This document shows positions 1-64,000 of a DNA stretch of 64,000 nt, piece after piece. The stretch is taken from the NCBI RefSeq assembly GCF_013266695.1, contig NZ_JABRXF010000001.1:574236-638235 (forward strand), written 5' to 3'. The notes under the pieces are model-generated. The model saw only the letters and a list, made by a program, of their open reading frames with translations. It made no database searches and was not told where the DNA came from. Numbering within the stretch: the first letter of the stretch is position 1; each line of letters begins with the position of its first letter. The position numbers and the translations under genes are program-made. The DNA comes from Hongsoonwoonella zoysiae (GTDB lineage: Bacteria; Pseudomonadota; Alphaproteobacteria; Rhizobiales; Stappiaceae).

Positions 1-1499
1 TGGAAACCGACGGGCTGACGGTCGATCCGGAAAAGCTTCTCCAGCTCCAGGCCGGCGAAAGCGTCACGCCGATTGAAGATTCCCGCCTTCTCGACTTCCC
101 GATCAATCCGGAACGTGTGGCGCCGGTGCTCCGCCGCCTCATTTCGCCGACGAAGACGCGCGCGCGCATCTACGATCCCGAAGGCATCCTGATCCTCGAT
201 TCGCGCCATCTTTACGCGCGCGGGCAGATCCTGCGCTTCGATCTTCCGCCGCCCGCGCCGGAGGAGCCTGGCCTGCTCGACCAGATCTGGGCGGACCTGA
301 AGCTCTGGTTCCGGCGCGGCGACCTTCCGCTTTACGAGGAGATCGGGGCCGGCAACGGGCGCGCTTATCCGGAGGTCGAGGCGGCCCTTGCCGGTTCGCC
401 GGCAAGCGTTGTCCGCGTTTCCCCGCGCGGAGAGCTTATCGTCTCCGTTGCCGTTCCCGTGCAGCGGTTCCGCGCGGTGCTTGGCTCGCTTCTTCTGTCC
501 ACGCAAGGCGGCGACATCGACGCGATCGTGCGGGCAGAAAGGCTTGCCATCATGCGCGTCTTCCTCGTCGCCGCCGTGGTCATGGTCGTCCTTTCGATCC
601 TGCTTGCCGGCACCATCGCCGGGCCCGTCCGCCGGCTTGCGGCAAGTGCGGAGCGCGTGCGCCGATCCATCAAGTCGCGCGAGGAGATTCCGGATTTCTC
701 CACCCGCCAGGACGAGATCGGCCATCTTGCCGGCGCGCTTCGCGAGATGACGAACGCGCTCTACAACCGCATGGATGCGATCGAAACCTTCGCCGCGGAT
801 GTGGCGCATGAGATCAAGAACCCGCTGACATCCCTGCGCAGCGCGGTCGAAACCCTGCCCCTTGCCAGAAACGAAAGCTCGCGCGAGCGCCTTTTGGAGA
901 TCATCCAGCACGACGTGCGCCGCCTCGACCGGCTGATCACCGACATTTCCGACGCTTCGCGCCTCGATGCGGAGCTTGCCCGCGCGGACGCGAGCCCCGT
1001 CGATGTGGCGACGCTCCTGCGCACGGTCGTCGACTTCGCCAATGAGCGCGCCGGGCCGGGTGCCGCCCCCGTCAAGCTCAAGGTGGAGGCGTCGCGCCAG
1101 CCCCATCCATACCGGATCATCGGCCACGACAGCAGGCTTGCCCAGGTCGTCAACAACCTCGTCGACAACGCACGCTCCTTCTCGCCGGAAGGCGGTGTTG
1201 TGCGCATAAACGCAAGGCGCGAGGAAGGTGCCGTGATCATCACCGTCGAGGATGACGGCCCCGGCATCCGGCCCGACGTTCTGGAGCGCATCTTCGAGCG
1301 CTTCTACACCGACCGGCCGGAGGATGACGGCTTCGGCAACAATTCGGGCCTTGGGCTGTCCATCACCCGCCAGATCGTCGAGGCGCATCGCGGCACGATT
1401 TCGGCCGAAAACCGCATGAAGGAAGACCCGCGAACGGGGGAAGAGAATGTCGCCGGCGCGCGCTTCACCGTCCGCCTGCCGGCGGACAACGCGAAATGA
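1..1499 (+). CDS. chvG: Sensor histidine kinase ChvG (ExoS-like), 5'-truncated by the window edge
   Basis: Membrane histidine kinase of the ChvG/ChvI (ExoS/ChvI) two-component system, which in rhizobia controls acid and envelope responses. The reading frame is open from base 3, so the annotated GTG at 117 is internal and the true start lies upstream of the window. In order one sees the end of a periplasmic domain, a transmembrane helix (MRVFLVAAVVMVVLSILLAG, about bases 552-611), a HAMP linker, the H-box (VAHEIKNPLTSLRSA), and an HATPase domain with N-box NLVDNARSFSPEGG, DDGPGIRPDV and the GLGLSITRQIVEAH glycine motif. The stop overlaps the hprK start (ATGA at 1496-1499), so the two are translationally coupled. 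chvG followed by hprK, EIIA and HPr is a conserved rhizobial order, which supports the call. Confidence 0.93.
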   Translation, partial: ETDGLTVDPEKLLQLQAGESVTPIEDSRLLDFPINPERVAPVLRRLISPTKTRARIYDPEGILILDSRHLYARGQILRFDLPPPAPEEPGLLDQIWADLKLWFRRGDLPLYEEIGAGNGRAYPEVEAALAGSPASVVRVSPRGELIVSVAVPVQRFRAVLGSLLLSTQGGDIDAIVRAERLAIMRVFLVAAVVMVVLSILLAGTIAGPVRRLAASAERVRRSIKSREEIPDFSTRQDEIGHLAGALREMTNALYNRMDAIETFAADVAHEIKNPLTSLRSAVETLPLARNESSRERLLEIIQHDVRRLDRLITDISDASRLDAELARADASPVDVATLLRTVVDFANERAGPGAAPVKLKVEASRQPHPYRIIGHDSRLAQVVNNLVDNARSFSPEGGVVRINARREEGAVIITVEDDGPGIRPDVLERIFERFYTDRPEDDGFGNNSGLGLSITRQIVEAHRGTISAENRMKEDPRTGEENVAGARFTVRLPADNAK

Positions 1500-1972
1500 G
1501 CCCCCGGACGCCCCCTGAAACCATTCACGCCACCTGCGTGGTCATCGGGTCGGCCGGCGTGCTGATTCGCGGATCGTCGGGAAGCGGCAAATCGAACCTC
1601 GGCGAGGAACTCGTCGACCGCGCGACGGCGCGCGGGCGCTTCGCGGCCTTCGTTTCCGACGACTATTGCCTGGGCGAGGCGGTGAACGGCCGCCTCGTCG
1701 TGCGCCCGCCCGAACCTCTGGAAGGCCTTTGGGAAAGGCGCGGCGAAGGCATCGTGCGCGTTTCCCATGAACCTGCGGCGGTCGCCCGCCTCGTGGTTGA
1801 CCTGGCACCGGTCGGCGAAATCGACCGTCTGCCGGAACAAGGCCACGGCCGCGAGGAAATACTGGGCGTGAAACTGCCCGTCATCCGCCTGCCCGAGGGG
1901 CGCGAAAGCCTGGATGCGCGCCGGGTCCTACGCTGGGTCTTCGAAGGTCCTCCACAGCTTGTGGAGGGATAA
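1496..1972 (+). CDS. hprK: Short HPr kinase/phosphorylase (C-terminal catalytic domain only)
   Basis: Predicted to phosphorylate the regulatory serine of HPr. At 158 residues it contains only the catalytic half of the Gram-positive enzyme (about 310 residues), as is normal for alphaproteobacterial HprK. A P-loop (GSSGSGKSN) follows the first strand and an acidic pair occurs in AFVSDDYCLGE, the usual catalytic region. The start overlaps the chvG stop, and the HPr and EIIA targets lie immediately downstream, matching the truncated PTS of rhizobia that links carbon state to ChvG/ChvI signalling. The last codons and the stop sit in a short inverted repeat (1949-1967). Confidence 0.9.
   Translation: MSPRTPPETIHATCVVIGSAGVLIRGSSGSGKSNLGEELVDRATARGRFAAFVSDDYCLGEAVNGRLVVRPPEPLEGLWERRGEGIVRVSHEPAAVARLVVDLAPVGEIDRLPEQGHGREEILGVKLPVIRLPEGRESLDARRVLRWVFEGPPQLVEG
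1949..1967 (+). terminator. Inverted repeat at the 3' end of hprK
   Basis: CCTCCACA / TGTGGAGG form an 8-bp stem with a 3-nt loop (GCT), ending just before the hprK stop. No clear T-run follows, so it may act as a weak terminator or mRNA-stability hairpin separating chvG-hprK from EIIA-HPr. Confidence 0.35.
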
Positions 1973-2097
1973 AGGATACGGCAGGTGCCGATTTTTCTTG
2001 CACTGCCGCGCCACCTTGCCGAAATTGGGCGCTCCGTTTTAGGGGCTTGATCCTGATCCGCATTCGGTTTTCAGTGTTGACCGGCGGCGGGGCGGAA

Positions 2098-2128
2098 CCC
2101 GAAAGACAAACTTGAGCCCGAAAGACAA
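2098..2128 (+). repeat. Direct repeat upstream of the PTS EIIA gene
   Basis: CCCGAAAGACAA occurs at 2098-2109 and again at 2117-2128, a 19-bp period. It lies in the leader 47-78 bases before the EIIA ATG. Two turns of helix between copies would suit a regulator site, but no known motif was recognised. Confidence 0.4.
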
Positions 2129-2175
2129 CGTGAAAAGGACGCGACGGACATGCGCGGACAAGGCACGCATAGGGT

Positions 2176-2580
2176 ATGATCGGTCTCGTACTCGTCACCC
2201 ACGGCCAATTGGCGAAAGAATTCCAATCGGCGCTGGAGCATGTCGTCGGCCCTCAGGATCAGGTCGACACGATCTGCATCGGCCCCGATGACGATATGGA
2301 ACAGCGCCGGCAGGATATCCTGAAAGCCGTCGAAAACGTCAACGACGGTTCAGGCGTCGTTCTCCTCACCGACATGTTCGGCGGCACGCCTTCCAATCTG
2401 GCGATCTCCGTCATGGACGGCACGACGATCGAGGTCGTGGCGGGCGTCAACTTGCCGATGCTGATCAAGCTTGCAAGCGTGCGCGGCGAAATGAAGCTCG
2501 CCGAGGCGGTGGACGAAGCGCGCAAGGCCGGGCAGAAGTACATTTCGGTTGCCAGCCAGGTCCTGTCGGGCCAGGGCTGA
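2176..2580 (+). CDS. PTS mannose-type EIIA component
   Basis: Cytoplasmic EIIA(Man)-family phosphocarrier (134 residues) that accepts phosphate from HPr. The N-terminus MIGLVLVTHGQLAKEF carries the conserved phospho-acceptor histidine (His9), and TDMFGGTPSNLA is the family signature around residues 63-74. No EIIB/C/D permease lies nearby, so, as in other rhizobia, the protein is probably regulatory rather than part of a sugar importer. HPr follows 20 bases downstream in the same unit. Rhizobial homologues are often called ManX or PtsIIA. Confidence 0.9.
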   Translation: MIGLVLVTHGQLAKEFQSALEHVVGPQDQVDTICIGPDDDMEQRRQDILKAVENVNDGSGVVLLTDMFGGTPSNLAISVMDGTTIEVVAGVNLPMLIKLASVRGEMKLAEAVDEARKAGQKYISVASQVLSGQG

Positions 2581-2599
2581 GCGCCAGGGCTTACGGGAT

Positions 2600-2899
2600 A
2601 TGGATGGACCGGTGAACGAAAAGACTGCCGAGTTGAAGCGCGAGTTGAAGATCGTGAATCGCCGCGGTCTGCATGCCCGGGCCTCCGCCAAATTCGTCAA
2701 GCTGGCCGAAACCTTCAATGCCGATGTGACGATCACCAAGGACGGACAAAGCGTCGGCGGCACGTCGATCATGGGGCTTATGATGCTCGCCGCCTCGCCC
2801 GGCTGCTCCATCCTCGTGGAAGCGACGGGGCCTGATGCCCGCGCCGCGCTGGAAGCGCTGTCCGATCTCGTGTGCGACGGTTTCGGCGAGACGGATTGA
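2600..2899 (+). CDS. Phosphocarrier protein HPr
   Basis: HPr-family protein. The ATG at 2600 (MDGPVNEK...) gives 99 residues; an earlier in-frame ATG at 2549 would overlap the EIIA gene and add an Arg-rich stretch absent from the family, so it was not used. The EI phosphorylation site is His25 in NRRGLHARASAKF. The HprK site is Ser56 in GGTSIMGLMMLAAS, matching Ser46 of Gram-positive HPr. Both sites being intact agrees with hprK and EIIA in the same block. In many rhizobia ahcY follows; here a foreign-looking AT-rich gene follows instead. Confidence 0.93.
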   Translation: MDGPVNEKTAELKRELKIVNRRGLHARASAKFVKLAETFNADVTITKDGQSVGGTSIMGLMMLAASPGCSILVEATGPDARAALEALSDLVCDGFGETD

Positions 2900-2936
2900 A
2901 AAAGCGGATCTCGAGCTGCGCTGCAAGTGGCGCGCT

Positions 2937-3710
2937 TTAACCAGTATGAATGTAGAGAAAGTTATCGCCGGGAAACTTCTCTCGCAATGTATATCCATGC
3001 CTTTTTAAAATCTTATTCGTTTCGTGAAATTTATTTGCAAACGTCTCAACGAATATGATTGGCTTATGCCTTTCGATCGTCTTATCGGCTCCTTTGAGTA
3101 CTTCTACCTCAAATCCCTCGGTATCTATTTTAAGCATACCGATTTTATTTTCTTCCGAAATGAACCCGTCAATTGAAATCAGGCTAAGTTCTCCGGCCTC
3201 ATCATGCCGCAGCCTGGTCGCCCCTATATTGCTTGCGCTGAAGCGGTCGATGCGCGCCTTCGAAGGCTTATCGGAAACGCCAAAATTGTGAGCCGAAATC
3301 TGGGCGTTTATATTATTTGCTTCGATATTTTTTTTAAGAATTTCAAAAGTGGAACTCACCGGCTCGAAACAAACGATCTTCCTGTTTGGGCTTTTCCGGG
3401 CCCAATAGAGCGCATGATTTCCGATATTGGCTCCAATATCGAGGATCGTCGCATCCTCAGGGACGTATTTCTCTATACTTTCTAGTATTTCTTGTTCATA
3501 AAACCTTCTAGAAGAGTATATAATTTTTTGTATTTCATCATCGAAAAGATTTGGAAGATGAAATATCGTATTATCTTCAGTTTTTATACTAAATTCGAAA
3601 GCTTTATTTTCAGATATAAATCTTTTAATTATTTCAATATCCCGATTCAACGCCTGAATCGACTTTGTTCTTTTGATGAAACTATTTATAAATTTGAATC
3701 TTTGAGACAT
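2937..3710 (-). CDS. FkbM-family SAM-dependent methyltransferase (AT-rich, probably acquired)
   Basis: Protein of 257 residues with the FkbM layout: SAM-binding motif I (ILDIGANIGNHALYWA, about residue 92), an acidic strand end (VCFEPVSSTFEIL), SIDGF, the FkbM signature MLKIDTEGFEVEVLKGA and IIFVET. The family O-methylates sugars, lipids or secondary metabolites; the substrate here is unknown, surface polysaccharide modification being one option. The gene is strikingly AT-rich with many AAA/ATA/TTT codons, unlike every neighbour, and it runs against the PTS genes. Its ATG (3708-3710) follows AGGAA at about 10 bases. Base composition and isolation suggest horizontal transfer. Confidence 0.88.
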   Translation of the reverse strand: MSQRFKFINSFIKRTKSIQALNRDIEIIKRFISENKAFEFSIKTEDNTIFHLPNLFDDEIQKIIYSSRRFYEQEILESIEKYVPEDATILDIGANIGNHALYWARKSPNRKIVCFEPVSSTFEILKKNIEANNINAQISAHNFGVSDKPSKARIDRFSASNIGATRLRHDEAGELSLISIDGFISEENKIGMLKIDTEGFEVEVLKGADKTIERHKPIIFVETFANKFHETNKILKRHGYTLREKFPGDNFLYIHTG

Positions 3711-4056
3711 GCAAAATCAATTCCTGAACTTTAGCTCCGGCAGATGCGGCATACTGCAGCCTCCCACTCGGGCGGCATTCGGCGAAGGACCGCGAACAGA
3801 GCTTGCCTGGCCCGCGAAACCGTGAGCCCTGCCGGTATGTTGAGTTGGTAGATCAAGCTCCGGTGGGATAAATGACGTTGCGTTGGTCAACCTAAAATCT
3901 GTCAAAAGGCATTTGATGGCCTTCAAGTTGCCGTGATTTATCAAATCATCCCAAACTACCGACGTTGGGCCGACAGCCCGGGCTTCCGGGCGGAGCTCGT
4001 GAATTCCTTTTGCCTTTATATTTTTCAGCCTGAACGGTGCCGCAGCACGACGCGCC
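3711..4056. other. Intergenic flank of the FkbM gene; no convincing gene
   Basis: About 345 bases between the FkbM start and the transglycosylase stop. Open frames exist on both strands, but none has a ribosome site or a recognisable protein. Composition changes from AT-rich to normal along the stretch, so it may be the scar of the insertion that brought in the FkbM gene. No flanking direct repeats or tRNA remnant were seen by eye. Confidence 0.5.
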
Positions 4057-5250
4057 TCACAACTTCGCCAGCAATCCCGCCGTCGGCCAGCCATCGGCCG
4101 GCAATCCAAGGCGTGCCTGCTCCGCGCGAACGGCCGCGCGCGTGCCGCTGCCCAGTATCCCGTCGATCCCGCCGACGTCGTAGCCCTTCGCCTGAAGCTT
4201 CTGCTGCAACGCCATCATCTGCGCGTCACTCAGGCCCGGGTCCGGGTTTCCGGCATCATAGGGCGGTGCTCCGGCCAGGCGCGTGGCGAAATAGGCGGCG
4301 GATGTCGTGTAGATGAAGGACTGGTTCCACTGCAGGTAGATATTGAAATTCGGATAGGCGAGGAATGCCGGACCGTTACGCCCTTGCGGAAGAAGCAGCG
4401 AGGCCCGCAGATTTCCCGAAGGCAAGGGGCCTGAACGCGGCTGAACGCCGAGCCGCGCCCAGTCCGCCACGGTTTTGGATGTGTGAAGACCAGCCTCCTG
4501 CCATGGCAGGCTGGATGGCGTCTTGACTTCCTGCAGCCAGGGTTCGCCGCGCCGCCAGCCGAGGCTCTGGATGAAATGCGCCGCCGTCATGATGGCGTCC
4601 GGGGCGCTCGTTTTCAGCGTTACATGCCCGTCCCCGTCGCCGTCGATGCCGTAGCGCACGATATCTTCGGGCAGCATCTGCACCTGCCCGATTTCGCCCG
4701 CCCACGCCCCTGTGGTGCGGCGCGGGTCGAGGTCGCCATGCTGCACCATTTCGATCGCCGCCAGAAGCTGCGGGCGGAAAAGTTCGGGCCTCCGGCAATC
4801 ATGGGCAAGGGTTGCCAGCGCGTTCACGGTGTTGAAGTCGCCCTGCACCGCGCCGTAGTCGGTTTCAAGGCCCCAGAATGCGGTTATCACCGGTGCCGGC
4901 ACGCCGTAGTCGCGCTCGGCACGGGCGAAGACACTCGCGTATTTCTGCATGTTCGCCGCGCCATGCTTCAGCCGGTATCCGTTGACCGAGCGTTTGGAGA
5001 ACTCCAGGAAGGTCTGCTTGAAGACGCCCTGCCGGCGGTCGAGGGAAAGCACCTTGCGGTCGACGGAGGCGCCGGAAAGCGTGGCGTCGATCGCCCGTTC
5101 CGATAGCCCCTTGGAAAGCGCTTCCTGCTTCACCCCTTGCAGGAATGCTCGAAAATCGCCGCCACAGCCTTGCCCCGCGGCCTGCCCCGCGAAAAGTGCC
5201 GCGACCGCGCCAACGACGGTTCCTGCTGCCAGACGTCGCGCTCTTTTCAT
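4057..5250 (-). CDS. Lytic murein transglycosylase, MltB-like, with C-terminal peptidoglycan-binding domain
   Basis: Periplasmic enzyme that cleaves peptidoglycan between MurNAc and GlcNAc with anhydro-product formation. The ATG at 5250 (MKRARRLAAG...) is chosen because GGGAGAAGG precedes it and a signal peptide (AAGTVVGAVAALFAGQAAG) follows; the longer frame to 5298 lacks both. The SLT_2/MltB domain carries the catalytic glutamate in AFWGLETDYGAVQGDFN and the conserved QVQMLPEDIVRYGIDGDGDG block. A PG_binding_1 domain closes the protein (LQAKGYDVGGIDGILGSGTR). Total 397 residues, usual for alphaproteobacterial homologues. It is divergent from gyrB. Confidence 0.92.
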   Translation of the reverse strand: MKRARRLAAGTVVGAVAALFAGQAAGQGCGGDFRAFLQGVKQEALSKGLSERAIDATLSGASVDRKVLSLDRRQGVFKQTFLEFSKRSVNGYRLKHGAANMQKYASVFARAERDYGVPAPVITAFWGLETDYGAVQGDFNTVNALATLAHDCRRPELFRPQLLAAIEMVQHGDLDPRRTTGAWAGEIGQVQMLPEDIVRYGIDGDGDGHVTLKTSAPDAIMTAAHFIQSLGWRRGEPWLQEVKTPSSLPWQEAGLHTSKTVADWARLGVQPRSGPLPSGNLRASLLLPQGRNGPAFLAYPNFNIYLQWNQSFIYTTSAAYFATRLAGAPPYDAGNPDPGLSDAQMMALQQKLQAKGYDVGGIDGILGSGTRAAVRAEQARLGLPADGWPTAGLLAKL

Positions 5251-5467
5251 GAGCCTTCTCCCGTATCCCTGCCGTGACGCCAATTGGCCCAACCGCACAC
5301 GGCGAAGTCAAGTCCGCTCATGAAACCGGACGTGACTGCGCTGCCCCCCGGCAACGAGGCGATTGCCTTTAAAAACCCATGTTTTTTAAGGAAAACCGAT
5401 GCATTCACATGCCCGGGAATGCGGCTTCGGTTGAACGCTGCGCACAAGGCCGTATAACCGGGTGTGA

Positions 5468-7951
<2,484 letters not shown>

Positions 7952-7975
7952 GCAGTTTACGTGACGACATTTATA

Positions 7976-8000
7976 ACGGCCGGAGCCTCACTCCGGCCGT
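7976..8000 (+). terminator. Hairpin terminator after gyrB
   Basis: ACGGCCGGAG (7976-7985), loop CCTCA, CTCCGGCCGT (7991-8000): a perfect 10-bp GC-rich stem starting 25 bases after the gyrB stop. The following tract is TTGTGCATTCT, a weak T-run. Confidence 0.75.
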
Positions 8001-8220
8001 TGTGCATTCTCCGCATGGTTGGATTTCTGAGGAATTTTCGTTTCCCGTAAATGCATCCGAATGTCCCCGAAATTCACCTTTTTCGCCGCCGCGGGGATAG
8101 CGCCGCTTTAAGCCAGCACCCATTTCAGGCCGGATTTCGGTGCGCGTCTCGCGAAAGGCGTGAAATTAATCGGCACATTGCAAATCCGTCAGGTATTTTT
8201 CAGCAAAAACATCAAGGTTA

Positions 8221-8249
8221 TTGACACGAGACCGCGTCTATGGATTAAT
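8221..8249 (+). promoter_or_regulatory. Sigma-70-type promoter for the ROK regulator
   Basis: TTGACA (8221-8226), a 17-base spacer and ATTAAT (8244-8249) make a near-consensus promoter. It points at the ROK gene, whose GTG is about 98 bases downstream and is preceded by GGGAGG. The -10 overlaps an inverted repeat (8244-8268), so repressor binding there would block it. Confidence 0.6.
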
Positions 8250-8268
8250 TAAATCAACTGGAATTAAT
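8244..8268. promoter_or_regulatory. Candidate operator: AT-rich inverted repeat over the -10 box
   Basis: ATTAATT (8244-8250), 11-base spacer, AATTAAT (8262-8268): exact 7-bp inverted repeat. Its AT-richness, symmetry and overlap with the promoter fit autoregulation by a ROK-type dimer, though no ROK consensus can be verified by eye. Confidence 0.45.
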
Positions 8269-8346
8269 TAGTTTCGGCATAATGGCGCGGCTAGGCAACC
8301 GCGTAATAATTATCATAATAATAAGCCGAAGCGAAGGGAGGACAAA

Positions 8347-9669
8347 GTGACGAAGCGGCCTCGGGTCGGTCGCGGCTCCAATTCGGTTCAGCTGCGCCGA
8401 TACAACGAGCGGATCGTTCTCCAGGTGCTGCGCCGCGTCGGCGAAGCCTCGAAGGCGGAACTCGCCCGCCTCGCCAATCTTACCAATGCCGCGATCGGCG
8501 GAATCATCCAGGAACTGGAGGCCGGCGGCCTTATTCGAACCATCGGCAAACGCCACGACGGCGGCCGCGGCCAGCCGGCGACGATCTTGCGCCTTGACGC
8601 AGCAGGCGCCTTCGGTTTCGGAGTTCGGCTAGATCGGACGTCCATCGAGACCGTTCTGGTCGACTTTTCCGGCAGGGTCATCGGCCGCAGAGCGCACGAC
8701 CGCATCCTGCCGACACCCGATAAAGCCTGCGAAATAATCTCCCGTGACATCGACAACCTCCTGGAATTGCTGGATGAATCCCAGCGCGAGCGGGTAACGG
8801 GCGTCGGCCTCGGCATACCCTTCAACCTGGGTGCATGGCTGCATGAGCTCGGTCTTCCGGGCGACACGTTTCGCCTTTGGGACGATGTCGACTTTCGCAG
8901 GCTGCTGGAAGGGGCGCTGCCTTTCCCGGTCTTCTGCGAAAACGACGCAACTGCTGCGACAATCGCCGAACTTTTCTATGGCGTCGGTCGCCAACACGAT
9001 GATTTCCTTTACGTTTTCATCGGCCCGGCGATCGGCGGCGGCGTCGTGACCGGTGGCGATTGCCTGCGCGGCGTCTCCGGCAATGCCGGCCATTTCGCGG
9101 TCATGCCCGTCCCGCCGAGCAAGCTCCCATCCGCGCCGAAACCCTCCGGTCCCTGGGATCTTCTCATTACGCGCGCATCGCTCGCCGCCCTCACCCGGCA
9201 TCTGGCCTTTCGCGGCATTGCGACCGCCAGCCGCACGGACCTCGAGCAGGCGGTGGAAACAGGTCAGCCAGCCGTGGTCGAATGGCTCGACGACTGCATC
9301 GACGCGCTTCTTCCCGCCGTCTGGTCGGCCCACGCCATCGTCGACGTATCGATACTGGTAATCGACGCGGATATTGATGGAGGCCTGATCGAACAGCTCA
9401 TGTCGCGCCTTCGCCAGGCCATGGCCAATACCGCGCCGGAGGCACGCAAGCCGCCAATGATCGAGCGCGGATCGTTCGGCCCGGATGCGGGGGCGATCGG
9501 CGCCGCCAGCCTGCCGATGTTCTTCAACTTCTCGCCCAGGGCCTCGATCCTGACGGGCGACGACCCGGGGCAAGGCGAAGGGCCGGCGTCAGCCGGCACG
9601 GCCGAACTCCGCTCTCAGACACGCACGGAAGCCGGACTGGTCAGCTCCCGTGCGTCACCACCACGATAG
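8347..9669 (+). CDS. ROK-family transcriptional regulator (probable regulator of the frc operon)
   Basis: 440-residue regulator with an N-terminal winged helix-turn-helix ([35 protein letters not shown], residues about 25-60, in segments) fused to a sugar-kinase-like ROK domain ([49 protein letters not shown]). Such proteins sense sugars or sugar phosphates. The start is GTG after GGGAGGACAAA. It ends 17 bases before frcB, so it is probably cotranscribed or closely linked with the fructose transporter, as FrcR is in Sinorhizobium. Inducer unknown; fructose or fructose-6-phosphate is inferred from context. Confidence 0.85.
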
Positions 9670-9686
9670 ACCAGGGAGGAAAACAC

Positions 9687-10715
9687 ATGATCCGCAAGCT
9701 CCTAATGACCGGCTCCGTCCTTGCAACCATGGGCGCAATGGCAGCCATTGCCCCGGCGCAGGCCGAGGACATCACCGCCTGCCTCATCACCAAGACGGAC
9801 ACCAATCCGTTCTTCGTGAAGATGAAGGAAGGCGCCACCGCCAAGGCCGATGAACTCGGCATCACGCTGAAATCCTACGCCGGCAAGATCGACGGCGACC
9901 ATCAGAGCCAGGTGGCGGCGATCGAAACCTGCATTGCCGACGGTGCGAAGGGTATTCTGCTCACCGCCTCCGACACCAAGGCGATCGTCGACAGCGTCAA
10001 GCAGGCGCGCGATGCCGGCATCCTCGTGATCGCGCTCGACACGCCGCTTGAGCCGATCGATGCCGCCGACGCGACATTCGCGACCGACAATTTCAAGGCC
10101 GGCGAGCTGATCGGCCAATGGGCGGCGGCCTCGCTCGGAGATGCCGCGAGCGATGCGAAGATCGCCCTGCTCGACCTCGCCGTCAGCCAGCCGTCGGTCG
10201 GCGTGCTGCGCGACCAGGGCTTCCTCACCGGCTTCGGCATCGACGTGAAAGACCCGAACAAGTGGGGTGACGAGGACGACTCGCGCATCGTCGGCCACGA
10301 CGTGACTGCGGGCAACGAGGAAGGCGGCCGCACGGCCATGGAAAACCTCCTCACCAAGGATCCCACCATCAACGTGGTCTACACGATCAACGAGCCGGCG
10401 GCCGCCGGCGCCTATGAGGCGCTCAAGGCCGTGGGCCGCGAAAACGACGTCCTGATCGTGTCGGTGGACGGTGGCTGCCCGGGCGTTCAGAATGTCCAGG
10501 ACGGCATCATCGGCGCGACTTCGCAGCAATACCCTCTGCTCATGGCATCGCTCGGCATCGAGGCGATCAAGGCCTGGGCCGACAGCGGCGCCAAGCCGGA
10601 GCCGACGGAAGGCAAGAACTTCTTTGACACTGGCGTTTCCCTCGTGACCGACAAGCCCGCTCCCGGCGTCGAATCCATCGACACCAAGGAAGGCATGGAC
10701 AAGTGCTGGGGCTGA
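9687..10715 (+). CDS. frcB: Fructose-type sugar ABC transporter, periplasmic binding protein
   Basis: Binding protein of the CUT2 (ribose/fructose) ABC family, 342 residues. A signal peptide spans about residues 1-26 (ending APAQAED). The mature part has the Peripla_BP_4 pattern: [36 protein letters not shown], and [17 protein letters not shown] near the hinge. GGGAGG lies 8 bases before the ATG. It is the first transporter gene in the order binding protein, permease, ATPase, kinase, which matches Sinorhizobium frcBCAK (fructose, also mannose and ribose). A strong hairpin after the gene probably raises its transcript level relative to frcCA. Confidence 0.88.
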
Positions 10716-10734
10716 TCTGAACCGGAAAAAAGAG

Positions 10735-10761
10735 GGCGAGGCGGCATCAGGCCGCCTCGCC
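10735..10761 (+). terminator. Intercistronic hairpin between frcB and frcC
   Basis: GGCGAGGCGGC, loop ATCAG, GCCGCCTCGCC: an 11-bp perfect stem, 20 bases after the frcB stop. A T-run is absent, so partial termination or protection of the frcB mRNA is the likely role, as is usual after binding-protein genes. Confidence 0.65.
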
Positions 10762-10868
10762 GCCCACGGAAGCGCCGACAAGACGAAGCCGTATCCGGAA
10801 AGGGGCGAAAGCAGCCAATTCGCAACGCCTGAGAGCCCCGCTTCCGACCATTAAGGGTGGAGACAACC

Positions 10869-11945
10869 ATGGCCGATGCACAAACGGCAAAAGACCGCGA
10901 CTTCGAAAAGGGGCTTGACGGAAGCTCGACCGGGGTCGCGAGTTTCGACACGCACTCCCGAAGCCTGCTCGACCAGATACAGCACACGCTGCACTCCCAC
11001 CCCGCGGGCGTGCCGCTGATCGTGCTGCTCGCTTCCGTCGCGGGCTTCGGCATAATCCTGGGTTCGAAGTTCTTCTCTCCCTTCGCGCTTACTCTGATCC
11101 TGCAGCAGGTGGCGATCGTCGGCATCGTCGGCATGGCGCAATCGCTCGTCGTGCTGACCGCGGGCATCGATCTTTCGGTCGGCGCGATCATGGTGCTGTC
11201 ATCGACCGTGATGGGGCACTTCACCTTCCGTTACGGCTTGCCCGCTGGATTCGCCGTCATGTGCGGTCTCGGCTGCGGCGCTTTTTGCGGCTTCATCAAC
11301 GGCACGCTTGTGTCGCGCATGAAGCTGCCGCCCTTTATCGTGACGCTTGGCATGTGGCAGATCGTGCTGGCGACGAACTTCCTTTATTCGGCCAATGAAA
11401 CGATCCGCAGCCAGGATATCTCCGAACAGGCCCCGCTTCTCCAGTTCTTCGGCGAAAAAATAAATATTGGCGGAGCCGTGTTCACCTATGGCGTGATCGG
11501 CATGATCCTTCTCGTCCTGCTGCTGCAATACGTTCTAAATCACACGTCCTGGGGTCGGCACGTTTACGCCATCGGCGACGATCCTGAAGCGGCGGAGCTT
11601 TCCGGCGTGCGGGTCAGGCGAACCCTTATTTCGGTCTATTCGCTCGGCGGCCTGATTTGCGCCTTCGCAGGCTGGGTTCTGATCGGCCGGCTGGGATCCG
11701 TTTCGCCAACGGCGGGACAATTCACCAACATCGAATCCATCACCGCTGTCGTGATCGGCGGCATTTCGCTCTTCGGCGGGCGCGGCTCGATCCTCGGCAT
11801 GATGTTCGGCGCGCTCATCGTCGGCGTCTTCTCGCTCGGCTTGCGCCTGATCGGAACGGACCCGCAGTGGACCTATCTCCTGATCGGCCTGCTCATCATC
11901 TTCGCCGTGGCAATCGACCAGTGGATCAGAAAGGTGGCATCATGA
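10869..11945 (+). CDS. frcC: Fructose-type sugar ABC transporter permease
   Basis: CUT2 permease (BPD_transp_2), 358 residues from ATG 10869, which has GGGTGGAG upstream; a GTG at 10857 would add four residues and overlap that site. After a hydrophilic N-terminus of about 45 residues there are some eight to ten hydrophobic helices. The family signature is seen in VVLTAGIDLSVGAIMVLSS and in AVVIGGISLFGGRGSILG. The stop overlaps the frcA start (ATGA), giving coupled translation of permease and ATPase. Confidence 0.9.
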   Translation: MADAQTAKDRDFEKGLDGSSTGVASFDTHSRSLLDQIQHTLHSHPAGVPLIVLLASVAGFGIILGSKFFSPFALTLILQQVAIVGIVGMAQSLVVLTAGIDLSVGAIMVLSSTVMGHFTFRYGLPAGFAVMCGLGCGAFCGFINGTLVSRMKLPPFIVTLGMWQIVLATNFLYSANETIRSQDISEQAPLLQFFGEKINIGGAVFTYGVIGMILLVLLLQYVLNHTSWGRHVYAIGDDPEAAELSGVRVRRTLISVYSLGGLICAFAGWVLIGRLGSVSPTAGQFTNIESITAVVIGGISLFGGRGSILGMMFGALIVGVFSLGLRLIGTDPQWTYLLIGLLIIFAVAIDQWIRKVAS

Positions 11946-12739
11946 CCCGGGACACCTCCAAGCGCGAACCGATTCTCACCGCACGCGGCCTCGTCAAGCG
12001 TTACGGGCGCGTCGTCGCGCTCGACCATACGGATTTCGACCTTTATCCGGGCGAAATCCTGGCGGTGATCGGTGACAACGGCGCTGGCAAATCGACCCTC
12101 ATCAAGACCATATCCGGTGCGGTCGTGCCGGATGAAGGAGAAATCCGGCTGGAGGGCAGCCCGATCCACTTCACCTCGCCGATGGATGCGCGAGAAGCAG
12201 GGATCGAGACGGTTTACCAGAACCTCGCCCTGTCGCCGGCGCTTTCCATCGCCGACAACATGTTCATGGGCCGGGAAATCCGGGTGCCAGGCTTCTTCGG
12301 CAAGTATTTCAGGAAGCTCGACCGCAAGGCTATGGAGCGAATCTCGCGCGAGAAGCTCAACGATCTCGGCCTCCTGACGATCCAGAACATCAACCAGGCG
12401 GTGGAAACGCTGTCGGGCGGCCAGCGCCAGGGTATCGCGGTCGCCCGCGCCGCCGCCTTCGGCTCCAAGGTCGTCATCATGGACGAGCCCACAGCCGCCC
12501 TTGGCGTGAAGGAAAGCCGGCGCGTTCTGGAGCTCATAAAGGACGTGAAGGCGCGCGGCCTGCCCATCGTGCTGATTTCGCACAACATGCCGCATGTCTT
12601 CGAAGTGGCAGACCGCATCCACATACATCGTCTTGGACGGCGGCATGCCGTCATCGACCCCAAGGATTTTTCCATGTCCGATGCGGTCGCCATCATGACC
12701 GGCGCCATGGAGCCGCCGGAAAACGCCCAGGCAGCCTGA
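11942..12739 (+). CDS. frcA: Fructose-type sugar ABC transporter ATP-binding protein
   Basis: 265-residue ATPase starting at ATG 11942; a long upstream open frame is the frcC shadow. Walker A GDNGAGKSTLIK, Q-loop VYQNLALSP, ABC signature LSGGQRQG, Walker B VVIMDEPTAALG and H-loop LISHN are all present. It has one ABC domain, like FrcA and unlike the two-domain RbsA/XylG ATPases of other CUT2 systems. A UUCG hairpin follows. Confidence 0.92.
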   Translation: MTRDTSKREPILTARGLVKRYGRVVALDHTDFDLYPGEILAVIGDNGAGKSTLIKTISGAVVPDEGEIRLEGSPIHFTSPMDAREAGIETVYQNLALSPALSIADNMFMGREIRVPGFFGKYFRKLDRKAMERISREKLNDLGLLTIQNINQAVETLSGGQRQGIAVARAAAFGSKVVIMDEPTAALGVKESRRVLELIKDVKARGLPIVLISHNMPHVFEVADRIHIHRLGRRHAVIDPKDFSMSDAVAIMTGAMEPPENAQAA

Positions 12740-12744
12740 CTGAA

Positions 12745-12766
12745 CCCGCCGGCTTCGGCCGGCGGG
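12745..12766 (+). terminator. UUCG-tetraloop hairpin after frcA
   Basis: CCCGCCGGC, loop TTCG, GCCGGCGGG: 9-bp perfect stem closed by a C(UUCG)G tetraloop, followed by ACCTTTTCC. It lies between frcA and frcK and could reduce read-through into frcK-zwf. Confidence 0.7.
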
Positions 12767-12804
12767 ACCTTTTCCGATTTCATGCAAATGGACGAAAAGA
12801 CCCC

Positions 12805-13746
12805 ATGATCCTCGTGTGCGGCGAAGCGCTGTTCGACCTTTTCGCCGAAGAAACGGCGACCGGCTTCCAGATCGACGCCCGGATTGGCGGCTCGCCGTTC
12901 AATGTCGCCGTCGGCCTGTCGCGCCTTGAAACGCAGGCGGCATTTTTCAGCGGGCTTTCCACGGACCTGTTCGGCCGGCGCTTGCGCCAGGCCCTGAAAA
13001 GCGAAGGCGTCGACCTGCGCTTCGCCGTCCAGAAAAACGCGCCGACCACCCTTTCCGTGGTCAGCCTCGGCCCGGACGGCTCTCCCGAATATGCCTTCAA
13101 CGGCGAGGGTGCGGCGGACCGCCTGATCGAAACCGGAGACCTGCCGAAGCTTGACGACAAGATCGAGGCGATCCACCTCGGCTCGTTTTCCGCACTTGTG
13201 GAACCGGTCGGCATGAGCGTGCTCGATCTCGTCAGGCGCGAAAGCGCAAGGCGCGTGATCTCCTACGACCCGAACATCCGGCCGACAGTCGTCCCGGACA
13301 TGGAAAGCTGGCGAGCCCGGCTCGAAGAACTTCTCGATCACGTCCATATCCTGAAAATCAGCGCGGAAGATCTCGAGAACCTCTACTCCGGCGCGGACCG
13401 GGTGACCTTGGCCGCATCCTGGATCGAACGCGGCGTCCGCCTTGTCATCGTCACCGACGGCGGAAAGGGCGCTTACGGTTTCACCGCAGGGAGGGAACTT
13501 CACGTTCCGGGCAGGACGGTCGATGTTGCCGATACCGTCGGCGCGGGCGACAGTTTTCAAGCAGCCCTTCTTGCCGCACTGTCGCGCAAAGGGCTATTGA
13601 AGGCGGATCGACTGCGCAATATCGATGTGGACACATTGTCCGCCATTCTGTCGTTCGCCGTCGATGCGGCGGCTATAACCTGTTCGCGGCGAGGCGCCGA
13701 CCTTCCCTCCCTGGGCGACCTCGCTTCCTTGCAAGCTCAACCTTGA
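12805..13746 (+). CDS. frcK: PfkB-family carbohydrate kinase, probable fructokinase
   Basis: 313-residue ribokinase/PfkB-fold kinase. Signature 1 is in IGGSPFNVAVGLSRL near residue 30. The catalytic/anion-hole motif ADTVGAGDSFQAALLAAL is near residue 250, with the general base Asp in GAGD. Position directly after frcBCA supports phosphorylation of the imported ketose to fructose-6-phosphate. The next gene, zwf, starts 13 bases after the stop, so the kinase is tied to the Entner-Doudoroff genes transcriptionally. Confidence 0.87.
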   Translation: MILVCGEALFDLFAEETATGFQIDARIGGSPFNVAVGLSRLETQAAFFSGLSTDLFGRRLRQALKSEGVDLRFAVQKNAPTTLSVVSLGPDGSPEYAFNGEGAADRLIETGDLPKLDDKIEAIHLGSFSALVEPVGMSVLDLVRRESARRVISYDPNIRPTVVPDMESWRARLEELLDHVHILKISAEDLENLYSGADRVTLAASWIERGVRLVIVTDGGKGAYGFTAGRELHVPGRTVDVADTVGAGDSFQAALLAALSRKGLLKADRLRNIDVDTLSAILSFAVDAAAITCSRRGADLPSLGDLASLQAQP

Positions 13747-13759
13747 GGATTCACGTCCC

Positions 13760-15232
13760 ATGGCATCCCGCGTCATCGAAGTGGACCCCTTCGATCTGAT
13801 CGTCTTCGGCGCAACCGGCGACCTTGCGCACCGCAAGCTGCTGCCGGCTCTCTATCACCGTGATTGCGACGGGCAACTGCCTGACGAGGCCCGCATCATC
13901 GCCTGCGCCCGCCGCGATCTCGAACCCGGCAAATACAGGGACTGGGCAGAAGCGTCCGTACGCGAACACGTTGGCGACATCGACGAGACCGTGTTCAAGC
14001 GCTTCCTTGAACGCATAGACTATCTTGCCGTGGACGCAGGCGCCGACAAGGGCTGGCCGGATCTGGCCAGGCTGCTCGGAGAACGCCCCGATGTGGTGCG
14101 CGCATTCTATCTCGCCGTTTCGCCGGATTTCTTCGCCCCGATTTGCGAGCGCATCGGCGCGCACGACCTGGTGAGCGACAAGTCGCGCGTCGTCATTGAA
14201 AAGCCGATCGGCAAGGATGGCGCTTCGGCGAAGAAACTCAACGACACGGTCGGTAGGGTTTTCCGCGAAGATCAGATATTCCGGATTGACCATTACCTGG
14301 GCAAGGAGACGGTCCAGAACCTGATGGCGCTCCGCTTCGCCAATGCCCTGTTCGAACCGCTGTGGAACTCCGCCCATATCGACCACGTGCAGATCACGGT
14401 TGCCGAAAGCCTCGGCGTGGAAGGCCGCGCCGGCTATTACGATACGGCAGGCGCGCTGCGCGACATGGTGCAGAACCACCTGCTCCAGTTGCTCTGCCTT
14501 GTCGCCATGGAGCCGCCGGAATCCATGGATGCGGATTCCGTGCGCGACGAAAAGCTCAAGGTTCTCAAGGCGCTTACGCCGCTTGACCCGGAAACCGCCG
14601 AAAAACGCACCGTACGCGGCCAATATCGTGCGGGAGCTTCCGCCGGCGGCGCCGTTTCGGGATATCTGGAAGAGCTGGGGCGTAGCGATTCGACGACCGA
14701 GACCTTCGTCGCAATCAAGTCGGAGATCGCCAACTGGCGCTGGTCGGGCGTGCCGTTTTACCTCAGGACCGGCAAGCGGCTCGCAGCCCGCGTTTCGGAG
14801 ATCGTCGTCCAGTTCCGCCCGATCCCGCATTCGATTTTCGACAGCGAAGCAGGCTCCATCAACGCGAACCGCCTTGTCATCCGGCTTCAGCCAAATGAGG
14901 GCGTGCGCATGCAGATCATGATCAAGGACCCTGGCCCCGGCGGCATGCGCCTGCGCGAGGTTCCCCTCGACATGTCGTTCGCCGATGCCTTCAAGGTGCG
15001 CAATCCGGACGCCTACGAGCGCCTGATCATGGACGTGATCCGCGGCAACCAGACGCTCTTCATGCGCCGCGACGAGGTCGACGCCGCCTGGGCCTGGGTA
15101 GACCCTATCCTGGAATGCTGGTCGCAGGCCAAGGACGCGCCGAAGGGCTATACCTCCGGCACCTGGGGACCTTCGGCCTCCATCGCGCTGATAGAACGCG
15201 ACGGGCGTACCTGGTTCGAAGACATGATCTGA
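13760..15232 (+). CDS. zwf: Glucose-6-phosphate 1-dehydrogenase
   Basis: Oxidises glucose-6-phosphate to 6-phosphogluconolactone with NAD(P)+, the entry to the Entner-Doudoroff and pentose phosphate routes. 490 residues, the normal length. The nucleotide-binding GATGDLAHRKLLPALY is near the N-terminus (family GASGDLA), followed by VIEKPIGKD and the active-site histidine motif FRIDHYLGKETVQNL. In most rhizobia the order is zwf-pgl-edd; here edd follows directly, 116 bases on. The ATG lies 13 bases after frcK. Confidence 0.97.
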   Translation: MASRVIEVDPFDLIVFGATGDLAHRKLLPALYHRDCDGQLPDEARIIACARRDLEPGKYRDWAEASVREHVGDIDETVFKRFLERIDYLAVDAGADKGWPDLARLLGERPDVVRAFYLAVSPDFFAPICERIGAHDLVSDKSRVVIEKPIGKDGASAKKLNDTVGRVFREDQIFRIDHYLGKETVQNLMALRFANALFEPLWNSAHIDHVQITVAESLGVEGRAGYYDTAGALRDMVQNHLLQLLCLVAMEPPESMDADSVRDEKLKVLKALTPLDPETAEKRTVRGQYRAGASAGGAVSGYLEELGRSDSTTETFVAIKSEIANWRWSGVPFYLRTGKRLAARVSEIVVQFRPIPHSIFDSEAGSINANRLVIRLQPNEGVRMQIMIKDPGPGGMRLREVPLDMSFADAFKVRNPDAYERLIMDVIRGNQTLFMRRDEVDAAWAWVDPILECWSQAKDAPKGYTSGTWGPSASIALIERDGRTWFEDMI

Positions 15233-15268
15233 ACCGGCAGGCGGGCGATGCGAAACCGCCCGACCGCC

Positions 15269-15282
15269 CTAAATCGATTTAG
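15269..15282. promoter_or_regulatory. Palindrome CTAAATCGATTTAG between zwf and edd
   Basis: A perfect 14-bp palindrome, 67 bases before the edd ATG. It could be an operator for edd or part of a dispersed rhizobial repeat; a preceding GC hairpin (CGGGCG...CGCCCG, about 15242-15262) may end zwf transcription. Confidence 0.4.
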
Positions 15283-15348
15283 AGCACCATTGAGGATGAA
15301 GCCCGCGTGCCACCGGCCGGGCTGCCCGAAAGCCAGGGGAATTGACCG

Positions 15349-17169
<1,821 letters not shown>

Positions 17170-17188
17170 ATTTTTGAGGGACATTCCA

Positions 17189-18070
17189 GTGAATCATGAA
17201 ATCCGCTGTCTGATCGACGTGCGCAACGAACTTGGCGAAGGGGCGACCTGGGACGAGCGCTCCGGCACACTACTGTGGTGCGACATCAAGGGCTGCGCCA
17301 TCCACGCCTGCGACTGGGCGAGCGGCGAACGCAAGGCCTGGTCGTTCGCCGACACCATAGGTTCCTTCGGTTTGACGGACGACGGGCGCCTCATCGTCGC
17401 CCGTCGAAACTCCGTCGTTCTGTTCGACCCGCAAACGGGTGAAGAAATCCATATCGCGGACATCGAGAAAGATGACGCGCGCACCCGCACCAACGACGGC
17501 AAGGTCGGTCCCGACGGAGCGTTCTGGGTCGGTACGATGCACGAAAGCTCGCCGCGCGAACCGATCGGCGCGCTCTACCGGGTGACGATGGATGGCCAGG
17601 TGACGAAAGTCGTCGACGGGCTCTATGTCTCGAACGGCTTGTCCTGGTCGCCCGACGGAACGAGGATGTATCACTCCGACAGCACCCCCGGTTACGTCGA
17701 CATCTGGGATTTCGACCCGCAAACCGGTTCGGCGACGAACCGCCGCCGCTTCGTTGAGCTGAAGAACGAGGACGGCCGCCCGGACGGTGCGGCGATCGAC
17801 AGCGAAGGCAACTACTGGTCGGCGGGCGTATCCGCAGGCGTCGTCAACTGTTTTTCGCCTGCCGGGGAACTGATCGAAAAGGTCGAGATGCCTGTTCCCC
17901 GTCCGACGATCCCCTGCTTTTGCGGGCCGGATCTCGACACGCTTGTCGTGACGAGCCTGAGGCCCGGAAACGATCCAGATCTTCTCCTGGAATACCCGAT
18001 GTCCGGAAGCCTTTTCGCCTTCAAGCCGGGCAGGCACGGCTTGCCGTCCTATCGGTTCCGCACATCTTGA
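17189..18070 (+). CDS. SMP-30/gluconolactonase/LRE family lactonase
   Basis: Six-bladed beta-propeller sugar-lactone hydrolase (293 residues). A GTG start at 17189 is preferred because GAGGGA sits 7 bases upstream. The four divalent-metal ligands of the family are visible: Glu in ELGEGATWD, Asn in RTNDGKVGPDG, Asn in VSNGLSWSPDG and Asp in RPDGAAIDSEGNYW. It starts 19 bases after edd, so it is in the frc-zwf-edd unit. Because no pgl is present here, it may hydrolyse 6-phosphogluconolactone or another aldonolactone; the family normally acts on unphosphorylated lactones, so this is inference. Confidence 0.85.
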   Translation: MNHEIRCLIDVRNELGEGATWDERSGTLLWCDIKGCAIHACDWASGERKAWSFADTIGSFGLTDDGRLIVARRNSVVLFDPQTGEEIHIADIEKDDARTRTNDGKVGPDGAFWVGTMHESSPREPIGALYRVTMDGQVTKVVDGLYVSNGLSWSPDGTRMYHSDSTPGYVDIWDFDPQTGSATNRRRFVELKNEDGRPDGAAIDSEGNYWSAGVSAGVVNCFSPAGELIEKVEMPVPRPTIPCFCGPDLDTLVVTSLRPGNDPDLLLEYPMSGSLFAFKPGRHGLPSYRFRTS

Positions 18071-18169
18071 TTGCGCACACGATTATCCGGTGAAACTGAA
18101 ATCGTCCGTTCACATACGGCGTTTAACCGGACACGGCCAAGACAGATTTTTTTATATGAGGACGATTTC

Positions 18170-18961
18170 ATGTCGAATGCGAACGAAGCACTCCTGTCGG
18201 CACGCCGGCGCGTCGCCGAAGCCGCCGCGCGAGAGGCCGGCAAGCTTGCCCTCGACCGTTTCCGGAACCGCCGCTTCACCGTGGAGGCGAAGGGCACGCA
18301 GGATTTCGTCAGCGAAGTCGACAAGGAAACGGAAAAGCTGATCCGCACGCGTCTGGCCGCGGTGTTTCCCGAAGACGGTTTCATCGGCGAGGAAACCGGC
18401 GGCACCCCGGAGCGCATCGTCTGGGTCGTCGATCCGATCGACGGCACGCATAACTTCGTGCGCGGCATCGGCTTCTGGTGCGTTTCGATCGGCCTCGTCG
18501 TGGACGGCAGGCCTTCCGTCGGCGTGATTTACGACCCGATCCAGGACGAGCTTTATTCCGCGGCTGCCGGCCAGGGCGCGACCCTCAACGGAGAGCCTAT
18601 CAGCGTATCCACCACGACCGAGCCGACGGAGGCGGTCGTGGCGATCGGCGCCAATTTCCGCAAGCCCGCGGAACTCCACGTCAACACCATCGCCACACTG
18701 TTCGAGGAGCGTTGCAGCCATCGCGGCCAGGGCGCCGGCGCGCTGTCTCTCGCCCTTGTTTCCGCCGGCCGCCTTGACGGGTACTTCGAAAACCACATCA
18801 ACTCCTGGGACGTGATGGCCGGCATTGTCCTCATCGCCGAAGCGGGCGGCTTCGTGAACGACTTCATGGCCGATAACGGCCTGATGGAAGGCAATACAAT
18901 TTTCGCCTGTACCCCTGGCCTGAAGGGTTTCCTGAGCAAAGCGACAGGTTTCGTCTGTTAA
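18170..18961 (+). CDS. Inositol monophosphatase-family phosphatase
   Basis: 263-residue Mg2+-dependent, Li+-sensitive-type phosphatase. Metal-binding motifs are GEETGG, WVVDPIDGTHNFVRG and NSWDVMAGIVLIAEAGG, in family order. The ATG at 18170 (MSNANEALL) follows GAGGACGATTTC. The family hydrolyses inositol-1-phosphate, histidinol phosphate, fructose-1,6-bisphosphate or related sugar phosphates, and sequence alone does not decide among them. The gene precedes an AfuABC-type transporter predicted to import sugar phosphates, so a role on an imported phosphorylated sugar or polyol is plausible. Confidence 0.85.
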   Translation: MSNANEALLSARRRVAEAAAREAGKLALDRFRNRRFTVEAKGTQDFVSEVDKETEKLIRTRLAAVFPEDGFIGEETGGTPERIVWVVDPIDGTHNFVRGIGFWCVSIGLVVDGRPSVGVIYDPIQDELYSAAAGQGATLNGEPISVSTTTEPTEAVVAIGANFRKPAELHVNTIATLFEERCSHRGQGAGALSLALVSAGRLDGYFENHINSWDVMAGIVLIAEAGGFVNDFMADNGLMEGNTIFACTPGLKGFLSKATGFVC

Positions 18962-19143
18962 CAGAATTACAAGCGGCGCCGGGCGGCTGAAATTCCCGGT
19001 TCATATCGCGCTTGCAGGCTGGATGAACGGGTTCGCTGCAAAACGCCGGTCGGATCGTTTCTTTGACCATGGACCGGCAGTCTGGCGATCGTCCGCAAAA
19101 CGGGGCTGTTTAAAGCCCCGGATAATTCTGTTTGGAGGAAACG

Positions 19144-20178
19144 ATGAAAAAGATCTCCGGAAAGCTCCGCCTTTTCGCCTCGACCGCCGCACTCGCCGTG
19201 ACGATGTCCAGCGGCGCGGCGATGGCCGAAAGCCTGGTCCTTTACTGCAGCGTCGGCGAGGAGTGGTGCTCGGCGATGGCCAACGGCTTCTCTCGCGCAA
19301 CCGGCGTTGACGTCGCCATGACGCGCAAAAGCTCCGGCGAGACCTATGCCCAGCTCAAGGCCGAAGCCAGCAATCCGAAAGGTGACGTCTGGTGGGGCGG
19401 CACCGGAGACCCGCACCTGCAGGCGGCCGAAGAAGGCCTGACTGAGGAATACATCTCGCCGATGCTCGAAAAGCTGCAGCCCTGGGCGGTCTCACAGGCG
19501 ACCTCTTCGGGCAACCGCACGGTCGGCATTTACGCGGGCGCGCTCGGCTTCACCTACAACACCGAGGTTCTGGAAGACAAAGGCCTGCCGGTGCCGAAGT
19601 GCTGGGCCGACCTGATCAAGCCGGAATACAAGGGCGAGATCCAGATCGCGAACCCGAATTCCTCCGGCACGGCCTATACCGCTCTTGCCTCTCTCGTGCA
19701 GCTTCTGGGCGAAGACGCCGCCTTCGATTATCAAAAGCAGCTTCACAACAACATCAACCAGTACACCAAATCCGGCTCCGCACCCGCGAAAGCCGCCGCA
19801 CGCGGTGAAACCGGCATCGGCATCAACTTCATGCATGACGGCGTGCAGCAGCGCGTTGGCGGATTCCCGGTCAAGGTGATCGCGCCTTGCGAAGGCACGG
19901 GCTACGAAATCGGCTCGATGAGCATCATCAAAGGCGGTCCGAACCCGGAAGCCGCGCGCAAGTGGTACGACTGGGCGCTGACCGCCGAAGCACAGGAAAT
20001 CGGTGCGTCGGTGAAGAGCTTCCAGGTTCCCTCGAACGCCGGCGCGAAGGTTCCGCCGGAGGCACCGAGCCTCGATACGGTGAAGCTTATCGACTACGAC
20101 TTCAAGGAATACGGAAGCTCCGCGACGCGTCAGCGCCTGCTGTCGCGCTGGGATGATGAGATCGGCAGCCTCAATTAA
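19144..20178 (+). CDS. afuA: AfuA-type ABC transporter binding protein, probable hexose-phosphate binding
   Basis: 344-residue periplasmic protein with a signal peptide ending near AAMAES. The family is commonly annotated as ferric iron binding (FbpA/AfuA). The tyrosine cluster of true FbpA iron sites was not recognised. Instead NFMHDG (His231-Asp232) is followed exactly 24 residues after the His by Glu255 in PCEGTGYE. From memory, AfuA of Actinobacillus pleuropneumoniae binds glucose-6-P, fructose-6-P and sedoheptulose-7-P using His205, Asp206 and Glu229, the same spacing. ATG 19144 follows GGAGGAA. A zwf/edd pathway and a phosphatase upstream agree with sugar-phosphate import. Confidence 0.82.
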   Translation: MKKISGKLRLFASTAALAVTMSSGAAMAESLVLYCSVGEEWCSAMANGFSRATGVDVAMTRKSSGETYAQLKAEASNPKGDVWWGGTGDPHLQAAEEGLTEEYISPMLEKLQPWAVSQATSSGNRTVGIYAGALGFTYNTEVLEDKGLPVPKCWADLIKPEYKGEIQIANPNSSGTAYTALASLVQLLGEDAAFDYQKQLHNNINQYTKSGSAPAKAAARGETGIGINFMHDGVQQRVGGFPVKVIAPCEGTGYEIGSMSIIKGGPNPEAARKWYDWALTAEAQEIGASVKSFQVPSNAGAKVPPEAPSLDTVKLIDYDFKEYGSSATRQRLLSRWDDEIGSLN

Positions 20179-20252
20179 GGGCAAGCCGTCAGATTGACCC
20201 GCAATCGGATGGTAGAATCCGGAAGCGGAAGGTTGATCGAACTCAGAGCGTT

Positions 20253-20291
20253 AGAGCGTCATGCCCGCTTTCTTTGCGGCCATGACGCTCT
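20253..20291. other. Large hairpin between afuA and afuB (first of two)
   Basis: AGAGCGTCATG (20253-20263) pairs with CATGACGCTCT (20281-20291), and inside it CCGC pairs with GCGG after a C/C mismatch, leaving a 7-nt loop. This makes a 15-bp two-part stem starting 74 bases after the afuA stop. Probably an mRNA-processing or partial-termination element; it may also be a dispersed extragenic repeat. Confidence 0.6.
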
Positions 20292-20297
20292 CATCAG

Positions 20298-20350
20298 GCG
20301 GCCGGCTCCCTCCCGACGTGAGCCGAAACGCGTAGCAAAGAGCCGGCCGC
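20298..20350. other. Second hairpin between afuA and afuB
   Basis: GCGGCCGGCTC (20298-20308) pairs perfectly with GAGCCGGCCGC (20340-20350) across a 31-nt loop, only 6 bases after the first hairpin. Together the two occupy about 100 of the 238 non-coding bases before afuB. Confidence 0.55.
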
Positions 20351-20416
20351 TCTCTCGTTCATCGAATGCTTGTCCGCGGTTGGCGGACGAATCGTATATT
20401 CCAAGGACGTAACGAC

Positions 20417-22582
20417 ATGCGACGCAGCCAATGGTTCTGGCTCGCCGCGGGCTGGATCGGATTCGCTCTCCTGCCGTGGTACGACACGCCGTTGTCCGAC
20501 GACCGGACATGGTCCCTGCCCGCTCTTTTTGCCGGCCTCTTCGGCTCCGCGCCTTGGCTCCTGCCGTTGCTGGTGCCCCTGCTCTTGCCGATCGTCTATC
20601 TGACGAAGGATGTGCACGCTCGCGCCACGTCACTGACGGCGGCCGGCATCATCGGCATCGCATATATGATCCTGCAGGGCTTCGCCTTCGGTTTGAACGG
20701 CTGGTCCTGGACATTCCTTGAAAGCCTGCTGGGTTCAACAGACGGTTTTCAAAACGGCTTCGGCTACGGCGCGAACGTAACGCTCTTCTCGTTCCTTTTC
20801 ATGCTGACGGAAGGCCTTGCCGCGCGCGGCTGGATGAAAGGCGACCGGTTCGTCACGGGCGCGATCGGCCTCGTGATCGGCACGATACTCTTCTTCGTCT
20901 TCCTGCCCGTCAGCACGATCCTGACGAATGCCGCCATACCCGACGGCGAACAATCGGCACTCGTCTCTTTCTTTCACAGGATGACGGACCAGGATATCTG
21001 GAGTCTTTCCTGCATCAGCGAAAACCGGCGTTGCGGCGTCTTCTGGAACAGCCTGCGCCTTGGCGTCCTGACCGGTGCAATCACCACCCTTCTCGGGCTT
21101 GCCTTCGCGCTGGTCGCGACGCGCACGAATTTCCCCTTCAAGCGCGGCTTGCGGCTGCTCACTGTTCTGCCGATCATCACGCCGCCCTTCGTGATCAGCC
21201 TTGCGATCATCCTGCTCTTCGGACGCAACGGTACGGTGACGAACTTCTTCGCGGACGCCTTCGATGTCGCGCCGTCTCGTTGGATCTACGGGCTGCCCGG
21301 CATTCTCATCACTCAGGCGCTCGCTTTCACGCCCATCGCCTTCCTCGTTCTGATCGGCGTCGTGCAGGGCATCGCTCCTTCCATGGAAGAAGCCTCGCAC
21401 ACACTGCGCGCCAACCGGTGGCAGACATTCAAATACGTCACCTGGCCGCTCCTGCGCCCCGGCCTTGCCAACGCCTTCCTCATCGGCTTTATCGAAAGCC
21501 TCGCGGACTTCGGCAACCCGCTCGTTCTCGGCGGCAATTACGACGTTCTTTCGACCAAGATCTTCTTCGCCGTCGTGGGATCGCAAAACGACCCCGGCCG
21601 TGCGGGCGCGCTTGCCATCGTCCTTTTGATGCTGTGCGTCGGCGCGTTCTACGTACAGCGCCGCTGGCTCGGCAAGAAATCCTACCAGACGCTGACCGGA
21701 AAGGGAGATTCCGGCCGGCCTTCCGAGCTTCCTCGCGGGCTGAAATACGTTTGCTACGCAACCGCCATTCCCTGGGCGATCTTCACGCTGATCCTCTATA
21801 CGATGATCATGTTCGGCGGCTTCGTGAAGAACTGGGGCCGGGACAACAGCTTCTCGCTCGACCATTTCGCCGCAAACTTCGGGCTGGAATGGACCGACTT
21901 CGGACTTCTCTGGTCGGGACGGGCGTGGGATTCGCTGTTTACCACGCTGGAGATTGCCGCCATCTCGGCACCGCTGACCGCCGGCATGGGCCTCCTCACG
22001 GCCTATCTGCTGGTGCGCCAGCGCTTCGCCGGCCAGGCGGGTTTCGAGTTCATCACCATGTTGAGCTTCGCCATTCCCGGTACGGTTATCGGCGTCAGCT
22101 ACATTCTCGCCTTCAACACGCCTCCGCTGGAGATCACCGGCACGGGCATCATCCTCGTGCTCTGCTTCATTTACCGCAACATGCCGGTCAGCATCCGCGC
22201 CGGCGTGGCGGCGATGAGCCAGATCGACAAGAGCCTCGACGAATGCGCGATGACGCTCGGCGCGACCAGCGCCCAGACGGTGCGCCGCGTGGTGCTGCCG
22301 CTGCTTCGGCCCGCGATCGTGGCGGCTCTCGTCTATTCTTTCGTACGTGCGATCACATCGGTCAGCGCAGTGATCTTCCTTGTCAGTGCGCGCTACGACC
22401 TTGCGACATCCTATATCGTCGGCCGTGTGGAAAACGGCGAATACGGCCTCGCAATCGCCTACAGCGCAACGCTGATCGTCATCATGGCAGCGGCCATCAC
22501 CCTCATCCAGTTCGCCGTCGGCGAGCGCAAGGTTTCAAGAAGAACATCCTCTGACGCAGTCAAACAGGAGGTCCCCGCATGA
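20417..22582 (+). CDS. afuB: AfuB-type ABC permease with two fused transmembrane modules
   Basis: 721 residues from ATG 20417 (AAGGA upstream). Two BPD_transp_1 modules are joined in one chain: the first EAA loop reads MEEASHTLRANRWQTFKYV and the second DECAMTLGATSAQTVRRVV, each followed by PLLRP. An N-terminal block of several extra helices (about residues 1-190) precedes module one. The FbpB/AfuB/ThiP families share this fused form. The stop overlaps the afuC ATG. Substrate follows from AfuA, so hexose phosphate is predicted rather than iron. Confidence 0.88.
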   Translation: MRRSQWFWLAAGWIGFALLPWYDTPLSDDRTWSLPALFAGLFGSAPWLLPLLVPLLLPIVYLTKDVHARATSLTAAGIIGIAYMILQGFAFGLNGWSWTFLESLLGSTDGFQNGFGYGANVTLFSFLFMLTEGLAARGWMKGDRFVTGAIGLVIGTILFFVFLPVSTILTNAAIPDGEQSALVSFFHRMTDQDIWSLSCISENRRCGVFWNSLRLGVLTGAITTLLGLAFALVATRTNFPFKRGLRLLTVLPIITPPFVISLAIILLFGRNGTVTNFFADAFDVAPSRWIYGLPGILITQALAFTPIAFLVLIGVVQGIAPSMEEASHTLRANRWQTFKYVTWPLLRPGLANAFLIGFIESLADFGNPLVLGGNYDVLSTKIFFAVVGSQNDPGRAGALAIVLLMLCVGAFYVQRRWLGKKSYQTLTGKGDSGRPSELPRGLKYVCYATAIPWAIFTLILYTMIMFGGFVKNWGRDNSFSLDHFAANFGLEWTDFGLLWSGRAWDSLFTTLEIAAISAPLTAGMGLLTAYLLVRQRFAGQAGFEFITMLSFAIPGTVIGVSYILAFNTPPLEITGTGIILVLCFIYRNMPVSIRAGVAAMSQIDKSLDECAMTLGATSAQTVRRVVLPLLRPAIVAALVYSFVRAITSVSAVIFLVSARYDLATSYIVGRVENGEYGLAIAYSATLIVIMAAAITLIQFAVGERKVSRRTSSDAVKQEVPA

Positions 22583-23646
22583 GCGTCGACACCAAATCGG
22601 GCGGCGTTGAATTCCGCGATGTCACCCGCCGTTTCGGAAACGTCGTCGCCGTCGACAACGTAAGTTTTACGGCCGCTCCCGGCACGCTTGTCACGCTGCT
22701 CGGCCCGTCGGGCTGCGGCAAAACCACGACCTTGCGCATGATCGCGGGGCTTGAATCCGTCAGCGAAGGCAAGGTCCTGATCGGCGGCAAGGACGTGACG
22801 CTGCTTCACGCAACGGACCGCAACGTGGCCATGGTCTTCCAGAGCTATGCGCTCTTTCCGCATATGACGGTGATCGAGAACGTTTCCTTCGGCCTCGAAA
22901 TGTCCGGCATCTCGCGCAAGGACCGGGAGGAAAAGGCGGCCGAAGGCCTCAGGCTCGTCGGCCTGGCAGGCTACGAAAACCGCCTGCCGAGCGAGCTTTC
23001 CGGCGGCCAGCAGCAGCGCGTGGCCGTGGCGCGCGCACTCGTTCTCGAACCGGAAGTGCTTCTTTTCGACGAGCCGCTTTCCAACCTCGACGCCAAGCTG
23101 CGCCGGCGCATGCGCGACGACATCCGCGATCTGCAGCAAAGCCTGGGCCTGACCTCCATCTATGTCACCCACGACCAGGAGGAAGCGCTTGCCGTTTCCG
23201 ACAAGATCATCGTGATGAACAGGGCCGTCATCGCCCAGGAAGGCACGCCCCGTGATCTGTACGAGCGCCCGGCCGACCGCTTTGTCGCCGACTTCATAGG
23301 CGGCGCCAACCTGATCGAAGGCCGGATCACGGGCCGGGCCGAACGCTCCGCCATGGTGGATGTCGGCGGTGTTCACATCAAGGTGCCGGACCGTCCGGAA
23401 GCCCCGGAGGATGTGCTCGTCGCGATCCGCCCGAACGCCATCCGCCTCGACACCACCCGCAAGGAGGAGGGTCTCCCGGTCGTCGTGCGAAAGTCCGTCT
23501 ACCTCGGCTCGCACATGGAATACGCGCTTGAAAGCGACGTCGGCGAACTCTTCGCTATCGATCATAATGTCGCCGGCGCCGTTGCGCCCGGCACCGATGC
23601 GGTGGCATGTTTCAACGAAACGGGGATGGCGCTGGTGGCAAGGTAA
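22579..23646 (+). CDS. afuC: AfuC-type ABC transporter ATP-binding protein
   Basis: 355-residue ATPase. Walker A GPSGCGKTTTLR, Q-loop VFQSYALFPH, signature LSGGQQQRVAVARAL, Walker [13 protein letters not shown] and switch His in YVTHDQEEAL are all intact. A C-terminal TOBE-like domain spans about residues 245-355 (ANLIEGRITG..., LVAIRPNAIRL). AGGAGG precedes the ATG, which overlaps the afuB stop. Last gene of the transporter; a hybrid kinase follows after about 47 bases. Confidence 0.9.
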   Translation: MSVDTKSGGVEFRDVTRRFGNVVAVDNVSFTAAPGTLVTLLGPSGCGKTTTLRMIAGLESVSEGKVLIGGKDVTLLHATDRNVAMVFQSYALFPHMTVIENVSFGLEMSGISRKDREEKAAEGLRLVGLAGYENRLPSELSGGQQQRVAVARALVLEPEVLLFDEPLSNLDAKLRRRMRDDIRDLQQSLGLTSIYVTHDQEEALAVSDKIIVMNRAVIAQEGTPRDLYERPADRFVADFIGGANLIEGRITGRAERSAMVDVGGVHIKVPDRPEAPEDVLVAIRPNAIRLDTTRKEEGLPVVVRKSVYLGSHMEYALESDVGELFAIDHNVAGAVAPGTDAVACFNETGMALVAR

Positions 23647-23693
23647 GCACAAACGGGGCCTTGCCGTCCGAATAGCCCCTCATGCGGGGAAAC

Positions 23694-26366
23694 ATGTCAA
23701 GCACCCTGAGGCCGCGCGGTGTCCATGGACGGTTGATGGTGGCGCTCGGCGCGCTGGTCGGCCTGACGCTTCTTGCCGGCGTCACCGGCTGGCATGGGTT
23801 CACGCGCACCGAAACGGCGCTTGAGACCCTTCAGGCTGACAGTCTGAGCGATCTTTCTCTTGTCCTGACGGTGGCGGAGCGGAGCGCGAGCCTTGCCGCG
23901 CGCGCGCCATATATCGCCGAACTCAGAAGCGAACGGCAGATCGCGGCGGGGCGTGCCGAAATCGAGGCGCGCCTTGCCGAGTTTACCGAACTCGCCATCA
24001 GCCTGCCGCGCCTCAACGAAAAGAACATTCCCCGGCCAACGGATGTTCCTTCCGCCGTTCGCCTTGCCGCGCGCCTGGAAGGGATACTGAGGGCGCTTTT
24101 GGACGTCACCGGTGAGCGTCTCGCGGCGGACGCCGGCATGACGCACGCATTGACCGCCCTTGCCGACTTCCGGAACTCCGCCAAAAGGGTCGAAGATACA
24201 TCCAGCGACCCGAACACCCTCTCGGCGAGCCTCGTGGCGCGCCTGGGAGATGTGAGCGAACTCGTGCTGGAGGCAAGTGCGGCGGAAACGGTCAATGCAG
24301 TCGAGGAAATCCGCGAGCGTTTCGCAAAGACCGCAAAATCGGTGGAAAGCGAACTCGCCTTCGGGCCGCACGCGTCCCTCAACGGCAAGATCGATGCACT
24401 GGAGCCGATCTTCGTCAGCCGGCTCAGGCAGCTCAGCACGCGTAACCGCTCGGAGGTGTTGCTGGCGGCGATCAACACGGCGTCGGCTCAACTGACGGCG
24501 ACGGTTTCTTCCCTTGCCGACGTGGTGCGCTCATCCGCCCTCATGCGCAGCGAGGAAACGATCTCGGTTCTTCGTTTCGGCAAATCCGCGCTTCTCGCCG
24601 TCGCTGGCCTTTGCCTGCTTGCCGCCCTGGGCGCCGCCAGTTTCGTCATGCGCGACGTCGCCACGAACCTGCGCCGCGCAACCGGCGCCATGACGCGCCT
24701 CGCCGCCGGAGACCGCAGCGCGGAAGTTCCCGGCGTGGAACGGCAGGACGAACTGGGCGATCTTGCCCGCGCCTTCGACATATTCAAGCGCCAGGCTATC
24801 GAGCGCGAGGAACTTTCCGAAAAGCTCGCCGACAACGCGAAGACGCTGCAGGCGATTTTCGACAACCTTTCCGACGGAATATCGCTCTTCAACAGCCAGG
24901 GCCGCCTGATCGCCTGGAACCCGCGCTTTACGGAACTGAGCGGCCTGAACCCCGGGGAGATCCGCGAAGGCGTTTCGATGCCGGAATTGCTCGAAAGGCT
25001 TTCGGCGACCAACGTGAAGGCACGTACGGTCGACGGACGCTCAATCGACCTACCGCGTTTCGCGCGCGGACGCATCGCGCCCTTTGCGGTCCTCGAATTG
25101 CACACGCCGGATGGCCGGACGATCGAAATTCGCGCAGGCGCGATGCCCAAGGGCGGCGTGATCGCCAGCCTGACGGACCTGACCGACCGCAAGGCCCTGC
25201 AGCAGCAATTGCAGCAGGCGCAGAAGATGGAAGCCGTCGGCCAGCTTACAGGCGGAATCGCACATGATTTTAACAACCGTCTTGCGGCGATCGTTGGCAA
25301 TCTTCAGCTCATCCATGACGACGATTCCGCCTCCCAAAAGCTGAAAAGCCGCTCTCTGCGCGCCCTCGAAGCAGCCGAAGGCGGCGCTGCCATGACGCAG
25401 CGTCTTCTCTCCTTCGCCCGCCGGCAGGCACTTCTGCCGCAGGTGACTGACCTTAACGATCTTGTGGAGAGCCTGAACGACCTGCTCGGCTACAGCCTCG
25501 ATCCGGGCATCGAGCTTCTGCTCGACCTCGACCGCGCGATCCCTCCTGTCATGGTCGATCCGGCGCAAATGGAAAACGCGCTCTTCAACCTCGTCTTCAA
25601 CAGCAGAGACGCCATCGACGGGCGCGGGCAGATCACCATCACGACGCGCTCGAAGCCGGATGCGCAGGGCGGAACCGGTGAAGTCGCGATCTTTGTAAGC
25701 GATACCGGCAGTGGTATGACCGCCGATGTCCGGGCAAGGGTTCTGGAGCCTTTCTTCACCACGAAACCCTTCGGACGCGGAAGCGGTCTCGGACTTTCGA
25801 TGGTCTATGGCTTCGTGCGCCAGTCCGGAGGACGCATCGAGATCGAAAGCGCGCCGTCGAAGGGGACGTCAATCGAGCTTCGCTTCCCCGCCGCGAACAC
25901 GGCAAGGCTGCCCGAGCCGGCCAAGGCTGCGGCCATTTCCCCGCCCCAGGCAAATGGGGAGAGGATTCTGGTTGTAGAAGATGAGGACCTCGTCCGTGAA
26001 ACGGCGGTCGACATGCTTTCCAGCCTTGGTTACCTGGTAACCGCGGTCTCCAATGCGGATGACGCGCTGGAGAGTATCCGGGCGGAAAATTTCGACCTGC
26101 TCTTCACCGACGTTGTGCTGGCCGGCGGGGTAAACGGCCCCGAACTTGCGGAACATGCATTGAAGGTCCGGCCGCGGCTGCCGGTGCTTTTCTGCTCCGG
26201 CTTCATGCGCCAGACGCCGCCGGACCGGCCATCGCCTCCCATGCCCGAACGTATTCTGGAAAAGCCATACCGGCGGGAAACCCTGGCGCTTCGTGTGCGT
26301 GAAGTCCTCAATGACGCCAGGCTTCAGGAAACCGCCAGCGGTTCGACCGGCGCGTCGAACACATAA
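23694..26366 (+). CDS. Hybrid sensor histidine kinase with periplasmic helical domain, HAMP, PAS, and receiver
   Basis: About 890 residues. ATG 23694 has GGGG just upstream; ATG 23682 is an alternative four codons earlier. Order: TM helix near residues 14-36, a long helical periplasmic region (TorS/NarX-like) to about 300, TM2 (SALLAVAGLCLLAALGAASF), HAMP, PAS (LQAIFDNLSDGISLFNSQGR), HisKA box GGIAHDFNNRLAAIVGNL, HATPase (NLVFNSRDAIDGRG, DTGSGM, GSGLGLSMVYG) and a receiver with acceptor Asp in FDLLFTDVVL. It directly follows afuABC and ends overlapping the OmpR-type regulator, suggesting a UhpBA-like sensing role for sugar phosphate. Ligand not known. Confidence 0.88.
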   Translation: MSSTLRPRGVHGRLMVALGALVGLTLLAGVTGWHGFTRTETALETLQADSLSDLSLVLTVAERSASLAARAPYIAELRSERQIAAGRAEIEARLAEFTELAISLPRLNEKNIPRPTDVPSAVRLAARLEGILRALLDVTGERLAADAGMTHALTALADFRNSAKRVEDTSSDPNTLSASLVARLGDVSELVLEASAAETVNAVEEIRERFAKTAKSVESELAFGPHASLNGKIDALEPIFVSRLRQLSTRNRSEVLLAAINTASAQLTATVSSLADVVRSSALMRSEETISVLRFGKSALLAVAGLCLLAALGAASFVMRDVATNLRRATGAMTRLAAGDRSAEVPGVERQDELGDLARAFDIFKRQAIEREELSEKLADNAKTLQAIFDNLSDGISLFNSQGRLIAWNPRFTELSGLNPGEIREGVSMPELLERLSATNVKARTVDGRSIDLPRFARGRIAPFAVLELHTPDGRTIEIRAGAMPKGGVIASLTDLTDRKALQQQLQQAQKMEAVGQLTGGIAHDFNNRLAAIVGNLQLIHDDDSASQKLKSRSLRALEAAEGGAAMTQRLLSFARRQALLPQVTDLNDLVESLNDLLGYSLDPGIELLLDLDRAIPPVMVDPAQMENALFNLVFNSRDAIDGRGQITITTRSKPDAQGGTGEVAIFVSDTGSGMTADVRARVLEPFFTTKPFGRGSGLGLSMVYGFVRQSGGRIEIESAPSKGTSIELRFPAANTARLPEPAKAAAISPPQANGERILVVEDEDLVRETAVDMLSSLGYLVTAVSNADDALESIRAENFDLLFTDVVLAGGVNGPELAEHALKVRPRLPVLFCSGFMRQTPPDRPSPPMPERILEKPYRRETLALRVREVLNDARLQETASGSTGASNT

Positions 26367-27070
26367 CCTAGCCCGCGTTCGGTGCGGATGAAGCACGGAT
26401 TTCGCGGGCTCGGCTCGATCTTCCGCCTTAGCCTCAGGATAAGCACATCGACCGTCCGGTCGAACACATCGTCATTGCGCCGGCGCATGAGATCGAGAAG
26501 CTGGTTGCGCGAAAGCACACGCCCGCGCGCCTCGACGAGGGCGGCTAGAAGATCGAATTCCGACACCGTGAGCGAAACCGGCTCGCCGGCCGGGTCGGTA
26601 AGCCTGCGGCCGTCAAGATCGAGGGAAAAGCCCAGGAAGCGATAGCCGCGCCGCTGCACTTCGGCCGACACCGCCGAAATCTGGCCCGGCGCCTTGCGGC
26701 GAAGCACGGCCTTCACCCGGGCGAGCAGCTCGCGCGGATTGAACGGCTTGACCATATAGTCGTCCGCGCCGATCTCCAGGCCGACGATGCGATCGACGTC
26801 GCTGCCGCGCCCGGTCAGCATGATGATCGGAATATCGCTCGACGAGCGGATGGAACCGGCCACGGCAAGTCCGTCCCGGTCCGGGAGTTGCAGATCCAGG
26901 ATGATCAATTCCGGAGGGTTTACATCTCCCATGAGCTTCGCAAGCGCGCCCGCGCTATCGCACGCCAGCGCGCTGAAGCCGCCTTCCTGCAGAATGTCGA
27001 CCACCGTGTCGCGGACAATCCGGTCGTCCTCGACGACCGCCACACGTCCACCCGTTGCCGACGATGTCAT
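26324..27070 (-). CDS. OmpR/PhoB-type response regulator
   Basis: 248 residues: a receiver domain (VAVVEDDRIVRDTV, phospho-acceptor Asp in LIILDLQLPDRDG, TGRGSDVDR, Lys in YMVKPFNPRELLARV) and a C-terminal winged helix (LTVSEFDLLAALVEARGRV, DVLILRLRRKIE, RTERGLGYVF). It is convergent with the hybrid kinase and their 3' ends overlap by 43 bases, making it the likely partner. It also lies 120 bases downstream of aglK on the same strand, so read-through from the alpha-glucoside operon is possible. No target site could be named. Confidence 0.9.
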   Translation of the reverse strand: MTSSATGGRVAVVEDDRIVRDTVVDILQEGGFSALACDSAGALAKLMGDVNPPELIILDLQLPDRDGLAVAGSIRSSSDIPIIMLTGRGSDVDRIVGLEIGADDYMVKPFNPRELLARVKAVLRRKAPGQISAVSAEVQRRGYRFLGFSLDLDGRRLTDPAGEPVSLTVSEFDLLAALVEARGRVLSRNQLLDLMRRRNDDVFDRTVDVLILRLRRKIEPSPRNPCFIRTERGLGYVFDAPVEPLAVS

Positions 27071-27131
27071 CGGCCTCCTCCCGCAATGCCGTCGCTCTTT
27101 TGTTCTTTAGCCGCGTAAATGTTTCACGACT

Positions 27132-27147
27132 CTTGCCGAACGGCAAG
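27132..27147. promoter_or_regulatory. 16-bp palindrome between aglK and the response regulator
   Basis: CTTGCCGAACGGCAAG is an inverted repeat (7-bp arms, AA centre) 62 bases before the regulator's start. It may be an operator for the regulator's own promoter or a weak terminator after aglK; a T-run is missing. Confidence 0.35.
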
Positions 27148-27190
27148 CGGAAGCACGCCTGTGGATGCCTGCAGGTAGGAAGACGCTACG

Positions 27191-28288
<1,098 letters not shown>

Positions 28289-28388
28289 TGTTTTCCTCCC
28301 GCAAGATCAATCTGCAATCAGGCAGGACCGCGTGAATGCAAGAAAGTTGACCATCTTCATTTCGCCTGCGTGTCGTTGCGCCGCCGCG

Positions 28389-30047
28389 TCAAATCCGGAA
28401 GAATCCAGCGTCATGCCCGTCGAGCCGCAGCACCCCTTCCTGTATGAGCCCCGTAAAGCCGTGCCCCTCAAAAAGCGTCGGCTGCATGAGATCGCCCAAC
28501 GGCACGCTCGAAGGTTCCGCCGCCAGATTGAAGGCGCAAAGAACCGCTTCGCCGCCCTCTTCGCGCACGAAAGCCAGAACCGGTTCCGGCAAATCGAGGA
28601 AACGGATCGAGCCTTTGCGCAACGCCGCACTCCGCGACCGCCAGGAGAGAAAACGACGCACGCGGGACAGAACGGACCCGGGATCGTTCTTCTGCGCAGA
28701 AACGGCGCGCATGGCATGGTCCGCCGGAACGGGCAACCATGGGTCCGCGCTTGAAAAACCGGCGTGCGCCGCGCTGTCGGACCAGGGCATCGGCGTACGG
28801 CAACCGTCCCGGCCCTTGTATTCTGGCCAGAACTGGCGCCCGTAAGGGTCCTGAAGCTTCTCGAAAGGAACGTCCGCCTCCACGAGGCCAAGCTCCTCGC
28901 CCTGATAAATGCATGGACTGCCCCGGAGCGAGGCGACGAGGGCGACCAGCATCGGAGCCGCACGGTTGATGTCGTGATCAAGGTTCCAGCGCGAGATCAC
29001 ACGCCGCACGTCGTGATTGGAAAATGCCCAGCTTGGCCAGCCGGATCCGATCGCCGCCTCGAAATCCTCCACCGTCTTGCGGATGAACCGGGCCGAGAAA
29101 TTTTCGGACAGAAGGTCGAACGTATAGGCCATGTTGAGACGCTTTCCGGCCTGCGTGTAGGCCGCCATCGTGGCGAGCGGATCGTGATCCGCGCCGATTT
29201 CGCCAATGGTGGCAACGCCGGAGTAGCTGTCGCAAAGCTTCCGGAGACGTTCCAGAAACGCGAGGTTTTCCGGCTGCGTCTTGTCGTGGATGTGGTCCTG
29301 ATAGGCGTAAGGGTTTGAAAGTGCTACGCCAGCTACCCTCGCCTTGTCCCCAACCGGCGGATTGTCCTTCAACTCCTTGTCGTGGAAGTAGAAGTTGACC
29401 GTGTCCAGTCGAAAACCGTCGACACCGCGATCCAGCCAGAAGCGGGCTGCATCAAGCACCGCATCCTGAACCTGCGGGTTGTGATAGTTGAGGTCCGGCT
29501 GCGATTTCAGGAAGTTATGCAGATAATACTGATGCCGGCGCGTGTCCCACTCCCAGGCCGGGCCGCCGAAAACCGATAGCCAATTGTTGGGCGGCGTGCC
29601 GTCCGGTTTCGCATCCGCCCAGACATACCAGTCCGCCTTGTCGTTTTCGCGGTTCGACCGGCTTTCGGCAAACCACGGATGCTGGTCGGAAGTGTGCGAA
29701 ATAACGAGATCGATCAGCACCTTCAGTCCGCGCTCATGTGCGGCCTCCACCAGGCGGTCGAAATCGGCAAGCGTGCCGAACATCGGATCGACATCGCAGA
29801 AATCCGCGACGTCGTAGCCGAAATCGTCCATCGGCGAACGAAAGAACGGCGAAATCCAGATCGCATCCGCGCCGAGCTCCGCGATGTGGTCGATATGGTC
29901 GACGATGCCGGGCAGGTCGCCGATGCCGTCGCCGTTGGAATCGGCGAACGAGCGCGGATAGACCTGATAGATGACCGCCCCGCGCCACCAGTCCGCGTGA
30001 GCGGGCGAACGGGCTGCAACCGGCGTTTCTGCATGCAATGACGACAT
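28389..30047 (-). CDS. aglA: GH13 alpha-glucosidase
   Basis: 552 residues from ATG 30047 (MSSLHAETP; AAGGGACA upstream); the open frame extends further but overlaps aglG. GH13 landmarks are WWRGAVIYQVYPRSFADS, the nucleophile Asp in GFRLDTVNFYF, the acid/base Glu in TIGEIGADHDP and the third acid in FSNHDVRRVI. No signal peptide, so it acts in the cytoplasm on imported alpha-glucosides, releasing glucose (and fructose from sucrose). Position between aglG and aglK is the classical agl order. Confidence 0.93.
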   Translation of the reverse strand: MSSLHAETPVAARSPAHADWWRGAVIYQVYPRSFADSNGDGIGDLPGIVDHIDHIAELGADAIWISPFFRSPMDDFGYDVADFCDVDPMFGTLADFDRLVEAAHERGLKVLIDLVISHTSDQHPWFAESRSNRENDKADWYVWADAKPDGTPPNNWLSVFGGPAWEWDTRRHQYYLHNFLKSQPDLNYHNPQVQDAVLDAARFWLDRGVDGFRLDTVNFYFHDKELKDNPPVGDKARVAGVALSNPYAYQDHIHDKTQPENLAFLERLRKLCDSYSGVATIGEIGADHDPLATMAAYTQAGKRLNMAYTFDLLSENFSARFIRKTVEDFEAAIGSGWPSWAFSNHDVRRVISRWNLDHDINRAAPMLVALVASLRGSPCIYQGEELGLVEADVPFEKLQDPYGRQFWPEYKGRDGCRTPMPWSDSAAHAGFSSADPWLPVPADHAMRAVSAQKNDPGSVLSRVRRFLSWRSRSAALRKGSIRFLDLPEPVLAFVREEGGEAVLCAFNLAAEPSSVPLGDLMQPTLFEGHGFTGLIQEGVLRLDGHDAGFFRI

Positions 30048-30073
30048 GGATTGTCCCTTGATTGCGTGTCGCG

Positions 30074-30907
30074 TCAGCCTTTCACCGCGCCGGCGGTAAG
30101 GCCCGAAACGATGCGCCGCTGGAAGATGAGAACGAGAACGACGACAGGAACGGTCACGATCACCGATGCCGCCATGATATTGCCCCAGGGAAGCTCGAAC
30201 TGGCTCGCGCCCGAAAGCAGCGCGATCGCGACCGGGACCGTGCGCTGTTCCGCCGAAAGCGTGAAGGTGAGCGCGAAGAGGAATTCGTTCCACGCCGCGA
30301 TGAAGGCAAGCAGGCCGGTGGTGACCATCGCCGGCCACATCAGCGGCATGAATATCCTGCTGACGACCGTCCAGGGCGATGCCCCGTCCACATAGGCCGC
30401 TTCCTCCAGTTCCTTCGGCAATTCGCGCATGAAGGTGGTAAGCACCCAGACGGTGAACGGCAGCGTCAGGATCAGGTTGGAAAGGATAAGACCCGGCAGG
30501 GAATTATAAATGCCGAGCGTGCGGATAAGCTCGAACATGCCGGAAAGCACGGCCACCTGCGGAAACATCGAAACGCTGAGGATCGTCAAAAGCAGCAAGC
30601 CGCGCCCGGCAAACTGCACCCGGCCCAGCGCATAGGCCGCCGTCAGCCCGAGGAAGAGCGATATCGCCACCACCGTGAAAGCCACGACGACGGAATTCAG
30701 AATATTCCGGCCGAACGGCTGTTCGGTAAAGACTGAGATATAATTCCTGAAGTCGATATGGCCGGGCAGGATCGAGGCGGTGAAAAGCTGGGAACCCGAG
30801 CGGAAAGACGACAGGATTGCGTAGTAGAAGGGAAAGACCGCGAAAACCGCGATCGCGATCAGGAGCGCCCAGAAGGCTATTCTGCCTATGAAGCGTTTCG
30901 CGCTCAT
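30074..30907 (-). CDS. aglG: Alpha-glucoside ABC transporter permease (MalG-like)
   Basis: 277-residue BPD_transp_1 permease with six predicted helices. The EAA loop reads LEEAAYVDGASPWTVVSRI, followed by FMPLMWPAMVTTG. It overlaps aglF by 4 bases (ATGA) and ends 26 bases before aglA, supporting one operon. Pairs with AglF to form the channel. Confidence 0.92.
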   Translation of the reverse strand: MSAKRFIGRIAFWALLIAIAVFAVFPFYYAILSSFRSGSQLFTASILPGHIDFRNYISVFTEQPFGRNILNSVVVAFTVVAISLFLGLTAAYALGRVQFAGRGLLLLTILSVSMFPQVAVLSGMFELIRTLGIYNSLPGLILSNLILTLPFTVWVLTTFMRELPKELEEAAYVDGASPWTVVSRIFMPLMWPAMVTTGLLAFIAAWNEFLFALTFTLSAEQRTVPVAIALLSGASQFELPWGNIMAASVIVTVPVVVLVLIFQRRIVSGLTAGAVKG

Positions 30908-31839
30908 TTCGCATCCTCCCCGAGACGCACCTTGCCGACGGTGAGCGTCAGCACCACCAGCACGGCAATGATCATGAAGAGCATGGTCGAGGCGGCCGAT
31001 CCGTAGCCCACTTCCTGGAAGTCGACCAGTTGCTGGCGCGCATAGACCGACATGGTCATGGTTTCGCGCGAGTTGGAGGTGAGCACGTAGATCAGGTCGA
31101 AGATGCGCAGCGCGTCGAGGCCGCGGAAGATGAGCGCCACCACCAGCGCCGGGCGGATGAGCGGCAGCGTGACCTTGAAGAAGACCCTGACCGGGTGGAT
31201 GCCGTCGACCTTCGCTGCCTCATAGCAGTCTGTCGGCAGGATCTGGAGGCCAGCCAGAATGAGGAGCGCCATGAAGGGCGTCGTCTTCCAGACATCCACC
31301 ATGATGACCGCCCACATCGCGGTATCGGGCGAGGCGGTCCAGGCGATGGGCTGGGAAATAATGCCGATGCCCATCAGGATTTCATTGAGGATGCCGAACT
31401 GGTCATGCAGCATCCAGCCCCACATCTTGGCGGAAACGATCGTCGGGATCGCCCAGGGGATCAGGATCGCCGCGCGCAGGTATCCGCGCCCCTTGAAGGC
31501 GGTGTTGAGGGTGAGCGCCACGATCATGCCGAAGACGGTCTCAAGCGCGACCGAAACCACGGTGAACCAGATCGTGTTCCACACCGCGTTCCACCAGTCG
31601 GGGTCGACGAGCAGGCCGTACCATTCCCCCTCGTAATACTCCAGGAAGTTCGCGAGACCGATGAACCGGGTGTTGTCGAGCGCGGAAAGATTGGCGTCGG
31701 TGAAGGCGAAATAGATCGTGCGGATGAGCGGCCAGCCGGCAACCAGCGCCAGTACGATCATCATCGGCGTCAGGAAAATCCATGCGGACCTGACGCGCGC
31801 GCGGGTCAGTTCCGACGCGCTTGCTGCGGCAACGGACAT
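30904..31839 (-). CDS. aglF: Alpha-glucoside ABC transporter permease (MalF-like)
   Basis: 311 residues from ATG 31839, which has AAGGGGGT upstream; a longer frame begins at 31875 without a ribosome site. Six helices are seen, with the EAA-type loop YEAAKVDGIHPVRVFFKVT and LPLIRPALVVALIFR. Lies 82 bases after aglE, with which it forms the alpha-glucoside transporter. Confidence 0.9.
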   Translation of the reverse strand: MSVAAASASELTRARVRSAWIFLTPMMIVLALVAGWPLIRTIYFAFTDANLSALDNTRFIGLANFLEYYEGEWYGLLVDPDWWNAVWNTIWFTVVSVALETVFGMIVALTLNTAFKGRGYLRAAILIPWAIPTIVSAKMWGWMLHDQFGILNEILMGIGIISQPIAWTASPDTAMWAVIMVDVWKTTPFMALLILAGLQILPTDCYEAAKVDGIHPVRVFFKVTLPLIRPALVVALIFRGLDALRIFDLIYVLTSNSRETMTMSVYARQQLVDFQEVGYGSAASTMLFMIIAVLVVLTLTVGKVRLGEDAK

Positions 31840-31921
31840 GGCCACCCCCTTCGGTTTCGCGAAAGCCCGGTTCATCGGAGACCGGCGCCACCCGAAGACC
31901 GTGCGGCGCCGGTATTGGCGC

Positions 31922-33193
31922 CTACCAGCCGCGCCGGCTCATGCGCTTGAGAGAACGCTCAAGATCGGAAAGCGCGTCTTCGGGCGACTTCGTGCCGGAA
32001 AGCACTGCGTGGGTTTCGTTCCAGAACTCGTTGGAAACCTGGTTGTAGGTCGTTCCGGTGACCCGCGACGGGCGGGCGACCGCATTCACGAACGTGTCAT
32101 AGAGCTCGCCGAAGAAGGGATTGGCCTCAAGCACTTCCTGGTCCTCGTAAAGGGCGGCAATCGTCGGATTATAGGCCCCCTTCACGGCGCGGCGCTTCTG
32201 CTCGTCGTAGCTCGTCAGGTACATGACGAGATCGGCGGCCACTTCAGGGTTTTTGGAGTATTTGGAAACCGCAAGCTGCCAGCCGCCGAGCGTTCCGGTG
32301 TGCTTACCGTCGCTGCCGCCCTTCGGCAGGGCCGTGACGCCGATCTTGCCCTTCACCGGGCTGTCCACGGAGTTGCCGAGCGCCCAGGCGTAGGGCCAGT
32401 TGCGCATAAAGACCGCGTTACCGGACTGGAAGACGCCGCGCGCTTCCTCTTCCGCGTAGTTGAGCACGCCCTCGGGCGCGATATTGCCGACCCAGCTTCC
32501 GGCAACCTTCAGCGCCGCCAGCGCGCTCTCGTTGTTGACGGTGACGTCGCCTTCGGCATTGACGATCGTTCCGCCGCCATAAGCGTCGATCCATTCAAGC
32601 GCATCGCAGGTCAGCCCTTCATAGGCCTTGCCCTGGAAAACGAAGCCCCACATGCCGTCGTTGCCCTCCGCCCGTTCGGCATCCTGGATTTTCTTCGCCG
32701 TCGCCGTCATCTCCTCCCAGGTTTGCGGCACGTCTTCGCCGTGCTTTTCCAGAAGGTCGGAGCGGTAGTAGAGGACGCCGGCATCCGTGAACCACGGCAT
32801 GGCGACAAGCTTGCCCTCGACGGTGTTGTTTTCGATGATCGAGGAGAAGTGCTCCTTCTCCGCTCCAACGGAATAAGGCGCCAGGTCGATGAAATGCGAG
32901 CCAAGGATGCCCGGCCAGATCACGTCGATCTGGAACACGTCGATATCGTCCGCCCCGGCGGCCAGAAGCTGCTGGTAGAGCGCCAGCCGTTCGGTCGTCG
33001 AATTCGGCGTCGAGACGACGACGACCTCATTGCCGGTCTTATTCGCCCAGGCGTCGGCCGCCTCGCGACAAAGCTCGAGTTCCTGCCCCACCGCACCGCA
33101 TGAGATGGAAACGCTTGCCGCCGTTACCGGACTTGCGGTCAAAACTGCTGCCAGTGCCAGCGCGGACGCGCCGAACAATGCTTGGAATTTCAT
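31922..33193 (-). CDS. aglE: Alpha-glucoside ABC transporter binding protein
   Basis: 423-residue SBP_bac_1 protein with a signal peptide (MKFQALFGASALALAAVL..., cleavage near VTAAS). Conserved features include QIDVIWPGILGSHFIDLAPY and MPWFTDAGVLYYRSDLLEKHGEDVPQTW in segments. It is the first gene of aglEFGAK, transcribed away from aglR. Control by AglR through CAAAGCGCTTTG operators in the 356-base divergent region is inferred. Confidence 0.92.
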   Translation of the reverse strand: MKFQALFGASALALAAVLTASPVTAASVSISCGAVGQELELCREAADAWANKTGNEVVVVSTPNSTTERLALYQQLLAAGADDIDVFQIDVIWPGILGSHFIDLAPYSVGAEKEHFSSIIENNTVEGKLVAMPWFTDAGVLYYRSDLLEKHGEDVPQTWEEMTATAKKIQDAERAEGNDGMWGFVFQGKAYEGLTCDALEWIDAYGGGTIVNAEGDVTVNNESALAALKVAGSWVGNIAPEGVLNYAEEEARGVFQSGNAVFMRNWPYAWALGNSVDSPVKGKIGVTALPKGGSDGKHTGTLGGWQLAVSKYSKNPEVAADLVMYLTSYDEQKRRAVKGAYNPTIAALYEDQEVLEANPFFGELYDTFVNAVARPSRVTGTTYNQVSNEFWNETHAVLSGTKSPEDALSDLERSLKRMSRRGW

Positions 33194-33344
33194 GATGCTC
33201 TCCTCCCGACTGAGATGCGCTTCAAAGCTTCACGCCAATTCCCGGCCCCGGCACCCAGACTGCGCCTGTAATGTCTGAATTCAGGCGCCGAATGACACGT
33301 CGACGAGCGAACGGGCTGAATTTCGACTTCGCAAACCCTTCTCC

Positions 33345-33356
33345 CAAAGCGCTTTG
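33345..33356. promoter_or_regulatory. LacI-type operator O1 in the aglE-aglR intergenic region
   Basis: CAAAGCGCTTTG, a perfect 12-bp palindrome (14 bp with flanking C/G, 33344-33357), with the central CG typical of LacI/GalR operators. It lies 152 bases upstream of aglE. Confidence 0.75.
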
Positions 33357-33529
33357 GAGAAAGCATAAGAGCATCGCCGAAAGCGAGTCAACTAGCACTT
33401 TTACGAGGCCAATTTCGTAAACGGCAAGCTCCTGCTGTTTCCTGTTGCCGTTCAGTGGATTTCCGGCAATCATGGTGGCATCGAACCAAAGGGGTGCGAG
33501 GCGCAAATTTGTACTGTAGCCGCAAAATC

Positions 33530-33541
33530 CAAAGCGCTTTG
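33530..33541. promoter_or_regulatory. LacI-type operator O2 next to the aglR start
   Basis: An identical CAAAGCGCTTTG palindrome, ending 8 bases before the aglR ATG and 185 bases from O1 centre to centre. Occupancy here would hinder aglR transcription or translation, so autoregulation is likely, and looping to O1 is possible. Confidence 0.75.
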
Positions 33542-33549
33542 AAGAAAAG

Positions 33550-34569
33550 ATGAAACTCAAGGACCTCGCCGAACACCTGCAGCTTTCGCAAACGACAGTT
33601 TCGCGCGCGCTCAACGGCTACCCGGAAGTTGCCGAGGAAACACGGCGGCGGATTGTCGAGGCGGCGAGGCGGTTCGGCTACACGCCGAACGCCGCGGCCC
33701 GGCGTCTGGCGACGGGGCGGACGGGCAGCGTCGCGATCCTGTTTCCCGCCGAGCGGAACCTGCTCGTGGATCCGCATTTTTCCGATTTTCTCGCAGGTCT
33801 TGCCGAAAAATTCGGCGAAGCGGACATGGATCTTTCCCTGAAAGCGACCCGCAAGACCGAGGAGCTTGATACCTACCGCCATCTGGCGACCATGGGCCGC
33901 GTCGACGGCTTCATCGTCTCTTCCCCGCGAAGCCACGACGAACGTCTTTCCCTGCTTGCCGGGCTGAACATGCCCTTCGCCGTTCACGGCCGCTCGCAAG
34001 ATGGCCTGGACTTTCCTTATTTCGATATCGACAACGAAGGCGCATTCCGCCAGGCGACGGAGCTATTGCTCGACCTCGGCCACGAACGGATTGCGCTATT
34101 GAACGGCATCCGCGAACTCAATTTCGCCCAGGCGCGCGAAGAAGGCTTTCGCTTGGCCCTTGCCGGGCGCGGCCTGTCCGCCGACCCGGAGCTGATCTTC
34201 AATGGCCCGATGGTGGAGGAAATGGGCTACCGCCAGACATGCCATTTGATCGATCGCCCGGCCCCACCGACCGCGGTCCTGGCGGCAAGTGTCCTGCTCG
34301 CCTTCGGCGCCTATCGCGCCGCGCGGGATCGGGGGCTCACGATCGGCCGGGATATTTCCATTATCGCCCATGACGACGGTCTGCCGTTCCTCAAGGCCGA
34401 AACGCTGGAGCCGCCGCTTGCCGCCACCGTTTCCTCCATCAGGAACGGCGGTTACCGTCTGGCCGAAATCCTGCTCGGCCGAATCGCCGGAAAGCCGGCA
34501 AGCGAGCTCCAGGAAGTCGCACCGGTCGACCTCGTCTTTCGACCCTCGGTCGGGTCGGCCAGGAAATAG
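33550..34569 (+). CDS. aglR: LacI-family repressor of the alpha-glucoside operon
   Basis: 339 residues. The N-terminal helix-turn-helix is MKLKDLAEHLQLSQTTVSRAL with NGYPEVAEETRRRIVEAA and the hinge FGYTPNAAARRLATGRT, then a sugar-binding core (RQATELLLDLGHERIALLNG). Divergent from aglE, as in Sinorhizobium agl. Two identical LacI-type palindromes lie in the intervening region. The ribosome site is weak (AAGAAAAG), probably because the operator occupies this position. Ends 4 bases from the convergent ATPase gene. Confidence 0.9.
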   Translation: MKLKDLAEHLQLSQTTVSRALNGYPEVAEETRRRIVEAARRFGYTPNAAARRLATGRTGSVAILFPAERNLLVDPHFSDFLAGLAEKFGEADMDLSLKATRKTEELDTYRHLATMGRVDGFIVSSPRSHDERLSLLAGLNMPFAVHGRSQDGLDFPYFDIDNEGAFRQATELLLDLGHERIALLNGIRELNFAQAREEGFRLALAGRGLSADPELIFNGPMVEEMGYRQTCHLIDRPAPPTAVLAASVLLAFGAYRAARDRGLTIGRDISIIAHDDGLPFLKAETLEPPLAATVSSIRNGGYRLAEILLGRIAGKPASELQEVAPVDLVFRPSVGSARK

Positions 34570-34573
34570 CCGC

Positions 34574-35653
34574 TTATCTGAGTCGCAACCCGCCCTCGTC
34601 GAACACGCGGACATCGCTCAGGCTGAAAGCCGCCTCGACGGTTTCGCCCACCCTGTGCGTGTCGTATCCGCGCCGCTCCAGCACCACGATCTCGCCATCC
34701 GGCAAGCGCCCGTGAACATAGGACGTACCGCCCAGATGCTCGACCACTTCCACGGTGAGCGGCAGGCTGACATCCGCATCGCCGGACTTGTCCATATGCT
34801 CCGGGCGGATGCCGACGCGCACCGTCGTGCCGGATTTCAGCGCAGCACCTTCGATCGGCAGGTCGAGCGTCGGTCCGTCGCCGCCGAGCTTCACGCGGCC
34901 CGCGCCGCCATCGGTCGCGATCGCATTCAGGAAATTCATCTTCGGCGAGCCGATGAAGCCGGCGACGAAGGCATTCGCCGGGTTTTCGTAAAGCTCCAGC
35001 GGCGTTCCGAATTGCTCCACGCGGCCTGAGCGCAATACCACGATCTTGTCGGCCAGCGTCATGGCCTCCGTCTGATCGTGGGTGACATAGATCATCGTGT
35101 TTCCAAGTTCGCGGTGAAGCTTGGCAATTTCCACGCGCATCTGCACACGAAGCTCCGCATCGAGGTTGGAAAGCGGCTCGTCGAACAGGAACACGCGCGG
35201 GTTTCTTACGATTGCCCGGCCGATGGCAACCCGCTGGCGCTGGCCGCCGGAAAGCTGCGACGGTTTGCGGCGAAGCAGCGCGTCGAGCTGCAGGATTTCC
35301 GAAGCACGGCGCACGCGCCCGGCGATCTCCGCCTTCGGCGCTCCGGTCATCCTCAGGCCGAAGCTCATGTTCTCCTCCACCGTCATATGCGGATAGAGCG
35401 CATAGGACTGGAAAACCATGGCCACGCCGCGCTTGGCGGGATCGATCCCGGTCACCCGTTCGCCGCCGATCGTCACTTCGCCGGAGGTGACATCCTCCAG
35501 CCCCGCGATCATGCGCAGGAGCGTGGACTTGCCGCAGCCTGAAGGACCCACGAAAACGACGAAATCGCCATCCTCGATCTCAAGATCGACACCATGAATG
35601 ACGTCCGTCGTGCCGAAAGTCTTGCGCACTCCCTCAAGTTCCACCCGGGCCAT
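34574..35653 (-). CDS. UgpC/MsmK-type sugar ABC transporter ATP-binding protein
   Basis: 359 residues from ATG 35653 (GGGAGGAC upstream). Complete ATPase motifs: [73 protein letters not shown], and a C-terminal domain with VGIRPEHMD. The galactoside transporter at 36739-39829 has no ATPase of its own, so this gene, 1.1 kb away on the other strand, probably serves it. It could also be shared with other CUT1 systems, as UgpC-type ATPases are. Confidence 0.88.
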
Positions 35654-35692
35654 TGAATGTCCTCCCAAACAATCCTGTCACTAATGCTATTG

Positions 35693-36529
35693 TCAGCGGT
35701 CGAGAAACTGGACCTCCGCGGCGCGCGCAATGCGATGCGCGGTCTTCTGCAGTTGAGGCACCATCGCCTCCAGCTTTTCAATCGAGCCCGCAAGCGTCGT
35801 CGTCGTAACCGAAAGTCCGCCGATCAACGCGCCCCCGACTGACAAAATCGGCACGGCGACACAGATGATCGAAGGCTCGTGCTCCTCATTGTCGAAGGCG
35901 TAGCCACGTTCGCGGATTTCGGCCAATTCCGCCTCAAGTGCCGCGCGGTCGATCAACGTTTTTGGCGTGTGACGGTAGAAGGCCTGCCGGTCCAACGCCT
36001 CGCAAAGCCGCTCCGGTGGCAGGTTTGCCAGCATCGCTTTTCCAATGCCCGTGCAATAGGCCGGACCGATGCGCCCGGGGCGGGAAAACATCTCGATTCC
36101 GTGGGTACGGTTGCGTTTGTCGAGGTAGAGCACCTGGCCGCTCTCAAGGCAGCCGAGATGAACGGTCATGCCGAGTTCTGCCGAAAGCTCTTCGATATAG
36201 GGCCCGCCCACCTGCGCGAGCGAGGCATCCTGCCATGCGCCGTGAGCGAGCCTGATCAGGCGAAGGCCGAGGCGATAGCGCTGCGCGCGAGCATCGTGGG
36301 CGACCATCCCCTCCTGCTCAAGTTGCCGCAGAAGACGGTGCAGCGTCGCCTTTGGAAACCCGCTTGCGCGCTGCAACTCCGCGAACCGCGCCGGGCCGTC
36401 GCTTGCCGCAATAGCGTCGAGCAGAAAAAACGCCTTGGAAATGGGGCTTGAAAGGTCGCTGCCACGGGCTGCACCCGCATCCGAATGCATGTCCTTTCCG
36501 CCTGTTTTCAGCGCTTCCGCTTCTCGCAT
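35693..36529 (-). CDS. IclR-family transcriptional regulator
   Basis: 278 residues with an N-terminal winged helix (ELQRASGFPKATLHRLLRQL) and the IclR effector domain (GPAYCTGIGKAMLANLP, FDNEEHEPSIICVAVPI). ATG 36529 has GCAGGAGCAG upstream; 36490 is an alternative. It is divergent from the galactoside operon and probably controls it, with galactose or a De Ley-Doudoroff intermediate as a likely effector. It may also transcribe on into the ATPase gene 39 bases downstream. Confidence 0.87.
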   Translation of the reverse strand: MREAEALKTGGKDMHSDAGAARGSDLSSPISKAFFLLDAIAASDGPARFAELQRASGFPKATLHRLLRQLEQEGMVAHDARAQRYRLGLRLIRLAHGAWQDASLAQVGGPYIEELSAELGMTVHLGCLESGQVLYLDKRNRTHGIEMFSRPGRIGPAYCTGIGKAMLANLPPERLCEALDRQAFYRHTPKTLIDRAALEAELAEIRERGYAFDNEEHEPSIICVAVPILSVGGALIGGLSVTTTTLAGSIEKLEAMVPQLQKTAHRIARAAEVQFLDR

Positions 36530-36547
36530 CGAACTGCTCCTGCCGTC

Positions 36548-36576
36548 TTGACAGTCCTAAGCACTCTTCTTAAGAT
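36548..36576 (+). promoter_or_regulatory. Sigma-70-type promoter for the galactoside operon
   Basis: TTGACA (36548-36553), exact 17-base spacer, TAAGAT (36571-36576), pointing at the binding-protein gene 162 bases downstream. The -35 sits only 19 bases from the iclR start. Confidence 0.6.
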
Positions 36577-36654
36577 TTTCAATAGTCGAAACTTAGTTCC
36601 ATTGAATGAGACTTTAATATTCCCGTCAAGCGGAACCTTCCGGTGTCTCGGCAC

Positions 36655-36675
36655 TTGTTTCGACGTTTGTTTCGA
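36655..36675. repeat. Direct repeat TTGTTTCGA in the galactoside leader
   Basis: TTGTTTCGA at 36655-36663 and 36667-36675 (12-base period), with an inverted core TCGAAA at 36586-36591. Candidate IclR-family regulator site downstream of the promoter; no consensus was verified. Confidence 0.4.
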
Positions 36676-36738
36676 AATCGGGAGAACGAGCCCGGCACCG
36701 CCGGGAAACACGCCGCGCCAGCGGCATTGGGAGGAAAC

Positions 36739-37983
36739 ATGTTCTCAAGGAAATCCGCCGGTCAGCCGGCCATGCTCGCCGCCGTCCTGTCGCTCGGCCT
36801 GGCCGCTTCGGCGCACGCCGGCACGCTCGTGATCAACACCGACACTTCGGATCCGGCCCCCAAGGCCGCTTTCGAAGCCGCGATCGAAGGTTTCAAGGCC
36901 GAAAACCCAGACGTCGAGGTCAAGTGGAACATCTTCGATCACGAGGGTTACAAGACGTCGATCCGCAACTTCCTGACGGCCGAAGCGCCCGATATCGCCG
37001 CCTGGTATGCCGGAAACCGGATGGCGCCCTTCGTCAATGCCGGCCTTTTCGAGGATGTAAGCGACGTCTGGGAGGGAAACGGGCTGAACGAAAGCCTCGC
37101 CTCCGCCGCCTCCTCGATGACGATCGACGGAAAGAAATGGGGCGTTCCCTACACCTACTACCAGTGGGGTATCTATTATCGTCAGGATATCTTTGACGAT
37201 CTCGGCATCGAGGTTCCGAAGACCTGGGACGAACTGAAGGCGGCAGCCGCAAAACTCAAGGAAAACGGCATCACGCCGTTCGCCATCGGCTCCAAGGCGC
37301 TGTGGCCGACGGGCGGCTGGTTCGACTACATGAACCTGCGCGTCAACGGCTACGAGTTCCACATGGACCTTACGGCCGGAAAGGTTCCCTATACCGACCC
37401 GAAGGTCGTCGAGGTGTTCGACAAGTGGTCGGAGCTGGTTGAACCTGGTTATTTCCTTGAAAACCACGCCGCCTACGACTGGCAGGAGGCCGTGCCTTTC
37501 TTCGTCAACGGCGAGGCGGCGATGTATCTGATGGGCAATTTCGCCGTCGACCTCTTCAAGTCCGGCGGACTTACCGAAGATCAGCTCGGCTTCATGCAAT
37601 TCCCGGAAATCACGCCGGGGCTACCCAAGGCCGAGGACGCGCCGACCGACACGATCCACATTCCGGCGAACGCCAGCAACAAGGAAGACGCGAAGAAATT
37701 CCTGGCCTATGTCGCCCGCGCCGAAGTCCAGACGCAGATGAACGAGATCCTTGGTCAGTTGCCGACCAACAAGGGCTCGAAGCGTCCGGAGGACAAATAC
37801 CTGAGCCAGGGCTTCGAGATGCTGTCGGAAGCTTATGCTCTCGCGCAGTTCTATGATCGTGATGCCCGTGCGGAAATGGCGAAAGCCGGTATGGAAGGCT
37901 TCCAGGAATTCATGGTGAAGCCCGGCAACCAGGACCGGATTCTCGAGCGTCTCGAGAAGATTCGTTCCCGCGTCTACAAGTAG
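36739..37983 (+). CDS. Galactoside-type sugar ABC transporter binding protein
   Basis: 414-residue SBP_bac_1 (CUT1) protein; ATG 36739 follows GGGAGGAAAC, and a signal peptide ends near AHAGT. Conserved pieces include WGVPYTYYQWGIYYRQDIFD and PFFVNGEAAMYLMGNFAVDL. First gene of an operon with two permeases, alpha- and beta-galactosidases and KDPGal enzymes, so the ligand is predicted to be an alpha- or beta-galactoside (melibiose, raffinose, lactose type). Confidence 0.85.
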   Translation: MFSRKSAGQPAMLAAVLSLGLAASAHAGTLVINTDTSDPAPKAAFEAAIEGFKAENPDVEVKWNIFDHEGYKTSIRNFLTAEAPDIAAWYAGNRMAPFVNAGLFEDVSDVWEGNGLNESLASAASSMTIDGKKWGVPYTYYQWGIYYRQDIFDDLGIEVPKTWDELKAAAAKLKENGITPFAIGSKALWPTGGWFDYMNLRVNGYEFHMDLTAGKVPYTDPKVVEVFDKWSELVEPGYFLENHAAYDWQEAVPFFVNGEAAMYLMGNFAVDLFKSGGLTEDQLGFMQFPEITPGLPKAEDAPTDTIHIPANASNKEDAKKFLAYVARAEVQTQMNEILGQLPTNKGSKRPEDKYLSQGFEMLSEAYALAQFYDRDARAEMAKAGMEGFQEFMVKPGNQDRILERLEKIRSRVYK

Positions 37984-38060
37984 CCGTAAGATGAATGATG
38001 CCGGGCGGCGCTTTCCGCCCGGCCTTTCCTTCTCTTGAGGTCCATCGAAAGGCGGCAGGG

Positions 38061-38978
38061 ATGAACCGGCCAGCGGCCATATCCGGCACCACGACATTCT
38101 GGCAGCGTCACCAGCGCCAGGCCGCGCCATGGCTGTTTCTTGCTCCGGGCGCCTTCATGTTTCTCGTCTACGTGATCCTGCCGATCTTTCAATCCATGTG
38201 GATCAGCCTCTACGAGTGGGACGGCATCGGCGAAAAGACGTTCATCGGGATTGCCAATTACGTCGAGCTTTTCGACGACGACGCATTCTATACGTCGTTG
38301 AAAAACAACGTGATATGGCTCGTCCTCTATATGCTCGCCGTGCCGGCGGGGCTGTTCGTGGCGCTTTTTTTGAACCAGACCGTCTTCGGCATCCGCCTCA
38401 TAAAGTCGCTGTTCTTCTTTCCCTTCGTCCTCAGCCAGGTGGTCGTCGGCCTCGTTTTCGCATGGTTCTACGACCCTTCCTTCGGCCTTCTGGCGCAGGT
38501 TTTCGAGGCTTTCGGGCTGAAGCCCATCGCGGTTCTGGCGGATGAGGACTACGTCACCTACGGCATCATCGTCGCAGGCCTCTGGCCGCAGATCGCCTAC
38601 TGCATGATCCTCTATCTCACTGGTTTGAATAATATTTCTCCGGAGCAGATCGAGGCCGGCCGTCTCGACGGCGCGAAAGGCATCCGCATGCTCTGGCATG
38701 TCGTCCTGCCGCAACTCCGGCCCGCGACTTTCATCGCCGTCGTCGTCACGGTGATCGGCGCGCTGCGCTCCTTCGATCTCGTATCGATCATGACCGACGG
38801 CGGCCCATATGGGTCGAGCCGCGTACTGGCCTACTACATGTATGAACAGGCGCTCTCGGAATATGGCTTCCGCATGGGCTACGGGGCGGCGATCGCCGTC
38901 GTGCTCTTCGCCATCATGATGGTCTACATCACGGTCTTCCTTGTGCGGATGTTCTCCGAAGAGCGGGGGGCGCGCTGA
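38061..38978 (+). CDS. Sugar ABC transporter permease (MalF/UgpA-like)
   Basis: 305 residues from ATG 38061 (GGCAGGG upstream); an ATG at 37995 would add a stretch with no helix or ribosome site. Six helices are seen, with EAA loop IEAGRLDGAKGIRMLWHVV followed by LPQLRPATFIAVV. Its stop overlaps the next permease start (TGATG). Confidence 0.9.
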   Translation: MNRPAAISGTTTFWQRHQRQAAPWLFLAPGAFMFLVYVILPIFQSMWISLYEWDGIGEKTFIGIANYVELFDDDAFYTSLKNNVIWLVLYMLAVPAGLFVALFLNQTVFGIRLIKSLFFFPFVLSQVVVGLVFAWFYDPSFGLLAQVFEAFGLKPIAVLADEDYVTYGIIVAGLWPQIAYCMILYLTGLNNISPEQIEAGRLDGAKGIRMLWHVVLPQLRPATFIAVVVTVIGALRSFDLVSIMTDGGPYGSSRVLAYYMYEQALSEYGFRMGYGAAIAVVLFAIMMVYITVFLVRMFSEERGAR

Positions 38979-39829
38979 TGTTCCCGGCGCCAATCGAGAA
39001 GTCGGGCGCGCATTGGCGCGGAGTTTACAAGGTAGCCCTGCCGGTTTCTCTGTTCCTCTGGCTTATTCCGCTGCTTGCGGTGATGCTGACCTCGATCCGT
39101 TCGGCGGGAGATCTTGCCGCCGGCAATTATTGGGGCTGGCCGCGCGACTTTCATCTTCTTGAAAACTATACCGCGATTTTCGAAAACTCGCCGATCGGCG
39201 CCTATATCCTGAATTCCTTCAAGGTCACGATCCCGACCGTCATTGGCGCCGTCGGCCTTTCCTGCCTGACGGGCTTTGCCTTCGGCATCTATCGTTTCAA
39301 GGGTAACCTGGCGCTCTTCTTCATGTTCGTTGCCGGAAATTTCGTTCCTTTTCAGATACTTATGGTTCCGGTTCGCGACATGACGCTGAACCTCGGTCTT
39401 TACGACACGACCGCTGGACTGGTGCTGTTCCATGTCGCTTTCCAGACCGGGTTCTGTACGCTTTTCATGCGCAACTTCATCCGCGCGCTTCCCTTTGAAC
39501 TCATTGAAGCCGCGAGGGTAGAAGGCGTTTCGGAATGGCAGATTTTCACCCGCGTCGTCATGCCGCTGATGCGGCCTGCGATTGCCGCCCTTTCCGTTCT
39601 CGTCTTCACATTCATCTGGAACGATTACTTCTGGGCGACGGTGCTGGTGCAGGGAAAGCACGCCTTGCCCGTGACCGCAGGGCTATATTCCCTAAACGGT
39701 CAATGGCTTGCGGCGTGGCACCTGGTCTCCGCCGGTTCTATCGTCGCCGCCCTTCCGCCGGTGATCATGTTTTTCCTGATGCAGAAACACTTCATCGCCG
39801 GGCTGACCCTCGGCGCGACCAAGGGCTGA
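38978..39829 (+). CDS. Sugar ABC transporter permease (MalG/UgpE-like)
   Basis: 283 residues, six helices, EAA loop LIEAARVEGVSEWQIFTRV followed by VMPLMRPAIAALSV, and the typical C-terminus KHFIAGLTLGATKG. Pairs with the preceding permease; the alpha-galactosidase begins 13 bases downstream. Confidence 0.9.
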   Translation: MFPAPIEKSGAHWRGVYKVALPVSLFLWLIPLLAVMLTSIRSAGDLAAGNYWGWPRDFHLLENYTAIFENSPIGAYILNSFKVTIPTVIGAVGLSCLTGFAFGIYRFKGNLALFFMFVAGNFVPFQILMVPVRDMTLNLGLYDTTAGLVLFHVAFQTGFCTLFMRNFIRALPFELIEAARVEGVSEWQIFTRVVMPLMRPAIAALSVLVFTFIWNDYFWATVLVQGKHALPVTAGLYSLNGQWLAAWHLVSAGSIVAALPPVIMFFLMQKHFIAGLTLGATKG

Positions 39830-39842
39830 TGCGGGGTTCGCC

Positions 39843-42017
39843 ATGACCGGCAGCCAGGGTACTGACATAAAAGGAAAAATCCGGACGTGGCGGATCGACG
39901 GCGGTGGTGTGACGCTGGCGCTTGCTGCCGAAGACGATCGCCTTCCGCACGTCATCCACTTCGGGAAAGCGCTACCCGGGGATGAAGATCTGGCCGCACT
40001 GGCGCTTGCCACTGCCCGTCCGGTTGTTCACGCGGGCCTGGACGAGGCCTTCCCCCTTTCGCTTTTTCCCGAAACGGGTCAAGGGCTTGCGGGTCATCCC
40101 GCCCTTCTTTCGCACCGCGCGGACGGCACCGGATTCGAAACGCAATTTCGGCTCGATGGCATCAACGCGGAAGGGGACAAGCTGGAGATATCGGCAAGCG
40201 ATAACACCGCCGGATTGCGGCTTGGAATTTGCGTCGAGCTCGACGAAAAAACGGGAATTCTCGTGGCAAAAGCGGCAATAGAGAATTCCCTAGAAATCCC
40301 ACGTGGCGTCGACCGTCTATCGTGCCCCGCCATCCCCATATCGAGAGATCACGACCGTGTGAGCACCTGGCACGGACGCTGGTGCGCGGAGTTCCAGCGG
40401 GAGTTATCCCCGTGGCCGCGCGGGCAGAGGGGACACGAGAACCGGACCGGGAGAACATCGCATGAAGCCTTCCCCGGCATCCTGTCGCTTTCCTCTGCGG
40501 CAGGTCTAAATCACGGCGAAGCGATCGCAGCCCACCTCGGCTGGAGCGGCAACTGGCGAATGATCGCCGAGGAAACAGCGGACGGCGACCGGCAGATACA
40601 GGCCGGCATTCTCTACCTTCCGGGCGAATGCGTATTGGAACCGGGCGAAAGGCTGGAGACGCCGGAACTTTTCGTCGCCTGGTCGGACGAAGGCGAAAAC
40701 GGGATCGCTCGGAAATTCCAGCGCTTCGCGCGAGAGAGGATCGTCCGCCACCCGAAGCCCGACCAACCAAGGCCCGTTCATTTCAACAGCTGGGAAGCTG
40801 TCTATTTCCGCCACAACGTGGACGAACTGAAGGAACTGGCGGAAAAGGCCGCGAGCCTTGGCGTGGAACGTTTCGTCCTGGACGACGGATGGTTCCCGAA
40901 CCGAAACGATGACACTGCCGGCCTTGGCGACTGGACGGTCGACCCCGACAAGTACCCCGACGGTCTGACGCCGCTGATCGACCATGTACGCGACCTCGGC
41001 ATGGGCTTCGGCCTCTGGGTGGAACCGGAGATGGTGAACGCGGACAGCGATCTTTACCGCGCCCATCCCGACTGGGTGCTTGAGATTGAGGGCCACACCC
41101 GCCACGAAGGCCGGCAACAGCTGGCACTGGATATCGCCCGGCCGGAGGTTTCGGATCATCTGTTTAGCCGGCTAAACAATTTTCTCAAGCAGCATCCGAT
41201 CGAATACCTGAAATGGGACATGAACCGCGTGCTGACCGCACCTGCCCGGCACGGCAAGCCTGTGGCAGCCAAACAGGTTCATGCGCTTTACGAACTCCTG
41301 AGCCGGGTAAGGAAAGCACATCCCACTGTCGAGATCGAAAGCTGCGCTTCCGGTGGAGGGCGGATCGATTTCGGCATCCTGCGCCACACAGAGCGGTTCT
41401 GGCTTTCCGACAACAACGATGCGCATGACCGCTGGCCGATGCACCGCGAGGCCTCGCTGTTCTTTCCGCCCGAGCTTTTCGGATTTCACATCGGCCCTTC
41501 GCCCTCGCACACCAGCGGGCGCAAGCTCGACATGGTGTTCCGCGCATGGTCGGCGGCCGTGGGCGGGCATATGGGGCTCGAACTCGATGTCAGGGCGCTG
41601 ACCGGGGATGAGGCTGAAACGCTGAAAAACGCGATCCGTTTTCACAAGGACTGGCGCGATGTCTTGCACAAGGGTACGACACTGAACCTTGCCCCGGCGG
41701 ATGATGAGATCAGCGGGCGCATTGCAATCTCAGAAGACGGCGCAGGCTTTGTCGCCTCCTTAGTGCAGGACGCCACGATTTCGCGAAAGGCGACCGCACC
41801 CGTGCGCCTGACGGGACTTGACCCCAAGGCGCGCTACGAGATCGCTTTTCCAGACGGTTTCCCGATCAACGACCGGGCCCGGCGCTCCTCGGGCTCGCCG
41901 CTTGCCCATGGCGAAAGCCTGACGCTTTCGGGCGCGGCATTGATGACGTCGGGCATCCGTCTGCCGCTCGCCTGGCCAGACAGCATCCATGTGATTACCG
42001 GAAGGCGCGTCCCATGA
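39843..42017 (+). CDS. GH36 alpha-galactosidase
   Basis: 724 residues, normal for the bacterial GH36 group. The (beta/alpha)8 domain starts around RPVHFNSWEAVYF; DDGWFPNRNDD follows. The nucleophile Asp is in YLKWDMNRVL, then SCASGGGRIDFGIL, and the acid/base Asp is in FWLSDNNDAHDR. No signal peptide, so alpha-galactosides are imported intact and cut in the cytoplasm. The stop overlaps the dgoK start (ATGA). Confidence 0.93.
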   Translation: MTGSQGTDIKGKIRTWRIDGGGVTLALAAEDDRLPHVIHFGKALPGDEDLAALALATARPVVHAGLDEAFPLSLFPETGQGLAGHPALLSHRADGTGFETQFRLDGINAEGDKLEISASDNTAGLRLGICVELDEKTGILVAKAAIENSLEIPRGVDRLSCPAIPISRDHDRVSTWHGRWCAEFQRELSPWPRGQRGHENRTGRTSHEAFPGILSLSSAAGLNHGEAIAAHLGWSGNWRMIAEETADGDRQIQAGILYLPGECVLEPGERLETPELFVAWSDEGENGIARKFQRFARERIVRHPKPDQPRPVHFNSWEAVYFRHNVDELKELAEKAASLGVERFVLDDGWFPNRNDDTAGLGDWTVDPDKYPDGLTPLIDHVRDLGMGFGLWVEPEMVNADSDLYRAHPDWVLEIEGHTRHEGRQQLALDIARPEVSDHLFSRLNNFLKQHPIEYLKWDMNRVLTAPARHGKPVAAKQVHALYELLSRVRKAHPTVEIESCASGGGRIDFGILRHTERFWLSDNNDAHDRWPMHREASLFFPPELFGFHIGPSPSHTSGRKLDMVFRAWSAAVGGHMGLELDVRALTGDEAETLKNAIRFHKDWRDVLHKGTTLNLAPADDEISGRIAISEDGAGFVASLVQDATISRKATAPVRLTGLDPKARYEIAFPDGFPINDRARRSSGSPLAHGESLTLSGAALMTSGIRLPLAWPDSIHVITGRRVP

Positions 42018-42973
42018 GCGGGCAAACCCAATACATCTGCGTCGACTGGGGAACGTCGAACCTGCGCATCTGGCTGATGCAGGCGGACGGCAGCGTGGTT
42101 GCCGAACGGCGCGCGGCAGAGGGCATGCAGACACTCTCACGCGAAGACTATGAACCCGCATTGCGGCGGCACCTCGCATCCCTTTGCGGGAGCGAACATG
42201 CGCGAGCAGAACGCCCGAAGATCATGATCTGCGGCATGGCCGGATCGCGCCAGGGATGGCGGGAAGCGCCCTATGCGGATCTTCCGGCGTCGCTTTCAGG
42301 CTTGAACGAAAAAGCGGTGAGCGTCGATAACCGGCTTGGCGCGGATATCCGCATCATGCCTGGCATCGCAAGGCGCGATTCGGCCCGCCCCGACGTCATG
42401 CGTGGCGAGGAAACGCAGCTTCTGGGGCTCGCAACGGCAAGCGGCGATGAGGCGTTTTCGGGAACGGTTCTCATGCCGGGAACGCATTCGAAATGGGTCG
42501 AGATCGTCAACGGCAGGGTCACCGATTTTTCGACCGCGATGACGGGCGAGCTTTTCGCGCTTCTTTCCCAACACTCCATCCTTCGCCATTCAATCGGCGG
42601 TGCGAAGCCCGGAGTGGACCCACAGTCGGAAGGCTTTCAATGCGGCCTTGAACGCGCCATCGACCGGGACATAGGCCTGTCGCGCGGGCTCTTCGCGCTG
42701 CGCGCCGACGGGCTCTTGTTCGATATCGCGGGCGATGAAACAGCCGATGCGCTTTCCGGCTTTCTGATCGGACGCGAGATCATGGACACGCTTGGAAGGC
42801 AAAGGCCGGATTCGGTGACGCTGGTGGCCGATGAAGCGGTGGGCGGGCTTTATTCAGCCGCGCTTGGCAAGCTTTCGATCAAGGCCGAATTGATCGAAGC
42901 GAGCGCCCTGACGCGGGCGGGGTTGCTCAGGGCGGCGAAGATGATCTGGCCCTGCGACAAGGAAAGAAACTGA
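42014..42973 (+). CDS. dgoK: 2-Dehydro-3-deoxygalactonokinase
   Basis: 319-residue DgoK-family kinase phosphorylating 2-keto-3-deoxygalactonate to KDPGal in the De Ley-Doudoroff pathway. The ATP-binding start ICVDWGTSNLRIWLM and the family blocks CGMAGSRQGWREAPY, MRGEETQLLGL and LMPGTHSKWVEI are visible. Overlaps the galactosidase stop and the dgoA start, giving a tightly coupled trio. Confidence 0.93.
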   Translation: MSGQTQYICVDWGTSNLRIWLMQADGSVVAERRAAEGMQTLSREDYEPALRRHLASLCGSEHARAERPKIMICGMAGSRQGWREAPYADLPASLSGLNEKAVSVDNRLGADIRIMPGIARRDSARPDVMRGEETQLLGLATASGDEAFSGTVLMPGTHSKWVEIVNGRVTDFSTAMTGELFALLSQHSILRHSIGGAKPGVDPQSEGFQCGLERAIDRDIGLSRGLFALRADGLLFDIAGDETADALSGFLIGREIMDTLGRQRPDSVTLVADEAVGGLYSAALGKLSIKAELIEASALTRAGLLRAAKMIWPCDKERN

Positions 42974-43608
42974 TGCCGGAAACGACTTCCACCCCCTGGC
43001 CCGACTTCCGGCGCGATCTCGTCGCGATCGTGCGCGGCGTGAGGCCGGACGAAGCGGTCGCGATCGGCGAGGCGCTGGCGCAAGCCGGATTCGAGGCGAT
43101 CGAAGTGCCGCTCAATTCGCCGGAACCGCTGAAATCCATCGAGGCGCTGCGGCGCGCGCTTCCTGAAAGCGTACTGGTGGGGGCCGGCACCGTGCTGGAG
43201 GCGGAACAGGTCGACGCGGTAAAGGACGTCGGCGGCGGGCTGATCGTCTCGCCCAATTGCGACGTGCAAGTGATCTCGCGCTCAGCCCACCTCGGGCTTG
43301 TATCGCTTCCGGGCGTTTTCACGGCGACGGAAGCCTTCGCGGCGCTGAAGCATGGCGCATCGGCGCTGAAGTTCTTTCCCGCCTTCAACCTCGGCCCCGA
43401 CGGAATCAAGGCGTTGACCGCCGTCTTGCCGAAGGAAACGGTGATCGCCGCCGTGGGCGGTGTGGCGGATGGCGATTTCGCGGCCTATCGCAAGGCGGGA
43501 ACGCGGGCCTTCGGCCTCGGCTCTTCGCTCTACAAGCCTGGATATTCGGCGGAAGAAGTGGCGAAGCGCGCGCATGCCGCCGTTGCCGCCTATGACGCCC
43601 TTTCCTAA
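42973..43608 (+). CDS. dgoA: 2-Dehydro-3-deoxy-6-phosphogalactonate aldolase
   Basis: 211-residue class I aldolase of the KDPG/KDPGal family that splits KDPGal to pyruvate and glyceraldehyde-3-phosphate. Features: LVAIVRGVRPDEAV, EVPLNSPEPLKSI (Pro-Leu-Asn-Ser is typical of KDPGal rather than KDPG aldolase), VGAGTVLEAEQVD, and the Schiff-base Lys in ALKFFPAFNLGPDGIKAL. The start overlaps the dgoK stop (TGATG). In E. coli dgoA is fused to dgoD; here it stands alone. Confidence 0.92.
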   Translation: MPETTSTPWPDFRRDLVAIVRGVRPDEAVAIGEALAQAGFEAIEVPLNSPEPLKSIEALRRALPESVLVGAGTVLEAEQVDAVKDVGGGLIVSPNCDVQVISRSAHLGLVSLPGVFTATEAFAALKHGASALKFFPAFNLGPDGIKALTAVLPKETVIAAVGGVADGDFAAYRKAGTRAFGLGSSLYKPGYSAEEVAKRAHAAVAAYDALS

Positions 43609-43631
43609 ACCTGGCTCTACGGATCTTTCGC

Positions 43632-45602
43632 ATGACCAAGCAAAGCCTGGGTGTTTGCTACTACCCCGAACACTGGCCCGAGGAGCGCTGGGAAACGGAC
43701 GCCGGGATGATGCGCGAGGCGGGGATAACCTTCGTGCGAATCGGCGAATTCGCCTGGAGCAGGCTGGAGCCGAACCCCGGCGAATATGATTTCGGCTGGC
43801 TCGAACGCGCCATCGACACGCTGCATGAAAAGGGGCTGAAGGTCGTGCTCGGCACGCCGACGGCAACCCCGCCGAAATGGCTGGTAGACCGAATGCCGGA
43901 CATGGTGGCGCTGGATGCCGATGGCCGCCCGCGCGGCTTCGGCTCGCGCCGCCACTATTGCTTCTCCCACGTGGCTTACGCGCTGGAATGCGACCGGATC
44001 GTCACCGAGCTTGCGACCCGCTTCGGGAAACATCCGGGCATTACCGCCTGGCAGACCGACAACGAATACGGCTGCCACGACACGGTGGTGAGCTATTCGA
44101 CAGCCGCGCGCGACGCCTTCCGAATATGGCTGAAGGAAAAATACCAGACCATTAGCCGGCTTAACGATGCCTGGGGCAACGTCTTCTGGTCGATGGAATA
44201 CCGCGATTTCAGCGAGATCGAGCTGCCGAACCTGACCGTGACGGAGGCGAACCCTGCGCACCGACTCGACTTCCGCCGCTTTTCCTCAGATCAGGTGATC
44301 CGCTTCAACCGGCGGCAGGTGGAAATTATTCGTGAATTTTCTCCGGGACGCGACATCCTGCACAACTTCATGGGCTCGGTGACGGATTTCGACCACTACC
44401 GGCTTTCGCAGGATCTCGACGCCGCATCCTGGGATTCTTATCCGCTCGGCTTTCTGGAGCGTGACGGGGACGACGAGGCGCACAAGCTGAAATACATGCG
44501 CGTGGGCGATCCGGACATGCAGGCCTTCCACCACGACCTTTACCGTGCCTGCGGGCGCGGGCGCTGGTGGGTGATGGAACAACAGCCCGGCCCCGTGAAC
44601 TGGGCGCCCTGGAACCCCGCGCCGCTTGCTGGCGCGCAGCGCCTGTGGGCGTATGAGGCGTTTGCGGCGGGGGCGGAGGTCGTCTCGTATTTCCGCTGGC
44701 GGCAGGCGCCTTTCGCACAGGAGCAATACCACGAGGCGCTGCTTCTGCCGGACGGATCCCCGAACGCGGCTTATGAGACCTGCCGGACGGTCTCGGCGGA
44801 ACTGGCCAAGTTCGATGCGAGCGTCGGGAACGCACGTGCGGATGTCGCGCTCGTCTTCGACTATGAAAGCGACTGGGCCTGGCAAATCCAGCCGCAGGGC
44901 GCCGACTTTTCCTACCTGAAGCTCGTGCTCGCCTTCTACCGGGCACTTCGCAAGGCGGGGCTGACCATCGATGTCGTGCCGCCCACGGCCGATGCCGTGA
45001 GGGACCGCAAGCTGATCATCTTGCCCGGCCTGATGTGCCCGAACCGAAAGTTCATCGACGAGCTTGCAAACACGCAGGCCATGGTGCTCGCCGGGCCGCG
45101 CACAGGCGCGAAGACGCAAGATTTCCGGATACCCGCCGACCTTCCGCCCGGCGGCTTCCGGGAGGTGATCGATTTCGACGTGTGGCGCGTGGAATCGCTT
45201 CGCCCCGGCGCGCAAGTGCGCCTGAAGTACCGTGAGGCCGGCCTTTTCCTGGAGCGCTGGCGCGAATTTCTGCGGCCCGGCGAGGACGCGACCGCAATCA
45301 TCGAGAGCGAGGACGGCCACCCGGCCCTTCTTGCCAGCGACAAACGCGCCTATCTGGCCGGTTGGCCGAACGAGGACTTGCTTGACGAGACGGTGGCCTA
45401 TTGTCTCGCGCAGGCCGGCATCGAGCGCCTTGTACTGCCGGACGGCATACGGATCCGCGACCATGGTCCGCATCGGTTCATCTTCAACCACCTGGAGGAC
45501 GAGCAGGGCATTTCGGCGTTCATTGGCGACGGCGAAATCCTCCTGGGTGGGGAGACGATTCCCGGAGCGGGTGTCGCGGTGGTCGAAAGGCGCGGGCGAT
45601 AG
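43632..45602 (+). CDS. GH42 beta-galactosidase
   Basis: 656 residues in the GH42 size range. N-terminal LGVCYYPEHWPEERWETD is a GH42 hallmark. The acid/base Glu is in WQTDNEYGCHDT and the nucleophile Glu is in WWVMEQQPGPVNWAPWN; the trimerisation and small C-terminal domains follow. No signal peptide. The start is 23 bases after dgoA. With the GH36 enzyme it lets the cell release galactose from both alpha- and beta-linked oligosaccharides. Confidence 0.94.
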   Translation: MTKQSLGVCYYPEHWPEERWETDAGMMREAGITFVRIGEFAWSRLEPNPGEYDFGWLERAIDTLHEKGLKVVLGTPTATPPKWLVDRMPDMVALDADGRPRGFGSRRHYCFSHVAYALECDRIVTELATRFGKHPGITAWQTDNEYGCHDTVVSYSTAARDAFRIWLKEKYQTISRLNDAWGNVFWSMEYRDFSEIELPNLTVTEANPAHRLDFRRFSSDQVIRFNRRQVEIIREFSPGRDILHNFMGSVTDFDHYRLSQDLDAASWDSYPLGFLERDGDDEAHKLKYMRVGDPDMQAFHHDLYRACGRGRWWVMEQQPGPVNWAPWNPAPLAGAQRLWAYEAFAAGAEVVSYFRWRQAPFAQEQYHEALLLPDGSPNAAYETCRTVSAELAKFDASVGNARADVALVFDYESDWAWQIQPQGADFSYLKLVLAFYRALRKAGLTIDVVPPTADAVRDRKLIILPGLMCPNRKFIDELANTQAMVLAGPRTGAKTQDFRIPADLPPGGFREVIDFDVWRVESLRPGAQVRLKYREAGLFLERWREFLRPGEDATAIIESEDGHPALLASDKRAYLAGWPNEDLLDETVAYCLAQAGIERLVLPDGIRIRDHGPHRFIFNHLEDEQGISAFIGDGEILLGGETIPGAGVAVVERRGR

Positions 45603-46010
45603 CAGGCAAGGCGCGAGCGGGAACTACTACGCTTGTGACGCCGCCGCCTGCCGGCCGGACCATACCCTCAAACGCCGAACACGCAGCGAGGCCAAACACT
45701 TCATGTAATATCATGTAAAGATTGCCATCATATTACTAATTGCACAATTTTTGATCATTATTTACTTTTATATTCTTATTTTGCTGCAATGCACAAATTA
45801 CTAAAACATAATATTTCTATTTTTCCTCGCAAATAAACCATTCGTTTCCGCCGCCGAGTGTCGTTATGTCGGTATTATACTAAAATAGCGTTGCGTAAGA
45901 TTTTGATTTCCTCAACGTTAGTTTTCCGAGCACTTCGCGCCCCGCGCGTCTTCGCTCGCGAAAAATAAGCCTTTTCGAACGAGGCATCGGGAAACGTTGG
46001 AGGAGAATCC
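45603..46010. other. AT-rich regulatory region before the HAAT transporter operon
   Basis: 408 bases without a gene. From about 45700 to 45860 the sequence is very AT-rich (runs such as TTACTTTTATATTCTTATTTTG), in contrast to the GC-rich surroundings. It holds tandem TCATGTAA copies (45701, 45711) and two similar TGCACAAwTT words (near 45743 and 45789). It probably carries the promoter and upstream regulator sites for the 46011-51210 operon; no sigma-54 -24/-12 pattern was recognised. GGAGGAG precedes the next ATG. Confidence 0.55.
45701..45718. repeat. Tandem TCATGTAA repeat
   Basis: TCATGTAA at 45701-45708 and 45711-45718, spaced by one helical turn (10 bases), at the edge of the AT-rich block. 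The spacing suits a protein binding the same helix face twice. Confidence 0.45.
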
Positions 46011-47345
46011 ATGATCAAGCGTAATATCAGCCGCCGCGGGCTCATGAAGGGTGCGGCGGTCGCCGGCGTCGGCCTGGCCGCGCCGCAGTTTTTCATCCGC
46101 GGCGCTTACGCCTATACGAACGAGCCCAAGGGCGGCAGCGTCATCCTTGGCTTTAACGTTCCACAGACCGGCGCCTATGCCGACGAGGGCGCGGACGAGC
46201 TGCGTGCCTATCAGCTCGCGGTGGAACACCTTAACGGCGAGGGTGACGGCGGCATGCTGAACACCTTCTCCTCCAAGGCGCTGAAGGGCAACGGCATCCT
46301 CGGCAAGAAGGTGGAATTCGTCACCGGCGACACGCAGACCAAATCGGACGCCGCGCGCGCATCCGCCAAGCGCATGATCGAAAAGGACGGCGCGGTGATG
46401 ATCACCGGCGGCTCGTCCTCGGGCGTGGCGATTGCCGTGCAGGGCCTTTGCCAGGACGCCGGCGTCATATTCATGGCCGGTCTTACCCACTCCAACGACA
46501 CCACGGGCAAGGACAAGCGGGCCAACGGCTTTCGCCACTTCTTCAACACCGAAATGTCGGGCGCTGCCCTCGGCCCCGTGCTGAAGAACGCCTATGGCAC
46601 CGACCGCAAGGCCTATCACCTGACCGCCGACTACACCTGGGGCTGGTCGCAGGAAGGTTCCATCAAGAAATACACCGAGCAGATGGGCTGGGAGACGGTC
46701 GCCGCCGTCCGCACGCCGCTGGGTGCCGGCGACTTCTCGCAGTATATCACCCCGGTGCTGAACTCCGGCGCCGACGTGCTGGTGCTGAACCACTACGGCA
46801 AGGACATGGTGAACTCGCTCACCCAGGCCGTGCAGTTCGGCCTGCGCGACAAACAGGTGAACGGCAAGGACTTCGCCATCATCGTTCCGCTCTACTCCCG
46901 CCTGATGGCGCAGGGTGCCGGCGAAAACGTGAAGGGCATCCTGGGTTCCACCAACTGGCACTGGTCGCTGCAGGACGAAGGCTCCGTCGCCTTCGTGAAG
47001 TCCTTCGGCCAGAAGTACGGTTTCCCGCCGAGCCAGGCCGCGCACACCTGCTACTGCCAGGCTCTGCTTTATGCCGACGCCGCGGAGCGTGCCGGCACCT
47101 TTATGCCAAGCGAAGTGGGCAAGGCGCTCGAAGGCTTCACCTTCGACGGCCTCGGCAACGGGCCGACCGAATACCGCGCCGCCGACCACCAGTGCTTCAA
47201 GGACGTGCTGGTCGTGAGGGGTAAGGAAAACCCGACGTCGAACTACGACCTTCTGGAAGTGGTCGAGGTCACGCCGCGCGCACAGGTCGAGTATCCGGCC
47301 GAAATGCTGGGTGGCGAACTGGGCCCGTACAACAACGGCGCCTGA
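46011..47345 (+). CDS. HAAT/Liv-type ABC transporter binding protein with Tat signal (amide, urea or amino-acid type)
   Basis: 444-residue Peripla_BP_6-family protein. The N-terminus has a twin-arginine motif (ISRRGLMKG) then a hydrophobic stretch and a cut near GAYAY, so export by Tat as a folded protein is predicted. Core features include GFNVPQTGAYADEGADELR, MITGGSSSGVAIAVQGLC and LTADYTWGWSQEG. GGAGGAG precedes the ATG. First gene of a complete five-gene HAAT operon; the ligand is not fixed by sequence. Amides or short-chain nitrogen compounds are attractive given the amidase locus 8 kb away, but branched-chain amino acids are equally possible. Confidence 0.82.
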   Translation: MIKRNISRRGLMKGAAVAGVGLAAPQFFIRGAYAYTNEPKGGSVILGFNVPQTGAYADEGADELRAYQLAVEHLNGEGDGGMLNTFSSKALKGNGILGKKVEFVTGDTQTKSDAARASAKRMIEKDGAVMITGGSSSGVAIAVQGLCQDAGVIFMAGLTHSNDTTGKDKRANGFRHFFNTEMSGAALGPVLKNAYGTDRKAYHLTADYTWGWSQEGSIKKYTEQMGWETVAAVRTPLGAGDFSQYITPVLNSGADVLVLNHYGKDMVNSLTQAVQFGLRDKQVNGKDFAIIVPLYSRLMAQGAGENVKGILGSTNWHWSLQDEGSVAFVKSFGQKYGFPPSQAAHTCYCQALLYADAAERAGTFMPSEVGKALEGFTFDGLGNGPTEYRAADHQCFKDVLVVRGKENPTSNYDLLEVVEVTPRAQVEYPAEMLGGELGPYNNGA

Positions 47346-47367
47346 TACGCCCGATGGCAAAACTGAA

Positions 47368-47390
47368 GCCGGCCGCATGACGCGGCCGGC
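47368..47390 (+). terminator. Hairpin after the binding-protein gene
   Basis: GCCGGCCGC, loop ATGAC, GCGGCCGGC: 9-bp stem 22 bases after the stop and 24 bases before the permease ATG. Likely an mRNA-stabilising or attenuating hairpin that favours binding-protein expression. Confidence 0.6.
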
Positions 47391-47414
47391 AATTCAGCCT
47401 GGATATTCAAGACG

Positions 47415-48443
47415 ATGGACGCAATTTTACTTCAGGTCCTGAACGGACTGGACAAGGGCGGCGCCTACGCGCTGATCGCGCTGGGGCTGACGCTGATTTT
47501 CGGCACATTGGGCGTGGTGAATTTCGCCCATGGCGCGCTCTTCATGCTGGGGGCCTTCTGCGCCGTGACGCTGAAGGAAATCCTGAGCTGGGAGATGGTT
47601 ACCGTCGACCCGACGCAGCAGACAGCCTGGGGCACGCCGCTCGAGATCCGCACGCCCTACATCGAGGCCTGGTTCGGCGACGCCGGCCGCTTCATCCTCG
47701 ATTATTCGGTGCCCTTCTCGATCCTTTTCGCCATTCCGATCATGCTCGCCATCGGCATCGTTATGGAACGGGGCCTGATCAAGCATTTCTACAAGCGTCC
47801 GCACGTCGAGCAGATCCTCGTCACCTTCGGCCTGGCAATCGTGCTGCAGGAACTCGTCAAGTCCATGTTCGGCGCAAACCCGATCCCCCAGCCCGCGCCC
47901 GACGCACTTTCAGGCTCCGCCGACATCGGCGCGCTTCTGGGCTTTGCGCCCAACACCGTGGTCTACCCCTACTGGCGCATGGTGTATCTGGCCTTCTCGG
48001 GCGTGGTGATCGCCGGTGTCTTTGCCTTCCTGCAATTCACCACATTCGGCATGGTGGTGCGCGCCGGCATGGCCGACCGGGAAACGGTGGGCCTGCTCGG
48101 CATCGACATCGACCGCCGCTTCACCATCGTCTTCGGCCTTGCCGCCGTGGTGGCGGGACTTGCCGGCGTCATGTACACGCCGATCCTTTCGCCCGACTAC
48201 CACATGGGCATGGACTTTTTGGTGCTTTCCTTCGTCGTCGTCGTCGTGGGCGGCATGGGCAGCCTGGGCGGCGCGGTCTCCGCCGGCTTCATGCTCGGCA
48301 TCCTGCAAAGCTTCGCCTCCATGAACGAAGTGAAGAGCATCTTTCCCGGCATCGACCAGATCATCATCTACCTGATCGCCGTGATCATCCTGCTTGTGAG
48401 GCCGCGCGGCCTGATGGGCCGTAAGGGCGTGATGGAGGGCTGA
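47415..48443 (+). CDS. HAAT ABC transporter permease, LivH-like
   Basis: 342-residue BPD_transp_2 permease. LNGLDKGGAYALIALGLTLI and GVVNFAHGALFMLGAF are LivH/UrtB hallmarks, and VVVGGMGSLGGAVSAGFMLG is the conserved loop. About eight helices. An insertion of roughly 45 hydrophilic residues (ILSWEMVTVDPTQQTAW...) after helix 2 is longer than in standard LivH. The stop is 3 bases before the next gene. Confidence 0.9.
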   Translation: MDAILLQVLNGLDKGGAYALIALGLTLIFGTLGVVNFAHGALFMLGAFCAVTLKEILSWEMVTVDPTQQTAWGTPLEIRTPYIEAWFGDAGRFILDYSVPFSILFAIPIMLAIGIVMERGLIKHFYKRPHVEQILVTFGLAIVLQELVKSMFGANPIPQPAPDALSGSADIGALLGFAPNTVVYPYWRMVYLAFSGVVIAGVFAFLQFTTFGMVVRAGMADRETVGLLGIDIDRRFTIVFGLAAVVAGLAGVMYTPILSPDYHMGMDFLVLSFVVVVVGGMGSLGGAVSAGFMLGILQSFASMNEVKSIFPGIDQIIIYLIAVIILLVRPRGLMGRKGVMEG

Positions 48444-48446
48444 GCG

Positions 48447-49601
48447 ATGGTTGAGACTTTCAAGAAATACAGCGACGCCATCCTCATGCTGGTGTTCATC
48501 GCAGCCGTTTTGGCAGGCCCCGTGATCCTGGAGCCGGTTGGCGCGGGATATCCCGACCTTCTGCAGAAGTTCGCGATCTACGGCATCTTCGCGCTCGGCT
48601 TCAACATTCTGCTGGGGCTGACGGGATATCTCTCCTTCGGCCACGCCGCCTTCCTGGGCGTCGGCTCATATACCACCGTGTGGGCCTTCAAGCTTCTCAG
48701 CATGAACCCGCTGCCGGCACTCGTCTTCTCCGTTCTGACGGCGGGCCTCTTCTCGCTCCTGATCGGCTGGATCTCGCTCAGGCGCACGGGCATCTATTTC
48801 TCCATCCTCACGCTTGCGTTTGCACAGATGTGCTACAACCTCGCCTATTCGGTGCTGACGCCAATCACCAACGGCGAGACCGGCCTGCAGCTCTCCCAAT
48901 CCGACCCGCGCATTCTCGATACCGCCTTCGGGCGCGACTATGGCGCCGTACTTCCCTCATCCGATCTTTTCGGCATCGAGATGACGGGCTATCCCGGCTT
49001 CTACTTCTGCGGCGTGCTGCTGATAATTTGCTTCTACATTGCGCTGCGCATCTTCCGCTCGCCCTTCGGGCTGATGCTGCAGGGCGTGAAGTCGAACCAG
49101 AACCGGATGAACTACACCGGCCTCAACACGCGCCCCTACGCGCTGGCCGCCTTTGTCATCTCCGGCATGTACGCAGGCCTTGCCGGCGGCCTTCTGGCCG
49201 TGACGGACCCGCTGGCGGGTGCCGAACGCATGCAGTGGACGGCGTCGGGCGAAGTGGTGCTGATGACGATCCTGGGCGGGGCGGGAACGCTGCTTGGCCC
49301 CGTGATCGGCGCGGGCGTGATCAAATACGCGGAGAACATCTTTTCCGCCTTCAACGAGGGGACGCTCCTGTCCGCCTTCAGCTTCCTGCCCGAAACGCTG
49401 CAGCATATCGCCGTTTCGGTGACGGGCCTCTTCGTCGGCGAGGGCTGGCACCTCACTCTGGGGGTCCTTTTCATGGTGATCGTCATCTTCCTGCCCGGCG
49501 GCCTGATGGAAGGCGTGAACCGGATCATCAACCTGTTCCGGCGCTCCACCGGCGGCGGAGGCGAAGGCTCGGCGCAAGCCGCGCCCCAGCCGGCCGAGTG
49601 A
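48447..49601 (+). CDS. HAAT ABC transporter permease, LivM-like
   Basis: 384-residue permease. [36 protein letters not shown] and [19 protein letters not shown] are LivM/UrtC signatures. It has a long internal hydrophilic loop ([18 protein letters not shown]) and a flexible C-terminal tail rich in Gly/Ala/Gln. Forms the membrane heterodimer with the LivH-like protein. Confidence 0.9.
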
Positions 49602-49612
49602 GGGGGCAAGAA

Positions 49613-50368
49613 ATGGGCATTCTTTCCGTTCAAGACGTCAACAAGAGCTTTGGCGGCCTCAAGGCGCTCAGCCATGTCAACCTCGACGTGGAAGAGGGCA
49701 CGGTGCATGCCATCATCGGCCCGAACGGGGCTGGAAAGTCGACGCTGCTCAACTGCTTCGTCGGCAGGCTGGAGCCGGACAGCGGCTCGGTGACCTTCGC
49801 CGACCGCTCGCTGCTCGGCATCCGGCCGTATGAGATCAACCAGATCGGCATCGCCCGCGTCTTCCAGACGCCGGAAATCTTCGCCGACCTGACGCTGATC
49901 GACAATGTCATGATCCCCGCCTTCGCCAAGCGCGACGGCGACTTCAAGGTCAACATGTGGCGCAGCGTCGCCAACGAAAAAGGCGTGCGCGGCAAGGCGA
50001 TGGCGATGCTGGAGGATGTCGGCCTCGACAAGAAGGCGGAGCAGATCGCCGGCCAGCTTTCGCGCGGCGACAAGCGCCGGCTGGAACTTGCCATGTGCCT
50101 TGTCCAGGAGCCGAAGCTGCTTCTTCTCGACGAGCCGACCGCCGGCATGGCGCGGGCCGACACCAACAACACGATCGACCTTTTGAAGCTGATCTCCAAA
50201 CGCGGGATCACCATGGTGGTGATCGAACACGACATGCACGTCGTCTTCTCGCTTGCCGACAGGATTTCCGTCCTGGCGCAAGGAACCGTTATCGTGGAGG
50301 ACGTGCCGGAGAAGATCAAAGGCAATCCGAAGGTCCAGGAAGCCTATCTGGGGGGCGCACATCTATGA
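49613..50368 (+). CDS. HAAT ABC transporter ATP-binding protein, LivG-like
   Basis: 251 residues from ATG 49613 (GGGGGCAAGAA upstream). Walker A GPNGAGKSTLLNC, VFQTPEIFADLT, a signature reading LSRGDKRRLELAMCL (LivG/UrtD variation of LSGG), Walker B LLLLDEPTAGM and VIEHDMHVV. The stop overlaps the LivF start (ATGA). Confidence 0.92.
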   Translation: MGILSVQDVNKSFGGLKALSHVNLDVEEGTVHAIIGPNGAGKSTLLNCFVGRLEPDSGSVTFADRSLLGIRPYEINQIGIARVFQTPEIFADLTLIDNVMIPAFAKRDGDFKVNMWRSVANEKGVRGKAMAMLEDVGLDKKAEQIAGQLSRGDKRRLELAMCLVQEPKLLLLDEPTAGMARADTNNTIDLLKLISKRGITMVVIEHDMHVVFSLADRISVLAQGTVIVEDVPEKIKGNPKVQEAYLGGAHL

Positions 50369-51210
50369 ACGAAGTCGCGACGATCGTTCCCAAGGCCCAG
50401 TCGCAAGAGGCGAAGCCGGCCGCAAGCGACGGCAAGCTCATCTCCGACGATCCTTACAAGGGCGCGGCACCCGGCGTGCCGCCGCAGAAGAACCGGGGTG
50501 GTGACTGGTCCTATTTCTCCGTCTGGAACCTGCACGCCTACTACGGCGAAAGCTATGTCGTCCAAGGCGTGAACTTCAACGTGCGCGAGGGCGAGATCCT
50601 GGCCCTGCTAGGGCGAAACGGCGCGGGCAAGACCTCCACCCTGCGGGCCATCGCAAGGGTCGACAGCCCCGCCGTGCGCCATGGCGAGATCTGGCTCGAC
50701 CACAAGCCGCTGCATGAAATGCGCGCGCATGAGGCCGCGCGCAACGGCATCGGCCTGGTGCCGGAAGACCGCAGGATCATCCAGGGGCTGACCGTGGAGG
50801 AAAACCTGAAGCTCGCCCAGATCGCCCCGCCCAAGGGATGGTCTCTGGAGCGCATATACGAGCTTTTCCCCCGCCTTGCCGAACGGCGCGAGCAGGAAGC
50901 CACCACCATGTCGGGCGGGGAACAGCAGATGCTGGCGCTCGCCCGCGTTCTCGCGCGCGACGTGAAGCTGCTGCTTCTGGATGAGCCCTACGAGGGGCTA
51001 GCCCCCGTCATCGTGCAGGAGATCGAGAGGACGCTCGAGGAGATCAAATCGCTCGGCATGACGACGATCATCGTCGAGCAGAACGCCATTGCAGCGCTTC
51101 ACCTCGCCGACCGGGCGATCATCCTCGACACCGGCGAGATCGTCTTCGACGGAACCGCGCAGGAAGTTCTCGACAACGAGGAACTGAGGCACGACTACCT
51201 GGCGCTATGA
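50365..51210 (+). CDS. HAAT ABC transporter ATP-binding protein, LivF-like, with N-terminal extension
   Basis: 281 residues. A hydrophilic, low-complexity extension of about 50 residues (MNEVATIVPKAQSQEAK..., ending KNRGGDW) comes before the ATPase proper (WNLHAYYGESYVVQGV); standard LivF is about 235 residues. Walker A GRNGAGKTSTLR, GLVPEDRRIIQGLTVEEN, MSGGEQQMLALARVL and LLLLDEPYEGLAPVIV are intact. The first ATG overlaps the previous stop, so the extension is probably translated. Confidence 0.9.
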   Translation: MNEVATIVPKAQSQEAKPAASDGKLISDDPYKGAAPGVPPQKNRGGDWSYFSVWNLHAYYGESYVVQGVNFNVREGEILALLGRNGAGKTSTLRAIARVDSPAVRHGEIWLDHKPLHEMRAHEAARNGIGLVPEDRRIIQGLTVEENLKLAQIAPPKGWSLERIYELFPRLAERREQEATTMSGGEQQMLALARVLARDVKLLLLDEPYEGLAPVIVQEIERTLEEIKSLGMTTIIVEQNAIAALHLADRAIILDTGEIVFDGTAQEVLDNEELRHDYLAL

Positions 51211-51239
51211 AGCGCGGAGGCGTGGTCCCGGTTCAAGGA

Positions 51240-51259
51240 AGGGCGGCTTCGTCCGCCCT
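51240..51259. terminator. Bidirectional hairpin between convergent livF-like and hlyD-like genes
   Basis: AGGGCGG, loop CTTCGT, CCGCCCT: 7-bp stem in the 47-base gap, overlapping the adaptor gene's stop codon. Suited to stopping transcription from both sides. Confidence 0.5.
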
Positions 51260-52565
51260 ATCTCTCCCTGAGCGCGCGCTGCCTGGCGCGGTTGACGGGC
51301 TTGAGGAGATAGTCGAGTACGGAGCGTTTTCCGGTGACGAGGTCGACCTGGGCGACCATACCGGGCAGGATCGGCAGTTCCTCTTCGGCGTGGGGAAGTT
51401 TCGTGTCGTCCGTGCGAATGCGGCCGATGTAAAAACGCCGGCCCTCGTCATCGGAAACGGTGTCGGCGCTGAGATACTCAAGCTCGCCCGACAGCGAACC
51501 GTAGATGGCAAAATCATAGGCCGTGAGGCGCAGGTTCGCCGGTTGGCCGATCCAAAGGAAGGCGATATCCTCCGGCTTGATCTGCGCTTCGACAACGAGC
51601 GTGTCTTCCTCCGGCACGATCTCGACCAGCGTTTCGCCCGGCTGGATCACGCCGCCGACCGTATTGACTAGCACCTGCTTGACGATGCCCGAAACGGGCG
51701 CGCGCATCGCGGTACGGCTGACCCGGTCCGTCGAGGCGACGAGCGCCTCGCTCAAACCCTCGGCCTCGGTATTCAGCTCGTTGCGCCGCTCGATCGCCTC
51801 CGTGCGGAACTGGTTGATGATCTCGCCGCGCTGCTGCTTGCCCTGCGCCAGAAGCGCGCCAGTGGTAGCGATCGCCGTCTCGTTCTTCTTGCGCTCCGCG
51901 TCGAGCTGGTTCAGCTCGCGCTTCAGTCGCAGCACCTCCACCTCGCTGACCGCGCCTTGAGAGACCAGCAGCTCGACAAGCGCGACCTCCTTTTCCAGAA
52001 GCTCCCGGTCTTCGACCATGAGACGGCTGCGGGCATGAAGCGTTTCCAGCTCCTCGTCGCGTCGGGCCAGTTGCTCGTCCACCGCAGCGAGATTGTCGGC
52101 AAGCTGCTTTTGCCGGCTTTCGTAAAGCGTCATGGCACGCTCCACTGCATCCGGGCGCTCTTCAATGAGTTCTTGCGGAAAAACCGGCGACACGTCCTCG
52201 ATCTCCGCCGTCAGGCGGGCGATTTCCGCGCGCAATTCGTAAAGCTTCTGCCGGGTGCCGTTAAGCTCCGCCGTCAGCGACGTGCCGGCGATCTGCAGAA
52301 GGACGTCCCCCGTCTTCACGCGGTCGCCCGCGCGCACCAGGATCTCCTCCACGATGCCGCCTTCCAGATTCTGGACCGTCTGAACCTCTCCGGAAGGAAT
52401 GACCCGCCCCTCTGCGAAGACGATCTGGTCAAGCTCCGCCGACCAGGCCCAGGCCAGAAAGCCCGACAGAACGACACAGACGGCGATGAGCATGGCGCGC
52501 GCAGCAAAGCGCGGCGGCGCCATGAGGGCAGCACTCGTGGAAGTAATCACACGCCGCTCGCTCAT
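51258..52565 (-). CDS. Type I secretion periplasmic adaptor, HlyD family
   Basis: 435 residues from ATG 52565. One TM helix (AMLIAVCVVLSGFLAWAW), the HlyD barrel/lipoyl start (VQTVQNLEGGIVEEILVRAGDRV), a long coiled coil rich in Glu/Arg/Leu, and the returning lipoyl/barrel region (MRAPVSGIVKQVLVNTVGG). The LapC/PrtE-type layout is intact. It overlaps the end of the ABC exporter gene, but that gene is broken, so the adaptor may have lost its partner. No outer-membrane TolC-type gene or RTX substrate is in the window. Confidence 0.9.
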   Translation of the reverse strand: MSERRVITSTSAALMAPPRFAARAMLIAVCVVLSGFLAWAWSAELDQIVFAEGRVIPSGEVQTVQNLEGGIVEEILVRAGDRVKTGDVLLQIAGTSLTAELNGTRQKLYELRAEIARLTAEIEDVSPVFPQELIEERPDAVERAMTLYESRQKQLADNLAAVDEQLARRDEELETLHARSRLMVEDRELLEKEVALVELLVSQGAVSEVEVLRLKRELNQLDAERKKNETAIATTGALLAQGKQQRGEIINQFRTEAIERRNELNTEAEGLSEALVASTDRVSRTAMRAPVSGIVKQVLVNTVGGVIQPGETLVEIVPEEDTLVVEAQIKPEDIAFLWIGQPANLRLTAYDFAIYGSLSGELEYLSADTVSDDEGRRFYIGRIRTDDTKLPHAEEELPILPGMVAQVDLVTGKRSVLDYLLKPVNRARQRALRER

Positions 52566-54715
52566 GCCGCCTGCCCCAGTTTGCGCAGGACCTCCTGCTT
52601 CGGCCCGTCGGCGGCGATCGCTCCACGGTCCATTACCACCAGCCGGTCGACCAGCGACAGAAGTGCCGGGCGGTGGGTGACGACCAGCAGCGTCTTCCCC
52701 GCGACGATGCTGCCCAGATGCGAGATGAAGGCGGCTTCCGTGCGCCTGTCGAGCTGGCTTGTCGGCTCGTCGAGCAACAGGACCGGCGGCTTCCTGATCA
52801 GCGCGCGCGCAAGCACCAGAGACTGCCGCTGGCCGCCGGACAGGGCGCCCCCATGCTCGCCGATCGGCTGGTCGAGGCCGAGGGGACATTGCTCCAGCCA
52901 GTTGCGCGCACCCGCACCTTCCATCGCCGCGAGGATTTCCTCCTCGCTCGCCTGCGGGTAATGCAGCGTTATGTTCTCGCGGATCGTGCCCTGGAAGAAC
53001 TGCGGCACCTGCGGCACTTAGCCGATCGCTCGGCGAAGGCCCGCCGGCTCGACGCGCGTGACATCCAGATCGTCTACGAAGACGCGGCCGGACGACGCCC
53101 GGTAAAGGCCGAGCACGAGCTTGACCAGCGTCGTCTTGCCGGAGCCTATCGCGCCAACGACCGCGGCCCTTTCGCCCGCCGGAAACGACAGCGACAGCCC
53201 GTCAAGCACCTTTGCGGGCGTATAGCCTTCGGGGTCCTGGCCCGCCTGCAGGGAGTATGCGAAGTCGACCCTATCGAAGCGGATCGCGCCGTTTACCCGC
53301 TCCGGCTGGACGAAAGCCTCCCCGGCGGGGCGCTCCGGCGGGGCTTCCAGAAGAGGCTTCAGCGCGCGAAAAGCCACCACCGCGCCGTTAAGCCTGCCGA
53401 TCGCCTGCACCAGCTGCCCGAGCGGGGCCATCGCCCGTCCGCTCAGGAGTACAGCCGCGATCAGCCCGCCCTGGGACAGAGCTCCCCCGCGCCGATGGAA
53501 TGCACCCCAAAGATCACCATCACCACCGTGACGGTCACTTGCCCGATCACGATCAGGTTCGCGTTGACGAGCGACAGGCCGCGAATGGGCACCATGGCCG
53601 TGAGGCTGGCGGCATGCGCGCGCTCCCAGCGCCGGGCAGCCCAGCTTTCGGCCCCAGCGCCTTCAGCGCCTCCATGCCACCTAGAATGTCGAACAGAACC
53701 GCGTTGCGGTTGGACGCGTTCTTGTAGGCCCGGCCCATGAAGGCAACGATGAAGGGCTGAAGCGCAAGGCTTGCAAACAGCACGGCCGGCAGGGCCACCA
53801 GCGGAACGAGCGCGATGTTGCGCGCAACGATCCACAGCACCACAAGGAAAAGGCCCAGGAACGGAAGGTCGCCAAGCGCAACCAGCGTGCCGGAATTGAA
53901 GAACTCGCGCAGGGCATCCAGCTCGCGCACCGCATGCGCCGTGCTGCCCGAGGCAGCCTGCGTGCGGGCGATGCGCGCCTGCAGCATGCGGTCAAGCACC
54001 TGGTTGCCGAGGACCACGTCCATCCGCCGTCCGGCGATGTCAGTCAAATAGCCGCGCAGCTGGCGCAGGCCCACATCGAAGAGGCCCGCCAGGATCACGC
54101 CCGCCGACAGCACCCAGAGCGATTCAAGCGCCCCCGTCGGCACCACCCGGTCGTAAACGTTCATGATGTAAAGCGGCATGGCGAGGCCAAGCAGGTTGAC
54201 CATCAGCGTGCCGAGCAGGATCTGGCCGTAAAGCCCCCGGTTCGCCCACATGCTGCGGCGGATCAGGCGGCCGAGCGAAAGCGCCTCCACCGCCTGACCC
54301 AATGCGGCAGCCCCCTCGACCTCCAAGGAAAAGGCGTACACCGCTCCGGAAAACCCTTTGCGATACGCTTTGAAATCGACTTCACCGTCATTGCCCAGAA
54401 CGAGGCCGGCAGGCTTGCGTCCTCGCCCCCCGGCACGATATCGGCGATCACCTCGATGCCGCCACCATCGCCAATGGCGATCGCCGGAACGTCAAGCGGC
54501 GTCAGGCGGGAAAGCTCGACCTCGAGAACCGTCAACCCGGCACGCGCGGCGGCATCGGCAAGACGCGAAACCGGCAGGTCGCCTTCTTCCGTCAGCGGAA
54601 TGCCGCTCAAAAGCGTTTGCGCCGACCTGCGCACGCCCAGGCGCGAGGCGATCAGCGAAAGCCCCGCCGCAAGCGGTGTGCGGACCACCTCGCCGTCTGC
54701 CCCCGTCTCATTCAT
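52562..54715 (-). pseudogene. Type I secretion ABC exporter (LapB-like), broken by frameshifts and a stop
   Basis: Reassembled, it would be about 718 residues: degenerate C39-like N-domain (MNETGADGEVVRTPLAAGLS), TM domain (MWANRGLYGQILLGTLMVN) and ATPase (GAIGSGKTTLVKLVLG, LSGGQRQSLVLARAL, LLLDEPTSQLD). Four lesions are read. Frameshift 1, near 54350-54361, lies at GGGTTTTCC between KRIAKGF and AFSLEVEG. Frameshift 2, near 53650-53656, is a G run one base short (ALG/AESWAARRW). Frameshift 3, near 53475, looks like a CT duplication in GAGCTCTGTCC. An in-frame TAA at 53018-53020 sits where RRAIG-Tyr-VPQ is expected. Every other complete gene in the window is open, apart from the two-ORF nitrile hydratase beta subunit, so local decay is more likely than general sequencing error. 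Confidence 0.85.
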
Positions 54716-55168
54716 GCCGCCGGCAGATCCTTTCCATTTGGGCGCAGTGAAGCTTTTGCGATGAGAACATGCTCCGCCATATCGATTCTGGAGCGATTTC
54801 CGATCACGAACGCGATACCGCTTCCGGGGCCAATGCGCGATGCCGCCCGTTTTCAGGCAGACAACGTAGATCGCGCAGCGCGGCTCCACCTTGCGCGCGG
54901 ACAGCGCGTCATCCAGCTCGAGGCCGTTCAGATGACAACGGTCTTCCGCGGCAAGCGGGCTGATGCGAGGCATCCTCGAGAAGGTGGAACCAGTTGTATA
55001 AACCCTTGAATATCAAGGGAAACAAGTGACGCACCGAATGGAGGTAAAACCAAGAACACATTTTCAATGACGCTGAGAGGTAATTTTACGCATTTGTATC
55101 TTAGCAGACAATTACCCGCTCTCACGAGCGCGAGTCCGAATACATTCCGAACAAGTGAAAGCGAGATT
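54716..55168. other. Intergenic region upstream of the broken exporter
   Basis: About 450 bases between the exporter start and the cytochrome b561 stop. It holds a dispersed repeat copy (54760-54800) and a moderately AT-rich part (55000-55170). Open frames here have no ribosome site and no recognisable product. No terminator hairpin for the cytochrome gene was evident. Confidence 0.5.
54760..54800. repeat. Dispersed extragenic repeat, copy 1
   Basis: Contains GATGAGAACATGCTC then TCTGGAGCGATTTC (54787-54800). Copy 2 at 61284-61322 has GACGAGGATATGCTC and the same TCTGGAGCGATTTC, with similar spacing, which indicates a repeat family of the rhizobial RPE/REP kind. Confidence 0.5.
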
Positions 55169-55717
55169 TTACAGTTCGACTTTCTTGCCCATCAAGCGCA
55201 GGACGGCGTCGTCTTTCAGGATCACCTGATGCTTGAAAGCTCCGAAAAGATGCAGGAGGAAGCCGAGCGTAAAGGCGATGACACCTAGCCAGAAGAGCCC
55301 TGTGAGGTAAAACGCGGAAGCCTCACCTTCCGACCAGATCCGGGGGAACGCCAGACCGAAAAGCCGAAACTCATGGCCACTCGCAGAAAGCGATGCCCAG
55401 AGGATGAGAGGCAATACGACGCCGGCAACCAGAAGTCCGAAGGCCACGCAACGGGCAATGATCACTTCAACAGGCTTCGCACCCCCCAAAGGCATCGGGT
55501 GGTAGTGCTTCAGCCTCCAGTAGATACGGAACGAAAACAGGACCGCGCACAGGAACGCAAGGCTGGTCAGCGTGTTCAGGCTCTCCGGATCCGGCGAAGC
55601 GGAGCCGGCAAGGGTATAAACCGCGAGCAGCAGAAACCCGGGCAATAAAAATGCGCCTGTCCAGTGACAGGCGATCGTTACAACACCGAAGGCCAGGCCG
55701 GTATCTCTGAGTTTCAT
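55169..55717 (-). CDS. Cytochrome b561-type diheme membrane protein
   Basis: 182 residues with four helices. The N-terminal VTIACHWTGAFLL, the inter-helix FSFRIYWRLKHYHPMPLGG and the late GFLLHLFGAFKHQVILKD match the cytochrome b561/YodB pattern and supply candidate heme histidines in helices 1, 2-loop and 4. Such proteins shuttle electrons between quinol and periplasmic acceptors such as superoxide. It stands alone on the minus strand between a LysR gene and the broken exporter, with no obvious partner. Confidence 0.83.
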   Translation of the reverse strand: MKLRDTGLAFGVVTIACHWTGAFLLPGFLLLAVYTLAGSASPDPESLNTLTSLAFLCAVLFSFRIYWRLKHYHPMPLGGAKPVEVIIARCVAFGLLVAGVVLPLILWASLSASGHEFRLFGLAFPRIWSEGEASAFYLTGLFWLGVIAFTLGFLLHLFGAFKHQVILKDDAVLRLMGKKVEL

Positions 55718-55872
55718 CTTCCCAATCTCTTCAATTCCGGTATCGGCAAGATTTTAACAATTCGACAGGCCGGGCATAGACAGCAATATCCGATTGCAAG
55801 TATCTGGAAAAACGAATGAGACGCCCGTTCGCCCTGCCAAATCCACCGCCGGAATTGCGGGAGACATGGCAC

Positions 55873-56778
55873 TCACGCCGGCAAAAGACGGCCGACTGAA
55901 TCGCCGATACCCGGGGCGGCGTGGCGTGCCCCGCAAAGAAGGTCCAAGAACGCATCGACAGCGCCGTTTTCCGGTGCGGCCGCGCTTCGAACCGCGAGCG
56001 TGTCTATAAATCTGTCCTGATCGCCGAGCTGATGCAGATTTACGATGTTCCGATGCCCGCTGCTCTCGACAACCGAGCGTGGCAGCAAGGTGACGCCGAC
56101 GCCCGAAGCCACGCAGCCGAGAATACCTTCCAGCGTACCAAGCTCGATTATGTCGTTCGGCGCGAAACCGGATCTGCGCATCCAGTTTTGAGCATAGGCG
56201 CGGTAGGAGCAGCCCGGCTTGAAGACGATGAGGGGCATCGCGCCGACCTGCTCGGGGCTTTGGATGCCGGTGTCCGTCGCCAGCACCATTTCCTCGGAAA
56301 AAACAATGCGGGACTTGAGGTCGGGGTGGCGGAACTGCCCGCCGATGAGGGCGATATCGATCCTGTTTTCAAGAAGCAGCCCCACCAGCTCGTCGGTCGG
56401 GCCCGACCTCAGGCCGAGCCGGACGTCGGGATTGGCGGCGCGGAATCGCGCAAGAAACGCCGGAAGCCGTATTGCCAGAGTCGATTCCATGCTGCCGATC
56501 CGAAGCAACCTGACCGCGCCCGCGAAATTGGCGAGCGACGCAATCGCGGCGGACTCGGCATCGACCACGGCTTTCGCGTGATCAAGAAAATACGTGCCGG
56601 CGGGCGTGAGCGTCATGCCGTTGCGCCCACGCGAGAAAAGCTCGATCCCAAGCTCCTCCTCCAGCGCCTTGATCCGCGACGTCACATTGGACTGAACGCA
56701 ATTCAACCTCCTCGAGGCCTGGGACACCGTCCCGAGTTCGGCCACCGCAAGGAAGGTTTTAAGCGCCCGGATCTCCAA
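55873..56778 (-). CDS. LysR-family transcriptional regulator
   Basis: 301 residues with a TTG start at 56778 supported by GGAG seven bases upstream. The helix-turn-helix is in FLAVAELGTVSQASRRLN and CVQSNVTSRIKALEEELG; the LysR substrate domain follows (LGLRSGPTDELVGLLLENRI). It is divergent from the nitronate monooxygenase with 93 bases between, the usual arrangement for a LysR gene and its target. The effector is unknown; a nitroalkane/nitronate or an amide-related signal would fit context. Confidence 0.88.
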   Translation of the reverse strand: MEIRALKTFLAVAELGTVSQASRRLNCVQSNVTSRIKALEEELGIELFSRGRNGMTLTPAGTYFLDHAKAVVDAESAAIASLANFAGAVRLLRIGSMESTLAIRLPAFLARFRAANPDVRLGLRSGPTDELVGLLLENRIDIALIGGQFRHPDLKSRIVFSEEMVLATDTGIQSPEQVGAMPLIVFKPGCSYRAYAQNWMRRSGFAPNDIIELGTLEGILGCVASGVGVTLLPRSVVESSGHRNIVNLHQLGDQDRFIDTLAVRSAAAPENGAVDAFLDLLCGARHAAPGIGDSVGRLLPA

Positions 56779-56871
56779 AATCGTTCTCCAATATCGATAG
56801 CAAAATTCTTATATCATCATTTTACGGGATTGGTGCCTTTCGTCTACAAATATATAGGAATGGAGGAGACG

Positions 56872-57885
56872 ATGGCACCGAAACACAATGCCCGAACGCC
56901 GGAAAAGGCTCTTGAGGGTCTTTGGGTCGCGGACGGCGATCAATATTTGTCGACAAGGGCGTCCGAGCTGTGCGGCATAAAGGTTCCCGTGTTTCAGGCC
57001 GGTATGGCCGGCCTTTCAGGACCCGAACTGGTTGCCGCCGTCAGTGAAGCCGGTGGATTGGGGCACCTGGGCGGGCTGCGCGTTCCGCCAAGGATCCTGC
57101 GGCGCTGGATCCACGAGACGAGGGCGCTGACGGACCTTCCGTTCGGGGTGAACCTGGTTCCGCAATATGGTGGGCCGGAGGTTTTCGAGGCGTCGTTCAA
57201 GGTCGTCCTTGAGGAAAAGCCGAAGGTGCTTTCCCTCTTCTACGGCGACTTCGAAGAGACGATCCCCCGTGCGAAGGAAGCTGGTATCGTCACCGCCGTG
57301 CAGATCGGTTCCGTCAAGGAGGCACGCAAGGCCATTCGGGATGGCGCCGACATGCTCATTGCGCAAGGCATTGAATCGGGTGGGCATATTCGCGGGCGTG
57401 TCGGCCTGATGGCGCTGCTTCCGGCGGTGGTGGATGTCGCCGAAGGGCGGCCCGTGATTGCTGCCGGCGCGATCGGCGAGAGCCGGGCGGTGCGGGCCGC
57501 AAGATGTCTTGGTGCGGAGGGGATCTGGTGCGGCACGGCGTTCCTGACCTGCCATGAGTGCGATACGAACGACGCCTACAAGCAAAAGCTGATCGATGCC
57601 GATACCGACGCCCCCAAATTCATGACCGGATATTCCTACGGCTGGAAATACGGCACGCCCCACCGCGCCATTCGCGGGCGGGGAGGCTGGAACCTCTTTC
57701 GCTTCATGGGCGGAGGCTTGCGGAAGGTCGACAGCCCGAAGATGGCCGACAAGCTCAGCCTCTACGCCGGCCAGGGCGTGGGTTTCGTCAATGAAAGAAC
57801 AAGCGCCAGGGAAGTCGTGGCAAAGCTTGCCGAAGGCTTCCGAAAGGGATCCAACATCGATCCGGAGCTGGGTTTGAATGCATGA
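56872..57885 (+). CDS. Nitronate monooxygenase (2-nitropropane dioxygenase family)
   Basis: 337 residues from ATG 56872 (GGAGGAGAC upstream); 56860 is an alternative. FMN-dependent TIM barrel: PVFQAGMAGLSGPELVAAVS, GGLGHLGGLR, PFGVNLVPQ, ADMLIAQGIESGGHIRG and AAGAIGESRAVRAARCLGA. The family oxidises alkyl nitronates, toxic nitro compounds of plants and fungi, to carbonyls and nitrite. Regulated probably by the divergent LysR. Convergent with the nitrile-degradation genes, from which a hairpin separates it. Confidence 0.85.
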   Translation: MAPKHNARTPEKALEGLWVADGDQYLSTRASELCGIKVPVFQAGMAGLSGPELVAAVSEAGGLGHLGGLRVPPRILRRWIHETRALTDLPFGVNLVPQYGGPEVFEASFKVVLEEKPKVLSLFYGDFEETIPRAKEAGIVTAVQIGSVKEARKAIRDGADMLIAQGIESGGHIRGRVGLMALLPAVVDVAEGRPVIAAGAIGESRAVRAARCLGAEGIWCGTAFLTCHECDTNDAYKQKLIDADTDAPKFMTGYSYGWKYGTPHRAIRGRGGWNLFRFMGGGLRKVDSPKMADKLSLYAGQGVGFVNERTSAREVVAKLAEGFRKGSNIDPELGLNA

Positions 57886-58006
57886 AATGGCGCTGGTAAG
57901 CGTTTCATATTAAAGATTTTAATCACGATATTTATTTCTAAAATTGAATAATGCTTATTTGAACCGATGCCTCTGGCGACCGGCGCCAATGCCGAAGGAT
58001 GAAAAC

Positions 58007-58035
58007 CGGCCGGGTCCCTCAAACGGTCCCGGCCG
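58007..58035. terminator. Hairpin between convergent nitronate monooxygenase and DUF1097 genes
   Basis: CGGCCGGG (58007-58014) and CCCGGCCG (58028-58035), 8-bp stem with a 13-nt loop. It lies 12 bases after the DUF1097 stop and serves that strand best; on the other side an AT-rich tract (57900-57960) follows the monooxygenase. Confidence 0.55.
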
Positions 58036-58046
58036 ATTTATGATGA

Positions 58047-58571
58047 TCAGGCTGTTTCGGATCGGGCGGATAGAAACCCGACGCCCTTCGCTGAGGCCGC
58101 CCCGAACATGGTCCCGATTGCCATGGAGACCACCACCAGCGGCAGGACATTTTGAAAGCTCGCCGAAAGCAGCGCCTCATAGGCAAACGCGCCGGGCGTC
58201 TGGCTGAGGTAGGCAAATGTCGTGGCATAGCCGAAGACGATGCCGGGAACGAAGCCAAGCGCCGGGATCTGCGACGAAAGCACGAAGAAGACGATGCTTG
58301 CAGCCACGAGGAGCCCGATCCACGCCGGACCGGGCAGCCCGGTTATGGGATTGGAAAGGGCGAGGACGGCCACTGCCCAGGCCACGAGGGACCCGAAGGA
58401 ATTGCAGGCGATATTGAGCATGATCGCCTTGTTGTCGCCACCCGCCGCGAAGTACGAAGCCCATGCGGTGAAGACGCCCCATAAAAGGATCGTTCCCACG
58501 GAAAGTACCGACCACGTGGCGATACCGCCAAAGAACCCGACGCTGATTGCCATTGCCATAATTCCGGACAT
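58047..58571 (-). CDS. DUF1097-family membrane protein (YcdZ-like)
   Basis: 174 residues from ATG 58571 (CCGGAGGG upstream), five or six hydrophobic helices. WGVFTAWASYFAAGGDNKA, LGFVPGIVFGYATTFAY and VSMAIGTMFGAASAKGVGF resemble the DUF1097 group represented by E. coli YcdZ. Function is not established. Its place 137 bases after the amidase suggests involvement in uptake of nitrile or amide, or in ammonia or acid movement, which is inference only. An AmiS/UreI channel was considered and rejected on sequence pattern. Confidence 0.75.
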   Translation of the reverse strand: MSGIMAMAISVGFFGGIATWSVLSVGTILLWGVFTAWASYFAAGGDNKAIMLNIACNSFGSLVAWAVAVLALSNPITGLPGPAWIGLLVAASIVFFVLSSQIPALGFVPGIVFGYATTFAYLSQTPGAFAYEALLSASFQNVLPLVVVSMAIGTMFGAASAKGVGFLSARSETA

Positions 58572-58708
58572 TGCTTTTCCCTCCGGTTGGCGCCGGCCGC
58601 ACCGGCGCTGGTCTTTCTTCCATGAGGCAGGGCATCCCCTCGCGCGCCCGTCTCCCTGCTCGCGGCGTGCGGTCGGCACGCCGCCTGATTTTCGGGCGCG
58701 AAGTTCGC

Positions 58709-60223
58709 TCAGGCATGCTTCCAGTCCACCGAAGCCTCGAAGGCGGCGGCTGCCTGGTAGATCTTGCTTTCCTGATAGTCTCCGGCGGCGATGGACAGGC
58801 CGATGGGCAAGCCCTCGCCCATGCCGCAGGGAATGGACATCGCCGGATGGCCCGTGACGTCATACTGGGCGGTCGCCCCAAGCATCTCCCATGACCGGGA
58901 TACGATCTCGGCGATGGGCGCGTCGGGCCCGGGCAGTTTGGTCGCCTTCATCGCGACAGTCGGCGTCAGGATGACGTCATATTCCGCAAAGGCCCGGTCG
59001 TAGATTGCCTTCATGCGCCGGGCGATGTTCTGCGCCTTTCCGTAAAAGGCGCCGCGGTAGCGCGTCTGCATGTAACGGCCCACAAGCATGGCGATGGTGA
59101 GCGTCTTAGAAAGATCGTCCGCCTTCTGCCGCCAACCCGCGTGAGCCTCCATCAGCGCGACGTCGTAAAGACCTTTCCAGTTGTAGCCCATGCCGTTACC
59201 GAACATCATCTGAACGGCGAGGCCCTCCATGCCGATCGGCCCCCAAAGCGCGGCAAGCTGCGGGTGTTCGGGTATCGAGACCTCTTCCACGTCAGCGCCA
59301 AGCTCGCGGAACCGGTCGCCCGCGGCCCTTACCTTTTCGGCGACATCTTCTTCCAGAAGCGGTACCTCGAAACCTTCCTTCAGAATGCCGATCTTCATTC
59401 CCTTCACGCCACGGTCGAGCGCGGCGGTGTAAGTGTCGGTTTTCGGCGAATACTGACGCGGGTCCAGCCCGTCGGCACCGGCAAGCACCTCCAGCATCAG
59501 CGCGTTGTCGCGCACGTTGCCGGTGATCGGCCCCGTATGGTCCACCGTCATCTCGATGGGCATCACGCCGGTATAGGGGACGAGCCCGTAAGTCGCCTTC
59601 ATGCCGTATACGCCGCAGAAAGCCGCAGGGATGCGGATCGAGCCGCCCTGGTCGCCCCCGATCGCCAGGTCGACCTCGCCGGTGGCCACAAGGGCCGCGC
59701 TGCCGGAGGAAGATCCACCCGCCGAATAGCCGTACTTGTACGGGTTGTGAACGGGCGCGGGGTCGGAAGAATGACTGCCGGCCGAGAGGCAAAACTGCTC
59801 GCACGTCGATTTGCCGAGAATGGTGGCGCCGGCATCCAGAAGCCGGGTCACGATCGTCGCATCCATTCCCGGAACGAAACCTTCGAGCGTCGATGACCCG
59901 TTCATCATGGGAACGCCGGCGACCGCCACATTGTCCTTGATGACAACGGTCTTTCCGGCGAGCTTACCGGTCGGCGCGCCCCTGATTTCGCTCCTGTAGT
60001 ACCAGGCGTTGAGCTCGTTGTCCTTTCGCGAGGGCCGATAGCCCGGCGTCCTGGGGTATTTGACTTCCGGAATGTTGTCCGGCATCTCATCGACCATGTC
60101 GTAAGGGTCGAAATTGGCCTGCATGACCGCAAGATATTCCGCCGCCTTTTCCTCCGACATCGTCATGCCAAGTTCCGCAGCGATCTCCATGATCTGCTGA
60201 ACGTTCGGCCTGTTGATCGCCAT
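58709..60223 (-). CDS. Amidase (amidase-signature family), nitrile hydratase-associated type
   Basis: 504 residues from ATG 60223 (GGAAAGGAAAT upstream). Catalytic Lys in [17 protein letters not shown], the Gly/Ser-rich [19 protein letters not shown], and the cis-Ser/nucleophile region [20 protein letters not shown] are intact. The sequence resembles the amidases paired with nitrile hydratases in Rhodococcus, which have [17 protein letters not shown]. It converts amides to acids plus ammonia, completing the nitrile pathway. It stands downstream of the hydratase/cobalt block behind a strong terminator, so a separate promoter around 60230-60400 is likely. Confidence 0.92.
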
Positions 60224-60402
60224 CGTTATTTCCTTTCCCCAAAAGGACACCCTGCATTTCGGGTGAGGTTCGTCCGTTGCGTCCGGTAAAAAAGAAAACG
60301 CAATATATGAAATTACTAGTATTAGGGCGCAGCTATACCGCGGCCGACACTTCAGCCCGGCATGTCAGGATATCGGGTTCGTTGCGTGAATCGCTCCCGG
60401 TT

Positions 60403-60442
60403 GCCATCCGGCCGGCAAGAACACCCTGGCCGGCCGGATGGC
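60403..60442 (-). terminator. Strong terminator after cbtA
   Basis: GCCATCCGGCCGGC (60403-60416) pairs with GCCGGCCGGATGGC (60429-60442): perfect 14-bp stem, 12-nt loop, 8 bases beyond the cbtA stop. It should end the hydratase-cobalt transcript before the amidase. Confidence 0.75.
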
Positions 60443-60450
60443 GCGACGTC

Positions 60451-61209
60451 TCAGGCGAAGCCGCCCCGCCGTTGCCACAAGTACCCCAGTCCCGAGCCGA
60501 GAACGGCCCAGAAAACAGCGGCGCACACCAGTGAAGCCGCGGCAAACTGGCCCGCAAGTTCCGCCGGCGCGGTGGATGTGTATTCATGCGGTTGCGGCGC
60601 GCCGGCAACATGCGGCGCCACGATCAATGCGACGCCGGCCAGCTTGACAAGCGAAGGCCCTCCCGCCGTGGCCAGACGGAGCCCGGCCGCCGTGGCGATG
60701 GCGGTGGCGATCCACCAGGCCTGCCGGCCTGAAAGATCGGCCGCCGCGGAGCCCGGCAACTCCGGCGCAAGGCCGAGAGAGGGAGCCAGAGCGACAGCAG
60801 CGAAGCCGCCAAGACCCCAGAGCAACCCCGATGAGGGGTCGATCTTTCGTCCGCTTAACAACATGGCCGACAGAAGCAGGAGAGCGAAGCCGAAGCCGAT
60901 CAGAACGCTGGTCAGGCTTGTATGGAATGTACGCTCCGCGCCATCCGCCGGTGCCCAGTCTCCCGAAAGGGCGCCAAGGACACCGCCAGCATCGCCGGCA
61001 CCTCCATGGGCCTCGCCATCATGCACGAGCCAGACGCCGACATCGTTTGCGGATGCGGCAGCCTGCTGGAACAGGCCCGAGGCTGCCGCGGTTTCGTAGA
61101 TTTCGGCCTGCAGAATGATCGGCGCGGTAAACACCGCCTGCAGGAAGGCAAGGGTTAGCCCGGCGGCGCATCCAGCACCCAGGGCACAACCGAAAATCCG
61201 GCTGATCAT
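60451..61209 (-). CDS. cbtA: Predicted cobalt transporter subunit CbtA
   Basis: 252-residue integral membrane protein of the CbtA family. Five to six helices; family blocks are GLTLAFLQAVFTAPIILQAE, LAPSLGLAPELPGSAAADL, RQAWWIATAIATAAGLRL and IVAPHVAGAPQPHEY. His/Asp residues in VGVWLVHDGEAHGG could bind metal on the outside. CbtA works with CbtB to import cobalt, usually for B12; here it lies behind a cobalt-type nitrile hydratase, so supplying that enzyme is the likely job. Separated from cbtB by about 150 bases holding a repeat. Confidence 0.88.
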   Translation of the reverse strand: MISRIFGCALGAGCAAGLTLAFLQAVFTAPIILQAEIYETAAASGLFQQAAASANDVGVWLVHDGEAHGGAGDAGGVLGALSGDWAPADGAERTFHTSLTSVLIGFGFALLLLSAMLLSGRKIDPSSGLLWGLGGFAAVALAPSLGLAPELPGSAAADLSGRQAWWIATAIATAAGLRLATAGGPSLVKLAGVALIVAPHVAGAPQPHEYTSTAPAELAGQFAAASLVCAAVFWAVLGSGLGYLWQRRGGFA

Positions 61210-61283
61210 CGATCCTTCACCACCGCGAAACGCGGCGGCCTCCCTTCAGGGCATATCCCACCGGATCTGAACCGGATCTGGCG

Positions 61284-61350
61284 ACGAGGATATGCTCAAG
61301 ACATTGAATCTGGAGCGATTTCTTATCCTTCAGGCGATCACGCCTGAAGG
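61284..61350. repeat. Dispersed extragenic repeat, copy 2, with hairpin, inside the cbtB-cbtA gap
   Basis: GACGAGGATATGCTC ... TCTGGAGCGATTTC matches copy 1 at 54760-54800. It continues into a perfect hairpin, CCTTCAGGCG (61327-61336), loop ATCA, CGCCTGAAGG (61341-61350). The element interrupts a transporter operon and may reduce cbtA expression relative to cbtB. Confidence 0.5.
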
Positions 61351-61362
61351 GAAAGCGCTCTG

Positions 61363-61551
61363 TCAGTGACAGGGAAAGCCTAGCGAATGACGGCTGTCAT
61401 GCGCGGCGTTGTGCAGCACGTTCGGCGAGGCAAAGCCGACCGCGAAAACGATGCCCATTCCAAACACAAGCGCCAGCATCGCCGCTTTCGCGACGGTGAC
61501 GCGATCGGCCGGTATGGCGTTGATGGATGGGATTGCCTTGATATCGTTCAT
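61363..61551 (-). CDS. cbtB: Predicted cobalt transporter subunit CbtB
   Basis: 62 residues from ATG 61551 (AGGAGGACGTT upstream). One TM helix (AAMLALVFGMGIVFAVGFAS) followed by the characteristic His-rich end NVLHNAAHDSRHSLGFPCH, taken as the metal-binding site. A cobalamin riboswitch, common before cbtAB elsewhere, was not found. Instead the gene is 165 bases behind the hydratase accessory gene, in the same direction, so cobalt import is tied to hydratase expression. Confidence 0.9.
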   Translation of the reverse strand: MNDIKAIPSINAIPADRVTVAKAAMLALVFGMGIVFAVGFASPNVLHNAAHDSRHSLGFPCH

Positions 61552-61716
61552 AACGTCCTCCTGGCCGCTTTCCGGCCGGCCTGTCCCTCTGGAGATGGAA
61601 GCGGGATGCGTGCGCTCTTTTTCGCTGATGTCTTCTAAGAGTTTTTGCACACATACCTTGGACATGGCGGAATTTCCCACCAGATCCGCCATTGCCAAGT
61701 CAGGTTGCCGCCGCGC

Positions 61717-62220
61717 CTAACCGGCTGCGGCTAACCGCGCGGGGCTGACGGCAATCGGCTCCGGCCTCCGGCCATCATGATGATGATGATGGTGGTGGTC
61801 GTGCCCCTCATCGCCGTGCGAGCCGATGCTTTCTTCAAGGCCTCGCCGAAACTCCACCGGGTGGCCATGCGGCGTGGCAAGGTAAGACCTGCGCCAGTCT
61901 TCCGCTGCCTGGGAAATCTCGTCGGCGCCGAGTATCCCCTTTTTCAGGAGAATGGTCTCAAGCGCCGTTTCCCATTGCCTGTAGTAGGTCGAGTTGCTGT
62001 CCTCGCCGGGCCATGGCGGCACGTTGCGGATAATCGTGCTGAAGGTTTCGACCCATTCCGCCCAGGTGAACAGCCCGGCACGGCTCAAGGCCATCGATGT
62101 GCCGAATGCCTGCGCATGCCACGGCTGGGCGAATTTCGGGGCGTCCACATGGTCCGATTGTCCGCAGGCGATTTCGATCGAAAGGGGATCGAAATCGGGT
62201 AGCGATCCGGTTCCGGCCAT
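61717..62220 (-). CDS. Nitrile hydratase accessory (activator) protein with poly-His tail
   Basis: 167 residues. ATG 62220 is preferred over the GTG at 62223 because GGAGGA then lies 6 bases away; both overlap the preceding stop. The body (FAQPWHAQAFGTSMALSRAG, LFTWAEWVETFSTIIRN, STYYRQWETALETILLKKG) is the beta-subunit-like fold of NHase accessory proteins such as p14K, which help insert cobalt into the alpha subunit. The C-terminal tail has GDEGHDHHHHHHHDG, ten His within a short stretch, suggesting metal storage or delivery. Order alpha, betaN, betaC, accessory, cbtB, cbtA forms a cobalt chain. Confidence 0.88.
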   Translation of the reverse strand: MAGTGSLPDFDPLSIEIACGQSDHVDAPKFAQPWHAQAFGTSMALSRAGLFTWAEWVETFSTIIRNVPPWPGEDSNSTYYRQWETALETILLKKGILGADEISQAAEDWRRSYLATPHGHPVEFRRGLEESIGSHGDEGHDHHHHHHHDGRRPEPIAVSPARLAAAG

Positions 62221-62567
62221 CACGCTTCCTCCAGATAGCTCTCATAGAGATCGGCGTAGATCGCGTCTTTCGGGCCGGCATCCGGCCCCCAGACGTCGGA
62301 ACCTTCGAAGCGGACGCAGTAGAGATGCTGCGGGTGATCGCCTTCGAGGACGGCCCTGGTATCCGCGAAAACGAAGCCGCCGTAATGTGTCACAACGGTG
62401 CCCACGCGGCCACGCAGGTAACGGGGAAGCCGGGTATGCGTCGGCTTCGCCATGACCACGGCGCGCACCTTGTCGCCGACCTTGAAGGCGGGCGCTTGGG
62501 GCACATCCGCCCTGGGCGAGAAATTCGTCGCGATGATCCCGGGGATCATGTCAGGGGTAACAGGCAT
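62220..62567 (-). CDS. Nitrile hydratase beta subunit, C-terminal half as a separate ORF
   Basis: 115 residues (116 if the ATG at 62570 is used) corresponding to the C-terminal SH3-like half of NHase beta: FKVGDKVRAVVMAKPTHTRL, PRYLRGRVGTVVTHYGGFVF, HPQHLYCVRFEGSDVWGPD and a YADLYESYLE ending. The two ATGs lie in ATGATG overlapping the stop of the N-terminal half, with GGGAGG just upstream, so coupled translation is possible. The reading frame differs from the first half by one. Either a natural two-piece beta, as in thiocyanate hydrolase, or a one-base deletion (GAAATG to GAATG) of a normal 221-residue beta. Confidence 0.85.
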   Translation of the reverse strand: MPVTPDMIPGIIATNFSPRADVPQAPAFKVGDKVRAVVMAKPTHTRLPRYLRGRVGTVVTHYGGFVFADTRAVLEGDHPQHLYCVRFEGSDVWGPDAGPKDAIYADLYESYLEEA

Positions 62568-62881
62568 CATTCGCCTCCCTGTTTGCGGAGGATGTCGATC
62601 CGAGCGTCGATTTCCTCTTGCGTGAGAATGTCCTTCTCGAGCAGGCTGCGGGTAACGCCGTCGACCCATTGCTCGTAATAGGACGACTGCAGCCAGCGCA
62701 GCGCGGGGATGCGCTCCATCGCCCAACGCGTCTCGTCGATGTTGTAGACGCCCTCGATCGCCAGCGCGACTTTCACACCGAACATTCGCCTTTCCCATTC
62801 TTCATGGAAGATCGGCTCGTTTTCCTCCAGCGGCAACGGCCCTACGCCGTCCATTCCGCCGATGTCGTGAATGCTGTTCAT
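62567..62881 (-). CDS. Nitrile hydratase beta subunit, N-terminal half as a separate ORF
   Basis: 104 residues matching the N-terminal half of NHase beta: MNSIHDIGGMDGVGPLPLEE, FHEEWERRMFGVKVAL, ALRWLQSSYYEQWVDGV and LLEKDILTQEEI. The residues YYEQW contribute to the active-site wall in two-subunit enzymes. Ends at TGA (62567-62569) exactly at the boundary where the linker between halves would be. Starts 40 bases after the alpha subunit stop. Confidence 0.87.
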   Translation of the reverse strand: MNSIHDIGGMDGVGPLPLEENEPIFHEEWERRMFGVKVALAIEGVYNIDETRWAMERIPALRWLQSSYYEQWVDGVTRSLLEKDILTQEEIDARIDILRKQGGE

Positions 62882-62921
62882 TGCTATGTCTCCGGTCCTT
62901 CGCGAACGGGACAGGGATTTT

Positions 62922-63521
62922 TCAGGCAGCCAGCCGGCATATGCCGGTGCCGATCATGGAATCCCGCGTAACAAGAGCCGCCAGCTCATCTTCGCTCCAG
63001 CCATCTGTCCCGGCGGGACGTTCGGGAAGCACGAGGTAGCGGACGTCCGAAGTGGAATCCCAGACGCGCACTTCGACGTCGTCGGGAATTTGAAGGTCGA
63101 ATTCGGCAAGGACGGAGCGCGGGTTGAGCACCACCCGGCTGCGATAGGGAGCCGTCTTGTACCAGTTGGGCGGCAGCCCGAGCACCGGCCAGGGATAGCA
63201 GGAACACAAGGTGCAGACGACGACGTTATGGACTTCGGGAGTGTTCTCCACCACGACCATATATTCGCCCTGGAATCCCGAAAAACCGAGGGATTCTATC
63301 GCCGCCGTGCCGTCCTTGAGCAGCCAGGACCTGTACTCCGGGTCGGTCCACGCCTTGGCCACGACCTTTGCGCCGTTTTTGGGGCCGAGTTCATGTTCGA
63401 ACACATCGACGATCGCATCGACAACACCTGCGCCAAGCACCCCTTTTTCGGTCAGAAGCGTTTCGATCGCCTTGACGCGCAGGGCGACTGGCACCGGCGG
63501 TTTGGTATGTGAATGGGACAT
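62922..63521 (-). CDS. nthA: Nitrile hydratase alpha subunit, cobalt type
   Basis: 199 residues; ATG 63521 follows AGAGAGGCGAACC. The metal-claw motif is [18 protein letters not shown]: Cys-Thr-Leu-Cys-Ser-Cys is the cobalt type (iron enzymes have Cys-Ser-Leu-Cys-Ser-Cys). N-terminal [18 protein letters not shown] and the late [19 protein letters not shown] are also conserved. The enzyme hydrates nitriles to amides; two of the claw cysteines are normally oxidised after cobalt insertion. The cobalt importer and accessory genes in the same direction agree with this. The thiocyanate hydrolase gamma subunit has the same motif, so a thiocyanate role is not excluded. Confidence 0.93.
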
Positions 63522-63672
63522 GGTTCGCCTCTCTGGTGGCTTTTGCTTTTGGGCCGGCGGGTTTTCCCGGTGAACCAGCCTTTTGCAGGCGGCTGGTTAG
63601 CCTTGGCGTAATTATTTGAAACCGCGTTATCTGAAAATGCAACTATTTTTTGCTACAACGGCCAAAAGATTT

Positions 63673-63687
63673 TGTTGCGCCGCAACA
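63673..63687. promoter_or_regulatory. Palindrome TGTTGCG-C-CGCAACA upstream of the nitrile hydratase genes
   Basis: Fifteen-base palindrome (7-bp arms) embedded in AT-rich DNA, 152 bases before the alpha-subunit ATG, between the binding protein and the hydratase. A second inverted repeat (AACCAGCC/GGCTGGTT, 63573-63598) lies closer to the gene. Candidate operator and leader hairpin; no regulator gene is assigned. Confidence 0.45.
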
Positions 63688-63744
63688 TAAAACAAACCGG
63701 CTCAGCGCTATTTTACTATATTGGTGAAAGTCTTCGCCGTCGGG

Positions 63745-64000
63745 TCAGGGCTGAAAATCGATAATTCGAAATTCTATTCCATCTACTGTTGCCAGGTGGA
63801 CCGGACGAGTGCCACCGGCAACGGCGGTCATATCGAACCCGCGCGCGGTGCGTCCCTGTATCGTTCTCCCGACGCGCCGCTGAAGGTCGCGAGGGTCGAG
63901 ATCGCCCGTTGCCGCGGCTAAAGCTGCCAGGCAGTGGACGCCTTCATAGCACGATTGCCCGAAACCGTTGGTCGGTGGCGGGCTCTCGCCGAAAGATTGG
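63745..64000 (-). CDS. Amide/urea-type ABC binding protein (AmiC/UrtA-like), C-terminal 84 residues only
   Basis: The minus-strand frame is open to the window edge and ends at TGA (63745-63747). Visible protein: GFGQSCYEGVHCLAALA, RTIQGRTARGFD and GGTRPVHLATVDGIEFRII, resembling the ends of HAAT binding proteins of the AmiC/UrtA type found beside nitrile hydratase and amidase genes. The start and signal peptide lie outside. It is upstream of the hydratase alpha gene on the same strand, about 220 bases apart, so it could bind the amide or nitrile for uptake. Confidence 0.7.
   Translation of the reverse strand, partial: QSFGESPPPTNGFGQSCYEGVHCLAALAAATGDLDPRDLQRRVGRTIQGRTARGFDMTAVAGGTRPVHLATVDGIEFRIIDFQP

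Follow-up and report, generated by a model that had tools for sequence, protein, structure and literature searches.

A putative three-subunit cobalt nitrile hydratase with a divided beta subunit in Hongsoonwoonella zoysiae

Three-subunit nitrile hydratases (NHases) are known from Streptomyces, where the published passages available describe the AnhD-AnhE-AnhA enzyme of S. canus (PMC7329996, PMC13243292) and the toyocamycin NHase of S. rimosus, an (alpha beta gamma)2 assembly (PMC8574189). The AnhD protein, which corresponds to the N half of beta (PMC13243292), is described in those passages as a beta subunit that doubles as a chaperone for the metal and for swapping, and S. canus yielded no gene for an activator (PMC7329996). 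A plasmid of Microvirga flocculans carries another three-subunit NHase with two beta genes, said in the passage concerned to flank alpha (PMC11573777). Swapping of alpha with its cobalt has been shown with P14K for the alpha-beta-P14K gene order, according to the passages available (PMC3511329). In thiocyanate hydrolase (SCNase) the alpha-type gene (gamma) comes last and is followed by the activator, as stated in a 2020 review which, in the parts available, gives six NHase gene layouts, alpha-N-C-activator not among them (PMC7193024). A literature search of titles, abstracts and passages found no description of that layout, and the passages of PMC10098168, PMC3323583 and PMC4009401 contain nothing on a split beta.

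The window, that is the whole stretch of 64,000 nucleotides of H. zoysiae analysed here, appears to hold, intact, the operon of a three-subunit cobalt NHase in which two overlapping genes replace the single beta chain, a reading to which we give a probability of about 0.85. As far as the published passages go, the cobalt NHase of S. canus likewise has one chain homologous to the N part of beta and another homologous to its C part; it is reportedly without an activator gene (PMC7329996), whereas the window has one, and the M. flocculans enzyme is set apart by the description of its flanking beta genes (PMC11573777). The NHase of P. putida NRRL-18668 (gene order from passages of PMC3511329; structure 3qxe) and those of Alloyangia and Mangrovicoccus (L040/L039 loci) share gene order, claw and active-site residues with the window, but their beta is one chain and that of the window is two. 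Judging from the sequence, the enzyme of the window belongs to an already known kind, and its alpha-N-C-activator order differs from the six layouts of the 2020 review without being categorically new.

The operon and the junction within beta

The features discussed below are listed in the direction of transcription.

63745..63999, (-): periplasmic-binding-type protein, 3' part (PF13458); the full gene (352 aa) extends beyond the window; first gene of the kept block
62922..63521, (-): nitrile hydratase alpha subunit, 199 aa, 21.8 kDa; CTLCSC claw at residues 103-108; TIGR01323 316.8 bits (cut-off 249.85)
62567..62881, (-): beta-N, the N-terminal domain of NHase beta, 104 aa, 12.1 kDa; R52, Y68, W72; PF21006
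62574..62579, (-): GGGAGG, Shine-Dalgarno-like (putative function), 3 nt ahead of the ATG at 62570 and 6 nt ahead of that at 62567
62565..62570, (-): ATGATG, in which the beta-N stop TGA (62569-62567) overlaps both candidate beta-C starts
62220..62570, (-): beta-C, the SH3-like C-terminal domain of NHase beta, 115 aa (ATG 62567) or 116 aa (ATG 62570), about 12.7 kDa; HTR arginine; PF02211
61717..62220, (-): nitrile hydratase activator/accessory protein, 167 aa, a beta-N homologue with a His-rich tail; TIGR03889 78.1 bits (cut-off 46)
61363..61551, (-): CbtB, proposed cobalt transporter subunit, putative start codon; TIGR02459 64.1 bits, slightly below the cut-off of 64.4
60451..61209, (-): CbtA, proposed cobalt transporter subunit; TIGR02458 229.6 bits (cut-off 182.9)
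58709..60250, (-): amidase, probably the second step (amide to acid); PF01425; NF005565 795.7 bits (cut-off 545)
58047..58679, (-): DUF1097 protein, final gene of the block kept in the window, S. sediminis and S. albiluteola

The original prediction, made from the letters of the window, had placed the claw CTLCSC in the alpha-type gene, a cut of beta at the linker between its two domains, and an ATGATG joint preceded by GGGAGG, and all of these were read again here at the positions listed. The joint from beta-N to beta-C is GAATGATG and the junction on the coding strand is CAGGGAGGCGAATGATGCC. The two halves lie in separate frames and each carries a single Pfam domain of NHase beta, which in beta-N is the N-domain (PF21006, 112.4 bits against a cut-off of 21.5) and in beta-C the C-domain (PF02211, 109.3 bits against 27.7). 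The second ATG (MPVTPDMIPG) is the beta-C start common to the window, Stappia sediminis and S. albiluteola, and further downstream the ATG of the activator overlaps the beta-C stop, again as TGATG. The periplasmic-binding-type protein at the head of the block may act as an AmiC-like amide sensor.

Identity of the enzyme

Among the curated NCBIfam models, alpha passes that of NHase alpha (TIGR01323, 316.8 bits, cut-off 249.85) and fails that of SCNase gamma (TIGR03887, 201 bits, cut-off 291.45). The halves score 108.9 and 114.7 bits against the single-chain beta model TIGR03888 and miss its cut-off of 152.2 because beta lies in two genes, and the activator gene that marks the Co-type NHases is present (TIGR03889, 78.1 against 46). 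When compared with solved chains, alpha gave 297.6 bits with P. putida Co-NHase alpha and 324 with 4ob1 (two stretches summed), as against 168.8-174.7 with SCNase gamma, and each half finds its best PDB sequence match in P. putida Co-NHase beta. The AlphaFold prediction of beta-C (mean pLDDT 82.9, pTM 0.74) has the P. putida Co-type NHase beta domain as its first fold match, and that of beta-N (mean pLDDT 76.9, pTM 0.62, with the first 14 residues below 50) a Comamonas Fe-type enzyme; both predicted folds also match separate SCNase chains, lower than the NHase beta domains.

The letters CTLCSC of alpha are presumably those of a cobalt claw. An alignment of 11 split proteins, taken from among the 18 units described below, showed no variation at R52, Y68 and W72 of beta-N or in the HTR motif of beta-C; R52 and the HTR arginine, positions counted from P. 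putida alignments, are taken here to be the catalytic arginines. Position 51 of beta-N, to which we ascribe a role in the pocket, is T51 in the window and Stappia as against F51 in P. putida, so that the substrate may differ from the common nitriles. Taken as a whole, the sequence comparisons support a three-subunit cobalt NHase that is cut in the linker joining the beta domains.

The alternative that the enzyme is a thiocyanate hydrolase, or another superfamily member that is not an NHase, draws on the three separate chains, as in ScnABC of T. thioparus (2dd4), whose chains give fold matches to both halves of the window, and on the resemblance of these halves to SCNase chains, which is weaker than that to NHase beta. 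We consider it improbable, given that the alpha of the window is an NHase alpha both by the curated models, where TIGR03887 is missed and TIGR01323 passed, and by the PDB scores, which Co-NHase alphas top; that the gene order is unlike the one given for SCNase in the passage cited (PMC7193024), the alpha-type gene being first in the window and gamma last in SCNase; and that an amidase lies within the operon. The thiocyanate hydrolase that had been offered as one reading of the locus is thus not supported, and neither is the idea that an amidase beside it would make an unusual combination, since with an NHase alpha the neighbouring amidase is the usual partner.

In a three-subunit cobalt NHase of this kind, alpha would carry the cobalt claw, and beta-N and beta-C would jointly replace the single beta chain, with the active site divided between them so that R52, Y68 and W72 would come from beta-N and the HTR arginine from beta-C. 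Ribosomes that end beta-N could restart at beta-C on the TGATG following GGGAGG, and such coupled translation would deliver the two halves in approximately equal amounts. By analogy with the toyocamycin enzyme the assembly would be an (alpha beta-N beta-C)2 hexamer, and by analogy with the swapping enzymes the activator would insert cobalt into alpha through self-subunit swapping, the cobalt-loaded alpha entering the apoenzyme. CbtAB would provide the cobalt, and the amidase would convert the amide to acid and ammonia. As the window has an activator besides its free beta-N, a division of labour between them can be tested.

Conservation and distribution of the split

The beta split is also found in S. 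sediminis, with an identical junction, and in S. albiluteola, where the junction is AGGGAGAATCGTGATG, and the binding protein, alpha, beta-N, beta-C, activator, CbtB, CbtA, amidase and DUF1097 genes follow one order in all three genomes (window, S. sediminis, S. albiluteola). Two congeners of the window's genome among the relatives searched (G001 and G002) carry locus DNA identical to that of S. sediminis (L038) and S. albiluteola (L037). The dN/dS ratios (Nei-Gojobori) of the window versus S. sediminis and S. albiluteola were 0.038 and 0.101 for alpha, 0.123 and 0.071 for beta-N, and 0.024 and 0.078 for beta-C, respectively, and values of 0.02-0.12 in beta-N and beta-C indicate that both halves are maintained as proteins with much the same stringency as alpha. 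By these comparisons the split beta of the window is natural, with both halves evidently under strong purifying selection.

The original prediction had warned that one added A would restore a fused beta of normal length, and this single-base difference is what speaks for a sequencing or assembly error, in which a base would be missing at the junction and the true gene would be a fused beta. We find this hardly credible: the public assemblies of the two Stappia species are split as well, that of S. albiluteola despite its other junction letters, and so are 15 further units and five plasmid loci, and the caution is contradicted by the relatives as well as by dN/dS. The comparison with orthologous loci for the same split, which the prediction had proposed, therefore came out in favour of a split beta, and its suggestion that a natural three-subunit Co-NHase is encoded here is borne out, as far as sequence can tell, by the curated alpha model, the recurrence of the split and dN/dS.

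We searched genomes of 151 relatives, 345 of the Epibacterium family, 397 of the order, 385 of the class and 246 of Streptomyces, these sets overlapping. After L118, L123, L202, L197 and the decayed L119 had been left out, there were 18 alpha/beta-N/beta-C units, namely the window, the two Stappia species, Epibacterium ulvae and 14 units of other genomes (G124, G695, G1343, G1137, G1251 twice, G1084, G1413, G1336, G1243, G1392, G1367, G1350 and G1263). In all 18 units a start codon for beta-C begins no more than 8 nt from the end of the beta-N stop, in the same linker, with stop and start letters that vary (TGATG, GTGATG, TAATG, ATGA, TAAATG); in L108 the halves are in frame and are separated by a stop codon. 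The inter-domain stretch measures 29-38 residues in the 18 split units versus 22-38 in 62 fused alpha-beta rows, so that no obvious part of the protein was lost through the cut. Among the loci left out, L118, L123 and L202 lose the frame only after it has crossed the linker wholly or for the most part, L197 combines a linker stop with a beta-N that is doubled and a beta-C that is shortened, and L119 has stops in alpha too.

The overlap of the two halves in different frames might also suggest programmed frameshifting that yields some fused beta chain as the working form. It seems quite improbable to us, since the last 75 nt of beta-N in the window contain no slippery heptamer of the XXXYYYZ type and the RNA at the junction folds in an ordinary manner (z -0.91; 34 of 200 shuffles were equally good), and since the junction letters vary between species and L108 keeps its halves in frame with a stop between them.

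The split is found on plasmids as well. A search with beta-C matched 135 plasmid records, and eight of the 40 that were listed were examined. The closed plasmids of two strains of A. vitis, of A. tumefaciens and of Rhizobium sp. NIBRBAC000502774 carry the alpha/beta-N/beta-C split with a TGATG or TAATG overlap; the split is also present on a plasmid of the cyanobacterium Gloeocapsopsis dulcis, where the nearest ATG start lies downstream of the beta-N stop; a Streptomyces plasmid locus is split in the order N-C-alpha, and beta is fused on the plasmids of Sinorhizobium sp. K101 and Rhodococcus opacus. The G. dulcis annotation shows the halves as two separate 'SH3-like domain-containing' proteins, with nthA on one side and the accessory gene on the other. 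All four Agrobacterium/Rhizobium plasmid records list nthA and the accessory gene with none between and exactly one locus tag skipped; as the PLSDB table omits pseudogenes, the skipped tag, which is the sole basis for this, suggests that both halves were filed jointly as one broken nthB. Automated annotation probably files some split loci under broken genes in this way.

This apparent classing of such loci as pseudogenes, seen as one missing tag in four of four plasmid records, would agree with a genuine frameshift and a decaying beta gene, and true breaks do exist, both in L119 with its stops in alpha and in L118, L123 and L202 with their later loss of frame. We nevertheless regard a pseudogene in the window as very unlikely, because the dN/dS of both halves (0.02-0.12) is as low as that of alpha, and because the cut recurs at one site with a start codon near it in 18 of 18 units, unlike in L118, L123 and L202.

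Most alphaproteobacterial betas among the matches listed in the Epibacterium family and order searches are fused, and the nearest relatives outside Stappia, Alloyangia and Mangrovicoccus, have an ordinary fused beta, which indicates that the split is not required for activity. Two further arrangements were observed. In L188 (2306-2956, (-)), and also in L189, L190, L192 and L194, beta-C is followed by a protein of accessory type to which a second beta-C-like domain is fused (in L188, TIGR03889 65.3 bits and the C-part of TIGR03888 88.5 bits), i.e. an activator with the shape of a whole beta; in L186 (1223-3608, (-)), two betas flank alpha, the upstream one fused and the downstream one split.

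The genome that contains the window has other NHase loci. A second one (G000:C1:1331396-1332636) has an ordinary fused beta, so that split and fused enzymes stand side by side in the strain. A third (L206 6514-11787; G000:C1, about 188.0-193.3 kb) has a fused beta, the order beta-alpha and the letters CTLCSC, and is followed by genes for a DUF1097-like protein, a periplasmic-binding protein, an AmiR/ANTAR regulator, a formamidase/acetamidase (FmdA), a beta-N/activator-like protein and a CbtA-like protein; the FmdA hints at formamide or cyanide chemistry. The DUF1097 gene (58047-58679) accompanies the NHase operon in the window and in both Stappia species, and a relative of it adjoins the third locus; as a guess, its product is perhaps a nitrile or amide transporter.

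Evolution and possible meaning of the split

In joint trees of alpha, beta-N and beta-C, the window and Stappia are sister to the fused Alloyangia and Mangrovicoccus (100/99), as in the alpha-only trees, and fall outside a larger split clade (96/94 with 14 split rows), which in an enlarged tree (98/97) contained 18 split rows, including Agrobacterium, Epibacterium and Gloeocapsopsis, together with a single fused row, a myxococcal one. L191 stood apart from both the Stappia group and the larger split clade. For clades that were named after the trees had been inspected, AU tests did not reject the 18 units as one clade with alpha alone (p-AU 0.154), rejected it marginally with alpha and beta (p-AU 0.041), and did not reject one clade including the fused Alloyangia and Mangrovicoccus, i.e. 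a single split with later re-fusion (p-AU 0.182). From these trees, the hinge would either have been cut several times, or once in the alpha-N-C group with a re-fusion in Alloyangia and Mangrovicoccus. The beta-N tail was also tried as a marker of shared origin, and the scoring test failed to separate split from fused: the tails of the window and the two Stappia species ranked 1, 11 and 29 of 117, and some fused actinobacterial tails scored similarly.

The Streptomyces split loci form a separate clade (100/100) beside fused relatives (91/90; 87/67 in the smaller tree), outside of which the enzyme of the window falls; the published AnhDEA and ToyJKL, the latter being what we take to be the toyocamycin NHase of S. 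rimosus (ToyJ etc.), are themselves not among the rows. All 12 Streptomyces split loci retrieved (L135-L146; the L145 genome also has a fused beta) have the order N-C-alpha and no activator-like gene in any of the 12 stretches, as opposed to alpha-N-C-activator in the window, and the linker is nearly absent in 10 of the 12 (gap of -2 to 13 nt; 55 and 94 nt in the others), compared to 29-38 residues in the units of the window type. Of the 246 Streptomyces genomes searched, 47 had a match and 31 of these were without a full-length fused match, which together with the 12 of 12 split loci lacking an activator-like gene indicates that the three-subunit type is common in Streptomyces.

The order beta-N, beta-C, alpha was observed in many alphaproteobacterial loci (L088-L091, L093-L095, L147-L150, L170-L173, L177, L178, L181, L183 and L198-L201), those included in the alpha tree being a deep clade, and these loci appear to be an unnamed three-gene family. 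All four alphas tested from this clade miss the SCNase cut-off and pass that of NHase; the L088 alpha, for instance, gave 211.9 bits with NHase (2dpp) versus 165.5 with SCNase gamma. As the SCNase cut-off was reached in none of 378 genomes drawn from the phylum, there is no proven SCNase among the rows of the trees.

It is conceivable, though we hold it to be doubtful, that the alpha/beta-N/beta-C/activator loci make up a widespread unnamed class hidden by annotation pipelines, in which the hinge was cut (and perhaps unmade) repeatedly because a free beta-N, itself homologous to the activator, would aid the exchange of alpha in cobalt loading, by analogy with the AnhD of S. canus; the split would then be a maturation device rather than an accident. 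Working enzymes of an industrially useful kind may be overlooked where such loci are, as is probable, filed as broken genes. The close pair of a split and a fused enzyme, in Stappia and in Alloyangia and Mangrovicoccus, would allow the effect of the split on assembly, cobalt loading and stability to be tested directly. The comparisons made here show that the split of beta, known from a few enzymes, recurs as a stable layout across many families of Alphaproteobacteria and in at least one cyanobacterium.
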